This document shows, piece by piece, positions 1 through 64,000 of a DNA stretch of 64,000 nt; the stretch's first letter is position 1, and every line of letters starts with the position of its first letter. The notes below the pieces were generated by a model that did not search any database, was not told where the DNA came from, and worked only from the letters and a program-made list of their open reading frames with translations. The translations under genes were made by a program, and so were the position numbers. The DNA comes from an uncultured Psychroserpens sp. (GTDB taxonomy: Bacteria; Bacteroidota; Bacteroidia; Flavobacteriales; Flavobacteriaceae), in NCBI RefSeq assembly GCF_947492715.1, contig NZ_CANLNS010000010.1, positions 1 through 64,000 on the forward strand, given 5' to 3'.

Positions 1-746
1 CCATCATCATAAGTCCACGTCACTATTGTTGTTGTCCCTTCGCCTGAAATTGGAAGTGTTGCATTATGACTTACAGTTACTGTACCTCCACAATTATCTG
101 TAGCTGTTGGTGCTGTTAAACTTGTCACTTCACATTCTGCTGTGATATCTGATAAACTCACTGCATCTGGTGTTGGTGCTGTCGTGTCATCAATACTAAA
201 GGTTGTGCTGTAATTCGCTCCTCCATTGTTTGCATAATGCGTACCACTACCTGATGTATATGTAAAATCGGCATGTGTAAACACTTCAATAACATAAGTT
301 GTATTGACACTTAGGCCTGCTAAAACATTAATATTAGCACCTGTAGTTTGCCACGTTTGATCATTACTTGTTCCTCCGCAATGCAGCGCTGTTAAATCAT
401 CACTAGTATAAAATATTTGTGTTGTAGTAAATACAGGTGGCGTTGTACCTTGTTCGTAAATTCTATAGCTTAACCAACCATTAGTAATGTTATCTGTACC
501 ACATTTGTAGGTCTTATTTTCTGCACCATTTAGAATCAAAGTGCTACTACAGTCAAAAGTACCTAAAGCACTTGGCGCATTAAAATCTGGATTTGCAGTA
601 GTGGCCTGCAAATCATAAAATACATTTCCAGAATTATCCTTATTTAAAACGAGGTAACTCTCAAAAATTCCAGATTGTGCATTTGAGGCTATATTTCCGA
701 AGGCAAAAAGCGCAATTGCGCTCAATATTAAACGTACTCCTTTCAT
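1..746 (-). CDS. Secreted protein with Ig/HYR-like repeat region (partial, C-terminus outside window)
   Basis: The reading frame opens at an ATG (complement of 744-746) and runs off the left edge, giving about 248 residues. The first 23 residues form a signal peptide ending in SNAQ. Residues about 25-190 are an unrecognised Thr/Asn-rich extracellular region with several Cys. From about residue 195 (DTTAPTPDAVS) the sequence has the pattern of HYR/Ig-like repeats, with TAPTATDNCGG and a TWTYDDG end. Such repeats are usual in long Bacteroidota surface proteins that end in a T9SS sorting domain, but that end is not visible here. The role is probably adhesive or structural; no catalytic motif is seen. 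Confidence 0.75.
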   Translation of the reverse strand, partial: MKGVRLILSAIALFAFGNIASNAQSGIFESYLVLNKDNSGNVFYDLQATTANPDFNAPSALGTFDCSSTLILNGAENKTYKCGTDNITNGWLSYRIYEQGTTPPVFTTTQIFYTSDDLTALHCGGTSNDQTWQTTGANINVLAGLSVNTTYVIEVFTHADFTYTSGSGTHYANNGGANYSTTFSIDDTTAPTPDAVSLSDITAECEVTSLTAPTATDNCGGTVTVSHNATLPISGEGTTTIVTWTYDD

Positions 747-978
747 CGTTAATATCTTTTAATAGGTTAAGCAACACACATAACAGTATTAATCATAAAA
801 GGATTAAACCATCATGAATGTAAATTTGGTTACTAATTTTGGGCTATTAATCAATGGAGGGATAATTAAAATTAAGGATAAGTGCATCATTTGTACTATT
901 TATTCGCCAAAATGCCAAAATTCACTTTTAACGTTGATTTTCAGACATATAATACACAAAACAGCGGTAAAATGCCAT

Positions 979-2385
979 TTAGACTTTTTTCAGTTTCCAG
1001 CGTCCTTTTTTAAACCAGATAATGGCAATTATGGAGATTAATACTTCGGCCAGAACAATGGCTAAAAAGACACCCATTGGCCCGAAATCGAAAGTCAGTG
1101 CCATGAGATAAGCAAAAGGAAGTTGAAACAACCAGAAGCAAATAAAATTAATTGCCGTTGGCGTCAAAGTATCGCCTGCACCATTAAACGAATTAATCAC
1201 TACCATACCATAAGCATAGAAAATATAACCTGCTGCGATTACTCTTAAACAGAGGCTTCCATTTTCAACAACATTAGGTTCCTGCGTAAACCAAGAAATA
1301 ATTTCGGGTGCAAAAACCAAATAAGCAATAGAAACGATTCCCATAAAATAAGCGCAGTACTTCCCTGTTTTCCAAACCGATTGCTCTGCACGTTCTGGCT
1401 GTCCAGCACCAAGGTTTTGTCCGACCAGTGTGGCAGCAGCGTTGCTCATTCCCCAAGCAGGCATAAACGTAAACATCATCACACGAATGGCAATAGTATA
1501 TCCAGCAAGTACTTCGCTACCAAATTCGCTCATAATTCGCATTAAAAACACCCACGACGATGTTCCTATAAGAAATTGGCCAATACCACCTAAAGAGACC
1601 TTGATAAGATTGAGCATAACCCCGACTCTCAGAACGATATCTTTGAGTCTGACTTTAATTTTACTCCATCCATAAAAGAGCACGAAAAGCTGGAAAATCA
1701 CTGCTGATCCTCTACCAATAGTGGTTGCAATGGCGGCCCCTTCTACGCCATAAGCAGGAATTGGTCCGAAGCCAAAAATAAACATGGGATCCAATATGAT
1801 GTTCAGTCCGTTAGATACAATCAAAGTCCACATAGCAATAGACGCATCACCAGCGCCTCTAAATACGGCATTGATTAAAAAGAGTAACATAATCGTCACA
1901 TTTCCACCTAAAAGCACCTGAGTATAACCGTAACCTTCAGCGATAAGATCGGGTTCGCCTCCCATGAGCGCTAAAATTTCCTTCGGAAATAGGATACCCA
2001 CTACACTAATAATGGCAGACACCGCGACTCCTAAAATAATCACTTGAACCGCTGCTTGCGACGCACCTTCTTTATCTTTTTCTCCTATACGACGAGCGAC
2101 AATTGCAGTTGCGGCCATACTGAGACCAATGGCAACGGCATAAACAAGGGTCACTACCGATTCGGTTAGCCCAATTGTAGCGACGGCATTGACACTCACT
2201 TTAGAGACATAGAAAATATCGACTACAGCGAAAATGGATTCCATGAGCATTTCAAGAATCATAGGAATAGAAAGCATAAAGACTGCTTTTCGGATGCTTC
2301 CAGTAGTGAATTCTTGTTCTTTACCTGAAACGGCTTGTTTGAGGTAACTAAAAAATTGTTTAATTGATATGTTTGATTTTGACAT
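979..2385 (-). CDS. MATE family multidrug efflux transporter
   Basis: This 468-residue polytopic membrane protein has the length and layout of MATE exporters: a short cytoplasmic N-terminus (about 35 residues) followed by about 12 hydrophobic segments in two similar halves. Motifs such as KAVFMLSIPMILEMLMES at the first helix and VGQNLGAGQPERAEQS in the second half are characteristic. MATE proteins export organic cations or drugs in exchange for Na+ or H+; the substrate cannot be read from sequence. The gene stands alone, divergent from the HAD gene on its 5' side. An alternative would be another MOP-superfamily flippase, which is less likely given the loop motifs. Confidence 0.9.
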   Translation of the reverse strand: MSKSNISIKQFFSYLKQAVSGKEQEFTTGSIRKAVFMLSIPMILEMLMESIFAVVDIFYVSKVSVNAVATIGLTESVVTLVYAVAIGLSMAATAIVARRIGEKDKEGASQAAVQVIILGVAVSAIISVVGILFPKEILALMGGEPDLIAEGYGYTQVLLGGNVTIMLLFLINAVFRGAGDASIAMWTLIVSNGLNIILDPMFIFGFGPIPAYGVEGAAIATTIGRGSAVIFQLFVLFYGWSKIKVRLKDIVLRVGVMLNLIKVSLGGIGQFLIGTSSWVFLMRIMSEFGSEVLAGYTIAIRVMMFTFMPAWGMSNAAATLVGQNLGAGQPERAEQSVWKTGKYCAYFMGIVSIAYLVFAPEIISWFTQEPNVVENGSLCLRVIAAGYIFYAYGMVVINSFNGAGDTLTPTAINFICFWLFQLPFAYLMALTFDFGPMGVFLAIVLAEVLISIIAIIWFKKGRWKLKKV

Positions 2386-2702
2386 GATTGTTGGTTGTAA
2401 AAGTAAATACTACCAAAAGCCTAACAGCTGATGGTTAAAAAAATCACTGATTAAGTGATGTATGGCGAAGTGTGAGCTTAAACAATCATAAGTCAAAGGT
2501 GCGGAATTATTTTTAGATTTCAAAATTTGACGTTTTTAGACTATTTCGGATGGGCTTCATTCGTTCATAAAACAGTTTTTTATCAAAAATCACATTTCGT
2601 CGAACATAAATGCGGGTCAACCCTTTACTTCTACATTTCTGGTCTGAAAGTATTGATTATCAATATGTATTTATATATATTCGTAATGCTAATTAATTCA
2701 AC
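2386..2702. other. Intergenic region between divergent MATE and HAD genes
   Basis: These 317 bases hold no credible gene. A short stem (ATCACT, 4-nt loop, AGTGAT) lies near 2443-2458. A perfect palindrome, ATTGATtATCAAT, lies at 2652-2664 just upstream of the HAD promoter candidate. An open frame across 2527-2850 has no family signature and overlaps the HAD start out of frame, so I do not call it. Confidence 0.5.
2652..2683 (+). promoter_or_regulatory. Candidate Bacteroidota-type promoter of the HAD gene
   Basis: ATTG at 2652-2655 is followed 20 bases later by TATATTCG at 2676-2683, one mismatch from the consensus TAnnTTTG. The HAD start codon is 19 bases downstream, a normal leader length. 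The -33 half overlaps a small palindrome. Confidence 0.35.
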
Positions 2703-3374
2703 ATGTTCAAAGCCGCCTTATTTGATATGGACGGAGTCATTGTCGATTCTGAACCATTACATCATAAAGCCTACTACCAAATGTTTGACGATGTCAACAT
2801 CCAAGTCTCAGACGAGCTCTACGCCTCATTTACGGGTCAGTCTACCTTAGAGATTTGCAAACAACTCATCGCTCATTTTAAATTACCCTTGGGTCCACAA
2901 ACCTTAGTAGATATAAAGCGCTATCATTTTAAACAACTGTTTGATACAGATACCTCTTTAAAATTACTAGATGGTGTTTTAGACCTTATCAAGGATTACC
3001 ACAGTCATGGTATGGCATTGGTGCTCGCTTCATCGGCGTCTATGGTTAATATCAATCGTATTTTTGAACGCTTTGATCTTGATCAATACTTTGTTGCCAA
3101 AATTTCGGGTGCTGATCTTAAAAAGTCAAAACCACACCCTGAGATTTTTGAGAAAGCCGCTGAGCTTTCTGGTCATATGTCTAAAGACTGTTTTGTTATA
3201 GAAGACTCTACCAACGGTATTGCTGCGGCTAAAGCGGCAGGTATTTATTGTATTGGTTATGATAGTCTCCATAGTGAAGATCAAGATTACACTAAAGCCG
3301 ATTTGGTGGTGTCTGATTTTGCTGATATCGCTTATGCTCGGTTAAAAATGATTTCTGCCACAACCAATGCTTAA
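2703..3374 (+). CDS. HAD family hydrolase, beta-phosphoglucomutase-like
   Basis: This is a 223-residue HAD phosphatase of the beta-phosphoglucomutase/phosphatase subgroup. Motif I is FDMDGVIVDSEPLHHKAY (residues about 7-24) with both catalytic Asp, motif II is the Ser in LASSAS near residue 110, Lys of motif III is in KKSKPHPEIF, and motif IV is IEDSTNGIAAAKAAG. A helical cap follows motif I. The substrate is likely a small phosphosugar, but substrate is not predictable within this subgroup. The DUF2188 gene starts 3 bases after the stop, so the two are probably co-transcribed. Confidence 0.88.
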   Translation: MFKAALFDMDGVIVDSEPLHHKAYYQMFDDVNIQVSDELYASFTGQSTLEICKQLIAHFKLPLGPQTLVDIKRYHFKQLFDTDTSLKLLDGVLDLIKDYHSHGMALVLASSASMVNINRIFERFDLDQYFVAKISGADLKKSKPHPEIFEKAAELSGHMSKDCFVIEDSTNGIAAAKAAGIYCIGYDSLHSEDQDYTKADLVVSDFADIAYARLKMISATTNA

Positions 3375-3377
3375 CTT

Positions 3378-3665
3378 ATGTCAAAGCAAAACGCTATAGC
3401 CAAGGAAATACAGAAACTTATTGAAGCCATCCTTAAAGCCTTAGGCTATGGTAGCTCCAGAAAACGTACATGGCATCAACATGTCGTTCCTTATGAAGAT
3501 GGTTGGGCTGTGCGTCGAGAAGGCAATAAACGGATCACTTCCAAACACCGAAAACAAAGTACAGCTATTACTAAAGCCAAAGTTTTAGCCAAACGCCATA
3601 AGGCCGATGTGATCATTCATCGTGAAAGTGGTGGGATTCGTGAGCGGTTGAGTTATGGGGATTGA
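3378..3665 (+). CDS. DUF2188 domain-containing protein
   Basis: This small basic protein of 95 residues has the DUF2188 pattern: WHQHVVPYEDGWAVRREGN, then an alanine/lysine helix (ITKAKVLAKRHKAD) and a final HRESGGIRERLSYGD. The N-terminal 30 residues are Lys-rich and variable. Function of the family is unknown; the charge suggests nucleic-acid contact, which is inference. It follows the HAD gene by 3 bases. Its last 22 codons and 3' flank are duplicated 303 bases downstream, so a second copy of this gene once lay here. Confidence 0.85.
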   Translation: MSKQNAIAKEIQKLIEAILKALGYGSSRKRTWHQHVVPYEDGWAVRREGNKRITSKHRKQSTAITKAKVLAKRHKADVIIHRESGGIRERLSYGD

Positions 3666-3738
3666 TGAACTTACTAATCTGAATTCAATAAAGGACATTC
3701 TTTTTTCCATTGATGAAAAAAGAAACAAAAAAATCTAG
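3600..3738 (+). repeat. Direct repeat, copy 1 (3' end of DUF2188 gene plus flank)
   Basis: This 139-base segment runs from the last 22 codons of the DUF2188 gene through its stop to an AAATCTAG boundary. It recurs at 3903-4041 with about four mismatches. The non-coding part holds a small stem, CTTTTTTC ... GAAAAAAG, just before the palindromic element begins. Confidence 0.9.
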
Positions 3739-3868
3739 GCTGCATTTTTAGTTCTTGAAAACCTGTCTACAAGGTTTTATCATGCACATGGCAAACGCTT
3801 CGCTAGGCCATGCTCCTCTGCCCTAAACCAACCTTGTCTTGGTTTTACTACGAACTAAAACTGAGGCC
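3738..3868. repeat. Long imperfect palindromic element B
   Basis: The left arm begins GGCTGCATTTTTAGTTC and the right arm ends GAACTAAAACTGAGGCC, so the outer ends pair. A further block of the arms (AAAACC and GGTTTT, then ACAAGG and CCTTGT) also pairs, and an inner hairpin (GCACATGGC with GCCATGC) fills the centre. Total length is about 131 bases with no coding content. It starts exactly where the 139-base direct repeat ends. Confidence 0.7.
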
Positions 3869-3902
3869 ATTTAAGCAACTGAATAGTAATTCTTTGATAA
3901 AC

Positions 3903-3968
3903 AAGGCTTATGTGATTATTCATCGCGAAAGTGGTGGGATTCGTGAGCGGTTGAGTTATGGGGATTGA
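3903..3968 (+). pseudogene. Remnant of a second DUF2188 gene (C-terminal fragment)
   Basis: Translation in the matching frame gives KAYVIIHRESGGIRERLSYG, Asp, stop, nearly identical to the end of the intact neighbour. No start codon or upstream homologous sequence remains; the 5' part has been replaced by element B. It is read as a decayed tandem duplicate. Confidence 0.75.
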
Positions 3969-4041
3969 TGAACTTACTAATCTGAATTCAATAAAGGACA
4001 TTCTTTTTTCCATTGATGAAAAAAGAAACAAAAAAATCTAG
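3903..4041 (+). repeat. Direct repeat, copy 2
   Basis: Second copy of the 139-base repeat, offset 303 bases from copy 1. Differences are at the codons GCC/GCT and GAT/TAT, plus two silent changes (ATC/ATT and CGT/CGC). The silent changes suggest the copy diverged while still coding. It again ends at AAATCTAG, immediately before a second palindromic element. Confidence 0.9.
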
Positions 4042-4180
4042 CCTCAACTTTAAATCTTACCCAATACCGAATTAAAAGCTAAACAAAAAGAACTCAATTT
4101 TGCTACTCGCAAAACCTCAAACAGCTTTTTGCTTTTAACGTTTTCTGCTTCGATTGGGTCCCAAGTTTTAAACTTAGGGC
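4041..4180. repeat. Long imperfect palindromic element C
   Basis: The left arm starts GCCTCAACTTTAAATCTT and the right arm ends AAGTTTTAAACTTAGGGC; between them ACCCAAT pairs with ATTGGGT, and TTAAAAGC with GCTTTTAA. It occupies the same position relative to repeat copy 2 as element B does to copy 1. The bodies of B and C differ, but both open with GGCT or GCCT and close with the complement. Confidence 0.7.
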
Positions 4181-4446
4181 ACTTTTTAGATTGTTAGACT
4201 TTTAAAACAACCGTTTTCAGAAATAGTGAGCAAATAAATAAGCCAAATTAGATTGCACTAGGAAATCTTTCCTACAGAAATATTGACACTCTATCTATTA
4301 ATCAAATAAAAGCGAGCGTCACGCAGTGACTTCCTAATAAACGGTTTTGATCTTTTGATTCGTTTATTCTTATGCTCATATTTTATAGAACTCATGATGT
4401 GCTTCGCAGTTTGTATCAAGACAAAATGAATGAATAAAAAGAAAAA
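4181..4446. other. Non-coding stretch between palindromes and mscL
   Basis: No open frame with a family signature is present. A small palindrome, GTCACGCAGTGAC, lies near 4318. The segment also carries a short A-rich tail after the mscL stop. I see no RNA gene or promoter that I would defend. Confidence 0.4.
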
Positions 4447-4887
4447 CTACTTCCCCTTCAACAACGCATTTTGCTCCTCCATTAAATCGGTAAGTTTCGA
4501 CAATAACTCAATATCTTTAGGCGTTGCCACAACCTCATCTTTAGGATCTTGTGCTCTCGTTCTTAATTTATTCATGGCTTTTACTACAAGAAACACGGTT
4601 AAACCTACAATAAGAAAATCTAAAGCTGTTTCAAATAAAACGCCATATTCTATAGCAACCTCCTGCGCTGTAACCTCACCTTGCCCATTGGTTATCGCAT
4701 CTCTTAGAACAAACTTCTGATCCTGAAAATTAAGTCCGTCGGTCATTAACGACAATGGCGGCATAAACACTTTTTTTACAAGTACATCAATCACTTTATT
4801 AAATGCGGCTCCTATGATAATACCTATGGCCATATCCATCATATTGCCTTTAACTGCAAACTCTTTAAACTCCTTTAAAATCTTCAT
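4447..4887 (-). CDS. mscL: Large-conductance mechanosensitive channel MscL
   Basis: A 146-residue inner-membrane channel that opens under membrane tension to release solutes on osmotic downshock. The N-terminus MKILKEFKEFAVKGNMMDMA and the TM1 motif AIGIIIGAAFNKVIDVLV are signatures of MscL. TM2 lies near residues 90-112 (DFLIVGLTVFLVVKAMNKL), followed by the cytoplasmic helix ending ALLKGK. The frame is open for 22 more codons upstream, but family alignment places the start at the ATG at 4885-4887, which is preceded by AAAAGG. The gene lies alone, divergent from the glycosidase gene. Confidence 0.95.
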   Translation of the reverse strand: MKILKEFKEFAVKGNMMDMAIGIIIGAAFNKVIDVLVKKVFMPPLSLMTDGLNFQDQKFVLRDAITNGQGEVTAQEVAIEYGVLFETALDFLIVGLTVFLVVKAMNKLRTRAQDPKDEVVATPKDIELLSKLTDLMEEQNALLKGK

Positions 4888-5048
4888 CCTTTTGTATTTT
4901 TGGTTACTCGATGTCAAAGGTATTTGAATTAGGTATGAGATACAATACCTCAATGTGCTTTGTAAAACAAAAGTGTTAATTCATAGGATACGTTTCCATT
5001 TTAAGCTTATAGTTGTATTTTTAAATTACAGTTTCTCAAGATTAGTTA

Positions 5049-6434
5049 ATGGCAACAAAACAACAGTTTTTAAAACGACTCAACCAATTCCTTCTATGGT
5101 ATGTCATAGGCGTCATTATCTTAATCATTTTTGTAGTGATTGTCATTCTTATCAATGATATTGAACGTGGCAAACAGACCAGCATTTTTTTTCAAATACT
5201 AGGACGCTTTTTTAAATTCATACCCACATATTTTGCACTTGTTATTCCTTATCTTTTATTCCTCCTCATACGTTCTATAGTTAGAGATTTTAAAAAAAGT
5301 AGGTTCTTAGGGTTATTAAAAGGTGTAGGCTTAAAGATTGTACTTCCTGTTTTAATATTTTGGATGGGAAAGGCAGGCATTGATCACTACCGATTAACAG
5401 AAAACTTCGATTATACTTGGGATTACAGCATTGAAAACAAAGATTCTAGTGTTAGAAATTTATATGCTAAAGACAAGAAACAACGCGGATTTCATATTTT
5501 CGGAAGTTCAAATGATTCTATTTCGTTTGAAATTTTAAAAACTAACAATGTCGAATGGCTTACCTATGTTCCTTTTATATCTCAGGAACACTACGATAAA
5601 CCTACATTAAGAAAACGATCTGTGCTTGATGACTCTACGGGAAGGTACCAGCATTGGAAACACAGAAAGGAACGTGCCCAAGCCTACGGATTTAAAATCA
5701 TGCTTAAACCACATATCTGGCTTCAAAACAGAGAGAATGGTGCTTGGCGCTCAGATATTAATATGGCTACTGAAGACGAATGGGATCAATGGTTTGAAGA
5801 TTATAGTCAATATATATTGGACTATGCTGTTCTTGCTGAAACTTTAAACATTGAACTATTTTGCATTGGTACCGAATTACACAAAACTGTTTTAGAGCAG
5901 CCCGAACGCTGGGAAAGGCTTATTTCTGAAATTAGAAACGTCTACTCTGGAAAGCTAACATATGGTGCCAATTGGAATCAAGAGGTTGATGACATCCCTT
6001 TTTGGGATGCGCTAGATTTTATTGGCATTCAGGCGTATTATCCTATTGCAACAAATGAAAACCCTGAATTATTAGAGCTCGAAAACGGCTGGAATCAACA
6101 TATAGCTTATTTAGAGGAACTTCATAAAAAATATCAGAAGCCTATTCTATTTACCGAATTAGGCTATAAGTCAACCGCAGATGCTGGTATCAAACCTTGG
6201 GAATGGAATAACTTAAGCAATTCATTTCATAAAAAGATTTCCAAACGTACACAAGCCTTATGTTACCAGGCATTTTTTAATACAATATGGCAAAAGCCTT
6301 GGTTTGAAGGTGCGCATTTATGGGAATGGCAATCATCTAGAAATGATAGTGATGGTAACAATAATGCTTTTGTGGTACAAGGTAAACCAGCACTTAATGT
6401 CATTGCCAAAGGGTTTAAAAAAGTAACCGATTAA
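5049..6434 (+). CDS. Membrane-anchored glycoside hydrolase, GH113-like (beta-mannanase family)
   Basis: The 461-residue protein starts with about three hydrophobic segments (roughly residues 13-36, 55-77 and 90-108), followed by a TIM-barrel domain. The motifs fit GH113: FGSSNDS at the barrel start, IMLKPHIWL, the acid/base Glu in FCIGTELHKT (about residue 276), LTYGANWNQEV, the ALDFIGIQAYYPI strand, and the nucleophile Glu in PILFTELGYKS (about residue 370). Characterised GH113 members cut beta-1,4-mannan or gluco/galactomannan. The multi-helix anchor is unusual. No TonB/SusCD pair or other CAZyme lies nearby, so it is not a classical polysaccharide utilisation locus. Substrate is inference. 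Confidence 0.8.
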   Translation: MATKQQFLKRLNQFLLWYVIGVIILIIFVVIVILINDIERGKQTSIFFQILGRFFKFIPTYFALVIPYLLFLLIRSIVRDFKKSRFLGLLKGVGLKIVLPVLIFWMGKAGIDHYRLTENFDYTWDYSIENKDSSVRNLYAKDKKQRGFHIFGSSNDSISFEILKTNNVEWLTYVPFISQEHYDKPTLRKRSVLDDSTGRYQHWKHRKERAQAYGFKIMLKPHIWLQNRENGAWRSDINMATEDEWDQWFEDYSQYILDYAVLAETLNIELFCIGTELHKTVLEQPERWERLISEIRNVYSGKLTYGANWNQEVDDIPFWDALDFIGIQAYYPIATNENPELLELENGWNQHIAYLEELHKKYQKPILFTELGYKSTADAGIKPWEWNNLSNSFHKKISKRTQALCYQAFFNTIWQKPWFEGAHLWEWQSSRNDSDGNNNAFVVQGKPALNVIAKGFKKVTD

Positions 6435-6462
6435 TAAATCGACATTAGACTATACCACGACC

Positions 6463-9400
6463 TTACTTTCTATAATACTTCGCATATTTAAGATAAGCTA
6501 GAAATCCGAGAACTGCTATTATTCCTAAGGCGATAGCAATATATTGGTAGCTCAAAATCTGCTGACCAGACTGATACGAATGTAATCCTGAAAGGTAAAA
6601 ATTCACACCAAAATAGGTAAATAGAATGCTCGCAAACGCAATGATTGATGCAAAGTTAAATCCGTAACGACCACGAAGCCCAGGAATTAATCGCATATGA
6701 ATCACGAAGGCATAAACCATAATACTAATGAGTGCCCAAGTTTCTTTAGGATCCCAACCCCAATAACGTCCCCAACTTTCATTAGCCCACATACCACCAA
6801 GGAAATTCCCTATAGTAAGCATCACTAAACCAACCGTTAATGCCATTTCGTTAATCACAGTAAGTTCTTTAATATTGAGTAGCATTTTATCCTTGTTTTT
6901 GCTTGTTGTAAATGTCATAAGCAATAACACAGTTATTCCTAAAATCATACCTAGAGCGAATGGTCCATAACTCGCTACAATTACAGCAACATGAATCATA
7001 AGCCAATAACTATCTAATACAGGTTGTAGGTTGGCAATAGCAGGATCCATCCAGTTCCAATGTGCAACCATTAAAATCATAGAGGTTACAAAAGCTCCTG
7101 CAGCAGTAGTTAAATATGAAGTGCTCTTCCCTCCTAGTATTCCTGATATAATTGATAGGATGTTTGAACTTATAGAATTGGAAAGTAATAGTCCAAAAAG
7201 CATCGTTGCCCAAGCCACATAAATCATAGATTCATAAGCATCACTCCAAGGTGCATGACCAGAAATGTACCAACGTACAACTAGACCAGCAGTATGCAAT
7301 AAAAACAGTCCTAAAATCACATATCCCAAAACCTTGACACTTACATCGACAAACTTACTCTTACTACTAAATATCTGCACGATTAACAGGATAAACAACA
7401 CTGTTCCTGCGTACATATACCAGCTAAAGAGTTTTTTAAAGATATCGTACTTATTATAGAGGATTTCAGTTTTTATCTTATCGTCGCTAAGCATCACTTC
7501 GCTACCTAACTTGGCTTGACTACTTTTAAATCCGTTTAATAACTTATTGGCCAATTCATAATTTCCTGTTTCTTTGGCTTTATACAGTTCGCTTAAATAG
7601 AAGCCAAAACTACTCTGAATAAACTTTCCGTAGATAGAATCTTTAATTTGAGGTTTATAAGATTCGTTATACTCTACAGGAGAAATCCATGTGTTCTTTT
7701 CATCGTTAGGCACAGGGAATATTTTAATAGAACGACCATCCAAAGTATTAAATAACAAACTCATACGATCATAAGCCTCTTTAAATTCCTTCTGAAAACC
7801 ATTAGGTATTTCGGCAGCATAGGCTTCCTCTAGGTAAGGGCCTAACTTATTACGACCATCATCTGTTAGAAAATCTGTGATAGATACATATTTTTTATCT
7901 TTTGAAACACCAATAATTTTTCGAATGGAATCTCCTTTTCGTTTTGGTAAATAAATGATAGGAACGTTATACCAAAATAAAGGGCTCTCCTGCATTGAGA
8001 GTAATACCTGATTGGCATCAAATTCTTCGTAATGATCCTGTTTACTTAGCTTACGTAATACTTCTGAAGCAAACGTATTCATTGGCATCATTCGTCCGCT
8101 ATAATCTTGTATCACCAACTCTCCAAACTGATCGGAATGTGCTTTGGGTGTAATATTAGCACGAATCACAGAGTCGATTGTCGTTTTTGACGGACGCTCG
8201 ATTTTTACTTTCGGACTGCTCGTATGGTCATGTCCATCGTGCTCAGAATGTTCCTCTTGAGCAAAACCAAATAACCCAAAACATAATAAGAATACAGTGA
8301 GTGCTTTTGATTTCTTATCCTTTAGTTTTTTCAGCATCCTTTTCAAATCTGCAAATCGCGTATTACGATCAAATAAAATGGCCATTAAACCTAAGTATAA
8401 AAGCATATATCCGAAATAGGTTACCCAAGTTCCCCATTGGTCGTGATTTACAGAAAGTTTAGTTCCCTTTTCGTCAGGATAGAAACTTGCCTGAAAGAAA
8501 CGATAGCCACTTTCATCTAAAATATTATTCATAAAGATGCGATAATCGTAGGCTTCTTCATTAGGTTTTATAACAGTAACTTCACTCGCAAATGCCGAAA
8601 AATTATCTTCTGTACCTGGATAACGTTCAGCAATAAAATCGTTGAGTTTTATACTAAATGGCAATTCTTTAACGATAGAACCATACTTAACTGCAATATC
8701 TAAACCACCAACATTAATTTGTTCAAATCGCCCATTAACGTACTGTCCTCCTAAAAGATTAACTGTTTTAGTTTCACCATTAACAGTGACATTAGCTTCA
8801 ATACCATCTTCCCTACTTCTTAGTAATTGCGATTTTTTAACAACACCAAAAGTTCCTTGCATAACAGGCTTAGGAAATACCATAGCCATGTTGCCAATTT
8901 GATATCTAGAGCGCAACGCTAAGGGCTGAATGGAATCTTTAACCAATACTCCAGTGGCCTGTGTTGCCATGGTCATATAATCCCCTTCAAATGGAGATTC
9001 TATAAATAACTGACGTTCTTTTGTAGTAATATTTATCGCGCCCTTTTTAGGATTGTTAAGTGTAAAAACTATATTGTGAATAAGGGCTTCTTGTCCATCT
9101 TTTATAAAATGACTGTGAGATCCATCATCACCAGCTTCAACCAATTTTAAATAACGATCACCTTTGTCACCAGGAATAATATCGAGTTCGGCGTCCTTTA
9201 CAAACTTCTTAACTTCTATCGAAACAGGAGTTCCGTTATATTCGGTATTAATTTTAAAATCGTTGTCTAGGCGTTCAGAAAAATCTACACGTTTTTGAAC
9301 CACGCGACGTTGCTGCTCACCATTAACAACTAAATCGCCATCAATAAAAGCCGTCACATAAATATCTCTAGTGAGATAGGTATTTTGAGTTTCTCCCTCA

Positions 9401-9732
9401 CGAATAGGCATCCAACCCTCAAAACCTATGTAGCGCGTAATTCCGGCACCTATAAGAATAAAAATGAAAGCTAAGTGTAAAATAAGCGTTGCCCATTTTT
9501 CTTTTCTGAGCAATCTATATCTGAAGATATTTCCGATGAAATTAATCATAAAAAGGATCATAATGGCTTCAAACCACCAAGCGTTATAGATGTAATGTCT
9601 TGTGTAAGGTGTTGGCGAAGTTTCTTGACCAGCGTCCAAAAACGTACCCGTTATCATCGCAATAGCGTAAACAATAAATAAAATACCAGTAAGACGTGTA
9701 GAAAAGAGAAAGTTAGCAAGTTTCTTTTGCAT
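6463..9732 (-). CDS. ccsA: Cytochrome c biogenesis protein, fused ResB-CcsA (CcsBA)
   Basis: A 1089-residue fusion for System II cytochrome c maturation, which moves haem across the membrane and attaches it to apocytochrome c. The N-terminal 460 residues are ResB-like, with about four helices around a large periplasmic domain. The C-terminal 300 residues are CcsA, with the WWD haem motif (WGRYWGWDPKETW) and periplasmic His in SYWLMIHVAV and GLHSYQSG. Between them is a His-rich linker (EEHSEHDGHDH, about residues 491-502) after a signal-like helix. The frame can start at a TTG at 9760-9762, but that TTG is part of a TATCTTTG promoter box, so I chose the ATG at 9730-9732. Confidence 0.93.
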   Translation of the reverse strand: MQKKLANFLFSTRLTGILFIVYAIAMITGTFLDAGQETSPTPYTRHYIYNAWWFEAIMILFMINFIGNIFRYRLLRKEKWATLILHLAFIFILIGAGITRYIGFEGWMPIREGETQNTYLTRDIYVTAFIDGDLVVNGEQQRRVVQKRVDFSERLDNDFKINTEYNGTPVSIEVKKFVKDAELDIIPGDKGDRYLKLVEAGDDGSHSHFIKDGQEALIHNIVFTLNNPKKGAINITTKERQLFIESPFEGDYMTMATQATGVLVKDSIQPLALRSRYQIGNMAMVFPKPVMQGTFGVVKKSQLLRSREDGIEANVTVNGETKTVNLLGGQYVNGRFEQINVGGLDIAVKYGSIVKELPFSIKLNDFIAERYPGTEDNFSAFASEVTVIKPNEEAYDYRIFMNNILDESGYRFFQASFYPDEKGTKLSVNHDQWGTWVTYFGYMLLYLGLMAILFDRNTRFADLKRMLKKLKDKKSKALTVFLLCFGLFGFAQEEHSEHDGHDHTSSPKVKIERPSKTTIDSVIRANITPKAHSDQFGELVIQDYSGRMMPMNTFASEVLRKLSKQDHYEEFDANQVLLSMQESPLFWYNVPIIYLPKRKGDSIRKIIGVSKDKKYVSITDFLTDDGRNKLGPYLEEAYAAEIPNGFQKEFKEAYDRMSLLFNTLDGRSIKIFPVPNDEKNTWISPVEYNESYKPQIKDSIYGKFIQSSFGFYLSELYKAKETGNYELANKLLNGFKSSQAKLGSEVMLSDDKIKTEILYNKYDIFKKLFSWYMYAGTVLFILLIVQIFSSKSKFVDVSVKVLGYVILGLFLLHTAGLVVRWYISGHAPWSDAYESMIYVAWATMLFGLLLSNSISSNILSIISGILGGKSTSYLTTAAGAFVTSMILMVAHWNWMDPAIANLQPVLDSYWLMIHVAVIVASYGPFALGMILGITVLLLMTFTTSKNKDKMLLNIKELTVINEMALTVGLVMLTIGNFLGGMWANESWGRYWGWDPKETWALISIMVYAFVIHMRLIPGLRGRYGFNFASIIAFASILFTYFGVNFYLSGLHSYQSGQQILSYQYIAIALGIIAVLGFLAYLKYAKYYRK

Positions 9733-9759
9733 AGCAAGAAGGCTTATTTTTTTGTTGTG

Positions 9760-9767
9760 CAAAGATA
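9760..9767 (-). promoter_or_regulatory. Promoter -7 box (TATCTTTG) of ccsA
   Basis: On the minus strand TATCTTTG matches TAnnTTTG exactly, 27 bases before the chosen ATG. The -33 region is not clearly conserved. Confidence 0.55.
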
Positions 9768-9864
9768 ACCAATTTAGTTTGTTTAGACTTGGACATTTTA
9801 CATCAAAATGTGTTAAATAGCATCAACAGCGCATACGGTTCGATTTAATTCTGAAAAACAACCG

Positions 9865-10266
9865 TTAATTAGCCTGTCTGGCTTCAAAAATTTTAAGGTA
9901 CATAAAGGTTCCCATCTTACGAGATCTACGTTTAGCATTTTCAGTAACCTCACCGCTAAATAATTCATCTAAAGTTTCATACCAAAGGTTAAGCCATAGC
10001 CCAAAATGCAATTCTGTTATGCTATTATCAAACTGTCTATCTACCTTTACATGTGCCTCTAGCGGATTGCCATAGTATTTTTGCTCAAGTTTTCTGGTCA
10101 TAAACAAACTGGTTTCCCAAAATGTCGTTAAACGTTGTAAATGTGCATCCCAGTCTTTAATGGTCTCATTAAAAAAAGGGCCTAAAATATCATGAGCTCT
10201 TACTTTGGCGTAGAAGTTACTTACCAGTAAAAAGATATCGTCTCTATGTTGAATATCATGTTTCAT
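9865..10266 (-). CDS. Group III truncated haemoglobin
   Basis: This is a small haem protein of 133 residues. The N-terminus (MKHDIQHRDDIFLLVSNFY) and the block ILGPFFNETIKDWDAHLQRLTTFWETSLF match group III truncated globins; the proximal His is in the ITELHFGLWLNLWYETLDE segment. Proposed roles of this group are O2 or NO handling under low oxygen; the exact role is not known. The ATG at 10264-10266 fits the family better than one three codons upstream. It follows the 93-residue membrane protein gene by about 20 bases and sits beside ccsA, a haem-handling context. Confidence 0.87.
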   Translation of the reverse strand: MKHDIQHRDDIFLLVSNFYAKVRAHDILGPFFNETIKDWDAHLQRLTTFWETSLFMTRKLEQKYYGNPLEAHVKVDRQFDNSITELHFGLWLNLWYETLDELFSGEVTENAKRRSRKMGTFMYLKIFEARQAN

Positions 10267-10287
10267 TATAATCAAAGATACTATTTA

Positions 10288-10569
10288 TCACAAAGGATAT
10301 GTGGCAATTAATAAAATGTTAGTGACTAAGCTAATAATAAGCAAATTGAACACCCATTGTTTCTTTAATTGTGCCATGATAGAGGCATTATAAAACATAC
10401 ATACAATAGTACATAGGGTTACCCTAATGAACGAACTTGTGCTATAAGGCAATTCTGTTAAATAAAAAATAGAGATAGAGCCCAAACAACTCTGCAAAAT
10501 GATGCTCAGTGGTACATATAGGATGAAGTGCTTTTTAAAATCTGCCAACCATTTATTATAAAGTGTCAT
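10288..10569 (-). CDS. Small membrane protein of unknown function
   Basis: The 93-residue product has about three hydrophobic segments (residues 15-37, 45-63 and 71-92) and a short cytoplasmic-looking N-terminus (MTLYNKWLADFKKH). I recognise no family; the arrangement resembles DUF2798-type small membrane proteins but I cannot confirm it. It lies directly upstream of the truncated globin gene in the same direction and is divergent from the Crp/Fnr gene, so it probably shares that control region. Confidence 0.65.
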   Translation of the reverse strand: MTLYNKWLADFKKHFILYVPLSIILQSCLGSISIFYLTELPYSTSSFIRVTLCTIVCMFYNASIMAQLKKQWVFNLLIISLVTNILLIATYPL

Positions 10570-10609
10570 AATTAAGTGCTTAAAATTTCTGACACAAAAT
10601 TGTTACAAT

Positions 10610-10617
10610 TATCTTTG
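10610..10617 (+). promoter_or_regulatory. Promoter -7 box (TATCTTTG) of the Crp/Fnr regulator
   Basis: TATCTTTG matches TAnnTTTG exactly and lies 27 bases before the chosen ATG. The transcript start would fall near 10623, immediately before the FNR-like palindrome. Confidence 0.6.
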
Positions 10618-10624
10618 TTCTTTT

Positions 10625-10638
10625 ATGATTCAAATCAT
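10625..10638. promoter_or_regulatory. FNR-like palindromic operator
   Basis: ATGATTCAAATCAT is a perfect 6+6 inverted repeat around a 2-base centre. Read as five-base half-sites it is ATGAT-TCAA-ATCAT, matching 8 of 10 positions of the classical FNR box TTGAT-N4-ATCAA. It lies between the promoter box and the start codon of the Crp/Fnr gene, a position expected for autorepression. Confidence 0.5.
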
Positions 10639-10644
10639 AAGCCT

Positions 10645-11235
10645 ATGATTCCTATAGAACTGTTAGAAACTTATAATGCCAAACTCAGGACATACGATAA
10701 AAACACTACTGTTTTTGAAGAATTAGACACGCCCCGATTTTATTATCAGATTGCATCAGGCAGTGTTAAAATGATTAATATTTCCGAAGATGGAAAAGAA
10801 TTCGCTCAAGGTATTTTCTATGATGGTAATGCTTTTGGAGAACCGCCATTATTTGGAGATTCTAAATATCCAGCCACAGCGCTTTGCGTTCAGGATTCTA
10901 GTATTTACATTTTGCCAAAATCGGTTTTTTTCGATTTGCTTCTAGCACATCCTGATCTTCATTTGAAGTTTACAAAATTATTAAGCAAACGCATGATTTA
11001 CAAAGCTAAAATCATGAAAGAGGTTTCTATTCATCCACCAGAACATCGTATAATGACACTACTCCAGCATTTAAAAAATAACTTTGGAACAGCAACCGAT
11101 GAATATGAAGTCGCTTTAACGAGACAAGAGATTTCTAACCTCACTGGATTGCGCGTTGAAACGGTAATTAGATCTATAAAAAATTTAGAAAAAAACAACA
11201 AATTAAGTATTAGAGATCGAAAAGTATATCTCTAA
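10645..11235 (+). CDS. Crp/Fnr family transcriptional regulator
   Basis: The protein has 196 residues. An N-terminal cyclic-nucleotide-binding beta-roll (about residues 15-115) is followed by a dimer helix and a winged helix-turn-helix (LTRQEISNLTGLRVETVIRSIKNLEKN, about 150-180). The recognition helix keeps Glu and Arg of the FNR/CRP type (VETVIR), which contact TGA in half-sites. The cluster of Cys that binds an iron-sulfur centre in true FNR is absent, so its signal may be different. The frame is open 23 codons further upstream, but that extension covers the promoter and operator; I chose the ATG at 10645. Confidence 0.88.
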   Translation: MIPIELLETYNAKLRTYDKNTTVFEELDTPRFYYQIASGSVKMINISEDGKEFAQGIFYDGNAFGEPPLFGDSKYPATALCVQDSSIYILPKSVFFDLLLAHPDLHLKFTKLLSKRMIYKAKIMKEVSIHPPEHRIMTLLQHLKNNFGTATDEYEVALTRQEISNLTGLRVETVIRSIKNLEKNNKLSIRDRKVYL

Positions 11236-11255
11236 ATAATCCTTATTTTAGCAAC

Positions 11256-12014
11256 ATGATTTCAGTAGTGATTTTAGGAGCCGGTAATGTTGCTCATCAT
11301 TTATATAAAGCATTTTCTTCTTCGGAAAAAGTAACTATTAAACAATGGTATAATAGAAGTCTCTCGACTATCGAGTCGTTTAAAAATGAAGTTGATATCA
11401 CAGATGACATTAACAATCTTGTGCAAGCCGATATCTATCTCATTGCAGTAAGCGATGACGCTATAGGAGAACTTTCTAGTCAACTGCCATTTGAAAATCG
11501 CTTTGTAGTTCATACCTCGGGAAGCGTAAGTGCTTATGATCTTGACAAAAAAAATAGACGCGGCGTATTTTATCCGTTACAAACCTTTTCTAAGTCGGCA
11601 ACAGTAGATTTTTCTCAAGTTCCAATTTGCTTAGAAACCTTAATGAGAAAAGACTATTCCCAGTTAAAAGAGGTAGCCACAGCAATAAGCTCGATAACAA
11701 AACGTGTAAATAGTGACCAACGTGCTGCATTACATTTAGCAGCTGTTTTTGTAAATAATTTCACCAATCAATTGTATCGTGTAGCTCATGAAATCACCGA
11801 ATCTCAAGGTGCAGAATTTGATTTACTTAAACCACTAATTCTAGAAACAGCAAACAAAGTACAAGAACACTCACCTTACAAGGCGCAAACTGGTCCTGCA
11901 AAACGAAACGATAAAAAAACGATCAAACGTCATTTAAAGTTACTTGATAACGATCACCATAAAGAACTATACAAGTTATTAACCTCATCAATAAAAAACA
12001 CACATGGACGATAA
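11256..12014 (+). CDS. Rossmann-like and DUF2520 domain-containing protein
   Basis: A 252-residue NADP-type dehydrogenase-like protein. The N-terminal Rossmann motif is VILGAGNVAHHLYKAF, and the C-terminal helical DUF2520 half begins near residue 125 with an HLAAVFVNNFTNQLY segment resembling 6-phosphogluconate dehydrogenase-type helical domains. The natural substrate of the family is not established. The stop overlaps the following KdsC-like gene by 11 bases, so it is the first gene of a tightly coupled run that in Bacteroidota often goes with a KdsC-like phosphatase and Maf. Confidence 0.85.
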   Translation: MISVVILGAGNVAHHLYKAFSSSEKVTIKQWYNRSLSTIESFKNEVDITDDINNLVQADIYLIAVSDDAIGELSSQLPFENRFVVHTSGSVSAYDLDKKNRRGVFYPLQTFSKSATVDFSQVPICLETLMRKDYSQLKEVATAISSITKRVNSDQRAALHLAAVFVNNFTNQLYRVAHEITESQGAEFDLLKPLILETANKVQEHSPYKAQTGPAKRNDKKTIKRHLKLLDNDHHKELYKLLTSSIKNTHGR

Positions 12015-12534
12015 AAGCTATAAAGAGTACCTAGAACATATTAGTACCTTCATTTTTGATGTTGATGGTGTTCTTACGGACGGAACAGTAACCGTTATGA
12101 CCAATGGAGATATGCTACGACGTATGAACATTAAAGATGGTTATGCCCTCAAAACTGCTAAAGATGCTGGTTTTAATATTTGCATTATATCTGGAGGCAG
12201 CAATTTAGGTGTTCAGAAACGTCTGGAAGGTTTAGGAATTACAGACATTTATTTAGGTGCACATCAAAAGGTAAACCAATTTAATGAATACTTGTCTCAT
12301 AACAATATCAATGCTAAAAATGTGTTGTATATGGGAGATGATATTCCTGATATTCCAGTTATGAAATTAGTTGGTCTTCCTTGTTGCCCTCAAGATGCGG
12401 CAATCGAGGTAAAAGCAACGAGTAAATACATTTCGCATAAAGATGGTGGAAAAGGAGCTGTACGTGATATCATTGAACAAATTATGAAAGTTCAAGGAAA
12501 ATGGGATGGAAATTTCGACGCAAAATACGATTAA
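12004..12534 (+). CDS. kdsC: KdsC-like HAD-IIIA phosphatase (3-deoxy-D-manno-octulosonate 8-phosphate phosphatase family)
   Basis: The 176-residue protein carries the capless HAD-IIIA pattern: FIFDVDGVLTDG with both catalytic Asp, the Ser/Gly of IISGGSN, and the acidic VLYMGDDIPDIPVM motif. KdsC removes phosphate from Kdo-8-P in lipopolysaccharide core synthesis, in the cytoplasm. The length matches the tetrameric family. It overlaps the preceding DUF2520 gene by 11 bases, which implies translational coupling. Related YrbI-type phosphatases act on other ulosonic acid phosphates, so substrate is probable rather than certain. Confidence 0.85.
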   Translation: MDDKSYKEYLEHISTFIFDVDGVLTDGTVTVMTNGDMLRRMNIKDGYALKTAKDAGFNICIISGGSNLGVQKRLEGLGITDIYLGAHQKVNQFNEYLSHNNINAKNVLYMGDDIPDIPVMKLVGLPCCPQDAAIEVKATSKYISHKDGGKGAVRDIIEQIMKVQGKWDGNFDAKYD

Positions 12535-12578
12535 TAACACGGCAACATAAGCTCAACTAACTATAACTATACTCTGAA

Positions 12579-13508
12579 ATGCAACCCTTTTTTAATCTCA
12601 TTCGTTGGAAAAACTTGGTCATGATTATCATCGCGCAAGTTTTAATTAAATACGCCTTTTTTGAGCACTTTCAGACCTTCACAACCTTAAGTAACTTAGG
12701 GTTTATCTTTTTAGTATTGGCTACAGTGTGTCTTGCTGCAGCCGGAAATATTATCAACGACATTTACGATGTAGAAACCGACACCATTAATAAGCCTGAC
12801 CGCGTTTTAATTGGAAAACAGATCTCAGAAAAAGCAGCATATAATCTGTTTTTTGCTTTTAATATTATTGGAATAATCCTCGGGTTTTGCTTGTCTTATA
12901 TGATAGGAAAAAGTTCATATTTTACTATTTTTGTTTTCATCTCCATTTCGCTTTATATCTATGCCTCATACTTAAAAGGCACTGTTCTTTTTGGTAATAT
13001 TCTTATTTCTCTTTTAGTTGCCATGAGCTTACTTATTGTGGCGATATTTGATTTGTTACCAGTTATGATTACAGAGAATAGAGCCTTTCAACTTGTCTTT
13101 TTTGATAAAATTTTTGACTATGCCATATTCGCATTTTTGATTAATTTAGTTAGAGAGGTGATCAAAGACATTCAAGATGTAGATGGTGACTATAAAGCAG
13201 GAATGCATACACTGCCAATTGTATTAGGTCGAGAACGTGCTACTAAAATTGCCTTTGCCCTTAGTATGATTCCTATTGGAGCAGTCATTTATTTTATGGC
13301 AACTTATTTGTATCAAGATGTATTGGCTATTAGCTATTTTTTACTCTGTATTATAGCTCCATTAATTTATGCCACAATTAAAATCTTTGGAGCCGAACAT
13401 ATGAAGGACTACAAGCACATAAGTTCTATTTACAAACTCATTATGTTCTTAGGTATCTTATCTTTGTTACTCTATCCTTTCATATTTAAACTAAGTACAA
13501 ATGTTTAA
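12579..13508 (+). CDS. UbiA family prenyltransferase (geranylgeranylglycerol-phosphate geranylgeranyltransferase-like)
   Basis: The protein has 309 residues and about nine hydrophobic helices. Both Asp-rich motifs that bind prenyl diphosphate via Mg2+ are present: NIINDIYDVETDTINKPDR (about residues 60-78) and REVIKDIQDVDGDYKAGMHT (about 195-215). It transfers a polyprenyl chain to an acceptor in the inner membrane. In this gene context it is usually named a geranylgeranylglycerol-phosphate geranylgeranyltransferase, but the acceptor is unproven. The Maf gene overlaps its end by 8 bases. Confidence 0.82.
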   Translation: MQPFFNLIRWKNLVMIIIAQVLIKYAFFEHFQTFTTLSNLGFIFLVLATVCLAAAGNIINDIYDVETDTINKPDRVLIGKQISEKAAYNLFFAFNIIGIILGFCLSYMIGKSSYFTIFVFISISLYIYASYLKGTVLFGNILISLLVAMSLLIVAIFDLLPVMITENRAFQLVFFDKIFDYAIFAFLINLVREVIKDIQDVDGDYKAGMHTLPIVLGRERATKIAFALSMIPIGAVIYFMATYLYQDVLAISYFLLCIIAPLIYATIKIFGAEHMKDYKHISSIYKLIMFLGILSLLLYPFIFKLSTNV

Positions 13509-14088
13509 CACCAAACTAAATAACTTTAATATCATCTTGGCTTCAGGATCTCCTAGACGTCAACAATTTTTTAAAGATTTAGGGTTAACATTTGAGATTA
13601 GACTAAAACCTGTTAAAGAGGAATATCCAAATAGGTTACATCATTTTGAGATTAGCGATTATTTAGCTCAATTGAAATCTTTACCTTTTAAAGACGAATT
13701 AACCGATAACGATATTCTTATCACTAGTGATACCATTGTTTGGCATGATAACAAAGCACTAGGTAAACCAACAGATTACGATGATGCGTTTAACATGTTG
13801 TCGTCTATGAGTGGTAAAACGCACGAAGTGATTACCTCCGTTTGTTTTACAAGAAAGATGTCGCAAAAAACCGTGAATGCCATTACTCAGGTCACATTCA
13901 AAACACTAAGTGAAACAGAAATCAACTACTATATAGATACCTGCAAACCATTTGATAAAGCTGGAGCCTATGGTATTCAAGAATGGATTGGTCAAATTGC
14001 AATTACCAATATTAATGGCTCTTATACCAATGTTGTAGGCTTACCTACACACCTCGTTTATAAAACGTTAAACAGTATGGTTTTATAA
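13501..14088 (+). CDS. maf: Maf family nucleotide pyrophosphatase
   Basis: A cytosolic house-cleaning enzyme of 195 residues that hydrolyses non-canonical or canonical nucleoside triphosphates. The N-terminal ILASGSPRRQQFF motif, the ITSDTIVWHDNKALGKP block and the end VVGLPTHLVYKTL are typical of Maf proteins. The Ser-Asp pair after IT contains the metal-binding residue. It overlaps the upstream UbiA gene by 8 bases, so its translation is likely coupled. Which Maf subclass (dTTP/UTP or m7GTP) is not clear from what I can see. Confidence 0.9.
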   Translation: MFNTKLNNFNIILASGSPRRQQFFKDLGLTFEIRLKPVKEEYPNRLHHFEISDYLAQLKSLPFKDELTDNDILITSDTIVWHDNKALGKPTDYDDAFNMLSSMSGKTHEVITSVCFTRKMSQKTVNAITQVTFKTLSETEINYYIDTCKPFDKAGAYGIQEWIGQIAITNINGSYTNVVGLPTHLVYKTLNSMVL

Positions 14089-14122
14089 AATTTCGGTTGT
14101 AATTTTATATAAAATTAGAGCC

Positions 14123-15076
14123 ATGATTAAGATATCCAATTTCAAACGTCTCACAATAGTATCTGTTTTTTTCTTCGGACTATTACTGTCTTGCAATGAA
14201 TCTCAAACAGATAAAGACCAAGTTTTGCATGCCAATACAGATATAGCATTAAAAGAAAATAAGGTTTTAAAACCATCTTTTAAGCAATCTGAAGATTTTA
14301 AAAACTACTGGTATTCTGGAACTGCCGAAATTACATCATATCAACTGGAGCAAGCGCGTTATGGAGAGCTTCGTGATGGTCATGCTGTTTTAGTATTTGT
14401 AACCGAAGATTTTCTTCCAGAAAAACAAGTTAAGGCAGATAACTACAATAAAGCAAACACGTCCATTTTAAAACTAAATGCTACCAAAACATTCAATACT
14501 GGAGTCTACCCCTATTCTATTATGCAATCAACGTTCTATCCTGTTAGTAATACTGAGCATGCGATAAAATTAAGTTGTTCGGTTCAAGAATGGTGTGGTC
14601 ATGTGTACTCTCAATTGAACAATAGAGATCAGTTTGAAATTACCTCTCACAGTTATTTTGAACGTGAGGCCGATCAGGATTTAAAGTTGGATAAAGCTAT
14701 TCTTGAAAATGAACTATGGCCCCAACTTAGGCTCGATCCAAAAAGTTTACCTGTAGGTGATTTGGAAATTATTCCTTCGTTAGAATATGTGCGATTAAAA
14801 CATATTGAACTTAAAGCGTATCCTGCAAACGCACAACTTGAAAACGGTGTATATACTATTACATATCCAGATTTAAATAGACAAATTGCCATTCATTTTA
14901 ATGCTCAATTTCCTTTTGATATTTCTGGTTGGGAAGAAACTTATAAAGATGGTTATGGCATTAACGCTAAAACCTTAACCACCAAGGCAACGAAGCTCAA
15001 AACGATCAAATCGCCTTACTGGAGTAAAAATTCAAATGATGATGAAGTTCTTAGAAAAGAACTTGGTTTAGAATAG
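14123..15076 (+). CDS. Conserved lipoprotein of unknown function downstream of Maf
   Basis: This 317-residue protein has a lipoprotein signal: a hydrophobic stretch ending FFFGLLLSC with the lipid-bearing Cys near residue 24. The mature part has no motif that I recognise; it contains the phrase NYWYSGTAEITSYQLEQARYG and an SVQEWCGHVYSQL segment with a single Cys. The family is common in Flavobacteriaceae next to maf. It probably faces the periplasm from the outer or inner membrane. No enzymatic role can be assigned. Confidence 0.75.
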   Translation: MIKISNFKRLTIVSVFFFGLLLSCNESQTDKDQVLHANTDIALKENKVLKPSFKQSEDFKNYWYSGTAEITSYQLEQARYGELRDGHAVLVFVTEDFLPEKQVKADNYNKANTSILKLNATKTFNTGVYPYSIMQSTFYPVSNTEHAIKLSCSVQEWCGHVYSQLNNRDQFEITSHSYFEREADQDLKLDKAILENELWPQLRLDPKSLPVGDLEIIPSLEYVRLKHIELKAYPANAQLENGVYTITYPDLNRQIAIHFNAQFPFDISGWEETYKDGYGINAKTLTTKATKLKTIKSPYWSKNSNDDEVLRKELGLE

Positions 15077-15097
15077 TAATTACCATTTTAACTATTA

Positions 15098-15105
15098 TAT
15101 CTTTG
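15098..15105 (+). promoter_or_regulatory. Promoter -7 box (TATCTTTG) of the small MscS gene
   Basis: An exact TAnnTTTG match 20 bases before the ATG at 15125. The gene therefore probably has its own promoter in addition to read-through from upstream. Confidence 0.5.
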
Positions 15106-15124
15106 TATTGGTAAAACAAGAATT

Positions 15125-15658
15125 ATGTCAGAGTTTTTTTCTACCTACCATACTCAAATCATAAACTCCACTATTGTATTTGGAGTGTTCTTTGTTATTC
15201 AATTAATCGCAAGGCTTATCGTTAGGATTATTGGAAATTCTAAAAAAATTCATGTTGGACGTGCCAAAATAGTAGGACGCTATGTTACCATTACATTTTT
15301 ATTTTTAGCAGCTTTGATAGAGGCCTTTATTTTAGGTGTTAGCACTAGTGATTTAGCCTTAGTTTTTTCTTCTGTATTTGCTGTAATAGGAATTGCCCTA
15401 TTCGCCATTTGGTCTATCTTAAGTAATGTAACATCAGGAATAATAATGTTCTTCTCATTTCCGTATAAAATTGGAGATAAGATTAAAATACATGACAAAG
15501 ATTATGAAATTGAAGCCGTTATCGAAGATATTCGTTCTTTTCAAATTCATTTAAGAAAAGATAATGGTAACCTCGTCACTTACCCTAATAATTTACTTTT
15601 ACAAAAAGCCATTACTTTAGTTCAGAAGGATGCTTTTGAAACTATAGAAGACAGTTGA
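15125..15658 (+). CDS. Small mechanosensitive ion channel family protein (MscS-like)
   Basis: A short MscS-type protein of 177 residues. It has three hydrophobic segments (about residues 12-33, 52-72 and 75-110); the third contains the Gly/Ala-rich pore-type sequence AVIGIALFAIWSILSNVTSGI, and it is followed by the MscS beta-domain phrase SFPYKIGDKIKI. The large C-terminal vestibule domain of full-length MscS is missing, so this is a minimal version. It probably opens under membrane tension. Such short forms are common in Bacteroidota and need not be truncated genes. Confidence 0.82.
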   Translation: MSEFFSTYHTQIINSTIVFGVFFVIQLIARLIVRIIGNSKKIHVGRAKIVGRYVTITFLFLAALIEAFILGVSTSDLALVFSSVFAVIGIALFAIWSILSNVTSGIIMFFSFPYKIGDKIKIHDKDYEIEAVIEDIRSFQIHLRKDNGNLVTYPNNLLLQKAITLVQKDAFETIEDS

Positions 15659-15679
15659 AATAATTTTATATTAAAATCG

Positions 15680-16036
15680 ATGCAGCCACAAAACAACCAC
15701 ATTAACTATATCGAATTCAAAGCCAATGATTTAGAACTAGTAAAGGCGTTTTATATTAATACGTTTGGTTGGCAATTTACAGATTATGGTCCTGGCTATA
15801 CTGCATTTTCAGATAGCGGACTTGAAGGTGGTTTTGAAAAAACAGATGACAACATCACAAATGGAGTCTTAGTGGTTCTATACCATAATAATCTAGAAGC
15901 TATACAAACTAAAGTTGAAGCGTTTGGCGGACGTATTTCTAAGGAGATTTTCTCGTTTCCTGGCGGACGCCGATTTCAGTTTATCGATCCCTCAGGAAAT
16001 GAGCTAGCGGTCTGGTGTGAAACTCATCCTGAATGA
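15680..16036 (+). CDS. VOC family protein (glyoxalase/bleomycin resistance fold)
   Basis: The 118-residue protein is a single VOC unit. The pattern HINYIEFKANDLELVKAFYINTFGW at the start and GGRRFQFIDPSGNELAVW at the end are typical, including His near the N-terminus and Glu near the C-terminus as likely metal ligands. Function could be isomerase, lyase or dioxygenase-like; substrate unknown. It is the first of three closely spaced genes (next start one base after the stop). Confidence 0.82.
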   Translation: MQPQNNHINYIEFKANDLELVKAFYINTFGWQFTDYGPGYTAFSDSGLEGGFEKTDDNITNGVLVVLYHNNLEAIQTKVEAFGGRISKEIFSFPGGRRFQFIDPSGNELAVWCETHPE

Positions 16037-16037
16037 T

Positions 16038-16379
16038 ATGGCAACTATTGATTTCAACAATAAGACATTTTCATTAATAGATAATTCGGAAAACGGTAAA
16101 GTTAATGCTGATACTATTTTTGAATATAAACAACAAGGGCATGTTGTTACTGCCGATTATTATGGAGGCACTGTGACCTATGGAAAAATAATAGCCATAC
16201 TTAAAGATGATATTCTTGATATGCGTTACCAGTGCATCACAAGTGATAATCAATTAAAAACAGGTAAGGCTATTGCTACTATTTCCACTTTGGAGAATGG
16301 TAAAATAAAACTCGCCCTCAATTGGGAATGGTTAGACGACAGTAATGCCAAAGGAACTTCTGTGTATTTAGAACATTAA
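16038..16379 (+). CDS. Small conserved beta-rich protein, often named N-acetylglutamate synthase-like
   Basis: This 113-residue protein begins MATIDFNNKTFSLIDNSENGKV and continues with a GGTVTYGKIIA segment that suggests a beta-sheet fold. Close relatives are commonly labelled N-acetylglutamate synthase, but I see no acetyltransferase motif and regard that name as unreliable. An in-frame ATG seven codons earlier overlaps the VOC gene; the start at 16038 fits the family better. It ends 2 bases before the ketopantoate reductase-like gene. Confidence 0.65.
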   Translation: MATIDFNNKTFSLIDNSENGKVNADTIFEYKQQGHVVTADYYGGTVTYGKIIAILKDDILDMRYQCITSDNQLKTGKAIATISTLENGKIKLALNWEWLDDSNAKGTSVYLEH

Positions 16380-16381
16380 AA

Positions 16382-17254
16382 ATGAAGGCTCAAGCTCAAA
16401 TAGGTGTTTTAGGTATTGGAGCTATTGGAACTGTAATTGCATATCATTTACAGCGTAATAACTCAAATGTATTGTCCTATTTCAGTAGGACCAAAAAATC
16501 AAACTTACAATTAGTTTCTGAAGGCCAAAGCATTCAACTTCCTATAGCGGTAAAAACAAGCATAACCTACCCTATTGCTTTAGATTGGTTAGTTATATGC
16601 CTTAAAGAACATCAATTTAAGAATGCAACACCTTGGTTTTCTAAACTCATAGATAAGCAAACGCAAATTGTCGTCATTAGAAACGGACTTCAACTGAAGA
16701 AGCCCCTTTTAGAGTTTGCAGAAGACCATCGCATTTTAGAATGCCTCATTGATTGTCCTACGCAATGCAATGACAACGGGTTTTACCAGTGTTATGACAC
16801 ACCAAAACTTAGTGTAGCAAAAAGTGAATTGGCAACTCGTTTTACTTCCTTATTGTCTCACACAAACATTGTGATTAATCAAGTGGCTGATTTTAAAACC
16901 GAAAGTTGGAAAAAACTATGCGAAAGTGCTACACTTGGCGCCATATTATGTTTGCATGATGATACGTGCAAAATTTTTAAAAATCAGGACATTGTAGCAC
17001 ACTATAAAGCGCTTCTAACCGAAAGCATTGGGGTTGCAAGAGCAGACGGAGCTCTTATAGAACCAGGTTTTACTGATAAAATGTTAGACAAGTTATTGAA
17101 CTATCCAGAAACTAAAGGGAGCTCTATGCTTTTTGATATGCGCCAAGGAAAACCTTTAGAACTAGGTGCAAAAAATAAGGTTATCTCTAAACTTGGAAAA
17201 CAATACCAACTGCATACACCTCTTAATGATTTCATAATTAAGCGACTTGACTAA
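16382..17254 (+). CDS. 2-dehydropantoate 2-reductase family protein
   Basis: A 290-residue NAD(P)-dependent oxidoreductase of the ketopantoate reductase family. The Rossmann motif is IGVLGIGAIGTVIAYHL, the hinge contains DWLVICLKEHQF, and the C-terminal helical domain opens with ESWKKLCESATLGAI, where Lys is the expected catalytic residue. PanE reduces ketopantoate to pantoate for coenzyme A synthesis, but several paralogues of this fold act on other substrates, and the usual Asn pair is not obvious here. It is the last gene of a short run of three. Confidence 0.75.
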   Translation: MKAQAQIGVLGIGAIGTVIAYHLQRNNSNVLSYFSRTKKSNLQLVSEGQSIQLPIAVKTSITYPIALDWLVICLKEHQFKNATPWFSKLIDKQTQIVVIRNGLQLKKPLLEFAEDHRILECLIDCPTQCNDNGFYQCYDTPKLSVAKSELATRFTSLLSHTNIVINQVADFKTESWKKLCESATLGAILCLHDDTCKIFKNQDIVAHYKALLTESIGVARADGALIEPGFTDKMLDKLLNYPETKGSSMLFDMRQGKPLELGAKNKVISKLGKQYQLHTPLNDFIIKRLD

Positions 17255-17358
17255 ATTTATCACAGTTATAGGCTTTTAAGCACTAGCCATTTTAATTTTG
17301 ATTGTAACAATAATTTTGTTGATATTGTATGCTCATTTAATACTAGTAACACCATAGA

Positions 17359-18024
17359 ATGTTTGGATTATTTAAAAAGAACAAGCCCAATCGGAAAGAA
17401 AGAACAGAACAGTTTCTAAAAAAGAAAGGCATAAAAATAAATTACAATCTGCCGCATATTGAATCTGATGAAGACACTACAATAAAAACACCTAGAGAAA
17501 TTGCCCAGAGGGTTACAGTTTTAGCAATCACTAATTTTGTAGCATTTAATGGAATGTCTGGAGATCAAGCCATAGATTATCTCAAAAAATATAATTTATG
17601 GGACTACGTCACTCCAGATGAAGTTGATTTTTTGAATGATCCTACCGACGAGAAAAAAAACAGTGAATCTTGGAAATGTGAATGTATTTGGGTGTTGTTA
17701 TGGTCCTTAAATATTATAGAAGATCTCGAATTTCCAAAGGACATGTGCGACCTAAACCAAATTCCGTTAGAAAAATATCCCGTTCAATCTGGTATTGACC
17801 CGAACACATTTATTAATGCGACTAAAACGTCGCGATCTAAAACCGAAATCTTAGATGCTAATGATCTGTATTATCGATTAGATTGGACATGTACTGATGC
17901 CAGAATAAATGGTTATGTCATAAAAAACATGCATCCTGGTGTGGTGTATGAAAGGCATTATGCCTTAAATTGGCTTATTAATTATATGAATCAAGATTGG
18001 GATGATATCTCTTGTGATACCTAA
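17359..18024 (+). CDS. DUF4272 domain-containing protein
   Basis: The 221-residue cytosolic protein matches DUF4272: an ATPREIAQR-like TPREIAQRVTVLA block near residue 45, an acidic middle, and a closing RLDWTCTDARINGY with YERHYALNWLINYM. The function of the family is unknown. The N-terminal 20 residues are Lys-rich. The next gene, with a membrane anchor, starts 20 bases downstream, so the two are probably one transcript. Confidence 0.78.
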   Translation: MFGLFKKNKPNRKERTEQFLKKKGIKINYNLPHIESDEDTTIKTPREIAQRVTVLAITNFVAFNGMSGDQAIDYLKKYNLWDYVTPDEVDFLNDPTDEKKNSESWKCECIWVLLWSLNIIEDLEFPKDMCDLNQIPLEKYPVQSGIDPNTFINATKTSRSKTEILDANDLYYRLDWTCTDARINGYVIKNMHPGVVYERHYALNWLINYMNQDWDDISCDT

Positions 18025-18044
18025 AAACTAAATACTATTTATAG

Positions 18045-18494
18045 ATGAAAATTATTGCTTACATTTTCGGAGCATTGCTCTTAATGATTATCATTAGAAG
18101 ATTTTCTAAAAAGGGAACCTCTGAAACCACAGAAGAACGACCTGAAAGAAAAACGATAGCGTCCAATCCAAATATTGAAGACGACATACGCAAGGAGTTG
18201 GCACACGAAGACAAAAAAAAGATTATGCTTTGTGAGGTTAAGACCTATATGACAGGACACCAAGGAGCCGATAATCAAAATGCTTTTAAAGCAGCTGGAA
18301 TAGAAGACGAACAATTAATTAAAACCATTTTAGAAGATTATACTTGGCACTATTTAGATGACATTGATGAGAACTTACAATGTACTATGCAACTTGTACT
18401 CACTGAAGTTTTAGAACAAACGAAACCATTTACAGACAGTAGAGCTATTTATGAAGAAATTATGGGACTAACCTATAAAGGTTTTGATTTATAA
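18045..18494 (+). CDS. Hypothetical protein with N-terminal membrane anchor
   Basis: A 149-residue protein with one N-terminal transmembrane segment (residues 2-19) and a charged, likely helical soluble part. No family is recognised. The soluble part has a KTYMTGHQGADNQNAF segment and many Glu/Asp. It follows the DUF4272 gene by 20 bases and may work with it. Confidence 0.6.
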   Translation: MKIIAYIFGALLLMIIIRRFSKKGTSETTEERPERKTIASNPNIEDDIRKELAHEDKKKIMLCEVKTYMTGHQGADNQNAFKAAGIEDEQLIKTILEDYTWHYLDDIDENLQCTMQLVLTEVLEQTKPFTDSRAIYEEIMGLTYKGFDL

Positions 18495-18574
18495 ACATTT
18501 AAACTGGTTCAATACCAAATTGTTACAATAAAACACTTTATCATAAGTTATAGTTAAGACTTAACTAACCACTA

Positions 18575-19318
18575 ATGATAAAAAAAGGCATTGCATTACT
18601 ATTTGTTTTAACGTTATTATCGTTTATCACTAAACTGAATTTTAAAGAAGCACAATTAAAATATCCCAGAGTCAAAAAAGCATATTCCGACCGATTCAAA
18701 TGTGTAGACCAATTACTCAAGACATCCGACATAAAAACTCTAGACGTCTATTTGAGAGCTTTCAAACTTGAAGAGCAATTAGAGGTTTGGGGAAAAAACA
18801 AGAACGATTCAACTTATAAATTAATTACATCATATCCGTTTTGCTTTAGTTCAGGAAACTTAGGTCCTAAAAGAAGACGAGGCGATTATCAGATTCCAGA
18901 AGGTTTTTATCAAATAGACCGGTTTAATCCAGAAAGTAAGTTCCATTTATCATTAGGAATAAACTACCCCAACCAATCAGACAAAATAAAATCCAAACAC
19001 AGTAATTTAGGAGGAGATATTTTCATTCATGGTTCTTGTTACTCTATTGGATGTATTCCTATTACGGATGATTGGATTGAAGAATTATATATTTTTGCCG
19101 TAGAAGCTATAAACAATGGACAATTGGCAATTCCTGTTCATATTTTCCCATCACATCTCGATACTGAGACCTATGAAAACATCATCAAAGATTCCACCTT
19201 CACCATCAACAATTCAAAATTTTGGAAGAATCTAAAAGAAGGATATGACTATTTCGAAGCACATCAAAAACTTCCAAGAATTGATATTTCCGAAGAAGGG
19301 AATTATATTTTCAACTAA
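18575..19318 (+). CDS. L,D-transpeptidase family protein (YafK-like)
   Basis: This 247-residue exported enzyme has an N-terminal hydrophobic segment (residues 5-20) and a YkuD-type catalytic domain. The catalytic motif HGSCYSIGCIPI lies near residues 151-162, with catalytic Cys in the SIGC position and His in front. The phrase GPKRRRGDYQIPEGFY is typical of YafK-type members. Such enzymes form or cut 3-3 cross-links or protein links in peptidoglycan in the periplasm. It stands alone, convergent with guaB. Confidence 0.87.
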   Translation: MIKKGIALLFVLTLLSFITKLNFKEAQLKYPRVKKAYSDRFKCVDQLLKTSDIKTLDVYLRAFKLEEQLEVWGKNKNDSTYKLITSYPFCFSSGNLGPKRRRGDYQIPEGFYQIDRFNPESKFHLSLGINYPNQSDKIKSKHSNLGGDIFIHGSCYSIGCIPITDDWIEELYIFAVEAINNGQLAIPVHIFPSHLDTETYENIIKDSTFTINNSKFWKNLKEGYDYFEAHQKLPRIDISEEGNYIFN

Positions 19319-19330
19319 TCAAAAAAGATA

Positions 19331-20803
19331 TTATCTAGAATAATTTGGAGCTTCTTTGGTAATGGTTACATCATGAGGATGACTCTCATTAATACCAGAT
19401 GATGTGATTTTCACGAAGCGTCCTGTATCCTTTAAAGTCTCAATGTCTTTGGCTCCACAATAGCCCATTCCAGCTCTTAATCCACCAACAAATTGGTGAA
19501 TACTTTCAAATAATTCGCCTTTATATGGAACACGACCTACAATACCTTCAGGGACTAATTTTTTGATATCATCTTCAACATCCTGAAAATAACGATCCTT
19601 ACTTCCTTGTTTCATCGCTTCTACAGATCCCATTCCGCGATACGACTTAAATTTACGACCTTCATATATAATCGTTTCTCCAGGGCTTTCTTTTGTTCCT
19701 GCCAATAATGACCCAAGCATAACACTATCTGCTCCAGCTGCAATAGCTTTTGGAATATCTCCTGTATAGCGAATACCTCCATCTGCAATCACCGGAACAC
19801 CAGAGCCTTTAATCGCTGCTGCCACTTCTAGCACTGCCGAAAATTGTGGGAATCCAACACCTGCAACGACTCTAGTTGTACAAATAGATCCAGGACCAAT
19901 TCCAACTTTTACCGCATCTGCTCCAGCTTCAACTAAATATTTAGCTGCTTCTCCTGTTGCAATATTTCCAACGATAACTTCGAGATTTGGGAATTTTTCT
20001 TTGATCGACTTCAACACCATAACTACGCCTTTTGTATGTCCGTGAGCAGTATCTATAATCACAGCGTCCACTCCTGCTTTAACTAAGGCTGAAGCCCTTT
20101 CTACAGCATCACCTGTAACCCCAATTGCTGCAGCTACACGCAATCTTCCGTAAGTATCTTTATTAGCTATTGGTTTTTGAGTGACTTTGGTAATATCTCT
20201 AAACGTAATAAGTCCAACTAATTTATAGTCATCATCTACGATTAATAATTTTTCAATTTTATTCTTTTGAAGAATCTCTTCAGCATCCTTCAAAGATGTC
20301 CCAACAGCAGAAGTTACTAAGTTTTCACTCGTCATTACCTCAACAATTGGTCTTTCGTTAGCATGCTCAAAACGTAAATCACGATTGGTAACAATTCCTT
20401 TTAATGTGCCACTATCATCTACAATAGGAATACCTCCAATTTTGTGCTCGGCCATACTCTGTTTTGCATCTATAACTTTGGCCGTTAATGGTAAGGTTAC
20501 TGGATCGATAATCATACCGCTTTCGGCACGTTTTACGCGACGTACCTTTTTGGCTTGTTGCTCAATGGTCATGTTTTTATGAAGTACACCAATACCGCCT
20601 TCTTGCGCCATAGCAATAGCCATTTTACTTTCGGTAACCGTATCCATAGCAGCAGAAACCACAGGGATATTAATTGTAATGTTACGCGTGAATTTGGTTT
20701 GAATATTTACTTCTCTAGGTAAAACCTCTGAAAATGCTGGAACTAATAGTACGTCGTCATAAGTAAGACCTTCTCCAACAATTTTATTTTCGTGTGCTGT
20801 CAT
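19331..20803 (-). CDS. guaB: IMP dehydrogenase
   Basis: A 490-residue enzyme that oxidises IMP to XMP with NAD+, the first committed step of guanine nucleotide synthesis. The catalytic loop GPGSICTTR carries the active Cys, and the flap has [17 protein letters not shown]. Two CBS domains lie at about residues 95-210, as usual. Length is standard. Start ATG is preceded by a TATATTTG box 27 bases away. The gene is downstream of the small Cys-rich gene, but the box suggests independent transcription. Confidence 0.97.
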
Positions 20804-20829
20804 GATGCAATTACAGTTATAATTGCATG

Positions 20830-20837
20830 CAAATATA
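20830..20837 (-). promoter_or_regulatory. Promoter -7 box (TATATTTG) of guaB
   Basis: Exact TAnnTTTG match on the minus strand, 27 bases upstream of the guaB ATG. Confidence 0.5.
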
Positions 20838-20895
20838 CAACTTAAATAGAGAATTATATTAAGACTTTATTAAATCTTAATGAAAAGTACTTCAA

Positions 20896-21039
20896 TTATA
20901 TTCTAGGGCAACGTCTGCAGTTTGTTTTGCCCTTTTTCTTATACTTTTTACAGCATTTTGATTTCTTATTAACCTCACAATACATGATACATGAAGTGAT
21001 AATAATAGGAGAACTATCTATAGTTAATTCGTCTTGCAT
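20896..21039 (-). CDS. 47-residue Cys- and Lys-rich protein under an iron-type operator
   Basis: The frame starts at the ATG at 21037-21039 and encodes 47 residues, too short for many gene callers. The N-terminal third is MQDELTIDSSPIIITSC; the rest is basic and holds Cys in the patterns CIMYC, KSKCCKKYKKKGK and NCRRCPRI, six Cys in all. This looks like a small metal- or cluster-binding protein. No family is recognised. A TAATTTTG promoter box lies at 21065-21072, and a copy of the 23-bp iron-locus palindrome sits between that box and the start codon. The coding evidence is the regulated promoter plus the Cys pattern, not homology. Confidence 0.65.
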   Translation of the reverse strand: MQDELTIDSSPIIITSCIMYCEVNKKSKCCKKYKKKGKTNCRRCPRI

Positions 21040-21061
21040 TATTTTAATTTATTCTAAATAA
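21039..21061 (-). promoter_or_regulatory. Iron-locus operator palindrome, copy at Cys-rich gene
   Basis: On the minus strand the left half is TTATTTAGAAT and the right half ends TTAAAATAA. It agrees at 21 of 23 positions with the copies at 24069 and at 25427. It abuts the start codon and lies just downstream of the promoter box, so a bound protein would block transcription. Confidence 0.6.
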
Positions 21062-21064
21062 ATA

Positions 21065-21072
21065 CAAAATTA
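21065..21072 (-). promoter_or_regulatory. Promoter -7 box (TAATTTTG) of Cys-rich gene
   Basis: Exact TAnnTTTG match on the minus strand, 25 bases from the start codon and 3 bases upstream of the operator. Confidence 0.5.
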
Positions 21073-21100
21073 CAAAAAAAAGACGCCTAAAAAGGCATCT
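21073..21100 (-). terminator. Terminator after ferritin gene
   Basis: Minus-strand stem GATGCC / GGCGTC with a T-rich loop followed by eight T. It separates ferritin from the Cys-rich gene. Confidence 0.75.
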
Positions 21101-21128
21101 CATTTCATTAAGTTATTAACAGATAGTG

Positions 21129-21632
21129 CTATTCATTTTCTTGAGCAGCAGCGATGGCATTTATATCTCGATCAAACAGATAATGGCCAGATTTATCATT
21201 ACCAATAATATTAAGTTTATCGAGCAAAGTTCTTGCCATAGCCTCCTCTTCAAGCTGTTCAGTAACATACCATTGCATAAAATTATGAACGTTATAATCT
21301 TTATGCTGTAGACATTCGTAAATAACGTGATTGATTTGCTCGGTTACAAACATTTCACTCTTTAAAAATTGCTCGAAAAGTTCGTTGAGTCCATCATAAG
21401 ATGCTTTAGGAACATCCAGTGCCGGAATAATGACATTGCCACTTCTTTCATTGACAAATTTCACAAGTTTGGTCATGTGTACGCGTTCTTCTTCAGATTG
21501 ACTGTAAAAGAAATCTGCTACACCATTATAACCTTTAGCATCTGCCCAAGATGCCATTGCTAAATATTGCATTGAAGCCTGCGCTTCGTATTTAATTTGA
21601 TTGTTTAATAAGTTTTCTATCGTCGTATTCAT
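21129..21632 (-). CDS. ftnA: Non-haem ferritin
   Basis: A 167-residue four-helix-bundle ferritin that oxidises and stores iron. Ferroxidase ligands are visible: Glu in LLNNQIKYEAQAS, the EEERVHMTKL segment with Glu and His, and Glu/Gln in helices C and D (YVTEQLEEEAMAR). There is no haem-binding Met signature of bacterioferritin that I can identify. It lies 31 bases after the four-helix membrane protein gene in the same direction, so it may be the last gene of the porin-led transcript. A near-promoter box (TATCTTCG) just upstream may give it its own start. Confidence 0.93.
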   Translation of the reverse strand: MNTTIENLLNNQIKYEAQASMQYLAMASWADAKGYNGVADFFYSQSEEERVHMTKLVKFVNERSGNVIIPALDVPKASYDGLNELFEQFLKSEMFVTEQINHVIYECLQHKDYNVHNFMQWYVTEQLEEEAMARTLLDKLNIIGNDKSGHYLFDRDINAIAAAQENE

Positions 21633-21663
21633 TTTGAAAGCTATTTTTTACGAAGATAACTAT

Positions 21664-22167
21664 TTAAGTTTGAAGTACGGACTTAGATCTGGCCAACTGA
21701 TAAAGAATAATTAATACTGAAACGCTAAATGTTAATGTCATGAGGGTTCCAGAAATCATAACAATATATTTCATCCATATAATGTCTTTCCATAAAAAAT
21801 AAAGACCTCCAAATGTTAGCACGACAGAAATAAAAGGTTCCACAATTAAGAACATTTTTAATCGTTTTGACAATTTTGCAGTACTCAAAATGAGACCAAG
21901 TAAAAAGAAAATAATGGACATTGATAAAATATGGCCATGTACAAGTGTTAGCATTTGCTGTTCATTCTTTTTGAACTTCATCACAGTGGCATCATCATCA
22001 TCTTCATTACCCAAATACTGTTCTTCAATACCATTGGGATTTGCAGACGATGTTTCTCCAACAAACAACAATCCTGTATAGAAACCAATACTTAATACCA
22101 CAACAAACGCAGTAATAAGTAATTTAATTTCTTTTGGAAAAGTTGCAAGTATTCCGTTGAGTTGCAT
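21664..22167 (-). CDS. Four-helix membrane protein of unknown function
   Basis: The 167-residue protein has four hydrophobic helices (about residues 14-36, 75-97, 104-125 and 133-158). A 38-residue acidic loop follows helix 1 (ending GNEDDDDATVMKFKKNE). Helix 2 opens with TLVHGHILSMS, whose two His could bind a metal or haem; this is inference. I do not recognise the family. Its ATG overlaps the FMN-binding gene's stop by one base, so the two are translationally coupled and probably form a functional pair. Confidence 0.7.
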   Translation of the reverse strand: MQLNGILATFPKEIKLLITAFVVVLSIGFYTGLLFVGETSSANPNGIEEQYLGNEDDDDATVMKFKKNEQQMLTLVHGHILSMSIIFFLLGLILSTAKLSKRLKMFLIVEPFISVVLTFGGLYFLWKDIIWMKYIVMISGTLMTLTFSVSVLIILYQLARSKSVLQT

Positions 22168-22694
22168 TAAAGAATATTTTTAGATTGAAGAATATGTAAT
22201 GAGCGTAACAAATCGTTAATTGCAGATGTCATTGATCGAACAGAAATAGTGGCTCCAGAAATGGCTACAATATCTTGTTCATATTTTAATTCGTCTTTTG
22301 GCGTTTTACCAACAAATTGTCTTAGCCAACGTTTACTTCCAATCTCTCCGCCATATTCTTCTCTATAGATAAGAACTTTAGCTTTTTTTACTGTTAAATC
22401 AGGATCTAATAAAATAAGATAATCAAATTGAGCCGTTTTACTTGGCGCTTTTGCTACATAAGCATAGCCTACTATTTTAGCGTCTGATGTAATTGTAAAA
22501 AAATTGTCGTCTTCAAATTTCGACGGCAATTCTTTTGCAACCGCTTCATCAATTTGAAATGGTGTAAACTCAAACGTCTCAACATCATAGGTTGACTTTA
22601 TTTGTTTAAACACCTTTTTTTGAATTTTTTCAGATAATCCAAAAGACAAAAAAAGTGTTGCACATAGCACTATAAAAACCTGTCTCAATTTCAT
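22167..22694 (-). CDS. FMN-binding domain protein (RnfG/NqrC-like, extracytoplasmic)
   Basis: The 175-residue protein starts with a signal-type helix (residues 5-20) and contains an FMN_bind domain. The flavinylation motif SGATIS lies near residues 146-151; in RnfG and NqrC the Thr of this motif carries a covalent FMN attached by ApbE. The middle segment AFQFDYLILLDPD-like text (TAQFDYLILLDPDLTVKKAKVLIY) is also characteristic. It would work outside the cytoplasmic membrane as an electron carrier. Its partner is probably the coupled membrane protein. It follows the porin with a 110-base gap that holds a strong hairpin. Confidence 0.8.
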   Translation of the reverse strand: MKLRQVFIVLCATLFLSFGLSEKIQKKVFKQIKSTYDVETFEFTPFQIDEAVAKELPSKFEDDNFFTITSDAKIVGYAYVAKAPSKTAQFDYLILLDPDLTVKKAKVLIYREEYGGEIGSKRWLRQFVGKTPKDELKYEQDIVAISGATISVRSMTSAINDLLRSLHILQSKNIL

Positions 22695-22742
22695 TCTACA
22701 AAAGTATTAATTATATATTCTATTTAAGCAACTAAAATGCCA

Positions 22743-22780
22743 AATAGCTAATGCGAAAAAAGTTTTCGGCATTAGCTATT
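22743..22780 (-). other. Strong hairpin between porin and FMN-binding genes
   Basis: A perfect 12-bp stem (AATAGCTAATGC with GCATTAGCTATT) continues through an inner GAAAA/TTTTC pairing. There is no T tract after it, so it is not a typical terminator. It could stabilise the upstream porin mRNA or limit expression of the downstream genes. Confidence 0.65.
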
Positions 22781-22804
22781 AGACACTCAAATATTATGTT
22801 CTAT

Positions 22805-23989
22805 TTAGAACCATACTCCAATTCCGAAGTTAAGTCTGTTATCAACATCACTATTATCTAAAGCGTTACTTCTAAATTGGTAATCTCCTTTTAATACGAC
22901 TCCTGGTGCAATATGATAGCTTAAACCAGTTGTTATATCTGTTCTATTGTAAGCATCATTTCTTACCAAATCACCATCTGTATCAGCATGCGTATCATAG
23001 TTTTCATAACGAGCAAAAGCAAATAAACGCTGTGCCTTTGTTAAAGGCAATAAGTTATAGGCTACTTCTGCATAATATCCCATCAAAGCACTTCCTAAAT
23101 CTTTATTTGTTAAGTTGTTATAATCTTCAGTATCACTTAAAGACGCGTAGATAAATTGTCCTCTTGCCGCAAATCTCTTAAACGCATAACGTGCATCAAA
23201 ACCAACCATGCTTATTCCGATGTTGGTTCCGTCAATATCCTCTATGTCATCTTCAGCTTGTGTTTTCCCAAAGTATCCAGATAAACCAAGACGTAAACCA
23301 GGTAAACCATAGTATTCAATTTTAGTAGATAATGTTGGACTATCTACTGTAGATTTGATTGCTTTTTGACGACCTCCACGTAAACCATTACTTCCTTTTA
23401 AGAAGCCTGTTACTTCCCCATCACTATTAACTGTAGATTTAAATCCATTAAAAATATATGCCTGATAAGTTAAAGATTGCTCTGGTAAACGTCCAGTAAC
23501 ACCAACACCAATCTCTCTCCATGTTGTTGGAACAATAGCATTGTCTACAGCAGGGCGTTCAACACCGTTATATGTTGTAGGTTCATGATATTCATTAACA
23601 ATTCCCATTGGTACTAGCATTAAACCTCCTCGTAAACTAACATTATCACCAACAGCATAATTTACAAAGGCCTGCTCTATAAAAACTTCTTCAACATGCT
23701 CAAATTCTACTTCTGTAACAAACTGTGTTTTATCGTTAAATCTATATCCAAATAATAATACAAGGCGTTGTACATCTAATTCTCCATTATCGCCTTCTGG
23801 TTGATTGTATGTTATTTCACCATAGGCCCCCACAGTAACGGCTTTTCCGTAGTTACCAGATAAAATACGTTGTGCCGCATTTAATTGTTGTTGAGGGTTA
23901 AAAGTAATACTATCTTGCGACGTAGGTGTCACCTGAGCTATTGCAGTTGCACTGATTAAAATTGCAAAAAGGGTAAATAGTTTATTCAT
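22805..23989 (-). CDS. Outer-membrane porin
   Basis: A 394-residue outer-membrane beta-barrel protein with a signal peptide ending at AIAQ (residue 19). The mature part has alternating strands with aromatic girdles, VTVGAYGEITYNQPEGDNGELDVQRLVLLFGYRF-type text at the start and a terminal GIGVWF with the C-terminal Phe typical of barrels. It resembles phosphate-selective-type porins O/P by layout, but the transported solute is not predictable. Two operator palindromes and a clear promoter lie just upstream. It is the first gene of a run that leads to ferritin, which suggests a link to iron. Confidence 0.82.
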   Translation of the reverse strand: MNKLFTLFAILISATAIAQVTPTSQDSITFNPQQQLNAAQRILSGNYGKAVTVGAYGEITYNQPEGDNGELDVQRLVLLFGYRFNDKTQFVTEVEFEHVEEVFIEQAFVNYAVGDNVSLRGGLMLVPMGIVNEYHEPTTYNGVERPAVDNAIVPTTWREIGVGVTGRLPEQSLTYQAYIFNGFKSTVNSDGEVTGFLKGSNGLRGGRQKAIKSTVDSPTLSTKIEYYGLPGLRLGLSGYFGKTQAEDDIEDIDGTNIGISMVGFDARYAFKRFAARGQFIYASLSDTEDYNNLTNKDLGSALMGYYAEVAYNLLPLTKAQRLFAFARYENYDTHADTDGDLVRNDAYNRTDITTGLSYHIAPGVVLKGDYQFRSNALDNSDVDNRLNFGIGVWF

Positions 23990-23995
23990 TTGTTT

Positions 23996-24018
23996 TTATT
24001 TAGACTTGATATAAATAG
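23996..24018 (+). promoter_or_regulatory. Iron-locus operator palindrome, porin proximal copy
   Basis: Begins TTATTTAGACT and ends ATAAATAG; 18 of 23 positions agree with the distal copy. It lies 6 bases upstream of the porin ATG, downstream of the promoter. Confidence 0.5.
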
Positions 24019-24035
24019 TTATTGATTTCTGGATG

Positions 24036-24066
24036 CAAAAATAGAACAGATTTTTACTTACACAAA
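24036..24066 (-). promoter_or_regulatory. Porin promoter (TTTG, 19-base spacer, TATTTTTG)
   Basis: On the minus strand TTTG at 24063-24066 and TATTTTTG at 24036-24043 are separated by 19 bases, which matches the Bacteroidota primary-sigma promoter at both boxes. It is flanked on both sides by operator copies. Confidence 0.7.
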
Positions 24067-24068
24067 GT

Positions 24069-24091
24069 TTATTTAGATTAAATTTAAATAA
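24069..24091 (+). promoter_or_regulatory. Iron-locus operator palindrome, porin distal copy
   Basis: Half-sites are TTATTTAGATT and, on the opposite strand, TTATTTAAATT: 10 of 11 positions are symmetric. It abuts the -33 box of the porin promoter. It is 21/23 identical to the receptor copy at 25427. Confidence 0.65.
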
Positions 24092-24094
24092 ATT

Positions 24095-24451
24095 TTATTT
24101 TGATAAAATTTCATTTAAAATATTGTCAAAATCTAAATGAAAAAGTGTTCCTTTTAACAAATCGTGAATCCCTCTCAACTCTGTTTTATTTATTGCGAAA
24201 CTCACTTCGGGACACGGTGTTTGCAGAACAATTGGCCTACATAAGCCATTAGCCTCGCAACCAGAGTATTGCGAAAATTCTTTAAACGCACTATTAATAC
24301 AATGCGAAAAAGAAATGAGTTCTTCATACCTAAAGTATAAGCCCGTATTTCTAAAAACGAGTTGAATTTTATTAACATCCTTGGCAGCACATCGCTTCCA
24401 TTGAAAGGCAATTCCGAAATTGTTATAATAAATAGTATTTATATCTTCCAT
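24095..24451 (-). CDS. Cys-containing hypothetical protein downstream of DUF6607-like gene
   Basis: The 118-residue soluble protein has no signal peptide and five Cys, three of them clustered (YSGCEANGLCRPIV then TPCPEVSF). The N-terminus is MEDINTIYYNNFGIAFQWKRC. I believe it belongs to a small Bacteroidota-specific family found near DUF6607 and TonB receptor genes, but I cannot name it with confidence. It starts 33 bases after the DUF6607-like stop, so both are probably driven from the control region at 25376-25479. Confidence 0.6.
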   Translation of the reverse strand: MEDINTIYYNNFGIAFQWKRCAAKDVNKIQLVFRNTGLYFRYEELISFSHCINSAFKEFSQYSGCEANGLCRPIVLQTPCPEVSFAINKTELRGIHDLLKGTLFHLDFDNILNEILSK

Positions 24452-24484
24452 TGGTTATATGATATACTGTTTAAAGCCTGTTGG

Positions 24485-25375
24485 CTAGTTCAAAAATTTA
24501 TTAAGGATTGTTCTAATCTCGTCATTGGTGGCATCGTTATCTAAAGCAAATAAATATTGATATAATCGTTTATCATCAACTTTATTTTTTAGTTCAACTT
24601 TGCTGTTTTCAGCAAAAACTTTATTCCACTCTTGTCTCACTTTCTTCCAAAGCGCTGTATTTTCTTTCCACCAATCTCTGGCTATTTTACATTCATCGTC
24701 TGCTACTTTTTTATAGATATTATAACCTTTCTCTTGTACTAATAGTTCATCCTCTTTTCCTATTTCTCGAATAACCTTATCGTTATCTTGTTCATGCAAC
24801 CAGCCATAATTTGTAAGCTGTACATTATTCCCTCTAACCATGATATTATAATCATCTCGTTTTGAATATTCGCGTCTTGGAAGCGGAGCATCTATTTTAT
24901 TTTCCCAGTAATGTTTTCCATCTGCATGAATCCAAGTCGCGGAGCCAGAGTATCGAGGGCTATCATCTACTTGATACACCTTTTGTGTCCATTGTCCCTT
25001 AACTTGATCCTTAGAAAGATCTGTCATACTCCAGGTATTTTTAGATTCATAGTTGAAAACTCTTTTATTCTCGAACTCCCAATCTTGGCGCCAATGTTTA
25101 ACGACCATTGTATCATTAACAATGAGTAAATGCTGAATGCTAACTTTGTCATTTTTATCTTCTACTAACTCCGCCCATTCTAAGGCAGAAGCCCTATAAT
25201 CATAAGCCTTTTCATAGGCTATATCTGGAGAAAATGTCTCGGCGTACTTAAATTTTATTTCATAACAGCCGCACATTTCTTTAATGGCTTGCTTGTCTTT
25301 CTTCTTCTTGCTTTGAGCATTTGCTTGTAACGAAAATGCAATACTTAATAGTGTAAAAATGGCTAATTGTTTCAT
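24485..25375 (-). CDS. DUF6607-like secreted protein
   Basis: A 296-residue exported protein with a signal peptide ending at ANAQ (residue 20), then a Lys-rich stretch and a CGCYEIKFKYAETF motif. The middle contains several aromatic strands (HWRQDWEFENKRVFNYES, SATWIHADGKHYWENK) that suggest a lipocalin-like or beta-barrel-like fold. I recognise it as the DUF6607 type found beside iron or haem receptor genes in Bacteroidota; function unknown. The gene is divergent from the TonB receptor with 104 bases between them that hold operator copies. Confidence 0.7.
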   Translation of the reverse strand: MKQLAIFTLLSIAFSLQANAQSKKKKDKQAIKEMCGCYEIKFKYAETFSPDIAYEKAYDYRASALEWAELVEDKNDKVSIQHLLIVNDTMVVKHWRQDWEFENKRVFNYESKNTWSMTDLSKDQVKGQWTQKVYQVDDSPRYSGSATWIHADGKHYWENKIDAPLPRREYSKRDDYNIMVRGNNVQLTNYGWLHEQDNDKVIREIGKEDELLVQEKGYNIYKKVADDECKIARDWWKENTALWKKVRQEWNKVFAENSKVELKNKVDDKRLYQYLFALDNDATNDEIRTILNKFLN

Positions 25376-25426
25376 TTTTAAAGTGTTTGTTTTTGTGATT
25401 AAAAAAAAATTGAAATATTCTTATTC

Positions 25427-25449
25427 TTATTTAGATTGAATTAAAATAA
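25427..25449 (+). promoter_or_regulatory. Iron-locus operator palindrome, receptor upstream copy
   Basis: Begins TTATTTAGATT and ends TTAAAATAA; 21 of 23 positions match the copies at 21039 and 24069. It overlaps the -33 region of the receptor promoter and lies between two divergent genes, so it could control both. Confidence 0.65.
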
Positions 25450-25453
25450 CTTA

Positions 25454-25461
25454 TATATTTG
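25454..25461 (+). promoter_or_regulatory. Promoter -7 box (TATATTTG) of TonB receptor gene
   Basis: Exact TAnnTTTG match 18 bases before the ATG at 25480, 4 bases after the upstream operator copy. Confidence 0.6.
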
Positions 25462-25470
25462 CGGCAAATT

Positions 25471-25493
25471 TAATTAAGAATGATTCTAAATAA
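25471..25493 (-). promoter_or_regulatory. Possible second operator copy overlapping receptor start codon
   Basis: On the minus strand it begins TTATTTAGAAT, then diverges; 17 of 23 positions match the Cys-rich gene copy. It covers the start codon, as the Cys-rich copy nearly does, but the right half is weak. Confidence 0.35.
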
Positions 25494-27564
25494 AAAATAT
25501 TTCAGCATTTATTTTTCACTTTTTTTTATAACTCAAATGTTTTCTCAGGAAACAAAAGACACATCACAAGATTCACTGAAAGTAGAAACATTAAATGAAG
25601 TCTTCATTTCTGCTACTAGAACTCTTAGGCAATTATCATCACTCCCTCTACCCGCTCAAATTGTGAGCAAAAAGGACATAGAGCGATCTAATTCTATACG
25701 TTTAAATGACATTTTAAATGAGCAAACAGGTCTAATAACTGTTCCCGATTTTGGAGGTGGTGAAGGCATACAGTTACAAGGTTTAGACGCGCAATACACT
25801 TTAATACTAATAGATGGTGTCCCACTAATTGGTCGATCTGCAGGAACCTTAGATTTAAGCAGGATCTCAGTTGGTAACATCAAACAAATTGAGATCGTAA
25901 AAGGGGCATCATCTAGTTTGTATGGCAACGAAGCACTTGGAGGTGTCATCAATATCATTACCGAAAAGCCACGTACTGGTTTTAATGGTTCTATAAATAA
26001 CCGTTTCGGTAGCTTCAATACAAACGACTTAAGTACGTCTATAAATTATAAAAAGAACAAACTCGGTATTTCAGCTTTCATCAATAGATACAGCAGTGGT
26101 GGTTATGATCTCATTGAAAATGATAATCTCAATACTGTCGATCCTTTTCATAACTATACATTCAATACGAAATTTACTTATGACTTTTCTGACGCAATTA
26201 ACATGTTCGTTTCTGGCAGGTATTACACCCAAAATCAAGATGTTATTGCAACAGAAACTTTGAGAGGAAAAAGTACTATTAAAGAATGGAATACGCATCT
26301 TCAGTTAAATCAAACTTACAGTGAAAAATGGAACGGCTACTTGGAGTTCTATGCATCTCGTTATAAAGCCAATGAATATCTCAATGAAAATGATGGCTCT
26401 AGATTTAGCAATAGTTTCTTCAATCAATTAATGCTTAGACCTGAATATAGAATAGCATACAATATAAATGAAAATAATGGCTTTATTGCAGGTATAGGCA
26501 TAACACATGAAAGCTTAAACCGTACTGATTTTACAGAAGCACCTATTTTTAATTCTCCTTATGCTTATCTTCAGTATGATACCAACTTAACAAAACAATT
26601 AAACCTTCTTCTTGGCGCTCGATTTGACAATCACAACAAGTACAAATCACAATTTAGTCCGAAAGGAGCAATAAGGTATGTGTTTAACGAGAAACTTGCC
26701 TTTAAAGGTTCTATTGGGTATGGTTTTAAAGCACCCGATTTTAGGCAATTATATTTTGACTTTACCAATGCCACAGTAGGATATACCGTACTTGGTTATA
26801 ATGCTGTTCCAGCTGCCATAACTGCATTAGAAGCTCAAGGCCAAATTGCGAATATCATTGTTCCTATTTCCGAATTTAATAATCAAATCAACCCAGAAAA
26901 TTCCACGTCTATAAATATTGGAGTGGACTATAAAATTTCGGCCTCAATTACAAGCAATATAAATATGTTTAGGAATAACATTGATAACTTAATAGACACA
27001 CGAATTATTGCTAATAAAACTAACGGTCAAAATGTCTTTAGCTATTATAATATTAACGAGGTTTACACCCAGGGACTAGAGTTTAACACACATTGGAAAC
27101 CTAGTAATTTACTAAAAGTATCGGCAGGTTACCAATTGCTTTACGCTAAAGATATTGAAGCTGAAAAGGCCTTTAAAAATGGCGAGGTATTCGCTAGAGA
27201 TTCACCCACTTCCCCAGCCTTTCAATTAAACAAAAGTGACTATTTCGGTTTATATAATCGCTCTAGGCATATGGCTAATATCAAGCTATTTTATACCATT
27301 CCGAAATGGAATTTAGAATCTAATATCAGAACAACTTACAGAAGTAAGTATGGTTTGTTTGATACTAATGGAAATGGGTATTTAGACGATTACGACGACT
27401 TTGTCTCTGGGTATACCATTGTAGACCTAGCCTTTAACAAGACGTTCTATAAAAACTATAAACTAGGTCTTGGCATAGACAATCTACTAAACTTCACAGA
27501 CACTCAAAACATCAGCAATATTGCTGGTCGAATTATATACGGAAAACTTAATATTCAATTTTAA
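25480..27564 (+). CDS. TonB-dependent receptor, probable haem/iron uptake
   Basis: A 694-residue outer-membrane receptor. After the signal peptide (to about residue 22) a TonB-box region leads into the plug domain (NEVFISATRT to about residue 150, including SSLYGNEALGGVINIITEKP), followed by a 22-strand-type barrel ending KLNIQF. In the barrel, FKAPDFRQLYFDF (about 416) and NPENSTS (about 471) resemble the FRAP and NPNL boxes of haem receptors. There is no carboxypeptidase-like N-terminal domain, so it is not of the SusC type. The next gene is an HmuY-like haem lipoprotein, which supports haem as substrate. Confidence 0.9.
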   Translation: MILNKKYFSIYFSLFFITQMFSQETKDTSQDSLKVETLNEVFISATRTLRQLSSLPLPAQIVSKKDIERSNSIRLNDILNEQTGLITVPDFGGGEGIQLQGLDAQYTLILIDGVPLIGRSAGTLDLSRISVGNIKQIEIVKGASSSLYGNEALGGVINIITEKPRTGFNGSINNRFGSFNTNDLSTSINYKKNKLGISAFINRYSSGGYDLIENDNLNTVDPFHNYTFNTKFTYDFSDAINMFVSGRYYTQNQDVIATETLRGKSTIKEWNTHLQLNQTYSEKWNGYLEFYASRYKANEYLNENDGSRFSNSFFNQLMLRPEYRIAYNINENNGFIAGIGITHESLNRTDFTEAPIFNSPYAYLQYDTNLTKQLNLLLGARFDNHNKYKSQFSPKGAIRYVFNEKLAFKGSIGYGFKAPDFRQLYFDFTNATVGYTVLGYNAVPAAITALEAQGQIANIIVPISEFNNQINPENSTSINIGVDYKISASITSNINMFRNNIDNLIDTRIIANKTNGQNVFSYYNINEVYTQGLEFNTHWKPSNLLKVSAGYQLLYAKDIEAEKAFKNGEVFARDSPTSPAFQLNKSDYFGLYNRSRHMANIKLFYTIPKWNLESNIRTTYRSKYGLFDTNGNGYLDDYDDFVSGYTIVDLAFNKTFYKNYKLGLGIDNLLNFTDTQNISNIAGRIIYGKLNIQF

Positions 27565-27627
27565 TACATAAACAACATGAAAACCATGAACTATTCAAAC
27601 CAAAACCACCAAATGAACATCATTACT

Positions 27628-28260
27628 ATGAAAAACACATCTATTAGATTTTTAATCTTACTTGCCTTATGTATAGGCATGTCATCATGCAACAGCGATG
27701 ACGAAAACGGAATGCCTCTATTAGAAATAGAAGCTCAAACAATCACTAATTTACATGCGCCTCAATCTGGTGGACAAGGACAACCTATAACTGGAGAATT
27801 TACCAAATTTGATTTCTCAACAGGGCAAACAACAAATAGTAATACAAATTGGGATATAGCATTTAGAGGAACTACAATCATTGTAAATGGAGGTTCATCT
27901 TTAGGTACAACTGATGAGCCAACCAGAACAGGTAATGCCGCAGCCTATATTGTAGATGGGACTTTCCCTTCTATCACTGAAGTAGACACGAACTTGTTCA
28001 TTCAAGATTCTGAATCTGGTTACGCTATAGCTACAGGTAGCGAAAATGGTTGGTATTTTTATAATCCTCAAGCATTTTTAATTACACCAATTGCTGGAAA
28101 AATATTAGTCTTTAGAACGCGAGATGGAAAATATGCCAAAGTAGAAATATTAAGCTATTACAAAGATGCTCCCGCTAATCCAAATGCAATGACTGATGAA
28201 GGTAGATATTTTACGTTTAACTATGTATATCAACCAAATCTAAATACAACAACGTTCTAA
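27628..28260 (+). CDS. HmuY family haem-binding lipoprotein
   Basis: This is a lipoprotein of 210 residues: the signal MKNTSIRFLILL ends at the lipobox GMSSC. The mature part fits HmuY: TGEFTKFDFSTGQ, NTNWDIAFRGTTIIVNGG, and RDGKYAKVEILSYYKD. HmuY proteins capture haem at the cell surface and pass it to a TonB receptor of the HmuR type. In-frame ATGs exist at 27577 and 27613, but these would give an overlong signal n-region, so I chose 27628. The gene follows the receptor in the same direction and is followed by a DoxX-like gene after 2 bases. Confidence 0.85.
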   Translation: MKNTSIRFLILLALCIGMSSCNSDDENGMPLLEIEAQTITNLHAPQSGGQGQPITGEFTKFDFSTGQTTNSNTNWDIAFRGTTIIVNGGSSLGTTDEPTRTGNAAAYIVDGTFPSITEVDTNLFIQDSESGYAIATGSENGWYFYNPQAFLITPIAGKILVFRTRDGKYAKVEILSYYKDAPANPNAMTDEGRYFTFNYVYQPNLNTTTF

Positions 28261-28262
28261 TT

Positions 28263-28712
28263 ATGGCCAAATCAATTCGTATTTTATATATCATCTTACG
28301 TTTAGTTTTAGGTGGTTTTATGATCTATGGTGGTTTTAAAAAATTTGAAACCCCCAATCCACAACCTGTTGAAGTTGTTCAAAAAGCCCAAAAGTTTACA
28401 GTAGCAGAGCATCATAGTACATTACAAAAAGTACTTTATATAAATGGAGCCAAGCAAACCGGTTATTTTTGGCAAGTATTAGGTATATGCGAACTTCTCT
28501 TCGGATTCTTATTAATTGCGCAAGGAACTGGTTTTATAGGCGCTTTATTTTTATTACCAATTACATTACATATTTTCTTATTTCATCTGTTTTTAGAGTC
28601 AGATGACATTGGAGAGTTGTTACAAACAGGGTTTTTATTTTTAACAAACGTTGTTTTGGTACTCAAAGAAAAAGATAAATGGAAACATTTACTTTGGATA
28701 AAGCCCTTATAA
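28263..28712 (+). CDS. DoxX-like membrane protein
   Basis: A 149-residue protein with four hydrophobic helices (about residues 7-25, 66-86, 92-112 and 118-133). The motif LGGFMIYGGFKKF at the first helix and LGICELLFGFLLI match the DoxX family. Function of DoxX proteins is varied and mostly unknown. It is the last gene of the receptor operon (2 bases after HmuY) and is followed by a shared terminator, so it is expected to be expressed with haem uptake. Confidence 0.78.
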   Translation: MAKSIRILYIILRLVLGGFMIYGGFKKFETPNPQPVEVVQKAQKFTVAEHHSTLQKVLYINGAKQTGYFWQVLGICELLFGFLLIAQGTGFIGALFLLPITLHIFLFHLFLESDDIGELLQTGFLFLTNVVLVLKEKDKWKHLLWIKPL

Positions 28713-28713
28713 T

Positions 28714-28749
28714 TTAAGCCCTTGCATAACTGCGAGGGTTTATTTTTTA
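28714..28749. terminator. Bidirectional terminator between DoxX and HMG-CoA lyase genes
   Basis: Stem CCCTTGC / GCGAGGG with flanking A- and T-rich runs. The minus-strand lyase stop codon lies at the edge of it. Confidence 0.65.
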
Positions 28750-29610
28750 ATGATAAGCCGTAAAAATTTTCGTCGCTTCGTTATAAGCACTTTCAAAACT
28801 CATTGCATTTAAGTCATTGTTCTTTTTTGAAGTAAAATAAGACAATACTTTTTCGGTTGGCATATTACCTGTAAGCTCATCTTTTGCCATAGGACAACCT
28901 CCAAAGCCTTGAATAGCGCCATCAAATCGTCTACATCCTGCTTTGTAAGCCGCATCAACCTTTTCAAACCAGGTCGTTGGTGTTGTATGTAAATGTGCTC
29001 CAAACTCAATGTCTGGATATTTCGGAATTAAATTTGAAAACAGATAGTCAATACTTTCTGGATTAGAACTACCAATTGTATCACTAAGTGACAAAATCTT
29101 AACACCCATATTACTTAAACGCTCAGTCCATTCTCCTACGATATCAACATTCCATGGGTCACCATAAGGATTACCAAATCCCATAGAAATATAAACAACA
29201 ACTTCTTTATTGTGAGCATTCGCCAAATCTAAAATTTCTGAAAGTGTCACCACAGATTGCGCAATTGTTTTATGTGTATTACGCATTTGAAAGTTTTCTG
29301 ATATTGAAAACGGATAACCCAAATAATCAATTTCTGAATGTTTACATGCGTCATTTGCTCCTCTAGTATTTGCAATAATGGCGAGCAGTTTACTCTTGGT
29401 TTGGCTTAAGTCTAATTGTGACAAAACTTCTGCCGTATCAACCATTTGAGGAATGGCCTTAGGTGAAACAAAACTTCCAAAATCGATTGTGTCAAAACCT
29501 ACACGTAAAAGAGATTGAATGTATTGTATTTTCTTTTCCGTTGGAATAAAATCCTTAATACCCTGCATGGCATCACGAGGGCATTCAATTATTTTTACTG
29601 CTTTGTTCAT
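28747..29610 (-). CDS. Hydroxymethylglutaryl-CoA lyase
   Basis: The 287-residue TIM-barrel lyase splits HMG-CoA into acetyl-CoA and acetoacetate, the last step of leucine breakdown. The N-terminal IIECPRDAMQGIKDFIPTEKKI carries the metal Asp, and the end GAIQGFGGCPMAKDELTGN has the glycine loop with the catalytic Cys; the HLHTTP motif supplies metal-binding His. Length is typical. A TATCTTTG box lies 6 bases upstream of the start codon. The leucine dehydrogenase gene elsewhere in the window fits the same route but is not adjacent. Confidence 0.93.
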   Translation of the reverse strand: MNKAVKIIECPRDAMQGIKDFIPTEKKIQYIQSLLRVGFDTIDFGSFVSPKAIPQMVDTAEVLSQLDLSQTKSKLLAIIANTRGANDACKHSEIDYLGYPFSISENFQMRNTHKTIAQSVVTLSEILDLANAHNKEVVVYISMGFGNPYGDPWNVDIVGEWTERLSNMGVKILSLSDTIGSSNPESIDYLFSNLIPKYPDIEFGAHLHTTPTTWFEKVDAAYKAGCRRFDGAIQGFGGCPMAKDELTGNMPTEKVLSYFTSKKNNDLNAMSFESAYNEATKIFTAYH

Positions 29611-29616
29611 TTAGCC

Positions 29617-29624
29617 CAAAGATA
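29617..29624 (-). promoter_or_regulatory. Promoter -7 box (TATCTTTG) near HMG-CoA lyase start
   Basis: Exact TAnnTTTG match on the minus strand, very close to the ATG (6 bases), which would give a very short leader. Confidence 0.4.
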
Positions 29625-29648
29625 CTAATTAAGATGGTTTTGAACTTG

Positions 29649-30248
29649 TTATTTTTCCGAAGTAAAAATGATGATAGCAATACCAACAAACACAACAATT
29701 TGCAACCATTTAAGATAGAAGCCAACCCGTTGATGCTTTTTGATATATTCTGAAATTGAACCTGCCAAAAGCGCTATTCCAGAAAAAATTATTGCAGAAA
29801 CAAACATAAAAAGTAAACCCAAAACGTAAAATTGTACTACTGCACTCATCGTTTCACTAAATAAAAATCCAGGAAAGAAGGCCAAAAAGAAAATAGATAC
29901 CTTAGGATTGAGTACATTCATTATGAACCCTTGCTTAAATAACTGCGTCATACTTTTCTTCGGAATATTATCGGAGCTCAAACTCAGTTCATCGCTAGAC
30001 ATAAATACCTTATAGGCTAAGTAGATTAAATAGAGAGCTCCTAATAATTTGATTATGAAAAACAAATAATCGTTTTCTTTGATAATTGCCGACACTCCAA
30101 AAGCCACCAAAGTTGTATGTACCAAGCATCCTGAGATTAATCCAGCAACCGTTGCCAATCCATATTTTTTGCCATTTACGATACTTTGCATGAGTACATA
30201 AATATTATCTGGTCCAGGTGATATTGCCAGCGCAGAAGTGGCTAACAT
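29649..30248 (-). CDS. LysE family translocator
   Basis: A 199-residue inner-membrane exporter of the LysE/RhtB type with about six helices. The family motif SPGPDNIYVL lies at residues 9-18 and MNVLNPKVSIFFLAFFPGF is the second hallmark. Family members export amino acids; substrate is unknown. With the ATG at 30246-30248 the first helix is about ten residues shorter than usual. The same frame continues upstream as KLNYDLLISF with no ATG, GTG or TTG, but a CTG at 30273-30275, so the true start may be unusual. Confidence 0.83.
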   Translation of the reverse strand: MLATSALAISPGPDNIYVLMQSIVNGKKYGLATVAGLISGCLVHTTLVAFGVSAIIKENDYLFFIIKLLGALYLIYLAYKVFMSSDELSLSSDNIPKKSMTQLFKQGFIMNVLNPKVSIFFLAFFPGFLFSETMSAVVQFYVLGLLFMFVSAIIFSGIALLAGSISEYIKKHQRVGFYLKWLQIVVFVGIAIIIFTSEK

Positions 30249-30368
30249 AAATGATATAAGAAGGTCGTAGTTCAGCTTAAGAAAATTTTTATAAAAATAA
30301 TTAAAATTTAGTGTAAGTAATGGGCATATATTTCCGACTTAACGATATAAATAAAAAACTACATCACT

Positions 30369-31313
30369 ATGAAAAAAATTACTTTAGCTTTAAAATCTTT
30401 ATGCACACTATCTTTATTGCTCGTCACTTCGGCTGTTTTTGCACAGTCAACAGCGAGCTATAATATTACGTTTAGCAGTAATTGGGCAACTGAAACCGCA
30501 GATCCTGTTAAAGGGAATAGTACAACAGCCATTCCAGGAAATGCGCACTGGTCTAATTTAGTTGGCGCAACTCACAACAGCAACTATACTATGGTTGAAA
30601 TGGGAACTCTAGCTTCTGTTGGTATTAAAAATGTTGCCGAATTTGGGGCTAATACCGCTTTAATGACAGAAGTTAATAATGAACCAAATGCAAATCAATG
30701 GCTACAACAAGGATTTTCTCCTTTTGCTGCTATAAGTTCTGCTACATTAAGCAACGTTGTTGTAAGTTCAGATTATCCACTTTTGAGTTTAGTATCTATG
30801 ATTGCTCCAAGCCCAGATTGGATGATTGCTATAAATAGCATCAATCTTAGAGATGGCAATACTTGGAGAAACGAAATCATTTTGGATTTATTCCCATATG
30901 ATGCTGGTACTGATAGTGGAGCTACCTATACAGCTGGTGACCAACCAACAACACCAAGTTTTGTACCTGTATCTTCATTAATAAATGTGAGCCCGTTTAA
31001 TGATAAACCTATCGGAACGATGACGATCACTTTAAATCAGGTTCTAAGTGTTGATGAGGCAGATATCAATCAAGTGGTTTTATTTCCTAATCCGTCTAGT
31101 GATGGTATCTTTAATATCAACACAAAACGTAGCAATGCCTTGAAAGAAGCTACCGTCTATGATATATTAGGTAAGAGCGTATCTCACATAGAAAATAAAA
31201 ATTCTGACGATCAGGTTCGTATGGATCTAAGTGAATTAAACAATGGAATTTATTTGGTACGATTGGTTCTTGAAGATGGTTCAGAATCTACAAAGAAAGT
31301 AGTGATCAACTAA
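30369..31313 (+). CDS. Secreted spondin-domain protein with T9SS sorting tail
   Basis: A 314-residue secreted protein. Residues 1-25 are a signal peptide ending VFAQ. Residues about 28-210 match the Spondin_N domain: YNITFSSNWA, NAHWSNLVGATHNSNYTMV, and GIKNVAEFGAN, with the acidic cluster SPDWMIAINSINLRDG near residue 155. Residues about 235-314 are a T9SS type A sorting domain (VVLFPNPSSDGIFN to KKVVIN). Spondin domains in animals bind extracellular matrix; the bacterial role is not known. The protein would be exported and attached or released by T9SS. Confidence 0.85.
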   Translation: MKKITLALKSLCTLSLLLVTSAVFAQSTASYNITFSSNWATETADPVKGNSTTAIPGNAHWSNLVGATHNSNYTMVEMGTLASVGIKNVAEFGANTALMTEVNNEPNANQWLQQGFSPFAAISSATLSNVVVSSDYPLLSLVSMIAPSPDWMIAINSINLRDGNTWRNEIILDLFPYDAGTDSGATYTAGDQPTTPSFVPVSSLINVSPFNDKPIGTMTITLNQVLSVDEADINQVVLFPNPSSDGIFNINTKRSNALKEATVYDILGKSVSHIENKNSDDQVRMDLSELNNGIYLVRLVLEDGSESTKKVVIN

Positions 31314-31399
31314 AAGACAAACTGCATTTCATCGGTTAATTTTGGTGTTTTGTCGATTTTTTGATATGTTTACCGCATATTTAACCTACTAATTTTGTT

Positions 31400-33151
31400 A
31401 TGAAAAAGGGAGTCCCAATTAAAAAGTCACTTTTACTTTTAACTTTGTTCTGTTGTATTTTTAACGCAATGGCGCAACACGATGAACAATGTGGAACGGT
31501 ATTTACCGCAGAATCAGAATCTTATTTTAAAAAGCTATTACCAGAAGTAAGACAGTACGAAGCTGAATATTTCCAAAAAGTAGCTCAAGGGCGTTCGTCC
31601 ACAGCTATAAGTTCTGTGCCAATCAAAGCACATATTATTAGAAATACCGATGGTACTGGCGGACTTACAGCAGCTCAGTTAAATGCTGCAATAGCCAACA
31701 TGAATGCGTTTTACGCCAATGCCTTATTAGAATTCTTTTTATGTGATGGTATTAACTATATAGACGATTCGAATTATTTCGACTACGAAACAAATCAGGA
31801 AGCCGCACTTACAGGTGCAAATAATGTTAGCAATGTTATTAATATTTATTTTGCTAATACCGTTGTAAGCAGTCAATCTGGAGGAGGGTTATGTGGTTAT
31901 GCCTATTTCCCTGGTGGTCCAGAGACGATTTTAATGAATAACAATTGTGCCACTAATGGTAGTACTTTACCTCATGAAATGGGTCATTTCTTTGCCTTAT
32001 CTCATACACATGGACCAACGAATGGTGCACAAACTACAGAACTCGTAGATGGTTCGAATTGCGATACCGATGGCGACTTTATTTGTGATACACCAGCAGA
32101 TCCTCAATTGGGTTATGGAAACGTCACCTCTTCATGTAACTATGTTGGAGGTGCAACAGATGCCAATGGAGATTCTTTTGTTCCTGCCCCAAGAAACATA
32201 ATGTCTTACTCTCGTAAAGAGTGTCGTGACGAGTTCTCTCCGCAGCAATATGCTCGTATATATGGAATTTATCAAGCCTCGCGAGCGGCTATGGCTTGTC
32301 CTAGTTTTAATGTTGATATTGCCTCAACCTTTACAAGAGATTGTAGCAGTACTTTAGATGTAGATTTTACAGACAATAGTATTGGTGCAACCTCATGGGA
32401 ATGGGATGTTGATGGTGATGACATCGTAGATTATACAACTCAAAATCCATCACACATGTATACTAATGCTGGCGCATATGATGTAACACTTACAATTTCA
32501 AATGGATCAAGTTCTTTAACAAAAGTCTATCAAGAATATATAGAAGTTGGAGGCGAAGACATATCTACTACAGAAATCGTCTTAACGCTAGTTACAGATG
32601 ATTGGCCAGCCGAAACTTCATGGAATTTAAAAGATAGTAACGGAATCGCGTTATACTCCAGTCCAACATATACTGAAGGCATAGATGATTTCCAAACATT
32701 CACTGAAAACTTCGTTGTGGCCACAAATGAATGTTATACATTTGAAATCATTGATAGTTATGGCGATGGTATTTGTTGTGCCTCTGGTGCAGGATCATAT
32801 ACATTAACAACTTTAGAAGGTAGTACAATTATTACTGGAGGAGCTTATGGCTCTGGTGAACTTACCTATATGGCAAACAATGCTTTAAGTGTAGATGATT
32901 ACTTTGATAACAACAAAGTGTCGGTGTATCCAAATCCTACAACTAATGTCTTAAATATAGAATTAGCAAACACTAATAATTTACCCGATGCTTACACAAT
33001 TTACAATGTGTTAGGGCAAGTAGTGACCACTAAAGCAATTGCTCAAATGGATGATTTGAGTATCCCGACTGAACGTTTTAGTGAAGGTGTATATTACTTA
33101 AAAGTAACTAAAGGCACAAGTTCTAATACGATTCCTTTTATTAAAAACTAA
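31400..33151 (+). CDS. Secreted M43 (pappalysin-type) zinc metalloprotease with PKD domain and T9SS tail
   Basis: This 583-residue protein starts with a signal peptide ending AMAQ. The zinc site is HEMGHFFALSHTH (about residues 192-204), the extended HExxHxxGxxH-type motif, with the Met-turn RNIMSYSRKECRDEFS near residue 270. A PKD domain (about 310-380; SWEWDVDGD, YTNAGAYDVTLTI) and a further beta domain follow. A T9SS type A sorting domain closes the protein (VSVYPNPTTNVLNI). It would degrade extracellular proteins. A TAATTTTG sequence sits 2 bases before the ATG. Confidence 0.92.
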   Translation: MKKGVPIKKSLLLLTLFCCIFNAMAQHDEQCGTVFTAESESYFKKLLPEVRQYEAEYFQKVAQGRSSTAISSVPIKAHIIRNTDGTGGLTAAQLNAAIANMNAFYANALLEFFLCDGINYIDDSNYFDYETNQEAALTGANNVSNVINIYFANTVVSSQSGGGLCGYAYFPGGPETILMNNNCATNGSTLPHEMGHFFALSHTHGPTNGAQTTELVDGSNCDTDGDFICDTPADPQLGYGNVTSSCNYVGGATDANGDSFVPAPRNIMSYSRKECRDEFSPQQYARIYGIYQASRAAMACPSFNVDIASTFTRDCSSTLDVDFTDNSIGATSWEWDVDGDDIVDYTTQNPSHMYTNAGAYDVTLTISNGSSSLTKVYQEYIEVGGEDISTTEIVLTLVTDDWPAETSWNLKDSNGIALYSSPTYTEGIDDFQTFTENFVVATNECYTFEIIDSYGDGICCASGAGSYTLTTLEGSTIITGGAYGSGELTYMANNALSVDDYFDNNKVSVYPNPTTNVLNIELANTNNLPDAYTIYNVLGQVVTTKAIAQMDDLSIPTERFSEGVYYLKVTKGTSSNTIPFIKN

Positions 33152-33167
33152 GGGATAACTCAACTAT

Positions 33168-33205
33168 AAAAAAAGCGAATTGATTGGTTTCAATTCGCTT
33201 TTTTT
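33168..33205. terminator. Bidirectional terminator between protease and pyrD
   Basis: Stem AGCGAATTGA / TCAATTCGCT with a 6-base loop and A7/T7 runs on the two sides. The pyrD stop codon (TGA) lies inside the stem. Confidence 0.9.
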
Positions 33206-34227
33206 ATGAGTGCTTTATTAATCTTCTTTATCAACCTAGGGCCTTCGTATATAAAGCCTGTATAGATTTGTACCAAATCTGCTCCTGCCTCAATCTTATC
33301 GAGTGCATCTTGTGCAGAATGAATACCTCCTACTCCAATTATAGGAAATGCTTTTTGGCTTTTTTCAGATAAATACTTTATAACTTGCGTAGATTTTGCT
33401 TTAATAGGTTGCCCGCTTAATCCTCCGTTTCCAATTTCAGTAAGTCGTTCATTAGACGCTTTTAAACCCGATCTGTCTATAGACGTATTGCTCGTAATAA
33501 CCCCATCTAATTTGGTTTCATTTACAAGTGCTATGATTTCGTCTAGTTGATTATTATTTAAGTCTGGAGCAATTTTTAGTAAGATGGGTTTTTGTTTGTC
33601 AAATTTGACATTTGCTTTTTGCACTTCGGAAATAAGTTCTAGTAAGTAATCCTTGTCATTTAATTTGGCATGACTTCCAACATTTGGACAACTTACATTA
33701 AGAACAAAATAATCTACATAAGGATGTAACCCATTAAAACACTCTAAGTAATCCTCTGTATAATCTTCAGGTTTTGTATTTGTGTTTTTGCCAATATTTC
33801 CACCAATAATGAGCTTACCTTTATTCTTCTTTAATTGAGAGACAGCGGCCTCTAATCCTTCATTGTTAAAGCCCATTCTATTGATGATCCCTTGATCACC
33901 CTTTAACCGAAAGAGTCGTTTTTTAGGGTTGCCTACTTGACCTTTAGGCGTTACTGTTCCTATTTCAATAAAACCAAAACCAAAATTGGCGAGCTCGTTG
34001 TACAACACGGCATTTTTATCAAATCCGGCAGCAAGTCCTACAGGGTTTTTAAATTTCAAGCCAAATAATTCGCGCTCCAAACGTTTATCACTAACGACAT
34101 ACAAACTTCTAAAAATCGACGTCATGCCAGGGATTTTGGAAAAATTTCGAATTAATGAAAAGGTAAAATGGTGTACTTTTTCTGGATCAAAAGAAAATAA
34201 TAGTGGTCTTAGCAAAAGCTTATACAT
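33190..34227 (-). CDS. pyrD: Quinone-dependent dihydroorotate dehydrogenase (class 2)
   Basis: A 345-residue membrane-associated flavoenzyme that oxidises dihydroorotate to orotate in pyrimidine synthesis and passes electrons to quinone. The N-terminal helix ([23 protein letters not shown]) is the quinone-side extension of class 2. The catalytic Ser is in [13 protein letters not shown], and FMN-binding glycine motifs are at AAGFDKNA and GVGGI. The start at 34225-34227 matches the family; seven more codons upstream are open but overlap the leader. A TATTTTTG box lies 18 bases upstream. Confidence 0.95.
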
Positions 34228-34245
34228 AGGAAATCTTTTCTGGTG

Positions 34246-34253
34246 CAAAAATA
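34246..34253 (-). promoter_or_regulatory. Promoter -7 box (TATTTTTG) of pyrD
   Basis: Exact TAnnTTTG match on the minus strand, 18 bases before the chosen ATG; it supports that start over the one seven codons upstream. Confidence 0.5.
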
Positions 34254-34340
34254 CTACAGATTTTGAATATAATCGCTAACTTTCGCTTGATTAATTATGC
34301 ATCAGTATTTTAATCAACATTTAAACTTATTTTAAACTAT

Positions 34341-35582
34341 ATGATTACCAAAGAAGATATTACGAAACGTTTTATTAGTTACGTTACTGTAGATACCGAA
34401 TCTGATCCAAAAAGTGACACCACACCAAGTACTGCCAAACAATGGGATTTAGCTAATGCATTGGTTAAAGAACTCATTTCTATAGGAATGACAGATGTGA
34501 GTATAGACGACAATGCTTATATTATGGCAACTTTGCCAAGTAACGTTGAACACGAAGTACCAACCATAGGTTTTATTTCTCATTTTGATACATCTCCAGA
34601 TTTTACTGGTGCCAATGTTAAACCAAGAGTTATAGAAAACTATGATGGCAAAGATATTCTCCTTAATGAAGAAGCTAATATTGTACTCTCTCCAAGTTAT
34701 TTTGAAGATTTATTACTCTATGTTGGTCAGACTTTAATTGTGACTGATGGTACAACACTTTTAGGCGCTGATGATAAAGCTGGAATTACAGAAATTGTCT
34801 CGGCAATGGAATATTTAATTCAACATCCAGAAATTAAACATGGTGACATAAAGGTTGGGTTTACGCCAGACGAGGAAATAGGTCGTGGGGCTCATAAATT
34901 TGATGTTGAAAAGTTTGGGGCAGATTGGGCTTATACGATGGATGGTAGTGAAATTGGAGAATTGGAATATGAAAACTTCAATGCTGCTGGAGCAAAAGTA
35001 ACTGTTAAAGGTAAAATTGTACATCCTGGATACGCCAAAGGAAAAATGGTAAATTCTATGTATATAGCTACAGAATTTATTAACGCTCTGCCAAGAATGG
35101 AAACACCAGAACACACGGAAGGTTATCAAGGTTTTTTCCATTTATATAGTATTGAAGGTAAGGTTGAAGAAACCGTTTTACAGTACATTATTAGAGACCA
35201 TGACAAAGCGCATTTTGAAGCAAGAAAAGAAGTTATGGAAAAACTAACTTACGATATTAACACGCAATACGAGCGTGAGGTTGTTACTATAGATATTAAA
35301 GATCAATACTTTAATATGAAAGAAAAGGTAGAACCAGTAATGCATATTGTTGATATTGCTGAAGAAGCTATGAAACAACTACATATTGAACCATTAATTA
35401 AACCCATTAGAGGCGGAACAGATGGTTCTCAATTGAGTTATATGGGATTACCTTGCCCTAATATTTTTGCAGGCGGTCATAATTTCCATGGGCGTTATGA
35501 ATACGTTCCAGTAGAAAGTATGATTAAGGCAACCGAAGTCATATGCAAAATTGCAGAGTTAACTGCCGAAAAGGCGAGATAA
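34341..35582 (+). CDS. pepT: Peptidase T (tripeptide aminopeptidase)
   Basis: The 413-residue enzyme is a di-zinc M20B aminopeptidase that releases the N-terminal residue from tripeptides in the cytoplasm. Metal ligands are visible in [42 protein letters not shown] and [12 protein letters not shown]. Length matches the family. It is a stand-alone gene divergent from pyrD; the next gene starts 19 bases downstream. Confidence 0.95.
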
Positions 35583-35601
35583 ATAATAATTTTATTTTGG
35601 T

Positions 35602-35970
35602 ATGAATTCGGAACAATTAGTAAACATCTGGTTTGAAAAATGGAATTCTGGTGATTTTATGAACCTACCAATTACAGATAGTTTTGAGCATACTAGCCCT
35701 TTTGGAATAGTAAAAGGGAAAAAGGCATATATTGATTTAATAAAGGAAAAGGAAAAGGAAAATGAAACTAAATTCTTGGGGTATTCTTTTGAATTGCAAG
35801 ACACTTTATATAAATTAGAAAGTGCCTGCGTACATTATACGGCAAGACAAGGACCTGATTTTTGTTTGGACGTTAGCGAATGGTATTATTTTAAGAATAA
35901 CCTTATAGATAAGGTCATTGCCTACTATCATATTGGAGACATTCGAGAAGAAAGATTATATAAAAGCTAA
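35602..35970 (+). CDS. NTF2-like (SnoaL-type) protein
   Basis: A 122-residue single-domain protein with an alpha+beta cone fold inferred from the pattern NIWFEKWNSGDFMNLPITDSFEHTSPFG and a closing KVIAYYHIGD. Members of this fold include isomerases and binding proteins; no substrate is evident. The following YdeI-like gene begins 5 bases after its stop, so the two are probably co-transcribed. Confidence 0.75.
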   Translation: MNSEQLVNIWFEKWNSGDFMNLPITDSFEHTSPFGIVKGKKAYIDLIKEKEKENETKFLGYSFELQDTLYKLESACVHYTARQGPDFCLDVSEWYYFKNNLIDKVIAYYHIGDIREERLYKS

Positions 35971-35975
35971 GCACT

Positions 35976-36575
35976 ATGAAAAAAATTCATTCGGTAGAAG
36001 AGTATATAGAAGAGAATCCGCACTTTGCAGAAGAACTTACGATACTTCGTAACATCATTAATGATACAGAGCTTGAAGAAACGGTTAAATGGAGCATGCC
36101 CACTTATTGTCTTAGTGGAAAAAACGTTTTGGGTATTGGTGCCTTTAAAAATCATTTCTGCTTATGGTTTCACCAAGGGGTCTTTTTAAAAGACGAGCAT
36201 AACCTCCTTATCAATGCTCAAGAGAATAAAACCAAAGCGTTGCGACAAATGCGATTTGATTCTAAAGCAGACATTAATAAAGCTGCCGTTTTAAACTATG
36301 TAAAAGAGTCTATTGAAAACCAACGTTTAGGAAAAGAAATAAAGCCAGTACGCAAAGCTAAAGACGTGATTATTCCTACGGAATTAGAGGTGGCATTTAA
36401 AGGAAATTCTCAATTGGACTCCAGTTTTAAAACCTTAACGCCAGGAAAACAGCGAGAATATTGCGAATACATAGCCGAAGCTAAAAGAGAGGCGACTAAA
36501 CAATCGCGATTAGAAAAAATAACACCAATGATTATTCAAGGTGTTGGGCTCAATGACAAGTATAAAAACTGCTAA
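35976..36575 (+). CDS. YdeI/OmdA-like protein with DUF1801 domain
   Basis: A 199-residue protein in two parts. Residues 1-115 are DUF1801-like (ETVKWSMPTYCLSGKNVLGIGAFKNHFCLWF). Residues about 130-185 are an OmdA-type segment rich in helices with LTPGKQREYCEYIAEAKREATKQSRLEK. B. subtilis YdeI has been tied to antimicrobial peptide resistance, but the mechanism is unknown and I do not assert it here. A strong terminator follows directly. Confidence 0.8.
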   Translation: MKKIHSVEEYIEENPHFAEELTILRNIINDTELEETVKWSMPTYCLSGKNVLGIGAFKNHFCLWFHQGVFLKDEHNLLINAQENKTKALRQMRFDSKADINKAAVLNYVKESIENQRLGKEIKPVRKAKDVIIPTELEVAFKGNSQLDSSFKTLTPGKQREYCEYIAEAKREATKQSRLEKITPMIIQGVGLNDKYKNC

Positions 36576-36583
36576 GAATAAAT

Positions 36584-36618
36584 AAAAAAACTCCGAAAGT
36601 AACTTTCGGAGTTTTTTT
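36584..36618. terminator. Bidirectional terminator between YdeI-like gene and yajC
   Basis: Stem ACTCCGAAAG / CTTTCGGAGT with a 3-base loop, and A- and T-runs of seven on the two sides. Confidence 0.9.
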
Positions 36619-36637
36619 ATTGTTGTAATAGTATATT

Positions 36638-36928
36638 CTATTTTGTGGTTGCTGGAGCGTTTAGTTTTCTACTAATTTCCATTGAAATTGCAGAACGTTC
36701 AAACTTAATTTTACCAGCCAATGTTTCGATAACACAGCTATTGTCCTTATCGTTAAGGTCAACTACTTTACCATGCATACCGCTTTTTGTTACAACCTTA
36801 TCACCTCTTTTTAATCCTGCAGCAAACGCTTTTTCTTGTTTTGCTCGTTTCATTTGCGGTGCAATCATAAAAAAGTACACCACAGCAAACATTAAAATAA
36901 AAGGTAAAAAATCTCCAATTGATCCCAT
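36638..36928 (-). CDS. yajC: Preprotein translocase subunit YajC
   Basis: A 96-residue inner-membrane protein with one N-terminal helix (FLPFILMFAVVYFFMIAPQMKR) and a short cytoplasmic domain containing GLKRGDKVVTKSGMHGKVVDL. YajC assists the SecDF-YajC complex in protein export. It follows the DUF1573 gene by 3 bases and is the last gene of the nusB run, as in many Bacteroidota. Confidence 0.95.
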   Translation of the reverse strand: MGSIGDFLPFILMFAVVYFFMIAPQMKRAKQEKAFAAGLKRGDKVVTKSGMHGKVVDLNDKDNSCVIETLAGKIKFERSAISMEISRKLNAPATTK

Positions 36929-36931
36929 AAA

Positions 36932-37432
36932 TTATTTCCCTACAGGTTTAATTGATGCAGAACCAGCTTTTTTAGATGCTGCGTTTGGATCTGGTTGAAC
37001 AAAAGCCTTAATCTTAACTATTTCAGAACCCTTTTCAGTGTTTGTAGTTAATGTAATTGATTTTTGCACTTGGTTTGTTCCTTTTCCGTTAAACTTAACA
37101 GTAAATTCAGCAGATTCACCTGGTGCTAAAGGATCTCTGTTCCAATCTGATGGTACAGTACATCCACAAGTACTTTTGATATTACTTACAACTAAAGGTG
37201 TTTTACCTGTGTTAGTGTATTTAAATTTCGTTTCAACTGCAGTACCATTAACTATTGTACCAAAGTCATGTTCAGTTTCATCAAAAGAAATTACTGGATA
37301 ATCTTGAGAGCTTGCATCTCTTTCGGCAGCAGCAGCTACATTATCAGAATTAATCTTTGCTGTTGCATCTTCTTTACAAGATGTGAACGCTACTAAACAT
37401 AATGCGCTTAACGCTAAAATTGTTTTTTTCAT
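36932..37432 (-). CDS. DUF1573 lipoprotein
   Basis: A 166-residue exported protein. The signal MKKTILALSALCLVAFTSC ends in a lipobox, so it is probably a lipoprotein. The rest is an Ig-like DUF1573 domain with ISFDETEHDFGTIVNGTAV and the paired Cys motif KSTCGCTVPSDW. Function of the family is unknown; it occurs widely in Bacteroidota envelopes. A frame extension of 13 codons upstream lacks a signal-type start, so I chose the ATG at 37430-37432. It is between nusB and yajC. Confidence 0.88.
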   Translation of the reverse strand: MKKTILALSALCLVAFTSCKEDATAKINSDNVAAAAERDASSQDYPVISFDETEHDFGTIVNGTAVETKFKYTNTGKTPLVVSNIKSTCGCTVPSDWNRDPLAPGESAEFTVKFNGKGTNQVQKSITLTTNTEKGSEIVKIKAFVQPDPNAASKKAGSASIKPVGK

Positions 37433-37557
37433 TGCTATGATTTTTAAATTATTGTTGATTCGAGAAGCCAAATGTACTAATTATTTCATCTAATTAAAAT
37501 TTTTAGTGCATTTTCAAACAAAACATTAACAGTCTATTGCCTATAAAACCTAGAAAG

Positions 37558-38502
37558 TTAGAGTAGACCTCGCCCAACTTTGTTAAGTTTTCCTTCTAAT
37601 GTATACTCTTTAATAATTTTATCTAAAATTCCATTAATAAAGTTACTACTCTTTGGTGTTGAATATTCTTTAGCTATTTCCAAATACTCATTAATAGTTA
37701 CTTTTACAGGTATAGACGGGAACTTTTGAAATTCACAAATGGCCATTTGCATTAATACTGTATCTATTTGAGTGATACGCTCAGCATCCCAATTCTTCGT
37801 TTTTGTAGCGATTTCATCATTAAAACCAGACTGGTTTAAAGTCGTTTTCTTTAACAATTCTAGTCCAAAATCGCGATCTTCTAAATCCTTGAATAATTTA
37901 GGGGAAAAGAATTTTCCTTCTGAAGACCTCTTTACTTTCTTAAGTAACTTTAAAATCGCTGTGTTGACCACAGGGAGATCATCGAGCCAAGTAATACGTT
38001 TATCTTCAAAATAGTCATATAACTTGTCGTTTGGAGCAACTATTTCTGTAAACATGTCTATAATGAAATTCTTGTCCTCATTAAATGTAGACGTTTTGGT
38101 AGACATATAATCTTTATATAAATCACTATCTAAAATAGTTTTAAAGATGACATCTATATATTCAAAATCTAAATACCATGGATTTTCCTTTTGATTTTCA
38201 ATACGTTCATTTAAGATCTCATTGGCTCCTAAAATAGCCAACACTTCATTGTTAACAAATTTGGCATTAGGATTTTTCTCTTCGTGAGTAGCGAGTAACT
38301 TTTGTTGTGTTTTCTCTAATCGATCTTTCGATTTTTTATGAACTTCAATAAGTAATGATAGCTGAGCTAAAAACAGATCATACATGCTATCTAGACTTTT
38401 CAGAAGAAATTTTTCATTGGATTTGATGTTATCACTTTCGCTACCTTTTGAAGCGTAAAGTGTTTGCATAACTTTAATACGAATGTGTCGTCTATTTAAC
38501 AT
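37558..38502 (-). CDS. nusB: Transcription antitermination factor NusB (long form)
   Basis: A 314-residue protein, about twice the length of enterobacterial NusB, as is normal in Bacteroidota. The NusB fold proper is in the C-terminal half (ITQIDTVLMQMAICEFQKFPSIPVKVTINEYLEIAKEYS region, with YSTPKSSNFINGILDKI). The N-terminal RRHIRIKVMQTLYA is also typical. NusB binds boxA RNA with NusE to prevent early termination in rRNA operons. It leads the run nusB-DUF1573-yajC. Confidence 0.93.
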   Translation of the reverse strand: MLNRRHIRIKVMQTLYASKGSESDNIKSNEKFLLKSLDSMYDLFLAQLSLLIEVHKKSKDRLEKTQQKLLATHEEKNPNAKFVNNEVLAILGANEILNERIENQKENPWYLDFEYIDVIFKTILDSDLYKDYMSTKTSTFNEDKNFIIDMFTEIVAPNDKLYDYFEDKRITWLDDLPVVNTAILKLLKKVKRSSEGKFFSPKLFKDLEDRDFGLELLKKTTLNQSGFNDEIATKTKNWDAERITQIDTVLMQMAICEFQKFPSIPVKVTINEYLEIAKEYSTPKSSNFINGILDKIIKEYTLEGKLNKVGRGLL

Positions 38503-38525
38503 GGTTCCAAAGAGCTAAAAATTAA

Positions 38526-38555
38526 CAAAGCGAAAGAAATATATCTTTCGCTTTG
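38526..38555. terminator. Hairpin between leucine dehydrogenase and nusB
   Basis: A perfect 11-bp stem (CAAAGCGAAAG / CTTTCGCTTTG) with an 8-base AT loop. It is probably the terminator of the upstream dehydrogenase, though the T tract after it is weak (TTAATTTTTAG). It abuts the -7 box of nusB, so the nusB transcript would start inside it. Confidence 0.6.
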
Positions 38556-38563
38556 CAAAAATA
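38556..38563 (-). promoter_or_regulatory. Promoter -7 box (TATTTTTG) of nusB
   Basis: Exact TAnnTTTG match on the minus strand, 53 bases before the nusB ATG and directly against the hairpin. Confidence 0.5.
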
Positions 38564-38606
38564 CTATTATTTTAAATTTAGAGAAATATTTAAACAGGGA
38601 TTTAAA

Positions 38607-39710
38607 CTATTTTCTTTGTTCTTTTTTTCTTGTAGCTATACGTTCTTTCGCTATAGTTAATGCTGATACATTTGTTGTCACATTATTTTGTCTAGCACCT
38701 TCAAAAATTTCTAAAGTCGTATTATAGATATTTTCAGTTTTACGTATAATTTCTTGTTTTCCGTAGTTTTCTAACTCGGCATAAACATTAATGATTCCTC
38801 CTGCATTAATCAAAAAGTCTGGTGCATATAAAATTCCTCTTTCTTGGAGTAATATTCCATGTTTTGACTCATCTGCTAATTGATTATTGGCTGCTCCAGC
38901 GATAATATCGGCTTGTAATTTATTAATAGTACTATCATTAATTGTTGCTCCCAATGCACAAGGTGCATAAATATCCATAGCTTCACTATAAATATCATCT
39001 CCTCTGTAAATGGTAACATCATATTTTGAACGTACTTCTTCTAAACGTTCTTCATTAATATCTGCTATTGTTACTTTAGCGCCTTCATTTGTTAAATGTT
39101 CTACCAGAGACTCTCCTACGTGTCCTATACCTTGAACAAATACAGACTTATCTTCTAGAATTTCACTTCCATATTTAAATTTGGCCGCAGCTTTCATTCC
39201 CATAAAAACTCCATAGGCTGTAATTGGAGACGGGTTTCCTGCTCCTCCTTTACTTTCTGAAATCCCAGTAACATAAGGCGTTACTTCTCTTACTGTATCC
39301 ATATCGGCTGTAGTCATCCCTACATCCTCTGCTGTGATATATCGGCCACTTAATGAATGTACAAACTCACCAAATTTCTTCATTAATTCTGGTGTTTTTT
39401 GGGTCTTGGCATCACCAATAATAACCGCTTTTCCTCCACCTAGATTGAGTCCGGTTATTGCCGATTTAAATGTCATCCCTCTAGACAATCGCAATACATC
39501 ATTTAGGGCCTCCCACTCGTTATTATAAGCCCACATTCTTGTTCCTCCAAGTGCAGGTCCCAAAACTGTATTATGTATACCAATTATTGCTTTTAATCCA
39601 GTATCTTTGTCGTTGCAAAAAACAATTTGCTCGTGATTATCGAAAGATAATTGTCCAAAAACTGGATCTATTTTAGAAAGTTCCTTTGAACTTATAACGT
39701 CTGATGTCAT
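38607..39710 (-). CDS. Leu/Phe/Val (branched-chain) amino acid dehydrogenase
   Basis: A 367-residue NAD-dependent dehydrogenase that deaminates branched-chain amino acids to 2-oxo acids. The substrate-binding Lys lies in GLNLGGGKAVIIGD and the catalytic Lys/Asp region in AEDVGMTTADMDTV; the Rossmann motif is VQGIGHVGESLVEHL. The family includes leucine, valine and phenylalanine dehydrogenases, which sequence alone does not separate. It fits leucine breakdown together with HMG-CoA lyase at 28.7 kb. Confidence 0.93.
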   Translation of the reverse strand: MTSDVISSKELSKIDPVFGQLSFDNHEQIVFCNDKDTGLKAIIGIHNTVLGPALGGTRMWAYNNEWEALNDVLRLSRGMTFKSAITGLNLGGGKAVIIGDAKTQKTPELMKKFGEFVHSLSGRYITAEDVGMTTADMDTVREVTPYVTGISESKGGAGNPSPITAYGVFMGMKAAAKFKYGSEILEDKSVFVQGIGHVGESLVEHLTNEGAKVTIADINEERLEEVRSKYDVTIYRGDDIYSEAMDIYAPCALGATINDSTINKLQADIIAGAANNQLADESKHGILLQERGILYAPDFLINAGGIINVYAELENYGKQEIIRKTENIYNTTLEIFEGARQNNVTTNVSALTIAKERIATRKKEQRK

Positions 39711-39757
39711 TTGAATTGTAGATTAAATCTATTTTAAATTATACGTAAAATAGCGTG

Positions 39758-39765
39758 CAAAAATA
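39758..39765 (-). promoter_or_regulatory. Promoter -7 box (TATTTTTG) of leucine-type dehydrogenase
   Basis: Exact TAnnTTTG match on the minus strand, 47 bases before the ATG at 39710. Confidence 0.5.
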
Positions 39766-39841
39766 ACTCAATATTGGAGTATTAGCAAAAATTAAGACGT
39801 TAAAATGTCAAATTCCTAAAAATCAAGGGTCAAAATAAGAG

Positions 39842-41596
39842 ATGAAAGAACTCAAACATATTAATAAGTACTTCTATAAGTATCGTAGTAGACTCCTATT
39901 AGGTATATTAATTACTATTGGTGCAAAAATATTTGCGCTCTTTATCCCTCAACTTTTGGGTAAAGCCATTACTATTATTTCCAAAACTTCAAAAGGAGAA
40001 ATTAGCCAAGAGGCTTTCAAAGCAGAATTAACCCCTATTATTTTATATATCATTGGTGCAGCTGTTATAACTGGTTTGTTTACGTTTTTAATGCGCCAAA
40101 CAATTATTAATGTCTCGAGATATATTGAATACGATTTAAAAAACGAAGTATATCAACAGTATCAAAACTTGTCATTAAATTTTTATAAAGCCAACAGAAC
40201 TGGAGATTTAATGAATAGAATTAGTGAAGATGTTGGTAAGGTACGTATGTATTGTGGACCAGCGATTATGTATACTATAAATACAGTTACATTGTTTATA
40301 GTTGCCCTTATTTATATGCTTAGTGTAGCTCCAAAACTCACGCTATATACCGTTTTACCATTACCAATTTTGTCGTTTATTATATATAAACTCAGTAAAG
40401 TTATCAATAAGCGCAGTCGTATTGTTCAAGAATATTTATCACATTTATCTACATATACACAAGAATCATTTAGTGGTATTTCTGTAATTAAGTCTTACGG
40501 TCTCGAAAAAAGTAATTACGACGAATTTAATACACTTTCCGAAGAGAGTAAACGAAAGCAAATTGATTTAACTAAAGTTCAAGCTTTATTCTTTCCATCT
40601 ATGATTTTACTTATTGGTGTGAGTAACATTTTGGTGGCTTATGTTGGTGGTATGCAATATATAAATGGAGAAATTAAAGACATAGGTACTATAGCAGAAT
40701 TTCTTATCTATGTAAATATGCTTACCTGGCCTGTGGCAACTGTTGGTTGGGTAACCAATTTGGTGCAACAAGCAGAAGCCTCTCAAAAGCGTATTAATGA
40801 ATTTTTAAAGCAAGAGCCTGAAATAAAAAATAAAAACACAATGGCCTCTCATATTAAAGGAGATATTGTATTTAATAATGTGACGTATACATTTCCAGAC
40901 ACAAATATTAGGGCACTCGATAAGGTGAGTTTTACAATCAAAAAAGGTGAAACCCTCGCCATATTAGGAAAAACCGGTTCGGGAAAATCAACTATTCTTG
41001 ATTTGATTGGAAGGTTATATGATGTCCAAGAAGGATCAATCTCTATTGACGGTATAACCATAGATCAAATACACCTAAATAGTTTAAGAGATCATATAGG
41101 ATACGTCCCTCAGGATGCTTTTTTATTTTCAGACACCATTGAAAACAACATCAAATTTGGAAAAGAAAACGCTAGCAAAGAAGAAATGATTGCTGCGGCC
41201 AAACATGCTGATGTTCATAAAAATATTTTAAATTTCACCGAAGGCTATCAAACCAAGCTAGGTGAGCGTGGTATTACATTATCTGGTGGGCAAAAACAGC
41301 GTATCTCAATTGCAAGAGCAATTATTAAGGCTCCTGAAATTATGTTATTTGATGATTGTTTGTCGGCGGTTGATACAGAAACTGAAGAAAAAATTCTTAA
41401 TAGTCTTCGTAAAATATCTGAAGGTAAAACAACCATAATTGTGAGTCATCGCGTGTCTTCTGCTAAAGATGCAGATAAGATTATCGTTCTTGAAGATGGT
41501 AAAATTATTCAAAACGGAACTCATGAATCGTTAGTAAACACAGATGGTTACTACAAAGAGCTCTACTTAAAACAACTCAGCACAAAAGAATTATAA
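39842..41596 (+). CDS. ABC transporter, fused permease and ATPase (exporter type)
   Basis: The 584-residue half-transporter has six helices (to about residue 310) and a C-terminal ATPase. Walker A is LGKTGSGKST (about 375), the signature is LSGGQKQRISIARA (about 480), and Walker B is IMLFDDCLSAVD (about 500). The residue after the Walker B Asp is Asp rather than the usual catalytic Glu, as found in one half of some heterodimeric exporters. No partner half-transporter lies nearby. Substrate could be a lipid, peptide or drug. Confidence 0.92.
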   Translation: MKELKHINKYFYKYRSRLLLGILITIGAKIFALFIPQLLGKAITIISKTSKGEISQEAFKAELTPIILYIIGAAVITGLFTFLMRQTIINVSRYIEYDLKNEVYQQYQNLSLNFYKANRTGDLMNRISEDVGKVRMYCGPAIMYTINTVTLFIVALIYMLSVAPKLTLYTVLPLPILSFIIYKLSKVINKRSRIVQEYLSHLSTYTQESFSGISVIKSYGLEKSNYDEFNTLSEESKRKQIDLTKVQALFFPSMILLIGVSNILVAYVGGMQYINGEIKDIGTIAEFLIYVNMLTWPVATVGWVTNLVQQAEASQKRINEFLKQEPEIKNKNTMASHIKGDIVFNNVTYTFPDTNIRALDKVSFTIKKGETLAILGKTGSGKSTILDLIGRLYDVQEGSISIDGITIDQIHLNSLRDHIGYVPQDAFLFSDTIENNIKFGKENASKEEMIAAAKHADVHKNILNFTEGYQTKLGERGITLSGGQKQRISIARAIIKAPEIMLFDDCLSAVDTETEEKILNSLRKISEGKTTIIVSHRVSSAKDADKIIVLEDGKIIQNGTHESLVNTDGYYKELYLKQLSTKEL

Positions 41597-41667
41597 TTTT
41601 TGTTGTTTACTAATCTTTTTTTTTAGATTTTTGATGCACAATCAAACAAAAAAATAAAAAATTAGCT

Positions 41668-42072
41668 ATGAGTGATCACGGAATGATGGAAAAAGAGGAA
41701 ATTTTTTCAAAAGTATTACGAGCAGGAAGAAGAACCTACTTTTTTGATGTTAGAGCAACTAAAGCTGGAGATTATTACCTTACCATCACAGAAAGTAAAA
41801 AATTTACTAACGATGACGGGTCGTTTCACTACAAAAAACACAAAATCTATCTGTACAAAGAAGACTTTTCTGAGTTTAATGAGATTTTGAGAGAAATGAC
41901 CGATTACATAATCGCTGAGAAGGGAGACGAAGTGATTAGTGAACGCCATCAAAAAGATTTTAAAAAAGAAGACTATTCGTCATCTAACAATGATGCAATA
42001 GAAAGTAATGAGTCTTCAACAGATTCGGATTCTGCCGAAAAGTTTACAGACATCAATTTTGAGGACATATAA
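41668..42072 (+). CDS. PUR-domain DNA/RNA-binding protein (DUF3276)
   Basis: A 134-residue protein with a single PUR repeat (MEKEEIFSKVLRAGRRTYFFDVRATKAGDYYLTITESKK, continuing to about residue 90), then an acidic Ser/Asp/Glu-rich tail (SSNNDAIESNESSTDSDSAE). Bacterial PUR proteins bind single-stranded DNA or RNA, but the cellular role in Bacteroidota is not established. It lies alone between the ABC exporter and a strong terminator. Confidence 0.88.
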   Translation: MSDHGMMEKEEIFSKVLRAGRRTYFFDVRATKAGDYYLTITESKKFTNDDGSFHYKKHKIYLYKEDFSEFNEILREMTDYIIAEKGDEVISERHQKDFKKEDYSSSNNDAIESNESSTDSDSAEKFTDINFEDI

Positions 42073-42096
42073 GAGCCTCTTTTGTTAAATTATACT

Positions 42097-42127
42097 AAAC
42101 CACTACTTTATCAGTAGTGGTTTTTTT
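42097..42127 (+). terminator. Terminator after PUR-domain gene
   Basis: Stem AAACCACTACT / AGTAGTGGTTT with a short loop, followed by seven T. Confidence 0.9.
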
Positions 42128-42159
42128 ATTTTTATGGTCTATCTAATCAACACCTAAAT

Positions 42160-44658
42160 ATGAGACTAACTATTCTGCTAATTGTATTAAGCTGTTTTCA
42201 ACTTAATGCACAATCGAAACCCGATTTATCATATTACCTTCCACAAAACACAAGCTATAACCAAGCGATTCCAACTCCAGAATCTGTGATTGGTCATCAG
42301 GTTGGAGAATGGCATATTACTCATGACAAGTTAGTTCAGTATATGCAAAAGTTAGCAGCAGCCTCAGATAGAGTTAGTATTGAAAATCGAGGCACTACTT
42401 TTGAAGGACGACCTCTGCTCCTTCTCACGATTACATCGCCATCAAATCAAAATAATTTAGACGTCATAAGACGCGAGCATATAACTGCTACCGAAAGTAA
42501 TTCTGTAGACACAAGTAACATGCCTATTGTTGTGTATCAAGGTTTTTCAATTCATGGTAATGAAGCTAGTGGTTCAAATGCCTCTATGCTGGTTGCTTAT
42601 TATTTGGCGGCAGCCGAAAGCAAAGATGTGAAAGACTTACTAGACAATACTGTTATTTTATTTGATCCATCATTGAACCCAGACGGCTTACAGCGTTTCG
42701 CCTATTGGGCAAACACTAATAAAAGTAAAAATCTGAATCCAGATCCTAACGACAGAGAATATAGAGAAGTTTGGCCAGGTGGAAGAACAAATCATTATTG
42801 GTTTGATATGAACCGAGATTGGCTTCCTGTTCAACTGCCAGAATCTCAAGCACGTATTGCAAGCTTCCATAAATGGTTACCAAATATATTGACTGATCAT
42901 CATGAGATGGGTACAAATGCTAGTTTCTTTTTTCAGCCGGGAATACCATCTCGAACGCACCCTTTAACTCCAAAATTAAACCAAGAATTAACGAAAAGTA
43001 TTGGTAATTTTCATGCAAAGGCTTTTGATAAGATAGGGTCTCTGTATTATACAGAAGAAAGTTTTGATGATTTTTACTACGGAAAAGGATCAACATTTCC
43101 TGATATTAACGGAAGTATCGGAATTTTATTCGAACAAGCCAGCTCTCGTGGTCATATTCAGGAAAGTGACAATGGAATTTTAACCTTCCCATTTACCATT
43201 AAAAATCAATTCACTGCAGCTTTATCAACACTCGAAGCTGGAAAGAATATGAGACGTAAAATCCTTCAATATCAGCACGATTTCTACAAAAATGCCAGAA
43301 ATGAAGCATCTAAGGAGAATGGTAAAGGCATTGTATTTGGTGATGAGAAAGATGGGGCTAAAACCTATCATTTAGCTGAAATATTGAAGAGACACCACAT
43401 CGAGTTTCATGACCTCAAAGCAGACTTTGACAGTAACGGAAAACACTTTAAGAAGGGATACGCCTATATAGTTCCTAAAAATCAAAAAAACACGCGTTTA
43501 ATTAATGCCATGTTTGAAACGCGCACTAAATTTCAGGATAGTTTATTTTATGATGTCTCTGCATGGACATTTCCTCTGGCTTTTGGATTAGATTATTCTG
43601 AAGATATTTCTACCTCAAACGCAGGTGCAAGAATTGACATTCTTAACCGAAATGAAGGCTCTGTATCTGGGAAAAGTAATTATGCATATCTCATGGAATG
43701 GCATGAATATTATGCGCCTAAAGCTCTCAACAAAATTTTGGAAAGTGGACTACGTGCTAAAGTAGGCATGAAACAATTTTCAATGAATGGAAAAACATAT
43801 GACTATGGAACAATTTTAATTCCTGTTCAAAACCAAAATAAATCTATAGATGATCTCTACGCTTTTTTACAGCGTGTTGCTAAAGACAGCCACATCCATA
43901 TAGATGCAGTGAGTACAGGACTAACTGAAGGCATCGATTTAGGAAGCAATCAATTTAGAGCATTAACTCAGCCCAAAGTTGCGATTATAGTTGGTGATGG
44001 TATTAGAAGCTATGATGCTGGTGAAATATGGCATTTATTCGATCAACGTTATGACATGCGACTAACTAAACTAGATACGAGATCATTAAATCGTGTAAAC
44101 TTAAGTAGGTACAATACCATCATTTTACCTAGCGGTTCTATTGATGCTACAAAAAAACTTAAAGAATGGGTTCAAAACGGTGGAACACTAATTGGCTATA
44201 GAAGTGCCCTAAATTGGCTCAAGAGAAACGAATTTATCAAACTGGATTTTAAAAAGATGGAACGACAAGCCACAGATATTTCTTTTGAACAACGTGGAAA
44301 CTATAATGGCGCTCAAGTTGTTGGTGGAGCAATTTTTGAAGCTGAACAAGACCGCTCTCACCCTATAAATTTTGGTTATAAAAATGATAAAATTGCTTTA
44401 TTTAGAAACAATACCATGTTTATGAAAGCTGATAAGCAAAGCTATAATAATCCAATACGATATACTAAAAACCCGTTGCTAGGTGGTTATATATCAAAAC
44501 CGAATTTAGATAGTCTATCACTAACTGTGCCTTTTAAAGTAAAACGATTAGGTAACGGAAACGTTGTGGTATTTACGGATAACACCAACTTTAGAGCGTT
44601 TTGGTATGGTACTAACAAACTTTTGATGAATGCCATATTCTTCAGAGAAGAACTATAG
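42160..44658 (+). CDS. Secreted M14 family metallocarboxypeptidase
   Basis: An 832-residue secreted protein. The signal peptide ends near residue 18 (FQLNAQ). The M14 domain begins near residue 45, with the zinc site HGNEASGSNASM (about 131) and a later His in TDHHEMGTN; GNRDLNPDPN-type text (LNPDPNDREYREVWPGG) is typical. The catalytic Glu is likely in the GILFEQASSRGH segment (about 320). The C-terminal 300 residues have a DUF-like beta/alpha region with no motif that I know. It has no T9SS tail, so it is probably periplasmic or outer-membrane. Its end overlaps the convergent acyltransferase gene by 6 bases. Confidence 0.88.
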   Translation: MRLTILLIVLSCFQLNAQSKPDLSYYLPQNTSYNQAIPTPESVIGHQVGEWHITHDKLVQYMQKLAAASDRVSIENRGTTFEGRPLLLLTITSPSNQNNLDVIRREHITATESNSVDTSNMPIVVYQGFSIHGNEASGSNASMLVAYYLAAAESKDVKDLLDNTVILFDPSLNPDGLQRFAYWANTNKSKNLNPDPNDREYREVWPGGRTNHYWFDMNRDWLPVQLPESQARIASFHKWLPNILTDHHEMGTNASFFFQPGIPSRTHPLTPKLNQELTKSIGNFHAKAFDKIGSLYYTEESFDDFYYGKGSTFPDINGSIGILFEQASSRGHIQESDNGILTFPFTIKNQFTAALSTLEAGKNMRRKILQYQHDFYKNARNEASKENGKGIVFGDEKDGAKTYHLAEILKRHHIEFHDLKADFDSNGKHFKKGYAYIVPKNQKNTRLINAMFETRTKFQDSLFYDVSAWTFPLAFGLDYSEDISTSNAGARIDILNRNEGSVSGKSNYAYLMEWHEYYAPKALNKILESGLRAKVGMKQFSMNGKTYDYGTILIPVQNQNKSIDDLYAFLQRVAKDSHIHIDAVSTGLTEGIDLGSNQFRALTQPKVAIIVGDGIRSYDAGEIWHLFDQRYDMRLTKLDTRSLNRVNLSRYNTIILPSGSIDATKKLKEWVQNGGTLIGYRSALNWLKRNEFIKLDFKKMERQATDISFEQRGNYNGAQVVGGAIFEAEQDRSHPINFGYKNDKIALFRNNTMFMKADKQSYNNPIRYTKNPLLGGYISKPNLDSLSLTVPFKVKRLGNGNVVVFTDNTNFRAFWYGTNKLLMNAIFFREEL

Positions 44659-45684
44659 TTTGATCGAAATTAGCGCTAAGGCAAGGACAATTATTAAATA
44701 GAGTAATGCAATTTGAAACTGCATTAACAATGTGAGTATTAGCATTATGACTATTATAAAAATAGGCACTAATGTTATAGCTATGGCAAATCTAAACGTT
44801 GCTGTAAATTCTATTTCTTTAATTTTTGGTTGCGCCACTTTTTTCCATATAAAATAAGGTAGAAACAAACATAGTATTAGCAAAAACTTGGACAGCACTT
44901 TTAACGGGCTGTCCTTTTTTAATTGTCCTTTCTCACAAGAGCTAAAATTATTAGCAATACAAGAATTTACGCGTTCTGGTTTCAAAAAATCAACATTCAT
45001 AGCCTCTAGTGCTTCTAAAGTTTGTTCATAGTTTTCGGTTTCAATATGTGTTGTTAATTTACATAGTTGATCGAATACTTTCGATTTAAGCTCTAAAACG
45101 CGCGCGCTTTTATCTTCAATAGAACACGTATCTATAGACATCACATTTCCGAAGTTAATTAAAGTAGAATCTCCAAATTTGGTAGCGTTTTTAAAGTTCA
45201 ATCCAACAGGAACTAAATGAATTATTGTATCAGGATACGCTTCTAATGTTTCAAAAATAATTCTGGTAAACCCTTTACTCAATGGACGTACTGTTCTACG
45301 TAGATTATGACTACCTTCTGGAAAAATGGTAATCGCATGCCCTTCACTAAGCAGTTTTGAACTCTTCGAAAAGACCCTATTATTCTTGGTTAAATTTGAC
45401 CAACCATCTCTAATGCGGTATACGGGAAGCATTAATAAACTTTTAAGAACCTTACTTATTAACGGTTTACTAAAAACACTCGCTCTTGTTAAAAAATAGG
45501 AAAACCTACCATTTTTTGTTGCAATTAATAACGCATCAAGTAAGGCGTTTTGGTGGTTTCCAAGAAATAAAACAGCTCCACTTTTCGGAATTCGATTGGC
45601 ATGTTTCACCTCTATCTTTTTAAAATAAAAAAACAGACCTAGGCGTAAATAAGCCCTCATGCTATGTAACCATATTTGTCTCAA
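44653..45684 (-). CDS. 1-acyl-sn-glycerol-3-phosphate acyltransferase (PlsC-like)
   Basis: A 343-residue acyltransferase. The catalytic motif is GNHQNALLDALL (His-x4-Asp) and the substrate motif FPEGSHN; both lie in the N-terminal half. The C-terminal third has two or three hydrophobic helices (about residues 265-343), more than in simple PlsC. It would acylate lysophosphatidic acid or a related glycerol lipid at the inner membrane. The start overlaps the BASS gene's stop by 4 bases, indicating co-translation. Confidence 0.85.
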   Translation of the reverse strand: MRQIWLHSMRAYLRLGLFFYFKKIEVKHANRIPKSGAVLFLGNHQNALLDALLIATKNGRFSYFLTRASVFSKPLISKVLKSLLMLPVYRIRDGWSNLTKNNRVFSKSSKLLSEGHAITIFPEGSHNLRRTVRPLSKGFTRIIFETLEAYPDTIIHLVPVGLNFKNATKFGDSTLINFGNVMSIDTCSIEDKSARVLELKSKVFDQLCKLTTHIETENYEQTLEALEAMNVDFLKPERVNSCIANNFSSCEKGQLKKDSPLKVLSKFLLILCLFLPYFIWKKVAQPKIKEIEFTATFRFAIAITLVPIFIIVIMLILTLLMQFQIALLYLIIVLALALISIKL

Positions 45685-46592
45685 ACGTCTACAACTTTAG
45701 GCGATTTACAACTCCATAAAACCGAAATCATCAAGCCTGAAATGATATGCCAAATGCCCCAAAATGCCGCCATAATTGCCATGCCTCCTAACCCACTAAA
45801 AAATGTAAAAATAAGAAGTAAGCCTAATCCAGAATTTTGAATACCGGTTTCAATAGCCAGAGTTTTTTGATTCTTAAAAGACAACCTAAAGGTCTTAGCC
45901 ACAGAGAAACCTAATAATATGGCCAGAAAATTATGACCTATTCCAATAAGCAGAACATAATGAATATAGTTATTAAACACATCCATATTTTTAGAGAACG
46001 CAATAATTACGATCGCCACAAATACCACAATAGATAAGGGTTTTAAAACCTTTGAAATCTTGCTTGCAATACGTTCATTTTTATACCTCACATACATACC
46101 TATTAATAGAGGAACGCCTAAAATAAGTAATACCAGTTTTACAAGTTCAAAGGGTTGCAGTTCTACACTTTTTAAAAGATGTCTAGTTGGCTCATATAAA
46201 TTCCCATATAGTTGAAAGTTTAAGGGCGTTACTAAAATTGCCAATAAGGTTCCAAAAGCTGTTAAACTTACCGACAAAGCTGTATTTCCATTGGCCAAAT
46301 GTGTCATGAAATTAGATATATTCCCGCCTGGACAAGCCGCCACCATCATCATGCCTAATGCAATGCTTGGTTGTGGCTTAAGGACGACTATAATCAAGAA
46401 CGTAAGTAATGGCAAAAGCACAAATTGTGATAGTACTCCAACCAATACGGGCTTGGGCTGCCTTAGCAATGATTTAAAGTCGTTTATAGAAATCCCTAAC
46501 GCAACACCAAACATTACAACAGCCAAAGCGATATTTAATACCCAAAGGCCATTACTATCAAAGTTAATTTTTACATGGTCTAACTGCTCCAT
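45681..46592 (-). CDS. Bile acid:sodium symporter (BASS) family transporter
   Basis: The 303-residue protein has about nine or ten hydrophobic helices. Typical motifs include MMMVAACPGGNISNFMTHLANGN (about residues 75-97) and ETGIQNSGLGLLL (about 235-247), both of which line the Na+ sites in the family. Substrate is not bile acid in most bacteria; pantoate or other organic acids are known for relatives. It is in a run with csaA upstream (3 bases) and the acyltransferase downstream (4-base overlap). Confidence 0.88.
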   Translation of the reverse strand: MEQLDHVKINFDSNGLWVLNIALAVVMFGVALGISINDFKSLLRQPKPVLVGVLSQFVLLPLLTFLIIVVLKPQPSIALGMMMVAACPGGNISNFMTHLANGNTALSVSLTAFGTLLAILVTPLNFQLYGNLYEPTRHLLKSVELQPFELVKLVLLILGVPLLIGMYVRYKNERIASKISKVLKPLSIVVFVAIVIIAFSKNMDVFNNYIHYVLLIGIGHNFLAILLGFSVAKTFRLSFKNQKTLAIETGIQNSGLGLLLIFTFFSGLGGMAIMAAFWGIWHIISGLMISVLWSCKSPKVVDV

Positions 46593-46595
46593 CTA

Positions 46596-46931
46596 TTATG
46601 CTACTGTTGAGCCATTTTTAACGCGTTGTTGCGGATTTAAAAGTATCACGTCTTTACCATCAACTGCACCAAGAATTAGGCATTCACTCATAAACTTTGC
46701 TATTTGCTTTTTTGGAAAATTGACAACAGCAACTACTTGACGTTGCATCAAATCGTCTTTTTTGTAAAGTGTCGTAATTTGAGCAGAAGATTTCTTAATT
46801 CCCAGATCACCAAAATCAATGGTAAGCTGGTATGCTGGGTTTCTAGCTTCAGGAAAATCATGCACCTCAATAATAGTTCCAACGCGCAAATCAACCTTTG
46901 TAAAGTCTTCGAAAGTTATTATATTATCCAT
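46596..46931 (-). CDS. csaA: CsaA-type tRNA-binding protein
   Basis: A 111-residue single OB-fold protein, homologous to the tRNA-binding domain of methionyl- and phenylalanyl-tRNA synthetases. The start FEDFTKVDLRVGTIIEV and the middle YQLTIDFGDLGIKKSSAQIT are characteristic. It dimerises and binds the tRNA elbow; a chaperone role was proposed for CsaA in Bacillus. It is the first gene of the three-gene minus-strand run. Confidence 0.88.
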   Translation of the reverse strand: MDNIITFEDFTKVDLRVGTIIEVHDFPEARNPAYQLTIDFGDLGIKKSSAQITTLYKKDDLMQRQVVAVVNFPKKQIAKFMSECLILGAVDGKDVILLNPQQRVKNGSTVA

Positions 46932-46967
46932 TCCTTAAACATACAAATTAATCTTAACATTTACATT

Positions 46968-47522
46968 ATGGCTTTGACTCCTTCAAACATGTTGCCTCTT
47001 GGAACGAAAGCTCCAAATTTTGAATTAATAAACACGGTAGATAATAGTTTAGTATCACTAGAAAATGCACGAGGAGTAGAAGGTACCATTATCATGTTTA
47101 TTTGTAACCATTGTCCGTTTGTAAAACATGTAAATGATGAACTATCAAAATTAGCTAAAGATTATAGTTCTAAAGGAATCAATACTATTGCTATTTCTAG
47201 TAATGATGTTGTCAATTATCCTGACGACGCTCCGCATCTCATGAAAGAAAACGCCATAACAAACGATTTCATATTCCCGTATTTATATGATGAAACACAA
47301 GAGGTTGCAAGAGCTTATGATGCCGCTTGCACTCCTGATTTCTATGTATTTGACAAACACCTTAACCTTGTGTATCGAGGACAACTTGATGATTCGAGAC
47401 CTGGAAACGGGAAACCTGTTACCGGAAAAAACATAAGAGAAACACTCGATAATCTTCTTAAAAACAATCCCATTTCTGAAGTACAAAAACCAAGCATTGG
47501 TTGTAATATTAAATGGAAATAG
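46968..47522 (+). CDS. Thioredoxin-fold peroxiredoxin-like protein
   Basis: The 184-residue protein is an AhpC/TSA-type thioredoxin fold: PLGTKAPNFELINTVD, then the CxxC-type motif FICNHCPFVKHVNDEL (about residues 44-58). AACTPDFYVFDK lies near residue 121 and VGCNIKWK-type text (SIGCNIKWK) at the end. It probably acts in cytoplasmic thiol redox. The frame is open upstream to 46704, but that extension has no family signal and overlaps the divergent csaA start, so the ATG at 46968 is chosen. Confidence 0.85.
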   Translation: MALTPSNMLPLGTKAPNFELINTVDNSLVSLENARGVEGTIIMFICNHCPFVKHVNDELSKLAKDYSSKGINTIAISSNDVVNYPDDAPHLMKENAITNDFIFPYLYDETQEVARAYDAACTPDFYVFDKHLNLVYRGQLDDSRPGNGKPVTGKNIRETLDNLLKNNPISEVQKPSIGCNIKWK

Positions 47523-47587
47523 ATAAGGTTTTCCTAATGTTACGTTAAAGAAAAACTAAAAACAACTCTTGCGCTAGTAGACTTCAT

Positions 47588-47595
47588 TATATTTG
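47588..47595 (+). promoter_or_regulatory. Promoter -7 box (TATATTTG) of PIG-L operon
   Basis: Exact TAnnTTTG match 21 bases before the ATG at 47617. The frame could start at a TTG inside this box, which argues for the ATG. Confidence 0.55.
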
Positions 47596-47616
47596 GTTTT
47601 AGCTAACTATTTTATA

Positions 47617-50142
47617 ATGAAAACAAGACTACGTTTACTCTTTTTACTGCTCTTTTCTACATCGCTAATTATAGCGCAACAACCTAAAAAACCAACAGCT
47701 TCAGATATTCATGAATCTATAAAAAAGTTAAACTTTTTAGGGTCGGTTCTCTATGTTGCTGCACATCCTGATGATGAAAATACACGCCTCATTTCTTATA
47801 TGTCTAATGAAGTTAAAGCTAGAACTGCTTACCTATCATTAACACGTGGAGATGGTGGGCAAAACCTAATTGGTCCAGAAATTAGAGAACTTTTAGGTGT
47901 CATTAGAACACAAGAATTATTGGCAGCAAGACGTACAGATGGAGGAGAACAGCGATTCACTAGAGCTAACGATTTTGGCTACTCAAAACATCCTGATGAA
48001 ACTTTAGCCATTTGGAATAAAGAACAGGTGTTAAGTGATGTGGTTTTAGCTATCAGACAATTCAAACCAGATGTAATTATCAATCGTTTTAATCACAGAA
48101 ATCCAGGAACAACACATGGTCATCATACCAGTTCTGCAATGTTGAGTATTGAAGCCTTTGATTTGGTTGGAAATAAAAATGCTTATCCTAATCAATTATC
48201 GATGGTTGATGTATGGCAACCTAAGCGTCTATTTTTTAATACAGGATGGTGGTTCTATGGAAGTCGTGAAAACTTTGAAAAAGCAGACAAAAGTGATTTA
48301 TTACAAATAGACACAGGCGTTTACTTTCCTAGTAACGGATTAAGTAATCCTGAAATTGCCGCGCTAAGTAGAAGTCAACACAAATCACAAGGTTTTGGAA
48401 GTACAGGAAGACGTGGCTCTCAAATAGAATATATAGAATTAATTAAGGGAGATTTACCTTCTGATAAAACTAATGTTTTTGAAGGCATAGACACCTCATG
48501 GAATAGAATTGAAGGCGGAAATGCGATTGGAGATATCCTTTATGCTGTGCAAAACAATTTTGATTTTAAAAACCCTTCGGCTTCGATTCCCGAACTTGTA
48601 AGAGGATATAATGCCATTCAAAACTTAAAGGATTCTCATTGGAAAACGCTTAAAACCAAAGAAATAAAAGACATTATAGCCGCTTGCGCTGGACTATACC
48701 TTGAGGCTACAGCAAACACAAATCATGCTACTGCTGGCTCTGCAGTAAATCTTAATTTAGAGGTTATTAATAGAAGTGATGCCAATATTACACTATTGAA
48801 CATCATTAACCCAAACGGACTCTCCATTGAGAAGAATTTAGCCTTAGAGAATAATGCCCGCTTTAATTTCAGAGAGACTTTAGAGATCAATAAAAATGAA
48901 AAAGTATCAACACCGTATTGGCTAACAAAAAAAGGTAGTCTTGGTATGTATAGTGTAGATGATAAAAACCTTATTGGAGAACCCGAAACGCCAAGGGCAT
49001 TAAACATCAAATTCAATTTGAGTATTGCCAATATTCCTATTTCATTTACAAAACCCATTGTTTATAAAACCAATGACCCTGTAAAAGGAGAAGTCTATAA
49101 GCCTTTCGAAATTATCCCTGAAGCATCAGCAAAAATATCAGAAAAAGTGATTATCCTAGACTCAGACACACAACGTGATATTGAAGTTATTGTTAAGGCT
49201 GGACGTGATAGCTTAGAAGGTTATGTACAGTTAGCGCATCCAAACAACTGGAGCGTGTATCCAGATAAACAAAAAATAAACATAAGCGATAAAGGTCAAG
49301 AACAACGTCTCATATTTACCGTAATTCCACCAAAAGAGCAAAGTGAAGGTTTATTTACACCAATGGTTCATGTGGGAAGTAATATATACACTAAAGAACT
49401 CATTGAAATCGATTATGATCATATCCCACTTCAAACAGTGCTGTTGCCTAGCGAAAGTAAGATTGTGAGATTAGATATTAAAAAACGTGGCGAAAGCATA
49501 GGTTATATTGAAGGTGCAGGAGATGTAGTACCAGAAAGTCTAAGACAAATTGGTTATAACGTTGCTGTATTAAAACCAGAAGATATTACATCAGAAAACT
49601 TAAAGCGTTTTGATGCTATTGTTGTTGGCATTAGAGCGTATAATACTGTTGAGGATTTAAAATTCAAACAGCAGTTATTATTCGATTATGTCGCTCAAGG
49701 CGGAAATATGATTGTTCAATACAATACGAGTCATCGTGTTAAAGTAGATCAAATTGCTCCTTATGATCTAAAATTATCAAGAGATAGAGTAACAGACGAG
49801 AACGCCGATGTTAGATTGCTAGCAACAAACCATGAAGTATTAAACTTTCCGAATAAAATTACAAAGAATGACTTTGAAGGCTGGACGCAGGAACGTGGCT
49901 TATACTTTCCAAACGAATGGGCTCCAGAGTTTACGTCTATCCTATCTATGAATGACAATGGCGAAAGTCCAAAAACTGGAAGTTTATTAGTAGCTAATCA
50001 TGGTAAAGGACATTACATATATACAGGACTTAGCTTTTTTAGAGAATTTCCGGCAGGAGTTTCAGGAGCATACCGACTATTTGCAAATATGTTGTCTTTA
50101 GGTAAAAATGATATCAATCAAACTAATCAAATTAAAAACTAA
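47617..50142 (+). CDS. Secreted PIG-L family deacetylase with large C-terminal region
   Basis: The 841-residue protein has a signal peptide ending IIAQ (about residue 21). The PIG-L (LmbE-like) zinc deacetylase domain holds AAHPDDENTRLISYMS (about residues 47-62), then TTHGHHTSSAML further on. The domain ends near residue 300. The rest (about 540 residues) contains Ig-like beta modules (NLNLEVINRSDANI) and a final segment with a Rossmann-type look (RRFDAIVVGIRAYNT-like) of unknown role. Family members remove acetyl from N-acetylglucosamine groups. It leads an operon with a 31-residue membrane protein and a symporter. Confidence 0.85.
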   Translation: MKTRLRLLFLLLFSTSLIIAQQPKKPTASDIHESIKKLNFLGSVLYVAAHPDDENTRLISYMSNEVKARTAYLSLTRGDGGQNLIGPEIRELLGVIRTQELLAARRTDGGEQRFTRANDFGYSKHPDETLAIWNKEQVLSDVVLAIRQFKPDVIINRFNHRNPGTTHGHHTSSAMLSIEAFDLVGNKNAYPNQLSMVDVWQPKRLFFNTGWWFYGSRENFEKADKSDLLQIDTGVYFPSNGLSNPEIAALSRSQHKSQGFGSTGRRGSQIEYIELIKGDLPSDKTNVFEGIDTSWNRIEGGNAIGDILYAVQNNFDFKNPSASIPELVRGYNAIQNLKDSHWKTLKTKEIKDIIAACAGLYLEATANTNHATAGSAVNLNLEVINRSDANITLLNIINPNGLSIEKNLALENNARFNFRETLEINKNEKVSTPYWLTKKGSLGMYSVDDKNLIGEPETPRALNIKFNLSIANIPISFTKPIVYKTNDPVKGEVYKPFEIIPEASAKISEKVIILDSDTQRDIEVIVKAGRDSLEGYVQLAHPNNWSVYPDKQKINISDKGQEQRLIFTVIPPKEQSEGLFTPMVHVGSNIYTKELIEIDYDHIPLQTVLLPSESKIVRLDIKKRGESIGYIEGAGDVVPESLRQIGYNVAVLKPEDITSENLKRFDAIVVGIRAYNTVEDLKFKQQLLFDYVAQGGNMIVQYNTSHRVKVDQIAPYDLKLSRDRVTDENADVRLLATNHEVLNFPNKITKNDFEGWTQERGLYFPNEWAPEFTSILSMNDNGESPKTGSLLVANHGKGHYIYTGLSFFREFPAGVSGAYRLFANMLSLGKNDINQTNQIKN

Positions 50143-50237
50143 TGGAAAAATACAAATGGAATAAGATGTACACGCTTGTACTCTGTGCCAATATTATCTA
50201 CATCATCGCATTTTACTTCATCACTAAAGCCTTTTAA
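50142..50237 (+). CDS. 31-residue single-helix membrane microprotein
   Basis: The ATG overlaps the PIG-L stop by one base (TAATG) and the stop is 2 bases before the symporter's ATG. The peptide is MEKYKWNKMYTLVLCANI followed by IYIIAFYFITKAF, with basic residues before one hydrophobic helix, consistent with an inner-membrane protein. The strict stop-start coupling on both sides argues that it is translated. It could be a small subunit or regulator of the sodium:solute symporter that follows, as small proteins do for some transporters; this is inference. Confidence 0.65.
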   Translation: MEKYKWNKMYTLVLCANIIYIIAFYFITKAF

Positions 50238-50239
50238 AA

Positions 50240-52000
50240 ATGCAAACATTAGATTGGATCGTACTCATTAGTACATTGCTGCTCATCGTTGCTTACGGAA
50301 CCTATCAATCACGTGGGAGTAAAAATGTTCAGGACTATTTAAAAGGTGGTAATACATCAAAGTGGTGGACTATAGGATTATCGGTAATGGCAACACAGGC
50401 CAGTGCTATTACATTCTTGTCAACACCAGGACAAGCCTTTAATGATGGCATGGGATTCGTACAGTTTTATTTCGGGTTGCCTATTGCTATGGTTGTGATT
50501 TGCATGGTATTTATCCCGCTTTATCATCGACTTAAAGTCTATACAGCCTATGAGTTTCTTGAAAGTAGATTTGACTTAAAAACAAGAACACTTACAGCAA
50601 TACTATTCTTAATACAACGTGGTTTGGCTGCAGGTATTACCATTTTTGCACCTGCTATTATCTTATCGGCAGTACTAGGATGGAACCTACTCCTACTTAA
50701 TGTTATTATTGGAGTGTTAGTTATTATTTATACTGTTTCTGGTGGAACCAAAGCCGTAAATGTGACGCAAAAGCATCAAATGATTGTGATTTTTACAGGA
50801 ATGATCATTGCTTTTGTTTTAATCATTAGCCAGCTACCAGAAAACATTACTTTCTCGAAAGCGCTAGATATTGCTGGCGCCAGCGGTAAAATGGAAGTTT
50901 TAGATTTTTCTTTTAATCTAAATAATCGTTATACCGTTTGGAGTGGGCTCATTGGTGGTACATTTTTAATGTTATCCTATTTCGGTACAGATCAAAGTCA
51001 GGTACAACGTTACCTCTCAGGAAAGTCTCTTAAAGAGATGCAAATTGGAATGATGTTTAATGGCTTGTTAAAAGTGCCAATGCAGTTCTTTATCCTATTA
51101 GTAGGTGTAATGGTATTTGTGTTTTACCAATTTAATAAGGCTCCTGTAAATTTCAATCCAGCCGCAACCGAAGTGGTTTTAAACTCAGAATTTGCAGAAG
51201 AATATAAGTCTATTCAAAAGCAACAGCAAGAGGTTTTTGATATGAAGAAATATGCTATTGAAGAGTTTTCAAGTTCTGATGGCAAAGTTGATCCAGATGT
51301 CATAGCAAACTACAACGCCCAAAGTGATACGTTAAGAGCTCATGCCAGAACTTTAATCGTTAAAGCTGGCGAATCTCAAAATGTAAAAGTAGAGAGTAAC
51401 GATAAAGATTATGTATTCATTCACTTTATATTAAACAACCTTCCTCGCGGACTCATAGGCTTGTTACTGGCGGTAATTTTGAGTGCAGCCATGTCGAGTA
51501 CTTCAAGTGAATTAAATGCACTGGCTAGTACAACTACTATGGATTTGTACAAACGAAATACTGGAGAAAAATCTGAGACCGAAATGGTGCAAGCATCAAG
51601 ATGGTTTACTTTAGGATGGGGAATTTTAGCAATAGGAGTGGCTTGTGTTGCCAATCTTGCCGAGAATTTAATTCAACTCGTTAATATTATTGGTTCTATT
51701 TTCTACGGAAATGTGCTAGGAATATTCCTTTTAGCCTTCTTTTTCAAGTTTGTAAAAGCCAATGCTGTTTTTACAGCTGCTCTTATTACACAGGTCTTAG
51801 TTATTGGTTTGTTTTTATTAGACGAATATGGTCAAATAAATCTGCCATTCCTTTGGCTTAATTTTGTTGGTTGCTTCTTAGTTATTATCATCGCCATGAT
51901 AATTGATTTTAATAAAATTTCGAAAAACAATAAAATGATACTTACGGGATTGATGTCTATATTGATGTACTTTGGATATATCATTGTAAACAATTCCTAA
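50240..52000 (+). CDS. Sodium:solute symporter family protein (SSS)
   Basis: A 586-residue inner-membrane symporter with about 13 to 14 helices. The motif GLSVMATQASAITFLSTPGQAFNDG near residue 48 and the later AVILSAAMSSTSSELNALASTTTMDLY (about 410-435) are signatures of SSS Na+ sites. A 90-residue loop near 300-385 is charged and probably soluble. Substrate could be sugar, amino acid or organic acid. The deacetylase upstream suggests it may import a deacetylated sugar or its partner product, which is inference. Confidence 0.9.
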   Translation: MQTLDWIVLISTLLLIVAYGTYQSRGSKNVQDYLKGGNTSKWWTIGLSVMATQASAITFLSTPGQAFNDGMGFVQFYFGLPIAMVVICMVFIPLYHRLKVYTAYEFLESRFDLKTRTLTAILFLIQRGLAAGITIFAPAIILSAVLGWNLLLLNVIIGVLVIIYTVSGGTKAVNVTQKHQMIVIFTGMIIAFVLIISQLPENITFSKALDIAGASGKMEVLDFSFNLNNRYTVWSGLIGGTFLMLSYFGTDQSQVQRYLSGKSLKEMQIGMMFNGLLKVPMQFFILLVGVMVFVFYQFNKAPVNFNPAATEVVLNSEFAEEYKSIQKQQQEVFDMKKYAIEEFSSSDGKVDPDVIANYNAQSDTLRAHARTLIVKAGESQNVKVESNDKDYVFIHFILNNLPRGLIGLLLAVILSAAMSSTSSELNALASTTTMDLYKRNTGEKSETEMVQASRWFTLGWGILAIGVACVANLAENLIQLVNIIGSIFYGNVLGIFLLAFFFKFVKANAVFTAALITQVLVIGLFLLDEYGQINLPFLWLNFVGCFLVIIIAMIIDFNKISKNNKMILTGLMSILMYFGYIIVNNS

Positions 52001-52066
52001 AGCATGATAAGGTTGTACTAAATAACTTGACAAATTTTAGTTCAAATTACCCTCATTTAAATGCAT

Positions 52067-52106
52067 AAAAAAAGACCTTTTGACATGTTCAAAAGGTCTT
52101 TTTTTT
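52067..52106. terminator. Bidirectional terminator after symporter gene
   Basis: Stem AAAGACCTTTTGA / TCAAAAGGTCTTT with a short loop, A-run on one side and eight T on the other. Confidence 0.9.
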
Positions 52107-52123
52107 ATTGTAAATATGTTAAA

Positions 52124-52972
52124 TTACATAGCTCCCCATTCTTTTAGAGATTCCATATTTTGCTTAACATAGTTTTGGTTACCAGCTTCTTTAGCAGCAG
52201 CCATAGACTCTTTAGCCAATTTAATAGCGCCGTTTTTATCACCAGCAGCAGCATAAATTAAAGATTGCTGTCTTACTTGCCAGAACCCTGGCTTTTCAAT
52301 CATAGACATCGCTTTATCTATCCATTTTTTAGCCTTATTAGCATCTTTCCCTGCATTTAAATAGTATACTGCAGATGCATAGTAATCATTAGCACTTGGT
52401 CCAGCCATTACTTTATCTATTGCAGCAGAAACTGTTTTATCTGTTGGTACAGTAAAAGGAATACCTACATAAGACTTCTCCCAGATAATATCAATAGTTC
52501 CACCTGTAGCCGAAATATTATTAATATCCATAGTCATTGTTTCTACGTTAAAAGGAACAGCATGAACATCTACTTTTGCAGTGGCTACAACTTTACTATC
52601 ATCCCAATTTCTAGGTGTTCCCCAATTATTGGTATCGTTATAAAATATAACATCCCATTGCTTTGCAGAATTAAGTTTTGTGAAAATTGCATAAGAACCA
52701 GCTTTTACCTCTTGACCAGCAATAGTAACATCATCACTAAATGTGATTACTGTATTCTTATTAGCTCCAGTTCTCCACATACCTCCATAAGGCTCCAAAT
52801 CACCAAATATTGTTCTTCCTTTCACACTAGGACGAGAATATTCGATAGTAATATCGGTTAATCCAACCTTTTGTTCCAGCTTAGAAGATGGACTTGGCTG
52901 TGGTGTTTCAATTTGTGCATAAGTAGCGAAAGACATAGCAAACACTGCAAACACTAGTAATAATTTTTTCAT
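52124..52972 (-). CDS. DUF2911 domain-containing secreted protein
   Basis: A 282-residue protein with a signal peptide ending ATYAQ (about residue 19). The DUF2911 domain is recognised by QKVGLTDITIEYSRPSVKGRTIFGDL and GGMWRTGANKNTVITFSDDV, and continues to about residue 165. The C-terminal part is helical with TPR-like repeats (ASAVYYLNAGKDANKAKKWI, then LIYAAAGDKNGAIKLAKES). Function of the family is unknown. It is a single gene flanked by a terminator and the aquaporin. Confidence 0.88.
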   Translation of the reverse strand: MKKLLLVFAVFAMSFATYAQIETPQPSPSSKLEQKVGLTDITIEYSRPSVKGRTIFGDLEPYGGMWRTGANKNTVITFSDDVTIAGQEVKAGSYAIFTKLNSAKQWDVIFYNDTNNWGTPRNWDDSKVVATAKVDVHAVPFNVETMTMDINNISATGGTIDIIWEKSYVGIPFTVPTDKTVSAAIDKVMAGPSANDYYASAVYYLNAGKDANKAKKWIDKAMSMIEKPGFWQVRQQSLIYAAAGDKNGAIKLAKESMAAAKEAGNQNYVKQNMESLKEWGAM

Positions 52973-53087
52973 TTGTATTAGTATTTATGATTAGTTTTAA
53001 AATTCACGTAAATTTACAAACAAGCTAAGCCTTTGTTTGTTAAGAAAACCTTAAATTAAACAGGCTTGTACCTAGCAAACCTTTAGA

Positions 53088-53744
53088 ATGAAAAAATATT
53101 ACGCAGAAATTATAGGAACATTCGCCATGATATTTTGTGGATGTGGTGCCATGACTATTAATGAAATCACCAACGGTAGTATCTCTCATGTTGGTGTAGC
53201 CATAACTTGGGGCCTCATAGTAATGAGTATGATTTATGCTTTCGGAGAAATATCTGGAGCGCATTTTAATCCGGCTGTGACTTTCGGCTTCGCCTATGCA
53301 AAAAAATTTCCATGGAACGAGGTTCCAAAATATATTTTAGCTCAAGCAATAGGCGCTTTTTTGGCTTGCTTTGTGCTTTGGTTTTTATTTCCAGAAAGTA
53401 ATACTCTAGGCAGCACAATTCCCGCAGAAAACTTTGAACCTTACAAGGCTTTTGTTCTAGAACTGCTGCTCACATTCTTTTTAATGGTTGTTATTATTAA
53501 TGTGTCTACAGGTAGTAAAGAAATTGGTACAATGGCAGCTATAGCCGTTGGTGGTGTCATTTTGTTAGAAGCCATGTTTGCAGGTCCAATGACTAAAGCC
53601 TCAATGAACCCAATTAGGTCTTTAGCTCCTGCCCTAGTTTCTGGAAACCTTCAGCATTTATGGCTATACCTCACTGCACCTTTTGTGGGAGCTTTTCTTG
53701 CGGTTGCCAGCTGTTCTCTCGTTAAAGATGATAATTGTTGTTAG
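53088..53744 (+). CDS. Aquaporin/MIP family channel with altered second NPA
   Basis: The 218-residue protein has six helices and two half-helices. The first pore motif is HFNPAVTFG (about residues 58-66). The second is SMNPIRSLAP (about 170-179), with Ile in place of Ala of NPA; the Arg of the selectivity filter (NPIRS) is kept. It conducts water or small neutral solutes; the altered motif makes the exact permeant uncertain. The tail ends in a Cys pair (DDNCC). Confidence 0.88.
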   Translation: MKKYYAEIIGTFAMIFCGCGAMTINEITNGSISHVGVAITWGLIVMSMIYAFGEISGAHFNPAVTFGFAYAKKFPWNEVPKYILAQAIGAFLACFVLWFLFPESNTLGSTIPAENFEPYKAFVLELLLTFFLMVVIINVSTGSKEIGTMAAIAVGGVILLEAMFAGPMTKASMNPIRSLAPALVSGNLQHLWLYLTAPFVGAFLAVASCSLVKDDNCC

Positions 53745-53940
53745 CTCAAAAATAACACTTTTCCGTCTTAAATTTTGACTAGATTAACACTTCCATAGTT
53801 AAAATCTATAGTGGTATGTTAATTTTTTGTTTAAACATATTAAATAAAAATTAAACGTTTTGTATATTTACTTATAATAATCATGAAAGTTTTTGCAAAT
53901 AAAAGCGACTAGTTTATTACTAATTTAAACGATAAACACT

Positions 53941-54165
53941 ATGGATATAATAAATAAAGCTTTAGAGTTTGAACAAAGAAAGATGCGTTCGTTATCAACG
54001 AGTGATCGTGTAAAAATTTCCCGAGAGGCTAAAGCGTTAATTTTAGATTTAAATCAAATTTACAAGCAGAAAAAAGACCAAAATATCATGGAAATCATGA
54101 AACGTCTTACTGTGATAAAAAGGAAAGTTGAAAAGCGTCTTAAAGGTGCACCATTAACTGCCTAA
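53941..54165 (+). CDS. Small conserved basic protein of unknown function
   Basis: A 74-residue, Lys/Arg-rich, largely helical protein (MDIINKALEFEQRKMRSLS, then ISREAKALILDLNQIYKQKKD). No membrane helix or signal peptide. I recognise no named family, though proteins like it occur in Flavobacteriaceae. Its basic charge could allow RNA or DNA contact. It lies alone, after about 195 non-coding bases with no motif that I can defend, and before a terminator. Confidence 0.7.
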   Translation: MDIINKALEFEQRKMRSLSTSDRVKISREAKALILDLNQIYKQKKDQNIMEIMKRLTVIKRKVEKRLKGAPLTA

Positions 54166-54183
54166 TTCAAAGTAAATAGTATG

Positions 54184-54233
54184 GAGCGTATTAGATATCG
54201 TATATAACGTTAATCTATTACGCTCATTTTTTT
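54184..54233 (+). terminator. Terminator after the 74-residue protein gene
   Basis: Long stem GAGCGTATTAGAT / ATCTATTACGCTC with one mismatch and a 24-base AT-rich loop, followed by seven T. Confidence 0.7.
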
Positions 54234-54247
54234 AAAATCAACCAGAA

Positions 54248-54709
54248 GTGAAGTTTCTCAAGTACCTTATTATATTCGCAATTATTAATTTCTCTGCCCT
54301 TGGTATTGGCTCATGGCTTATGAATGGTGGAGCTCAAGGAGCTTGGTATCTTCAACTTGAAAAAGCACCTTGGACACCCGATGGCTGGGTATTTGGAGCC
54401 GCTTGGACCACTATTATGGTCTGTTTTTCATGCTATATGGCCTTTCTTTATTCAAAAAGACCGACCAGAAAAGTTCTAATATTATTTATCATACAGTTTG
54501 TACTCAATGTAAGCTGGAATTACATCTTCTTTGATCAAAAATTCATAACAGCTTCGTTAATAAGTATTGCATTGCTAACTATGATAGTTTTGGCGTTTTT
54601 AATAACGTATATAAAGGATCTAAAAATTAAGTCACTTCTTATATTACCTTATTTAATTTGGTTATGCATAGCCACATCCCTTAACTTATATATCGTTTTA
54701 TACAACTAA
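54248..54709 (+). CDS. tspO: TspO/MBR family tryptophan-rich sensory protein
   Basis: A 153-residue membrane protein with five helices. The conserved sequence WYLQLEKAPWTPDGWVFGAAWT (about residues 31-52, split across the first loop) and the NVSWNYIFFDQK segment (about 93-104) identify TspO. TspO proteins bind tetrapyrroles such as protoporphyrin and help in light or oxidative stress. The start is a GTG at 54248. The next gene starts after 1 base, so it belongs to an operon with an SRPBCC protein and a photolyase. Confidence 0.9.
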   Translation: MKFLKYLIIFAIINFSALGIGSWLMNGGAQGAWYLQLEKAPWTPDGWVFGAAWTTIMVCFSCYMAFLYSKRPTRKVLILFIIQFVLNVSWNYIFFDQKFITASLISIALLTMIVLAFLITYIKDLKIKSLLILPYLIWLCIATSLNLYIVLYN

Positions 54710-54710
54710 T

Positions 54711-55178
54711 TTGAAAATTTACACACTACATAAAAAACAAAATTTGCCAATCTCAATTAAGATGGCTTGGGAGTTTTTATCTAACCCTAACAACCTAAAA
54801 ACAATAACACCAGACTATATGGGTTTTAAAATTATTTCTGGAGCCGATCGTCCAATGTATGAAGGGCAGATAATTCAATATTTAGTAACTCCTGTTTTGG
54901 GTATTAAAACCAAATGGGTAACCGAGATTACTCATATTGTAGATCAAAAGTATTTTGTTGATGAACAGCGTTTTGGACCTTATGCTTTATGGCATCACAA
55001 ACACTTTATCAAAGCTATTGATGGTGGTGTGGAAATGGAAGACATCATTGATTACAAATTACCATTTGGAGTTTTAGGTGAGCTAGTTCACCCCATAGTT
55101 GTAAAACCAAAACTAGAAGAAATTTTTAGCTATCGTGCGAAAAAACTAGAAGAACTATTCGGAATTTACAACACGTAA
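54711..55178 (+). CDS. SRPBCC family protein
   Basis: A 155-residue single-domain protein of the START-like SRPBCC fold. The text NLPISIKMAWEFLSNPNNLKTITP begins the domain and a QRFGPYALWHHKHFIK strand follows. The start is TTG at 54711, one base after the tspO stop. The ligand is unknown. In Bacteroidota such genes often lie beside photolyase genes, and the position here between tspO and a photolyase agrees. Confidence 0.82.
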   Translation: MKIYTLHKKQNLPISIKMAWEFLSNPNNLKTITPDYMGFKIISGADRPMYEGQIIQYLVTPVLGIKTKWVTEITHIVDQKYFVDEQRFGPYALWHHKHFIKAIDGGVEMEDIIDYKLPFGVLGELVHPIVVKPKLEEIFSYRAKKLEELFGIYNT

Positions 55179-55195
55179 AAATCATCAATTTGCCT

Positions 55196-56500
55196 ATGAA
55201 ACAACCGCTAAGTATTTTTTGGTTTAGACGTGATTTACGACTAGATGATAACGTTGGTTTTTACGAGGCTCTAAAGGGCAAATATCCTGTTTTACCTGTA
55301 TTTATTTTCGATTCTGAAATACTAAGAAATCTTCCCGAAAATGACGCTAGAGTGACCTTTATATTTAATACGTTGCAAGATATGCATCGTACACTTGGTA
55401 AGGAACATGGAAGTGGCATTGCTCTATTTTATGGTGAACCCGTAAACATTTATAAGCAGTTAATTCAAAACTATAACATCCAAGAAGTGTACTCCAATCA
55501 TGATTATGAACCATATGCTAGGCAACGTGATGATGACGTCAAGACAATATTATCGCATAGTAACATAAAGTTCAAAACATTCAAGGATCAAGTTATTTTC
55601 GAAAAAAGCGAGGTGGTAAAAAAAGATAGAAATCCATACGTTGTTTATACACCCTATATGAGGACTTGGAAAGCACAATATAAATCTCTCAAACTTGACG
55701 CTTTTAACACTAATGTCTACCTCAACAACCTCATTAAAAGTTCTAATTTTCCTAGCCTTACATTATTAGACATAGGGTTCACTAAGTCAAATCAAGACAT
55801 TACGCATTATATTGTAAATCCAAACATAATTCAAAACTATGAGGCCACAAGAAATTTCCCTTCCAAAGATGCAACATCTCATTTAGGCCCTTACCTGCGC
55901 TTTGGTACTGTTAGTATTCGTCACATCGTAAAGAAAGCGATTCTTGAAAACCATGAAATCTTCTGGCAACAGTTAATTTGGAGAGAGTTTTTTATGCAAA
56001 TCTTATGGCATTTTCCCCACACTGTTAATCATTCCTTTAAACCAAAATATGATAGAATAGAATGGCGTAATAATGAGGATGAATTCAAATTATGGTGTGA
56101 GGGCAAAACAGGTTATCCACTTGTTGATGCTGGTATGAGGCAACTTAATAAAACAGGTTTTATGCATAACCGAGTGCGTATGCTAGTTGGTAGTTTTTTA
56201 TGTAAACACTTATTAATAGATTGGAGATGGGGAGAGGCTTATTTTGCCGAAAAATTACATGACTACGAGATGGCAAGTAATGTTGGAAATTGGCAATGGG
56301 TCGCAGGTTCAGGCGTTGATGCTGCTCCATATTTTAGAATTTTCAATCCTACTTCACAAATTCAGAAATTCGATAAAGATCATGAGTATATAAAAAAGTG
56401 GGTTCCAGAATATCAAGAATTAACTTATCCAAGTCCCATTGTAAATCACAAGGAAGCCAGAGAACGCTGTCTAAAAACTTATAAGCTAGCGTTGCAATAA
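55196..56500 (+). CDS. phrB: Deoxyribodipyrimidine photolyase (cryptochrome/photolyase family)
   Basis: The 434-residue flavoprotein uses blue light to split pyrimidine dimers. The N-terminal WFRRDLRLDDN binds the antenna domain, and the C-terminal FAD domain holds GKTGYPLVDAGMRQLNKTG, VGNWQWVAGSGVDAAPYFRIF and FNPTSQIQKFDKD. These are typical of class I CPD photolyases; a cryptochrome role is possible but less likely. A TTG at 55190 could give two more residues; I chose the ATG at 55196. It ends the tspO operon. Confidence 0.93.
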   Translation: MKQPLSIFWFRRDLRLDDNVGFYEALKGKYPVLPVFIFDSEILRNLPENDARVTFIFNTLQDMHRTLGKEHGSGIALFYGEPVNIYKQLIQNYNIQEVYSNHDYEPYARQRDDDVKTILSHSNIKFKTFKDQVIFEKSEVVKKDRNPYVVYTPYMRTWKAQYKSLKLDAFNTNVYLNNLIKSSNFPSLTLLDIGFTKSNQDITHYIVNPNIIQNYEATRNFPSKDATSHLGPYLRFGTVSIRHIVKKAILENHEIFWQQLIWREFFMQILWHFPHTVNHSFKPKYDRIEWRNNEDEFKLWCEGKTGYPLVDAGMRQLNKTGFMHNRVRMLVGSFLCKHLLIDWRWGEAYFAEKLHDYEMASNVGNWQWVAGSGVDAAPYFRIFNPTSQIQKFDKDHEYIKKWVPEYQELTYPSPIVNHKEARERCLKTYKLALQ

Positions 56501-56572
56501 ATGATAACATATTTTTAAGAATCTGATAATTTCTTTTTATTAAATTTAAGTTCTTAACTTTTATAAAGTCTT

Positions 56573-57274
56573 ATGCTTTTGCGTTTTATTTGGATTCTTT
56601 TCTTGTCGTTATCAATTTATTCTCAAGATAAATCCAAGCAAGTCTTGTTTGTTGGAAATAGTTTAACCTACACCAATGACTTACCTAAAATTGTAGAGCA
56701 AATTGCTTCAAATTTTAATGAAACGATTACAACCACTTCATTATGTTATCCAAATTATGCCTTAATAGATCATTGGAACGATGGTAAATTACAGAAGTAT
56801 ATTAAAACTGGGAAATTTGACTATGTCATTATTCAACAAGGACCTTCCTCACAAAATGATGGTAGGCAGATGCTCTTGAGTGATGGCGCAAAAATTAAAG
56901 CACTTTGCGAAGAACATGGAAGCCAATTGGTCTATTTCATGGTATGGCCATCCAAAAACTATTATTACACCTTTGATGGTGTTATCGCTAACCACAAATT
57001 CGCTGCTAAACAAAACAAAGCACTACTTTGCCCTGTGGGTGTTATATGGAAGACATATGACGCAAATAAAGCATTAGAGAACCTATATAGTGTAGATGGC
57101 TTCCACCCATCAAAAGCAGGAAGTTTTTTGGCTGCATTAACTATATTCAACACCATTTATCCTAATAAAAATATAAGCGATCTTTCATTTAAATCATCAA
57201 AAACTTGGATGACTAATAAAAAATCGTTTGATACCATAATCGAATTAATCAATAATCAAAATCAAAAAAAATGA
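56573..57274 (+). CDS. Secreted SGNH/GDSL-type hydrolase
   Basis: The 233-residue protein has a signal peptide (about residues 1-17). The nucleophile block is VLFVGNSLTYTNDLPKI (about 23-39, Ser in GNSL), oxyanion residues lie in later blocks, and the Asp/His pair is DGFHPSKAG (about 186-194). SGNH enzymes remove acyl or acetyl groups from carbohydrates or lipids. Its stop overlaps the next start (ATGA), so it is coupled to the NTF2-like gene. Confidence 0.85.
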   Translation: MLLRFIWILFLSLSIYSQDKSKQVLFVGNSLTYTNDLPKIVEQIASNFNETITTTSLCYPNYALIDHWNDGKLQKYIKTGKFDYVIIQQGPSSQNDGRQMLLSDGAKIKALCEEHGSQLVYFMVWPSKNYYYTFDGVIANHKFAAKQNKALLCPVGVIWKTYDANKALENLYSVDGFHPSKAGSFLAALTIFNTIYPNKNISDLSFKSSKTWMTNKKSFDTIIELINNQNQKK

Positions 57275-57633
57275 ACACAAAAGACGTTGCACAAAAATGG
57301 ACACAAATGTGTAGAGAAGGTCAAAACCTTGACTGTATTAATGAACTTTATGCTGAAAATGTAGTGAGCAAAGAAATGCCTGGAATGCCAGATGAAATCG
57401 TTTCAGGAAAACAAAATGTTTGGAACAAAAACAAAGCATGGTTAGACAATGTTGCAGAATGGCATGGTGGAGAAATTAGTGAGCCAACAGTTGTAGATAA
57501 TCATTTCACAACAAAAATGACGTTTGACGTTACTTTTAAAGATCGTGGGAGACAACAAATGCAGGAAGTTGCTGTTTTTGAGGTGAAAGACGGAAAGATT
57601 TCCAACGAACAATTTTTCTATTCAATGGGATAA
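57271..57633 (+). CDS. NTF2-like (SnoaL-type) protein
   Basis: A 120-residue cytosolic protein. The text VAQKWTQMCREGQNLDCINELYAENVVSKE and a closing DGKISNEQFFYSMG fit the SnoaL-like fold. Substrate unknown. The start overlaps the SGNH gene by 4 bases. The next gene begins 9 bases after the stop. Confidence 0.78.
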   Translation: MNTKDVAQKWTQMCREGQNLDCINELYAENVVSKEMPGMPDEIVSGKQNVWNKNKAWLDNVAEWHGGEISEPTVVDNHFTTKMTFDVTFKDRGRQQMQEVAVFEVKDGKISNEQFFYSMG

Positions 57634-57642
57634 TACTTAGCT

Positions 57643-58038
57643 ATGAAATATTATATTTTAATTGTCTTATTATCGATCAACTTTATTCATGCACAGCAGG
57701 AACAAAAAATGTCTAGTATGGATTTTGTACAAATCCAGAATGATCACGTAGACGAAGTTATGCACTATTACAATAACAACTGGAAAGTGCTTCGAATTGA
57801 AGCTATAGAAAAGGGCTATATCGATTCTTTTCAGATTTTAGAAAATGTATATAGCGAAGAAGCACCTTTTCATTTGATATTAATAACGACATATAAAAAC
57901 AAAATGCAATTTGATCATCGCGAAAAGCACTTTAGAGAACTTATAGATGCAAAAGGACCATTGAATTTATTAAATAACAAAAAACCTGCTGAATTCAGGA
58001 AAATACTTTTTGGAACAGATGCAAAACATTTAAATTAA
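57643..58038 (+). CDS. Secreted hypothetical protein
   Basis: This 131-residue product has a signal peptide ending HAQ (about residue 17). The mature part is small and shows no motif that I can name; YSEEAPFHLILITTYKN suggests a ferredoxin-like or dimeric alpha/beta-barrel fold. It sits between an NTF2-like gene and a lipoprotein gene with short gaps (9 and 5 bases), so it is co-transcribed. Confidence 0.65.
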   Translation: MKYYILIVLLSINFIHAQQEQKMSSMDFVQIQNDHVDEVMHYYNNNWKVLRIEAIEKGYIDSFQILENVYSEEAPFHLILITTYKNKMQFDHREKHFRELIDAKGPLNLLNNKKPAEFRKILFGTDAKHLN

Positions 58039-58043
58039 TCTAA

Positions 58044-58577
58044 ATGGTTTTAACTCGTAAGGCAATCTCTTTTTTAGGCCTTTTCATCTTAAGTTTTGTT
58101 AGTTGTAAAGATGAAAATAGCGATGTGTCTTTTGTAGCATTTGACCATGCAGTTGAGTATTATAGAGATGGACCTATTAGAAGCGTTGGAATTTATAATC
58201 CTGACCTTTTACCTGATTTTCATGGAAAATTTGGTCGTTGGAACGAATATCATATAAACGGAAAATTAAAAGAAACAGGACAATATAAATCTGGTTTATA
58301 TGTACAATGTTGCTTTGCTGGTCCCTGTGAGCAAGTTTATAACTATAAAATTGGTAAATGGAAATACTATTATAACAATGGACAGTTACGAGCTGTAGGG
58401 ACATACGATTTAAGCATAAAAGAAATTGCGACGAGCTGTGCAGGGAGTGAGAAAATACATTATAGTCATCCTAAAGACGATTGGCTATTTTACAATAAAG
58501 ATGGTCAAAAACTTGAAACTTCAGAAGTACTTTTGAATCAAATTAAAAACCACAATCCTTTTTATATACTTGAATAA
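58044..58577 (+). CDS. Lipoprotein with MORN-like repeats
   Basis: A 177-residue protein with a lipobox (LFILSFVSC, Cys near residue 21). The mature part has repeats of the type GRWNEYHINGKLKETGQYKSG and GKWKYYYNNGQLRAVGTYD, which match MORN/YwqK-like repeats. Such proteins are numerous in Bacteroidota; role unclear. It ends the SGNH run and is followed by a terminator. Confidence 0.78.
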   Translation: MVLTRKAISFLGLFILSFVSCKDENSDVSFVAFDHAVEYYRDGPIRSVGIYNPDLLPDFHGKFGRWNEYHINGKLKETGQYKSGLYVQCCFAGPCEQVYNYKIGKWKYYYNNGQLRAVGTYDLSIKEIATSCAGSEKIHYSHPKDDWLFYNKDGQKLETSEVLLNQIKNHNPFYILE

Positions 58578-58583
58578 CTGAAT

Positions 58584-58616
58584 AAAAAAAGCCTCAATAA
58601 ATTGAGGCTTTTTTTA
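58584..58616. terminator. Bidirectional terminator between the lipoprotein gene and murA
   Basis: Stem AGCCTCAAT / ATTGAGGCT with a small AA-rich loop and A7/T7 runs. Confidence 0.9.
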
Positions 58617-58632
58617 TACTAGTCTAGAAAGG

Positions 58633-59949
58633 TTAATTTCCTTCAACACGTGTTATCTTGGCTCCAATGGCTCTCAAACGCTCGTCAATATTTTCATAAC
58701 CCCTATCAATTTGTTCTATATTATGAATTGTTGATGTACCTCTTGCAGATAAGGCAGCAATTAACAAGGATACACCTGCTCTAATATCTGGTGAAGTCAT
58801 TGTTGTTGCCTTTAGTTGTGATTTAAAATCGTGACCAATTACAGTAGCACGATGCGGATCACAAAGAATGATTTTTGCTCCCATATCAATGAGTTTATCT
58901 ACAAAAAACAATCGGCTTTCAAACATTTTTTGATGTACCAGTGCACTTCCTCTGGCTTGTGTTAACACCACTAAAACAATACTTAATAAATCTGGTGTAA
59001 ATCCTGGCCATGGGGCATCAGCAACGGTTAAAATAGAACCATCAATATAATTTTGAACTTCATAACCATTAATATGTGCTGGAATATGGATATCATCACC
59101 TTGACGCTCTATCGTTATTCCTATTTTTCGGAATACATCAGGAATCTGACCTAAATCGTCCCAACTTACATTAGTAATTGTGAGCTCACTTTTAGTCATT
59201 GCCGCCAATCCTATCCAACTTCCTATTTCAATCATATCAGGAAGCATTCTATGTGTTGTTCCTCCTAATATATCAACACCTTCAATGATTAACATATTAG
59301 AACCAACACCACTTATTTTGGCGCCCATTCTATTAAGCATCTTACACAATTGCTGTAAATAAGGCTCACAAGCAGCATTATAAATTGTGGTTGTCCCTTC
59401 AGCAAGTACAGCAGCCATAACAATATTTGCTGTTCCTGTAACCGAGGCTTCATCTAAAAGCATATAAGCACCTTTTAGTTTATCTGCCTCTACACCATAG
59501 AAATAGTCTTCTTTGTTATATCTAAATTTTGCACCAAGGTTAATAAACCCTTCAAAGTGTGTATCTAAACGTCTACGCCCAATTTTATCTCCTCCCGGCT
59601 TAGGAATATATCCTTTTCCGAAGCGCGCTAATAATGGGCCAACAATCATAATAGAACCTCTTAAGCCCTTTCCATCTTCCTTGAATTCTGCAGATTCTAA
59701 ATATTTAAGATTTATATCATCGGCCTTAAAAGTGTAAGATCCTTTTCCTACATTATTAATTTTAACACCTAGCTTTTTTAACAGAGCAATTAATTTATTA
59801 ACATCAATAATATCAGGAATATTATCAATTCGAATCTCCTCTGCAGTTAAGAGTACTGCACATAAAATTTGTAATGCCTCGTTTTTTGCGCCTTGTGGTT
59901 GGATTTTCCCTTTTAATTGGTGACCTCCTTCAATAATAAATGTTGCCAT
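58633..59949 (-). CDS. murA: UDP-N-acetylglucosamine 1-carboxyvinyltransferase
   Basis: The 438-residue enzyme transfers enolpyruvyl from PEP to UDP-GlcNAc, the first committed step of peptidoglycan synthesis. The N-terminal QPQGAKNEALQIL carries the substrate Lys/Asn. In the catalytic loop the residue equal to Cys115 of E. coli is Asp121 (PKPGGDKIGRRRLDTH). In other bacteria Asp at this site gives an active enzyme that fosfomycin does not alkylate. Length is normal. It is 9 bases after the DUF4290 gene and probably co-transcribed with it. Confidence 0.95.
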   Translation of the reverse strand: MATFIIEGGHQLKGKIQPQGAKNEALQILCAVLLTAEEIRIDNIPDIIDVNKLIALLKKLGVKINNVGKGSYTFKADDINLKYLESAEFKEDGKGLRGSIMIVGPLLARFGKGYIPKPGGDKIGRRRLDTHFEGFINLGAKFRYNKEDYFYGVEADKLKGAYMLLDEASVTGTANIVMAAVLAEGTTTIYNAACEPYLQQLCKMLNRMGAKISGVGSNMLIIEGVDILGGTTHRMLPDMIEIGSWIGLAAMTKSELTITNVSWDDLGQIPDVFRKIGITIERQGDDIHIPAHINGYEVQNYIDGSILTVADAPWPGFTPDLLSIVLVVLTQARGSALVHQKMFESRLFFVDKLIDMGAKIILCDPHRATVIGHDFKSQLKATTMTSPDIRAGVSLLIAALSARGTSTIHNIEQIDRGYENIDERLRAIGAKITRVEGN

Positions 59950-59958
59950 GAAGTATGA

Positions 59959-60594
59959 TTAGTAGCGTTTTCTGTTTTTATTTTTTTTATGATGCGACTT
60001 TTTATTGTTAGAATATTTCTTCTTGTTTCGCATTAAACTTGATGAGTCCGATAAATCTTCATCACTTCCCCTTAAGTTGATTTGACCTCCTGAGAGCTCA
60101 AATAAATGCTCAAAAATAACATCGTCTTCAACGGTATCTTTATTCCAGTTTAAAAAGCATTTTTTCATGTGGTTAGCAATAGTATATACCAATGCTTCCT
60201 TTAGCTCCCCATCTTCCCATGTATTGGCTACATCAATCATTGTTTTAATATTATTTCCGTAGAAACGATATTTTGGATGATTTTGTGGGTATCTTAACGG
60301 TTCTGGACTTTCGTTTAACTCCTCCTTTGAAGGTTTTGGATAAGGTGAATCTGCATCCAATTCAAAATCGGCCATAATAAATAGCTGATCCCATAATTTA
60401 TGTTGAAAATCTGGCACATCCCTTAGATGCGGCTGCAAATTTCCCATGACATTAATAATGGATTTTGCCACCTTATTGCGCTCTTCCTTCGTTGGTAAAT
60501 CTTTGGCGTAATTTATCATTTTCTGAAGATGTCTTCCATACTCAGGAATAATCAAATGTTCACGCTCTGTGTTGTATTCTAAATCGTCTATCAA
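59959..60594 (-). CDS. DUF4290 domain-containing protein
   Basis: The 211-residue protein matches DUF4290: YNTEREHLIIPEYGRHLQKMI at the start, YPKPSKEELNESPEPLRYPQNHP in the middle, and an extended basic tail (KKYSNNKKSHHKKNKNRKRY). The basic tail suggests RNA or ribosome contact, which is inference. Family function is unknown; it is often found next to murA in Bacteroidota, as here. Confidence 0.88.
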   Translation of the reverse strand: MIDDLEYNTEREHLIIPEYGRHLQKMINYAKDLPTKEERNKVAKSIINVMGNLQPHLRDVPDFQHKLWDQLFIMADFELDADSPYPKPSKEELNESPEPLRYPQNHPKYRFYGNNIKTMIDVANTWEDGELKEALVYTIANHMKKCFLNWNKDTVEDDVIFEHLFELSGGQINLRGSDEDLSDSSSLMRNKKKYSNNKKSHHKKNKNRKRY

Positions 60595-60685
60595 AATATA
60601 AATTTGTGTAGTATTTGTATATCATGCTCGAAGTACATCTGCATGTGCTTGCAAAATACAAAAAAATAGTTATCGAAACCGCTTT

Positions 60686-60979
60686 TTATAAAGAAATAAC
60701 GCCTTCTACTTTATCAGCTACTTCCTTATATTTAGCGATAACAGCATCGGGATCTTTCATCTGTAAATTTACCGATACACTTGTATATGTTCCTTTTCCA
60801 GACTCTTTAGTATTAATTACAGCTCCTAGGTTATCAAACAAACCTTCTATCTGCTTAATCTTCTCAGGATCTGTTGGTACAATAAACTTATAAAGATATT
60901 CTGAAGGCCAGCTTGCAGTTTCGTACAATTGGTTCCTTAATTTTTTGTAAAATTCTTCTGATTTTTTTTGTGCACTCAT
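60686..60979 (-). CDS. DUF493 family protein
   Basis: A 97-residue protein with the DUF493 pattern: ASWPSEYLYKFIVPTDPEKI, GKGTYTSVSVNLQMKDPDAVIAKYKEV, and a final EGVISL. It is a ferredoxin-like fold of unknown role. The frame is open 14 codons upstream, but that region contains a TATCTTTG promoter box; the ATG at 60977-60979 fits. The gene lies alone, divergent from the P-loop ATPase. Confidence 0.87.
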   Translation of the reverse strand: MSAQKKSEEFYKKLRNQLYETASWPSEYLYKFIVPTDPEKIKQIEGLFDNLGAVINTKESGKGTYTSVSVNLQMKDPDAVIAKYKEVADKVEGVISL

Positions 60980-60998
60980 AACATTTTTTCTTCGGAAA

Positions 60999-61006
60999 CA
61001 AAGATA
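60999..61006 (-). promoter_or_regulatory. Promoter -7 box (TATCTTTG) of DUF493 gene
   Basis: Exact TAnnTTTG match on the minus strand, 19 bases upstream of the chosen ATG. Confidence 0.55.
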
Positions 61007-61069
61007 CATTTTACTTTGCATTTTGCTTTACCTAATTATTGTTAATTTTACAACCAAAACCTTGCCAAT

Positions 61070-61609
61070 TTGAATACGAGAAAAATTGTTATAACTGGTG
61101 GACCTGGAACGGGGAAATCGTCCATTATAAATGAATTAATATCTAGAAATCATATCTGCTTTGAAGAAGTTTCAAGACAGGTGACTTTAGATGCAAGAAG
61201 AGAGGGAATTGAACAACTATTCTTAACCAAGCCTTTACTCTTTAGTGAATTGCTTCTCAAAGCAAGAACTCAACAATTTTTAGATGCCGAAACCATTGAA
61301 AAAGAACTTATATTTCTGGATAGAGGTTTACCAGATGTTCTTGCCTATATGGACTATGTAAAGAGTGATTATCCAAAGTACTTTACAGAAACTTGTGAGG
61401 CGCATGTTTATGATAAAGTCTTTGTTTTAGCTCCTTGGCAGGAGATTTTTGTGAGTGATAGTGAACGTTATGAAAATTTCGATCAGGCCATTGAAATTCA
61501 CCATGCCTTATTAGACACGTATCAACGTTTTGGTTATGAACTTATTGATGTCCCTTTTGCAAGTATAGAACAGCGTGCAGATTTTATTCTAGACGCCTTA
61601 AATGACTAA
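61070..61609 (+). CDS. AAA/P-loop ATPase (NadR/thymidylate-kinase-like)
   Basis: The 179-residue protein has a Walker A motif (VITGGPGTGKSSI, residues 7-19) and a later FLDRGLPDVLAYMD block, matching the AAA_28 type related to NadR nucleotide kinase domains. The start is a TTG at 61070, since no ATG is available. It probably phosphorylates a small nucleotide-like substrate. recQ begins immediately after the stop, so they share one transcript. Confidence 0.85.
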   Translation: MNTRKIVITGGPGTGKSSIINELISRNHICFEEVSRQVTLDARREGIEQLFLTKPLLFSELLLKARTQQFLDAETIEKELIFLDRGLPDVLAYMDYVKSDYPKYFTETCEAHVYDKVFVLAPWQEIFVSDSERYENFDQAIEIHHALLDTYQRFGYELIDVPFASIEQRADFILDALND

Positions 61610-63514
61610 ATGGCACATCCCATTAACATATTAGAACAGTATTGGAATCATACGTCGTTTAGACCATATCAAGAAGAGATTATTGAGTCCATATTAGAAA
61701 ACAACGACACCTTTGCTCTTTTGCCAACTGGTGGTGGCAAATCTGTATGCTTTCAAATTCCCGCACTTATTAAAGACGGCATTTGCATCGTTGTATCTCC
61801 GTTAATAGCACTTATGAAAGACCAAGTAAATACCCTAAAAGAAAAAGGTATTAAAGCTATGGCCATTACAAGCGGTATTAAGTATAATGAATTAGACACT
61901 CTTCTAGACAATTGTATCTACGGAAATTATAAGTTTTTATACTTATCTCCAGAACGATTACAACAAGACATTGTAAAGCATCGTATTGAGCAAATGAATG
62001 TGAATCTTATTGCTGTAGACGAGGCACATTGTATCAGTCAATGGGGAAACGACTTTAGACCAGCTTACAAAAACATAACACTTTTAAGACAACTACAACC
62101 TAGTGTAAACGTAGTCGCTTTAACAGCAACCGCTAAGCCAAAAGTTATTGAGGAAACTATGGAAGCGCTAGATTTTATATCCCCAAAGGTATTTAAAGCC
62201 TCCTTCATTAGACCAAATATAGCCTATCAAGTTGTATCTAGTGAAGATAAAATTTACGACCTAGAGCGTATATTAAAAGAGCATTCTGGGTCTTCCATTA
62301 TTTATGTACGTAGCCGAAAGATGAGTATTGATATTCATAACATTTTAGAGAAAAAAGGGTTTAGTTCTACTTTTTTCCACGGCGGAATTCCAACGAAAGA
62401 TAAACAAGAGCGATTATACCAATGGATGAATAACAAAAAAAACATTATGGTAGCAACTACTGCTTTTGGTATGGGAATTGATAAACCAGATGTAAAAACA
62501 GTAATACATATTAACCTACCTGAAAGTCTAGAAAGCTACTATCAAGAAGCTGGACGCGCAGGACGAAATAATGAAAACGCTTATGCTATTCTATTAACAA
62601 ACGCATCTGATGAAAACGTTTTAAAAAATCAATTCATCAATAGTTTACCGTCTATCAACGATATGAAACTCGTATATAGAAAACTATGCAACTACTTTCA
62701 AATATCCTATGGCGAAGGAGAACTAACAACACATCGTTTTAATTTTAGTGATTTCTGTAAAGTCTACGGGTTTAAAAGTTCGAAAGCATTTAACACGCTC
62801 CAACTTTTAGATAGAAATAGCATAATTAAACTATCGCAACAGTTTAATTATAAAACTAAACTTCAGTTTATTGTAAGTAACACAGCAATGTTTTCTTATT
62901 TAGAAACACGCCCTCAATATAATACGATCGTCAAAACAATTTTGAGGACTTATGGTGGTATTTTTGAACATCAGCTTGCCATCAACCTTAAACTAATTGC
63001 AGATAAATCTTCCACAGATGAAAAAGAAGTCATTCGAAATTTAGAGGCACTTCAAAAGGATGGAATCGTAGATTTTTTATTTTCTAATACCGATTCTGAA
63101 GTTATTTTTCTTCAACCTCGTGAGGATGATAAAACAATACATAGAATTGCTAAAGTTGTCGAACAACAACAAGAACTTAAACGTTTTCAGGTACATTCGG
63201 TATTAGATTATGTCAAAAACACATCAGTATGTAAAAGCATACAACTACTCAATTACTTTGGCGAAGACTATAAAGATGATTGTGGTCAATGCTCTGTTTG
63301 TACATCTCGAAATAGTTCTAAAACACATTCAAATTTTAAAACAACTAGACAACACATTGTCCAAGCATTAGAGCAAAAACCTTTAAGTTCTAGAGAGTTA
63401 ACAGAGCAGTTACCAATAGAAAAAGAAGACGTTATAGCATGTATACAATTACTATTAGAGCATGATATCATAGTAACAACAATAGGCAACAGATATAAAT
63501 TAAAACACACATGA
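61610..63514 (+). CDS. recQ: ATP-dependent DNA helicase RecQ
   Basis: A 634-residue 3'-5' DNA helicase for repair and recombination. Walker A is LLPTGGGKSVCFQIP, the DEAH motif VDEAHCISQWGNDFRPAY, and helicase motifs V/VI are FGMGIDKPDVKTVIHIN and YYQEAGRAGRNN. A zinc-binding Cys set (SIQLLNYFGED then CGQCSVC) and the RQC winged helix follow. I see no clear C-terminal HRDC domain. It overlaps fmt by 4 bases (ATGA). Confidence 0.95.
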   Translation: MAHPINILEQYWNHTSFRPYQEEIIESILENNDTFALLPTGGGKSVCFQIPALIKDGICIVVSPLIALMKDQVNTLKEKGIKAMAITSGIKYNELDTLLDNCIYGNYKFLYLSPERLQQDIVKHRIEQMNVNLIAVDEAHCISQWGNDFRPAYKNITLLRQLQPSVNVVALTATAKPKVIEETMEALDFISPKVFKASFIRPNIAYQVVSSEDKIYDLERILKEHSGSSIIYVRSRKMSIDIHNILEKKGFSSTFFHGGIPTKDKQERLYQWMNNKKNIMVATTAFGMGIDKPDVKTVIHINLPESLESYYQEAGRAGRNNENAYAILLTNASDENVLKNQFINSLPSINDMKLVYRKLCNYFQISYGEGELTTHRFNFSDFCKVYGFKSSKAFNTLQLLDRNSIIKLSQQFNYKTKLQFIVSNTAMFSYLETRPQYNTIVKTILRTYGGIFEHQLAINLKLIADKSSTDEKEVIRNLEALQKDGIVDFLFSNTDSEVIFLQPREDDKTIHRIAKVVEQQQELKRFQVHSVLDYVKNTSVCKSIQLLNYFGEDYKDDCGQCSVCTSRNSSKTHSNFKTTRQHIVQALEQKPLSSRELTEQLPIEKEDVIACIQLLLEHDIIVTTIGNRYKLKHT

Positions 63515-64000
63515 AGAGATCAGAATTAAAAATTATATTTATGGGAACGCCCGATTTTGCAGTAGCAACATTAAAGGCACTTGTAGATAACAATTATAAT
63601 ATTGTTGGTGTTATTACCGCACCAGATAAACCTTCAGGACGCGGACGAAAACTCAACCAATCTGCGGTTAAGAAGTATGCCATTGCACATAATTTAAATG
63701 TATTACAGCCTACAAATCTTAAAAATGAAGATTTTATAAAGGAACTAAGAGATCTAAATGCCAATCTTCAAATCGTTGTTGCTTTTAGAATGCTTCCTGA
63801 AGTTGTTTGGAATATGCCAAGTTATGGAACCTTTAACTTGCACGCATCTCTTTTACCAAACTATCGTGGTGCCGCTCCTATACATTGGGCTATTATTAAT
63901 GGAGAAACTAAAACGGGCTTAACAACGTTTTTTATTGATGAAAAAATTGACACAGGAGCCATAATCCTTCAGGATGAAGTTGACATCCAAACTGATGAGA
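63511..64000 (+). CDS. fmt: Methionyl-tRNA formyltransferase (partial, C-terminus outside window)
   Basis: The frame opens at ATG 63511, overlapping recQ by 4 bases, and reads to the window edge (163 residues). It starts KIIFMGTPDFAVATLKAL, has the catalytic Asn-His block FNLHASLLPNYRGAAPIHWAI (about residues 110-130), then TKTGLTTFFIDEKIDTG. These are hallmarks of Fmt, which adds formyl from 10-formyl-THF to Met-tRNA. The C-terminal half is not visible. Confidence 0.95.
   Translation, partial: MKRSELKIIFMGTPDFAVATLKALVDNNYNIVGVITAPDKPSGRGRKLNQSAVKKYAIAHNLNVLQPTNLKNEDFIKELRDLNANLQIVVAFRMLPEVVWNMPSYGTFNLHASLLPNYRGAAPIHWAIINGETKTGLTTFFIDEKIDTGAIILQDEVDIQTDE

Follow-up and report, generated by a model that had tools for sequence, protein, structure and literature searches.

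Described Fur regulons and haem uptake loci

The Fur box of the duck bacterium Riemerella anatipestifer has been given as ATTTAGAATTATTCTAAAT, and there Fur gel shifts are reported on four promoters, hmuR included, and the box is tabulated for 11 genes (PMC5609570, Table 5). Targets of this Fur are hmuR, a hypothetical gene sharing the hmuR box, rhuB and feoAB (PMC5609570; PMC10434265; PMC10986502), and rhuH goes up in a fur mutant, in a Fur-box mutant and at low iron (PMC11967795). A further paper reads the promoters of R. anatipestifer as having a consensus of E. coli type (PMC7976709), which conflicts with PMC5609570. In Flavobacterium psychrophilum hfpR and hfpY are iron-repressed, the only Fur gene precedes purA, and efforts to delete fur did not succeed (PMC9331221). 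Genes directly activated by Fur are described in Neisseria, where the nuoA box is found around 100 bp upstream (review PMC3788343).

A literature search with the motif reported below as an IUPAC string found no paper, and one combining TTTAGAAT, TTCTAAA and Fur had, among the matches listed, just PMC5609570 as relevant by title. For a family-wide Fur regulon of Flavobacterium or Bacteroidetes there was none among the titles listed, a search of the open-licence PMC literature that does not prove absence.

A 23-bp palindrome at three promoter regions

An earlier note on this DNA proposed that a shared 23-bp palindrome marks promoters of an iron/haem locus, and its five 23-mers are all present in the window (the whole stretch of 64,000 nucleotides analysed), on the coordinates and strands given. 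Their layout is seen directly in the DNA, as are four TAnnTTTG elements, the note having put the copies on or beside promoters of that type. TAnnTTTG is the −7 element, spanning −12 to −5 (PMC9723704). The features are as follows.

20896-21039, minus: tiny protein of 47 aa, Cys-rich, with the core CCKKYKK...CxxCP
21039-21061, minus: predicted Fur box of the tiny gene, 25.3 bits, over the predicted start of transcription, centre about +10
21065-21072, minus: the tiny gene's −7 element, TAATTTTG (TAnnTTTG)
22805-23989, minus: porin-like outer-membrane gene, 394 aa ("porin" being the earlier note's name)
23996-24018, plus: predicted downstream Fur box of the porin, 21.8 bits, centre about +24 from the predicted transcription start
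24036-24043, minus: −7 element TATTTTTG for the porin, lying between the two boxes
24069-24091, plus: predicted upstream Fur box of the porin, 28.8 bits, centre about −49
24095-24451, minus: DUF6686 gene, 24.1 bits against a cut-off of 23.9, just 3' of rhuH on the same strand
24485-25375, minus: rhuH-type haemophore, 296 aa, Pfam DUF6607 (2.9e-106)
25427-25449, plus: predicted Fur box 1 in the divergent promoter of rhuH and rhuR, 25.7 bits, centre about −28 relative to the receptor's predicted transcription start
25454-25461, plus: −7 element TATATTTG (TAnnTTTG) of the TonB receptor (rhuR-like) promoter
25465-25472, minus: −7 element TAAATTTG for the divergently transcribed rhuH, touching box 2
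25471-25493, minus: predicted Fur box 2, 23.1 bits, covering the receptor start codon (ATG at 25480)
25480-27564, plus: TonB-dependent receptor (Pfam Plug and beta-barrel), rhuR/hmuR/hfpR-type by position
27577-28260, plus: HmuY-type haem-binding protein (PF14064, 3.1e-11), 3' of the receptor
28263-28712, plus: DoxX-like membrane protein (PF07681, 2.7e-5), last of the putative operon

When recomputed the three best copies (21039, 24069 and 25427) are pairwise identical at 21 of 23 positions, as first described. The 18/23 quoted for 23996-24018 holds against one of them and not the other two (17, 18 and 17 of 23), and 25471-25493 is indeed the weaker copy with 17, 17 and 16 of 23. Self-palindromy out of 23 is 16 for 21039, 20 for 24069, 18 for 25427, 14 for 23996 and 18 for 25471, the halves being unequal, mostly one good and one weaker. 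An Rfam search of 20800-25600 gave no matches.

A reading of the likeness as coincidence in AT-rich DNA, or as shared ancestry with no function, gains something from the 34% GC of the window and from the bare 9-mer of the motif, which recurs at 6107, 11231 and 62896 (inside genes, as noted before) and also at 44398 and 50917. Against this, strand-hits matching TTATTTAGAWTNAWTYTAAATAA at 20 or more of 23 positions number eight (four places), with 0.16 expected from 100 Markov simulations. A weight matrix built from 85 sites of 13 relatives, which is not independent of the motif since those sites were themselves picked by likeness to this consensus, gives its high scores at exactly the five named places (21.8-28.8 bits), the next best anywhere in the window being 5.1 bits and the best over 60 simulated windows 16.9 bits.

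Conservation and the genes behind the sites

Of 149 family genomes 145 hold sites with at most two mismatches, and 12 hold the reversed control pattern. Three of the four genomes lacking such a site hold weaker ones (G135 with 19.2 and 16.4 bits, G136 with 17.8, G081 with 14.2); G023, near-complete and in a single contig, has Fur, but neither its feoA nor its hemA is preceded by a good site. The distribution is not random with respect to promoters and iron genes: on the genome contigs there are 118 exact-match loci, 112 with the site outside ORFs and 100 of those at most 250 bp before a gene. Among the 118 genes behind the sites Pfam finds TonB plug 22 times, FeoA five, SufBD core five, imelysin four and HmuY twice, and the functions include iron, haem, Fe-S and respiratory ones. 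Relatives conserve the sites too, in 19 of the 20 genomes (own included) that have the divergent partner gene. The simulations, the gap in matrix scores, the reversed-pattern count and the placement thus contradict the reading as chance or functionless descent, and its probability is practically negligible.

In the genome from which the window comes (4.2 Mb) six places have at most two mismatches, four of them in this locus; one further site is directly before feoA (2 bp as called) and another is found where an AraC-type regulator gene, divergent from hemA, begins, so that placement at promoters of iron-acquisition genes is seen in this genome as well as in relatives. Three-mismatch matches in the same genome are partly chance, as the motif gives 21 strand-hits and the reversed pattern 6. 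Of these three-mismatch loci L009, L012 and L013 reach just 9-12 bits, while L015, with 19.8 bits, lies inside an apparent cytochrome-oxidase gene.

The regulator

The 23-mer contains the R. anatipestifer Fur box core ATTTAGAATTATTCTAAAT. A Fur gene linked to purA is present in the same genome (contig C2, 37336-37698; 94.3 bits against a cut-off of 23.1), and Fur was detected in 147 of the 149 family genomes, both Fur-negative ones also being without purA. Its recognition helix is nearly invariant in 21 aligned genomes. The own-genome Fur reaches no NCBIfam cut-off for Fur, PerR or Irr, so its metal is not readable from these models. The palindromes, TTATTTAGAWTNAWTCTAAATAA, are very probably Fur boxes at which the purA-linked Fur represses haem and iron-uptake genes; binding, iron dependence and repression at the window sites would be as in the orthologues.

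The single iron-responsive repressor of the earlier note, "Fur or DtxR type", is therefore kept as a repressor and narrowed to Fur, the core of the sites being that of the published Fur box. A regulator of the DtxR/MntR type as the binder has in its favour that some 3 kb separate the one DtxR-family gene of the genome from the feoA site and that DtxR is widespread, being found in 136 of 149 family genomes. Yet 11 of the 13 family genomes without a DtxR match keep sites with at most two mismatches, among them G123 (single contig, with a feoA site of 26.0 bits and a hemA site of 29.9), and it is the published Fur box that the sites match. The DtxR gene adjoins, by eye, an apparent metal ABC importer, which suggests another task for it. 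DtxR was rejected on the co-occurrence, and its binding here is highly improbable.

A Zur- or PerR-like member of the Fur family, or an Irr-like haem sensor, could be proposed as the binder from a second Fur-family gene at C4:319007 and from hemA adjoining one target site; the site core equals the rhizobial Irr ICE box. Literature found for the Irr box was mainly on other subjects, and the accessible part of PMC7762939 describes ICE boxes without their letters. Against such binders, the genes behind the sites include iron, haem, Fe-S and respiratory ones, many of the 149 genomes have a single Fur-family match with the sites still present, and the main Fur scores only 42.8 and 41.1 bits with Irr models whose cut-offs are 150 and 170. 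Irr and Zur are thus weak candidates, and this alternative is extremely improbable.

Repression by the purA-linked Fur fits the layout, since the paired boxes enclose −7 elements. With plentiful iron, Fe-loaded Fur dimers would occupy the −7 elements, the starts of transcription and their surroundings and would block RNA polymerase, keeping RhuH, the TonB receptor with HmuY, the porin and the tiny Cys-rich protein off; as iron drops Fur would leave and RhuH, receptor and HmuY, porin and tiny protein would be made.

The target promoters

At the rhuH/rhuR promoter boxes 1 and 2 are 44 bp apart with both −7 elements between their centres, and boxes paired at 39-48 bp are found in 14 of the 20 genomes with the divergent partner gene (own genome counted). 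The divergent gene, which had been called DUF6607-like and does match that family, is by sequence likeness a homologue of the haemophore RhuH (PDB 8XJC; 287.5 bits, 9.7e-85, residues 14-294), with the haem ligand His96 of RhuH kept: counting along the alignment puts an H at position 96 of the chain. The DUF6686 gene is probably its operon partner, and DUF6686-like genes, called by eye, have their own site at five loci (L151, L152, L186, L209 and L214). The receptor is under the NCBIfam cut-off for every one of the 25 models listed. The HmuY-type gene, which lies after the receptor in the putative operon, would be among the genes served, as had been suggested.

The porin boxes are spaced 73 bp apart. 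The porin-like gene has no Pfam family over its cut-off, and genes sharing its N-terminal motif have box pairs in three of four loci examined (L049, L098, L104), the fourth (L055) having one box at the threshold used.

The 21039 box fronts the tiny Cys-rich gene (20896-21039, minus), and elsewhere in the family relatives of this protein have a Fur box as well. Neither Pfam nor NCBIfam has a family for it: when ten members were searched with Pfam E values up to 1, two had at most one chance-level match each, the best at 0.019. Ferritin, which the earlier note had considered a possible target, was rejected as such for this box, which is placed past the stop codon of ferritin, with a hairpin and T run resembling a terminator (21101-21080, minus) in between, a kind of match of which the stretch holds three where 0.8 are expected. 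Ferritin could be expressed by read-through from the porin promoter.

Boxes upstream of respiratory operons

A box is upstream of nqrA in 21 of 45 genomes, and boxes are also upstream of actA, sdhC and nuoA. Their centres are at about −56, −66, −77 or −87, and the distances from centre to −7 box are 44, 53-57, 64-67 and 75-76 bp. These distances are close to whole helical turns, which suggests that Fur may also activate the iron-rich respiratory operons, where it would touch RNA polymerase from the same DNA face. Flavobacterial Fur may then work in two modes, boxes on the −7 element or start repressing uptake genes and upstream boxes in roughly helical-turn steps activating nqr, act, sdh and nuo, a tentative reading that falls somewhat short of an even chance. 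If true, iron shortage would lower the respiratory operons directly and without a small RNA. For Bacteroidota, direct activation by Fur of succinate dehydrogenase, NQR, complex I and the act operon, which is like alternative complex III, is now a testable question.

Comparison with known systems

Throughout a large family, genes for iron and haem can now putatively be given a regulator and an operator, the divergent "DUF6607" gene can be named as the homologue of a known haemophore, and a tiny Cys-rich family with Fur boxes, nameless in Pfam and NCBIfam, comes into view. The site type itself is already known from R. anatipestifer, whose Fur regulon has the same core ATTTAGAAT-N-ATTCTAAAT. New here are the tiny Cys-rich gene with its box, the two box-pair spacings (44 and 73 bp) and the boxes before nqrA, actA, sdhC and nuoA; relative to the 11 rows of Table 5 of PMC5609570, the sites added are those of the porin, tiny Cys-rich, araC/hemA, nqrA, actA and sdhC genes. 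In contrast to R. anatipestifer the window has two boxes enclosing promoters.

The rhuH/rhuR-rhuA locus of R. anatipestifer, as given in the accessible part of PMC11967795, is alike in that a RhuH homologue (His96 kept) is divergent from a TonB receptor with a shared Fur-box promoter. That part of the text names one Fur box, whereas the window has two, 44 bp apart and one over the receptor start codon, and the window differs from the locus described there in an HmuY-family gene after the receptor. With hfpR-1813-hfpY of F. psychrophilum (PMC9331221) the shared features are a receptor with a HmuY-type haemophore, iron-repressed there and probably so in the window, and Fur next to purA; the gene order differs from that of the window, and "Fur box" has no occurrence in the main text of that paper. 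Neisseria (PMC3788343) likewise has a box upstream of RNA polymerase at the respiratory gene nuoA, but at around 100 bp, whereas the flavobacterial boxes lie at about −56 to −87 and activation from them is hypothetical.

Sites in the window and in the genome

The palindrome observation is real. All five 23-mers claimed by the earlier note lie in the sequence at its coordinates, and chance does not explain them, as eight strand-hits at 20/23 or better (four places) are seen against 0.16 expected from 100 Markov simulations. The features concerned, with candidate Fur boxes called boxes and TAnnTTTG called the -7 element, are:

21039-21061, minus strand, box
23996-24018, plus strand, box
24069-24091, plus strand, box
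25427-25449, plus strand, box 1 of the divergent rhuH/rhuR promoter
25471-25493, minus strand, box 2 of the same promoter
25454-25461 and 25465-25472, rhuH/rhuR -7 elements, both between the centres of boxes 1 and 2
20896-21039, minus strand, tiny Cys-rich gene, 47 aa, core CCKK-x-KK...C-x-x-CP
22805-23989, minus strand, porin gene
24485-25375, minus strand, DUF6607 gene (rhuH)
25480-27564, plus strand, rhuR-like TonB receptor gene

A symmetric weight matrix, trained on 85 sites at 68 loci of 13 relatives (out of 149 genomes searched; own-genome loci excluded, sites originally found with the window-derived pattern at up to two mismatches), gave five hits in the window at 21.8-28.8 bits, the next score being 5.1 and the top score over 60 simulated windows 16.9.

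Allowing two mismatches, the 4.2 Mb own genome, in which the window is C10:1-64000, has six places, four of them in the window locus. The search of genome and relatives proposed by the earlier note adds, outside that locus, a site directly 5' of feoA, then feoB, and another where the gene of an AraC-type regulator begins, divergently to hemA (C1:965880-965902; L007, L048; gene names by eye). This regulator and hemA also flank the box in 10 relatives' hemA loci, which were motif-selected, and Fur may act on haem synthesis via the regulator. Three-mismatch matches include the spaces 5' of nqrA, actA and sdhC; there are 21 strand-hits against 6 for a reversed-pattern control, so some are chance. 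A 19.8-bit box also lies within an apparent cytochrome-oxidase subunit gene (C9:114932-114954, L015).

Sites in relatives

Sites with up to two mismatches occur in 145/149 genomes of the family (very probably Flavobacteriaceae), against 12/149 for the reversed pattern, and in 108/198 genomes across the phylum, with zero in some families. An exact-match contig scan, with genes as crude ORF calls, gave at least 118 loci; among the exact matches listed the best-scoring site is outside ORFs in 112/118, and 100 of those 112 lie at most 250 bp 5' of a gene. The listed sites precede 122 genes, 119 of at least 67 aa, and 118 were Pfam-scanned, one with many unread bases on its contig being excluded. 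As raw counts, a site between divergent genes counting for both, these include TonB plug (22), DUF4856 (12), FeoA (5), SufBD core (5), imelysin (4), Fe-S biosynthesis (2), complex I chain 3 (nuoA; 2) and HmuY (2), and also unrelated families such as sigma-70 region 4 (3) and peptide release factor (2). In the Bacteroidetes bacterium 4572_117 (L128) a perfect box lies 72 bp 5' of fur, where autoregulation is possible. In G023, a family genome assembled as one contig of 2.6 Mb and with Fur intact, no good box was found upstream of feoA, hemA or nqrA, which makes it a natural case for testing whether operators are lost or drift.

The regulator

The regulator predicted to bind these sites is very probably Fur. 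The earlier note had offered Fur or DtxR type, of which the Fur part stood, Fur being detected in 147/149 family genomes, and the DtxR part became unlikely, since 11 of the 13 genomes without it retain sites (DtxR was detected in 136/149). The two genomes without a Fur match (G103, G140) also lack a purA match; the stronger of two Fur-family genes in the own genome sits between purA and a relA/spoT-like gene, and because purA is also missing the Fur region is probably absent from those assemblies. RVS[RK]xTLYNT is kept in 21/21 aligned Fur proteins. The only DtxR gene found, one in the own genome, adjoins Mn/Zn ABC importer-like genes (L047:842-5075), and so may be an MntR.

Published work on a relative already describes this type of site. 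For Riemerella anatipestifer, the excerpted text of PMC5609570 (Guo et al. 2017) predicts the Fur box as ATTTAGAATTATTCTAAAT, the core of the window 23-mer, and reports four promoters bound by Fur. The hmuR and hypothetical gene rows of its Table 5 are reverse complements with one start position, so these genes have one box in common. PMC7976709, in excerpt, names the E. coli consensus instead for this organism, and the Porphyromonas gingivalis Fur homologue is described as binding the hmu promoter and not the E. coli box (PMC6613475, excerpt).

Promoter layout and the genes served

The F. psychrophilum TAnnTTTG element spans -12 to -5 (PMC9723704, excerpt), and positions relative to the start are predictions from that spacing. 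The receptor start codon lies within box 2, the porin boxes have their centres at about -49 and +24, the tiny-gene box is near +10 and the feoA box near +8; these predicted positions suit a repressor. Of 35 box pairs less than 150 bp apart, most at motif-selected loci, 16 are spaced 43-48 bp and nine 72-74 bp, the other ten variously from 34 to 83 bp.

The matrix scan of the window finds no box 5' of ferritin. Porin, FMN-binding protein, small membrane protein and ferritin lie on one strand (21129-23989, minus) behind the double box, and ferritin may be reached by read-through.

A second tiny Cys-rich group (52-57 aa after by-eye trimming, eight fetched loci, five beside a tex-like gene) has its core in common with the 47-aa gene and its L199 relative. 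Across both groups (window, L052, L054, L066, L071, L076, L083, L088, L113, L199) a box of at least 21/23 lies within about 60 bp in 10/10. These proteins match no Pfam or NCBIfam family and may act in the handling of iron or Fe-S.

Boxes 5' of respiratory genes

Three own-genome boxes lie upstream of -7 elements:

C3:35099-35121 (L011), nqrA box, 19.0 bits, centre 54 bp before the element
C9:68583-68605 (L014), actA box, 18.8 bits, centre 56 bp before
C1:1304925-1304947 (L010), sdhC box, 17.7 bits, centre 54 bp before

The actA product is a cytochrome c protein, first in an alternative complex III operon (by eye). In 21 of 45 family genomes picked without reference to the motif, the own genome among them, a box scoring 14 bits or more lies 5' of nqrA. 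Its distance to the -7 element is 44 (1), 53-57 (15) or 64-67 bp (5), thus predicted centres near -56, -66 and -77, with phase concentration R = 0.82 (n = 21) at 10.5 bp; the p of 8e-7 ignores relatedness and is not for face value. The distance is 55-56 bp at actA (own genome and three motif-selected relatives), and 75 and 76 bp at nuoA (two motif-selected Flavobacterium loci). Steps of about one helical turn, like those of activators contacting RNA polymerase, hint that Fur may activate these genes; in Neisseria, Fur is known to activate from upstream sites (review PMC3788343, excerpt).

Against activation stand the 24 of 45 genomes with no nqrA box of at least 14 bits. The nqrA-space box might serve the divergent gene instead, although for that gene an in-range -7 match turned up in only 1/4 relatives tabulated and none in the own genome. 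Also against activation are the R. anatipestifer low-iron data (PMC5609570, Table 2, excerpt, columns assigned by its tabs): in wild type a quinone-binding cytochrome c oxidoreductase subunit is at -1.01 and succinate dehydrogenase subunits are at -1.01 to -1.46, against -3.47 and -2.47 to -2.79 in the fur mutant. For mutant versus wild type the oxidoreductase subunit is at -2.23 in low iron, and the table lists no such value with iron. Iron control there needs no Fur, because iron shortage lowers those genes more in the mutant. The phased upstream boxes most of all, and with them the paired-box layout and the spread of the sites through the family, merit further work.

The rhuH/rhuR locus and its known counterpart

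The HmuY and DUF6607-like genes of the earlier note are borne out: the DUF6607 gene matches the RhuH haemophore (PDB 8XJC, E 9.7e-85) and retains haem ligand His96, and HmuY and a DoxX-like gene lie downstream of the receptor. Of 60 family genomes chosen independently of the motif, 20, own included, have the DUF6607 gene, and in 19/20 a site scoring 19.8 bits or more lies within 350 bp 5' of it, so that conservation in relatives, on which that note had staked its reading, is seen; the 350 bp searched in G039 hold none. In 14/20 the boxes are paired at a spacing of 39-48 bp, the weaker one scoring 14.6 bits or more. In R. anatipestifer, as given in excerpts of PMC11967795, rhuH is up in a fur mutant, in a Fur-box mutant and in low iron, and one promoter with a Fur box is common to rhuH and rhuR-rhuA, the same divergent gene arrangement as in the window.
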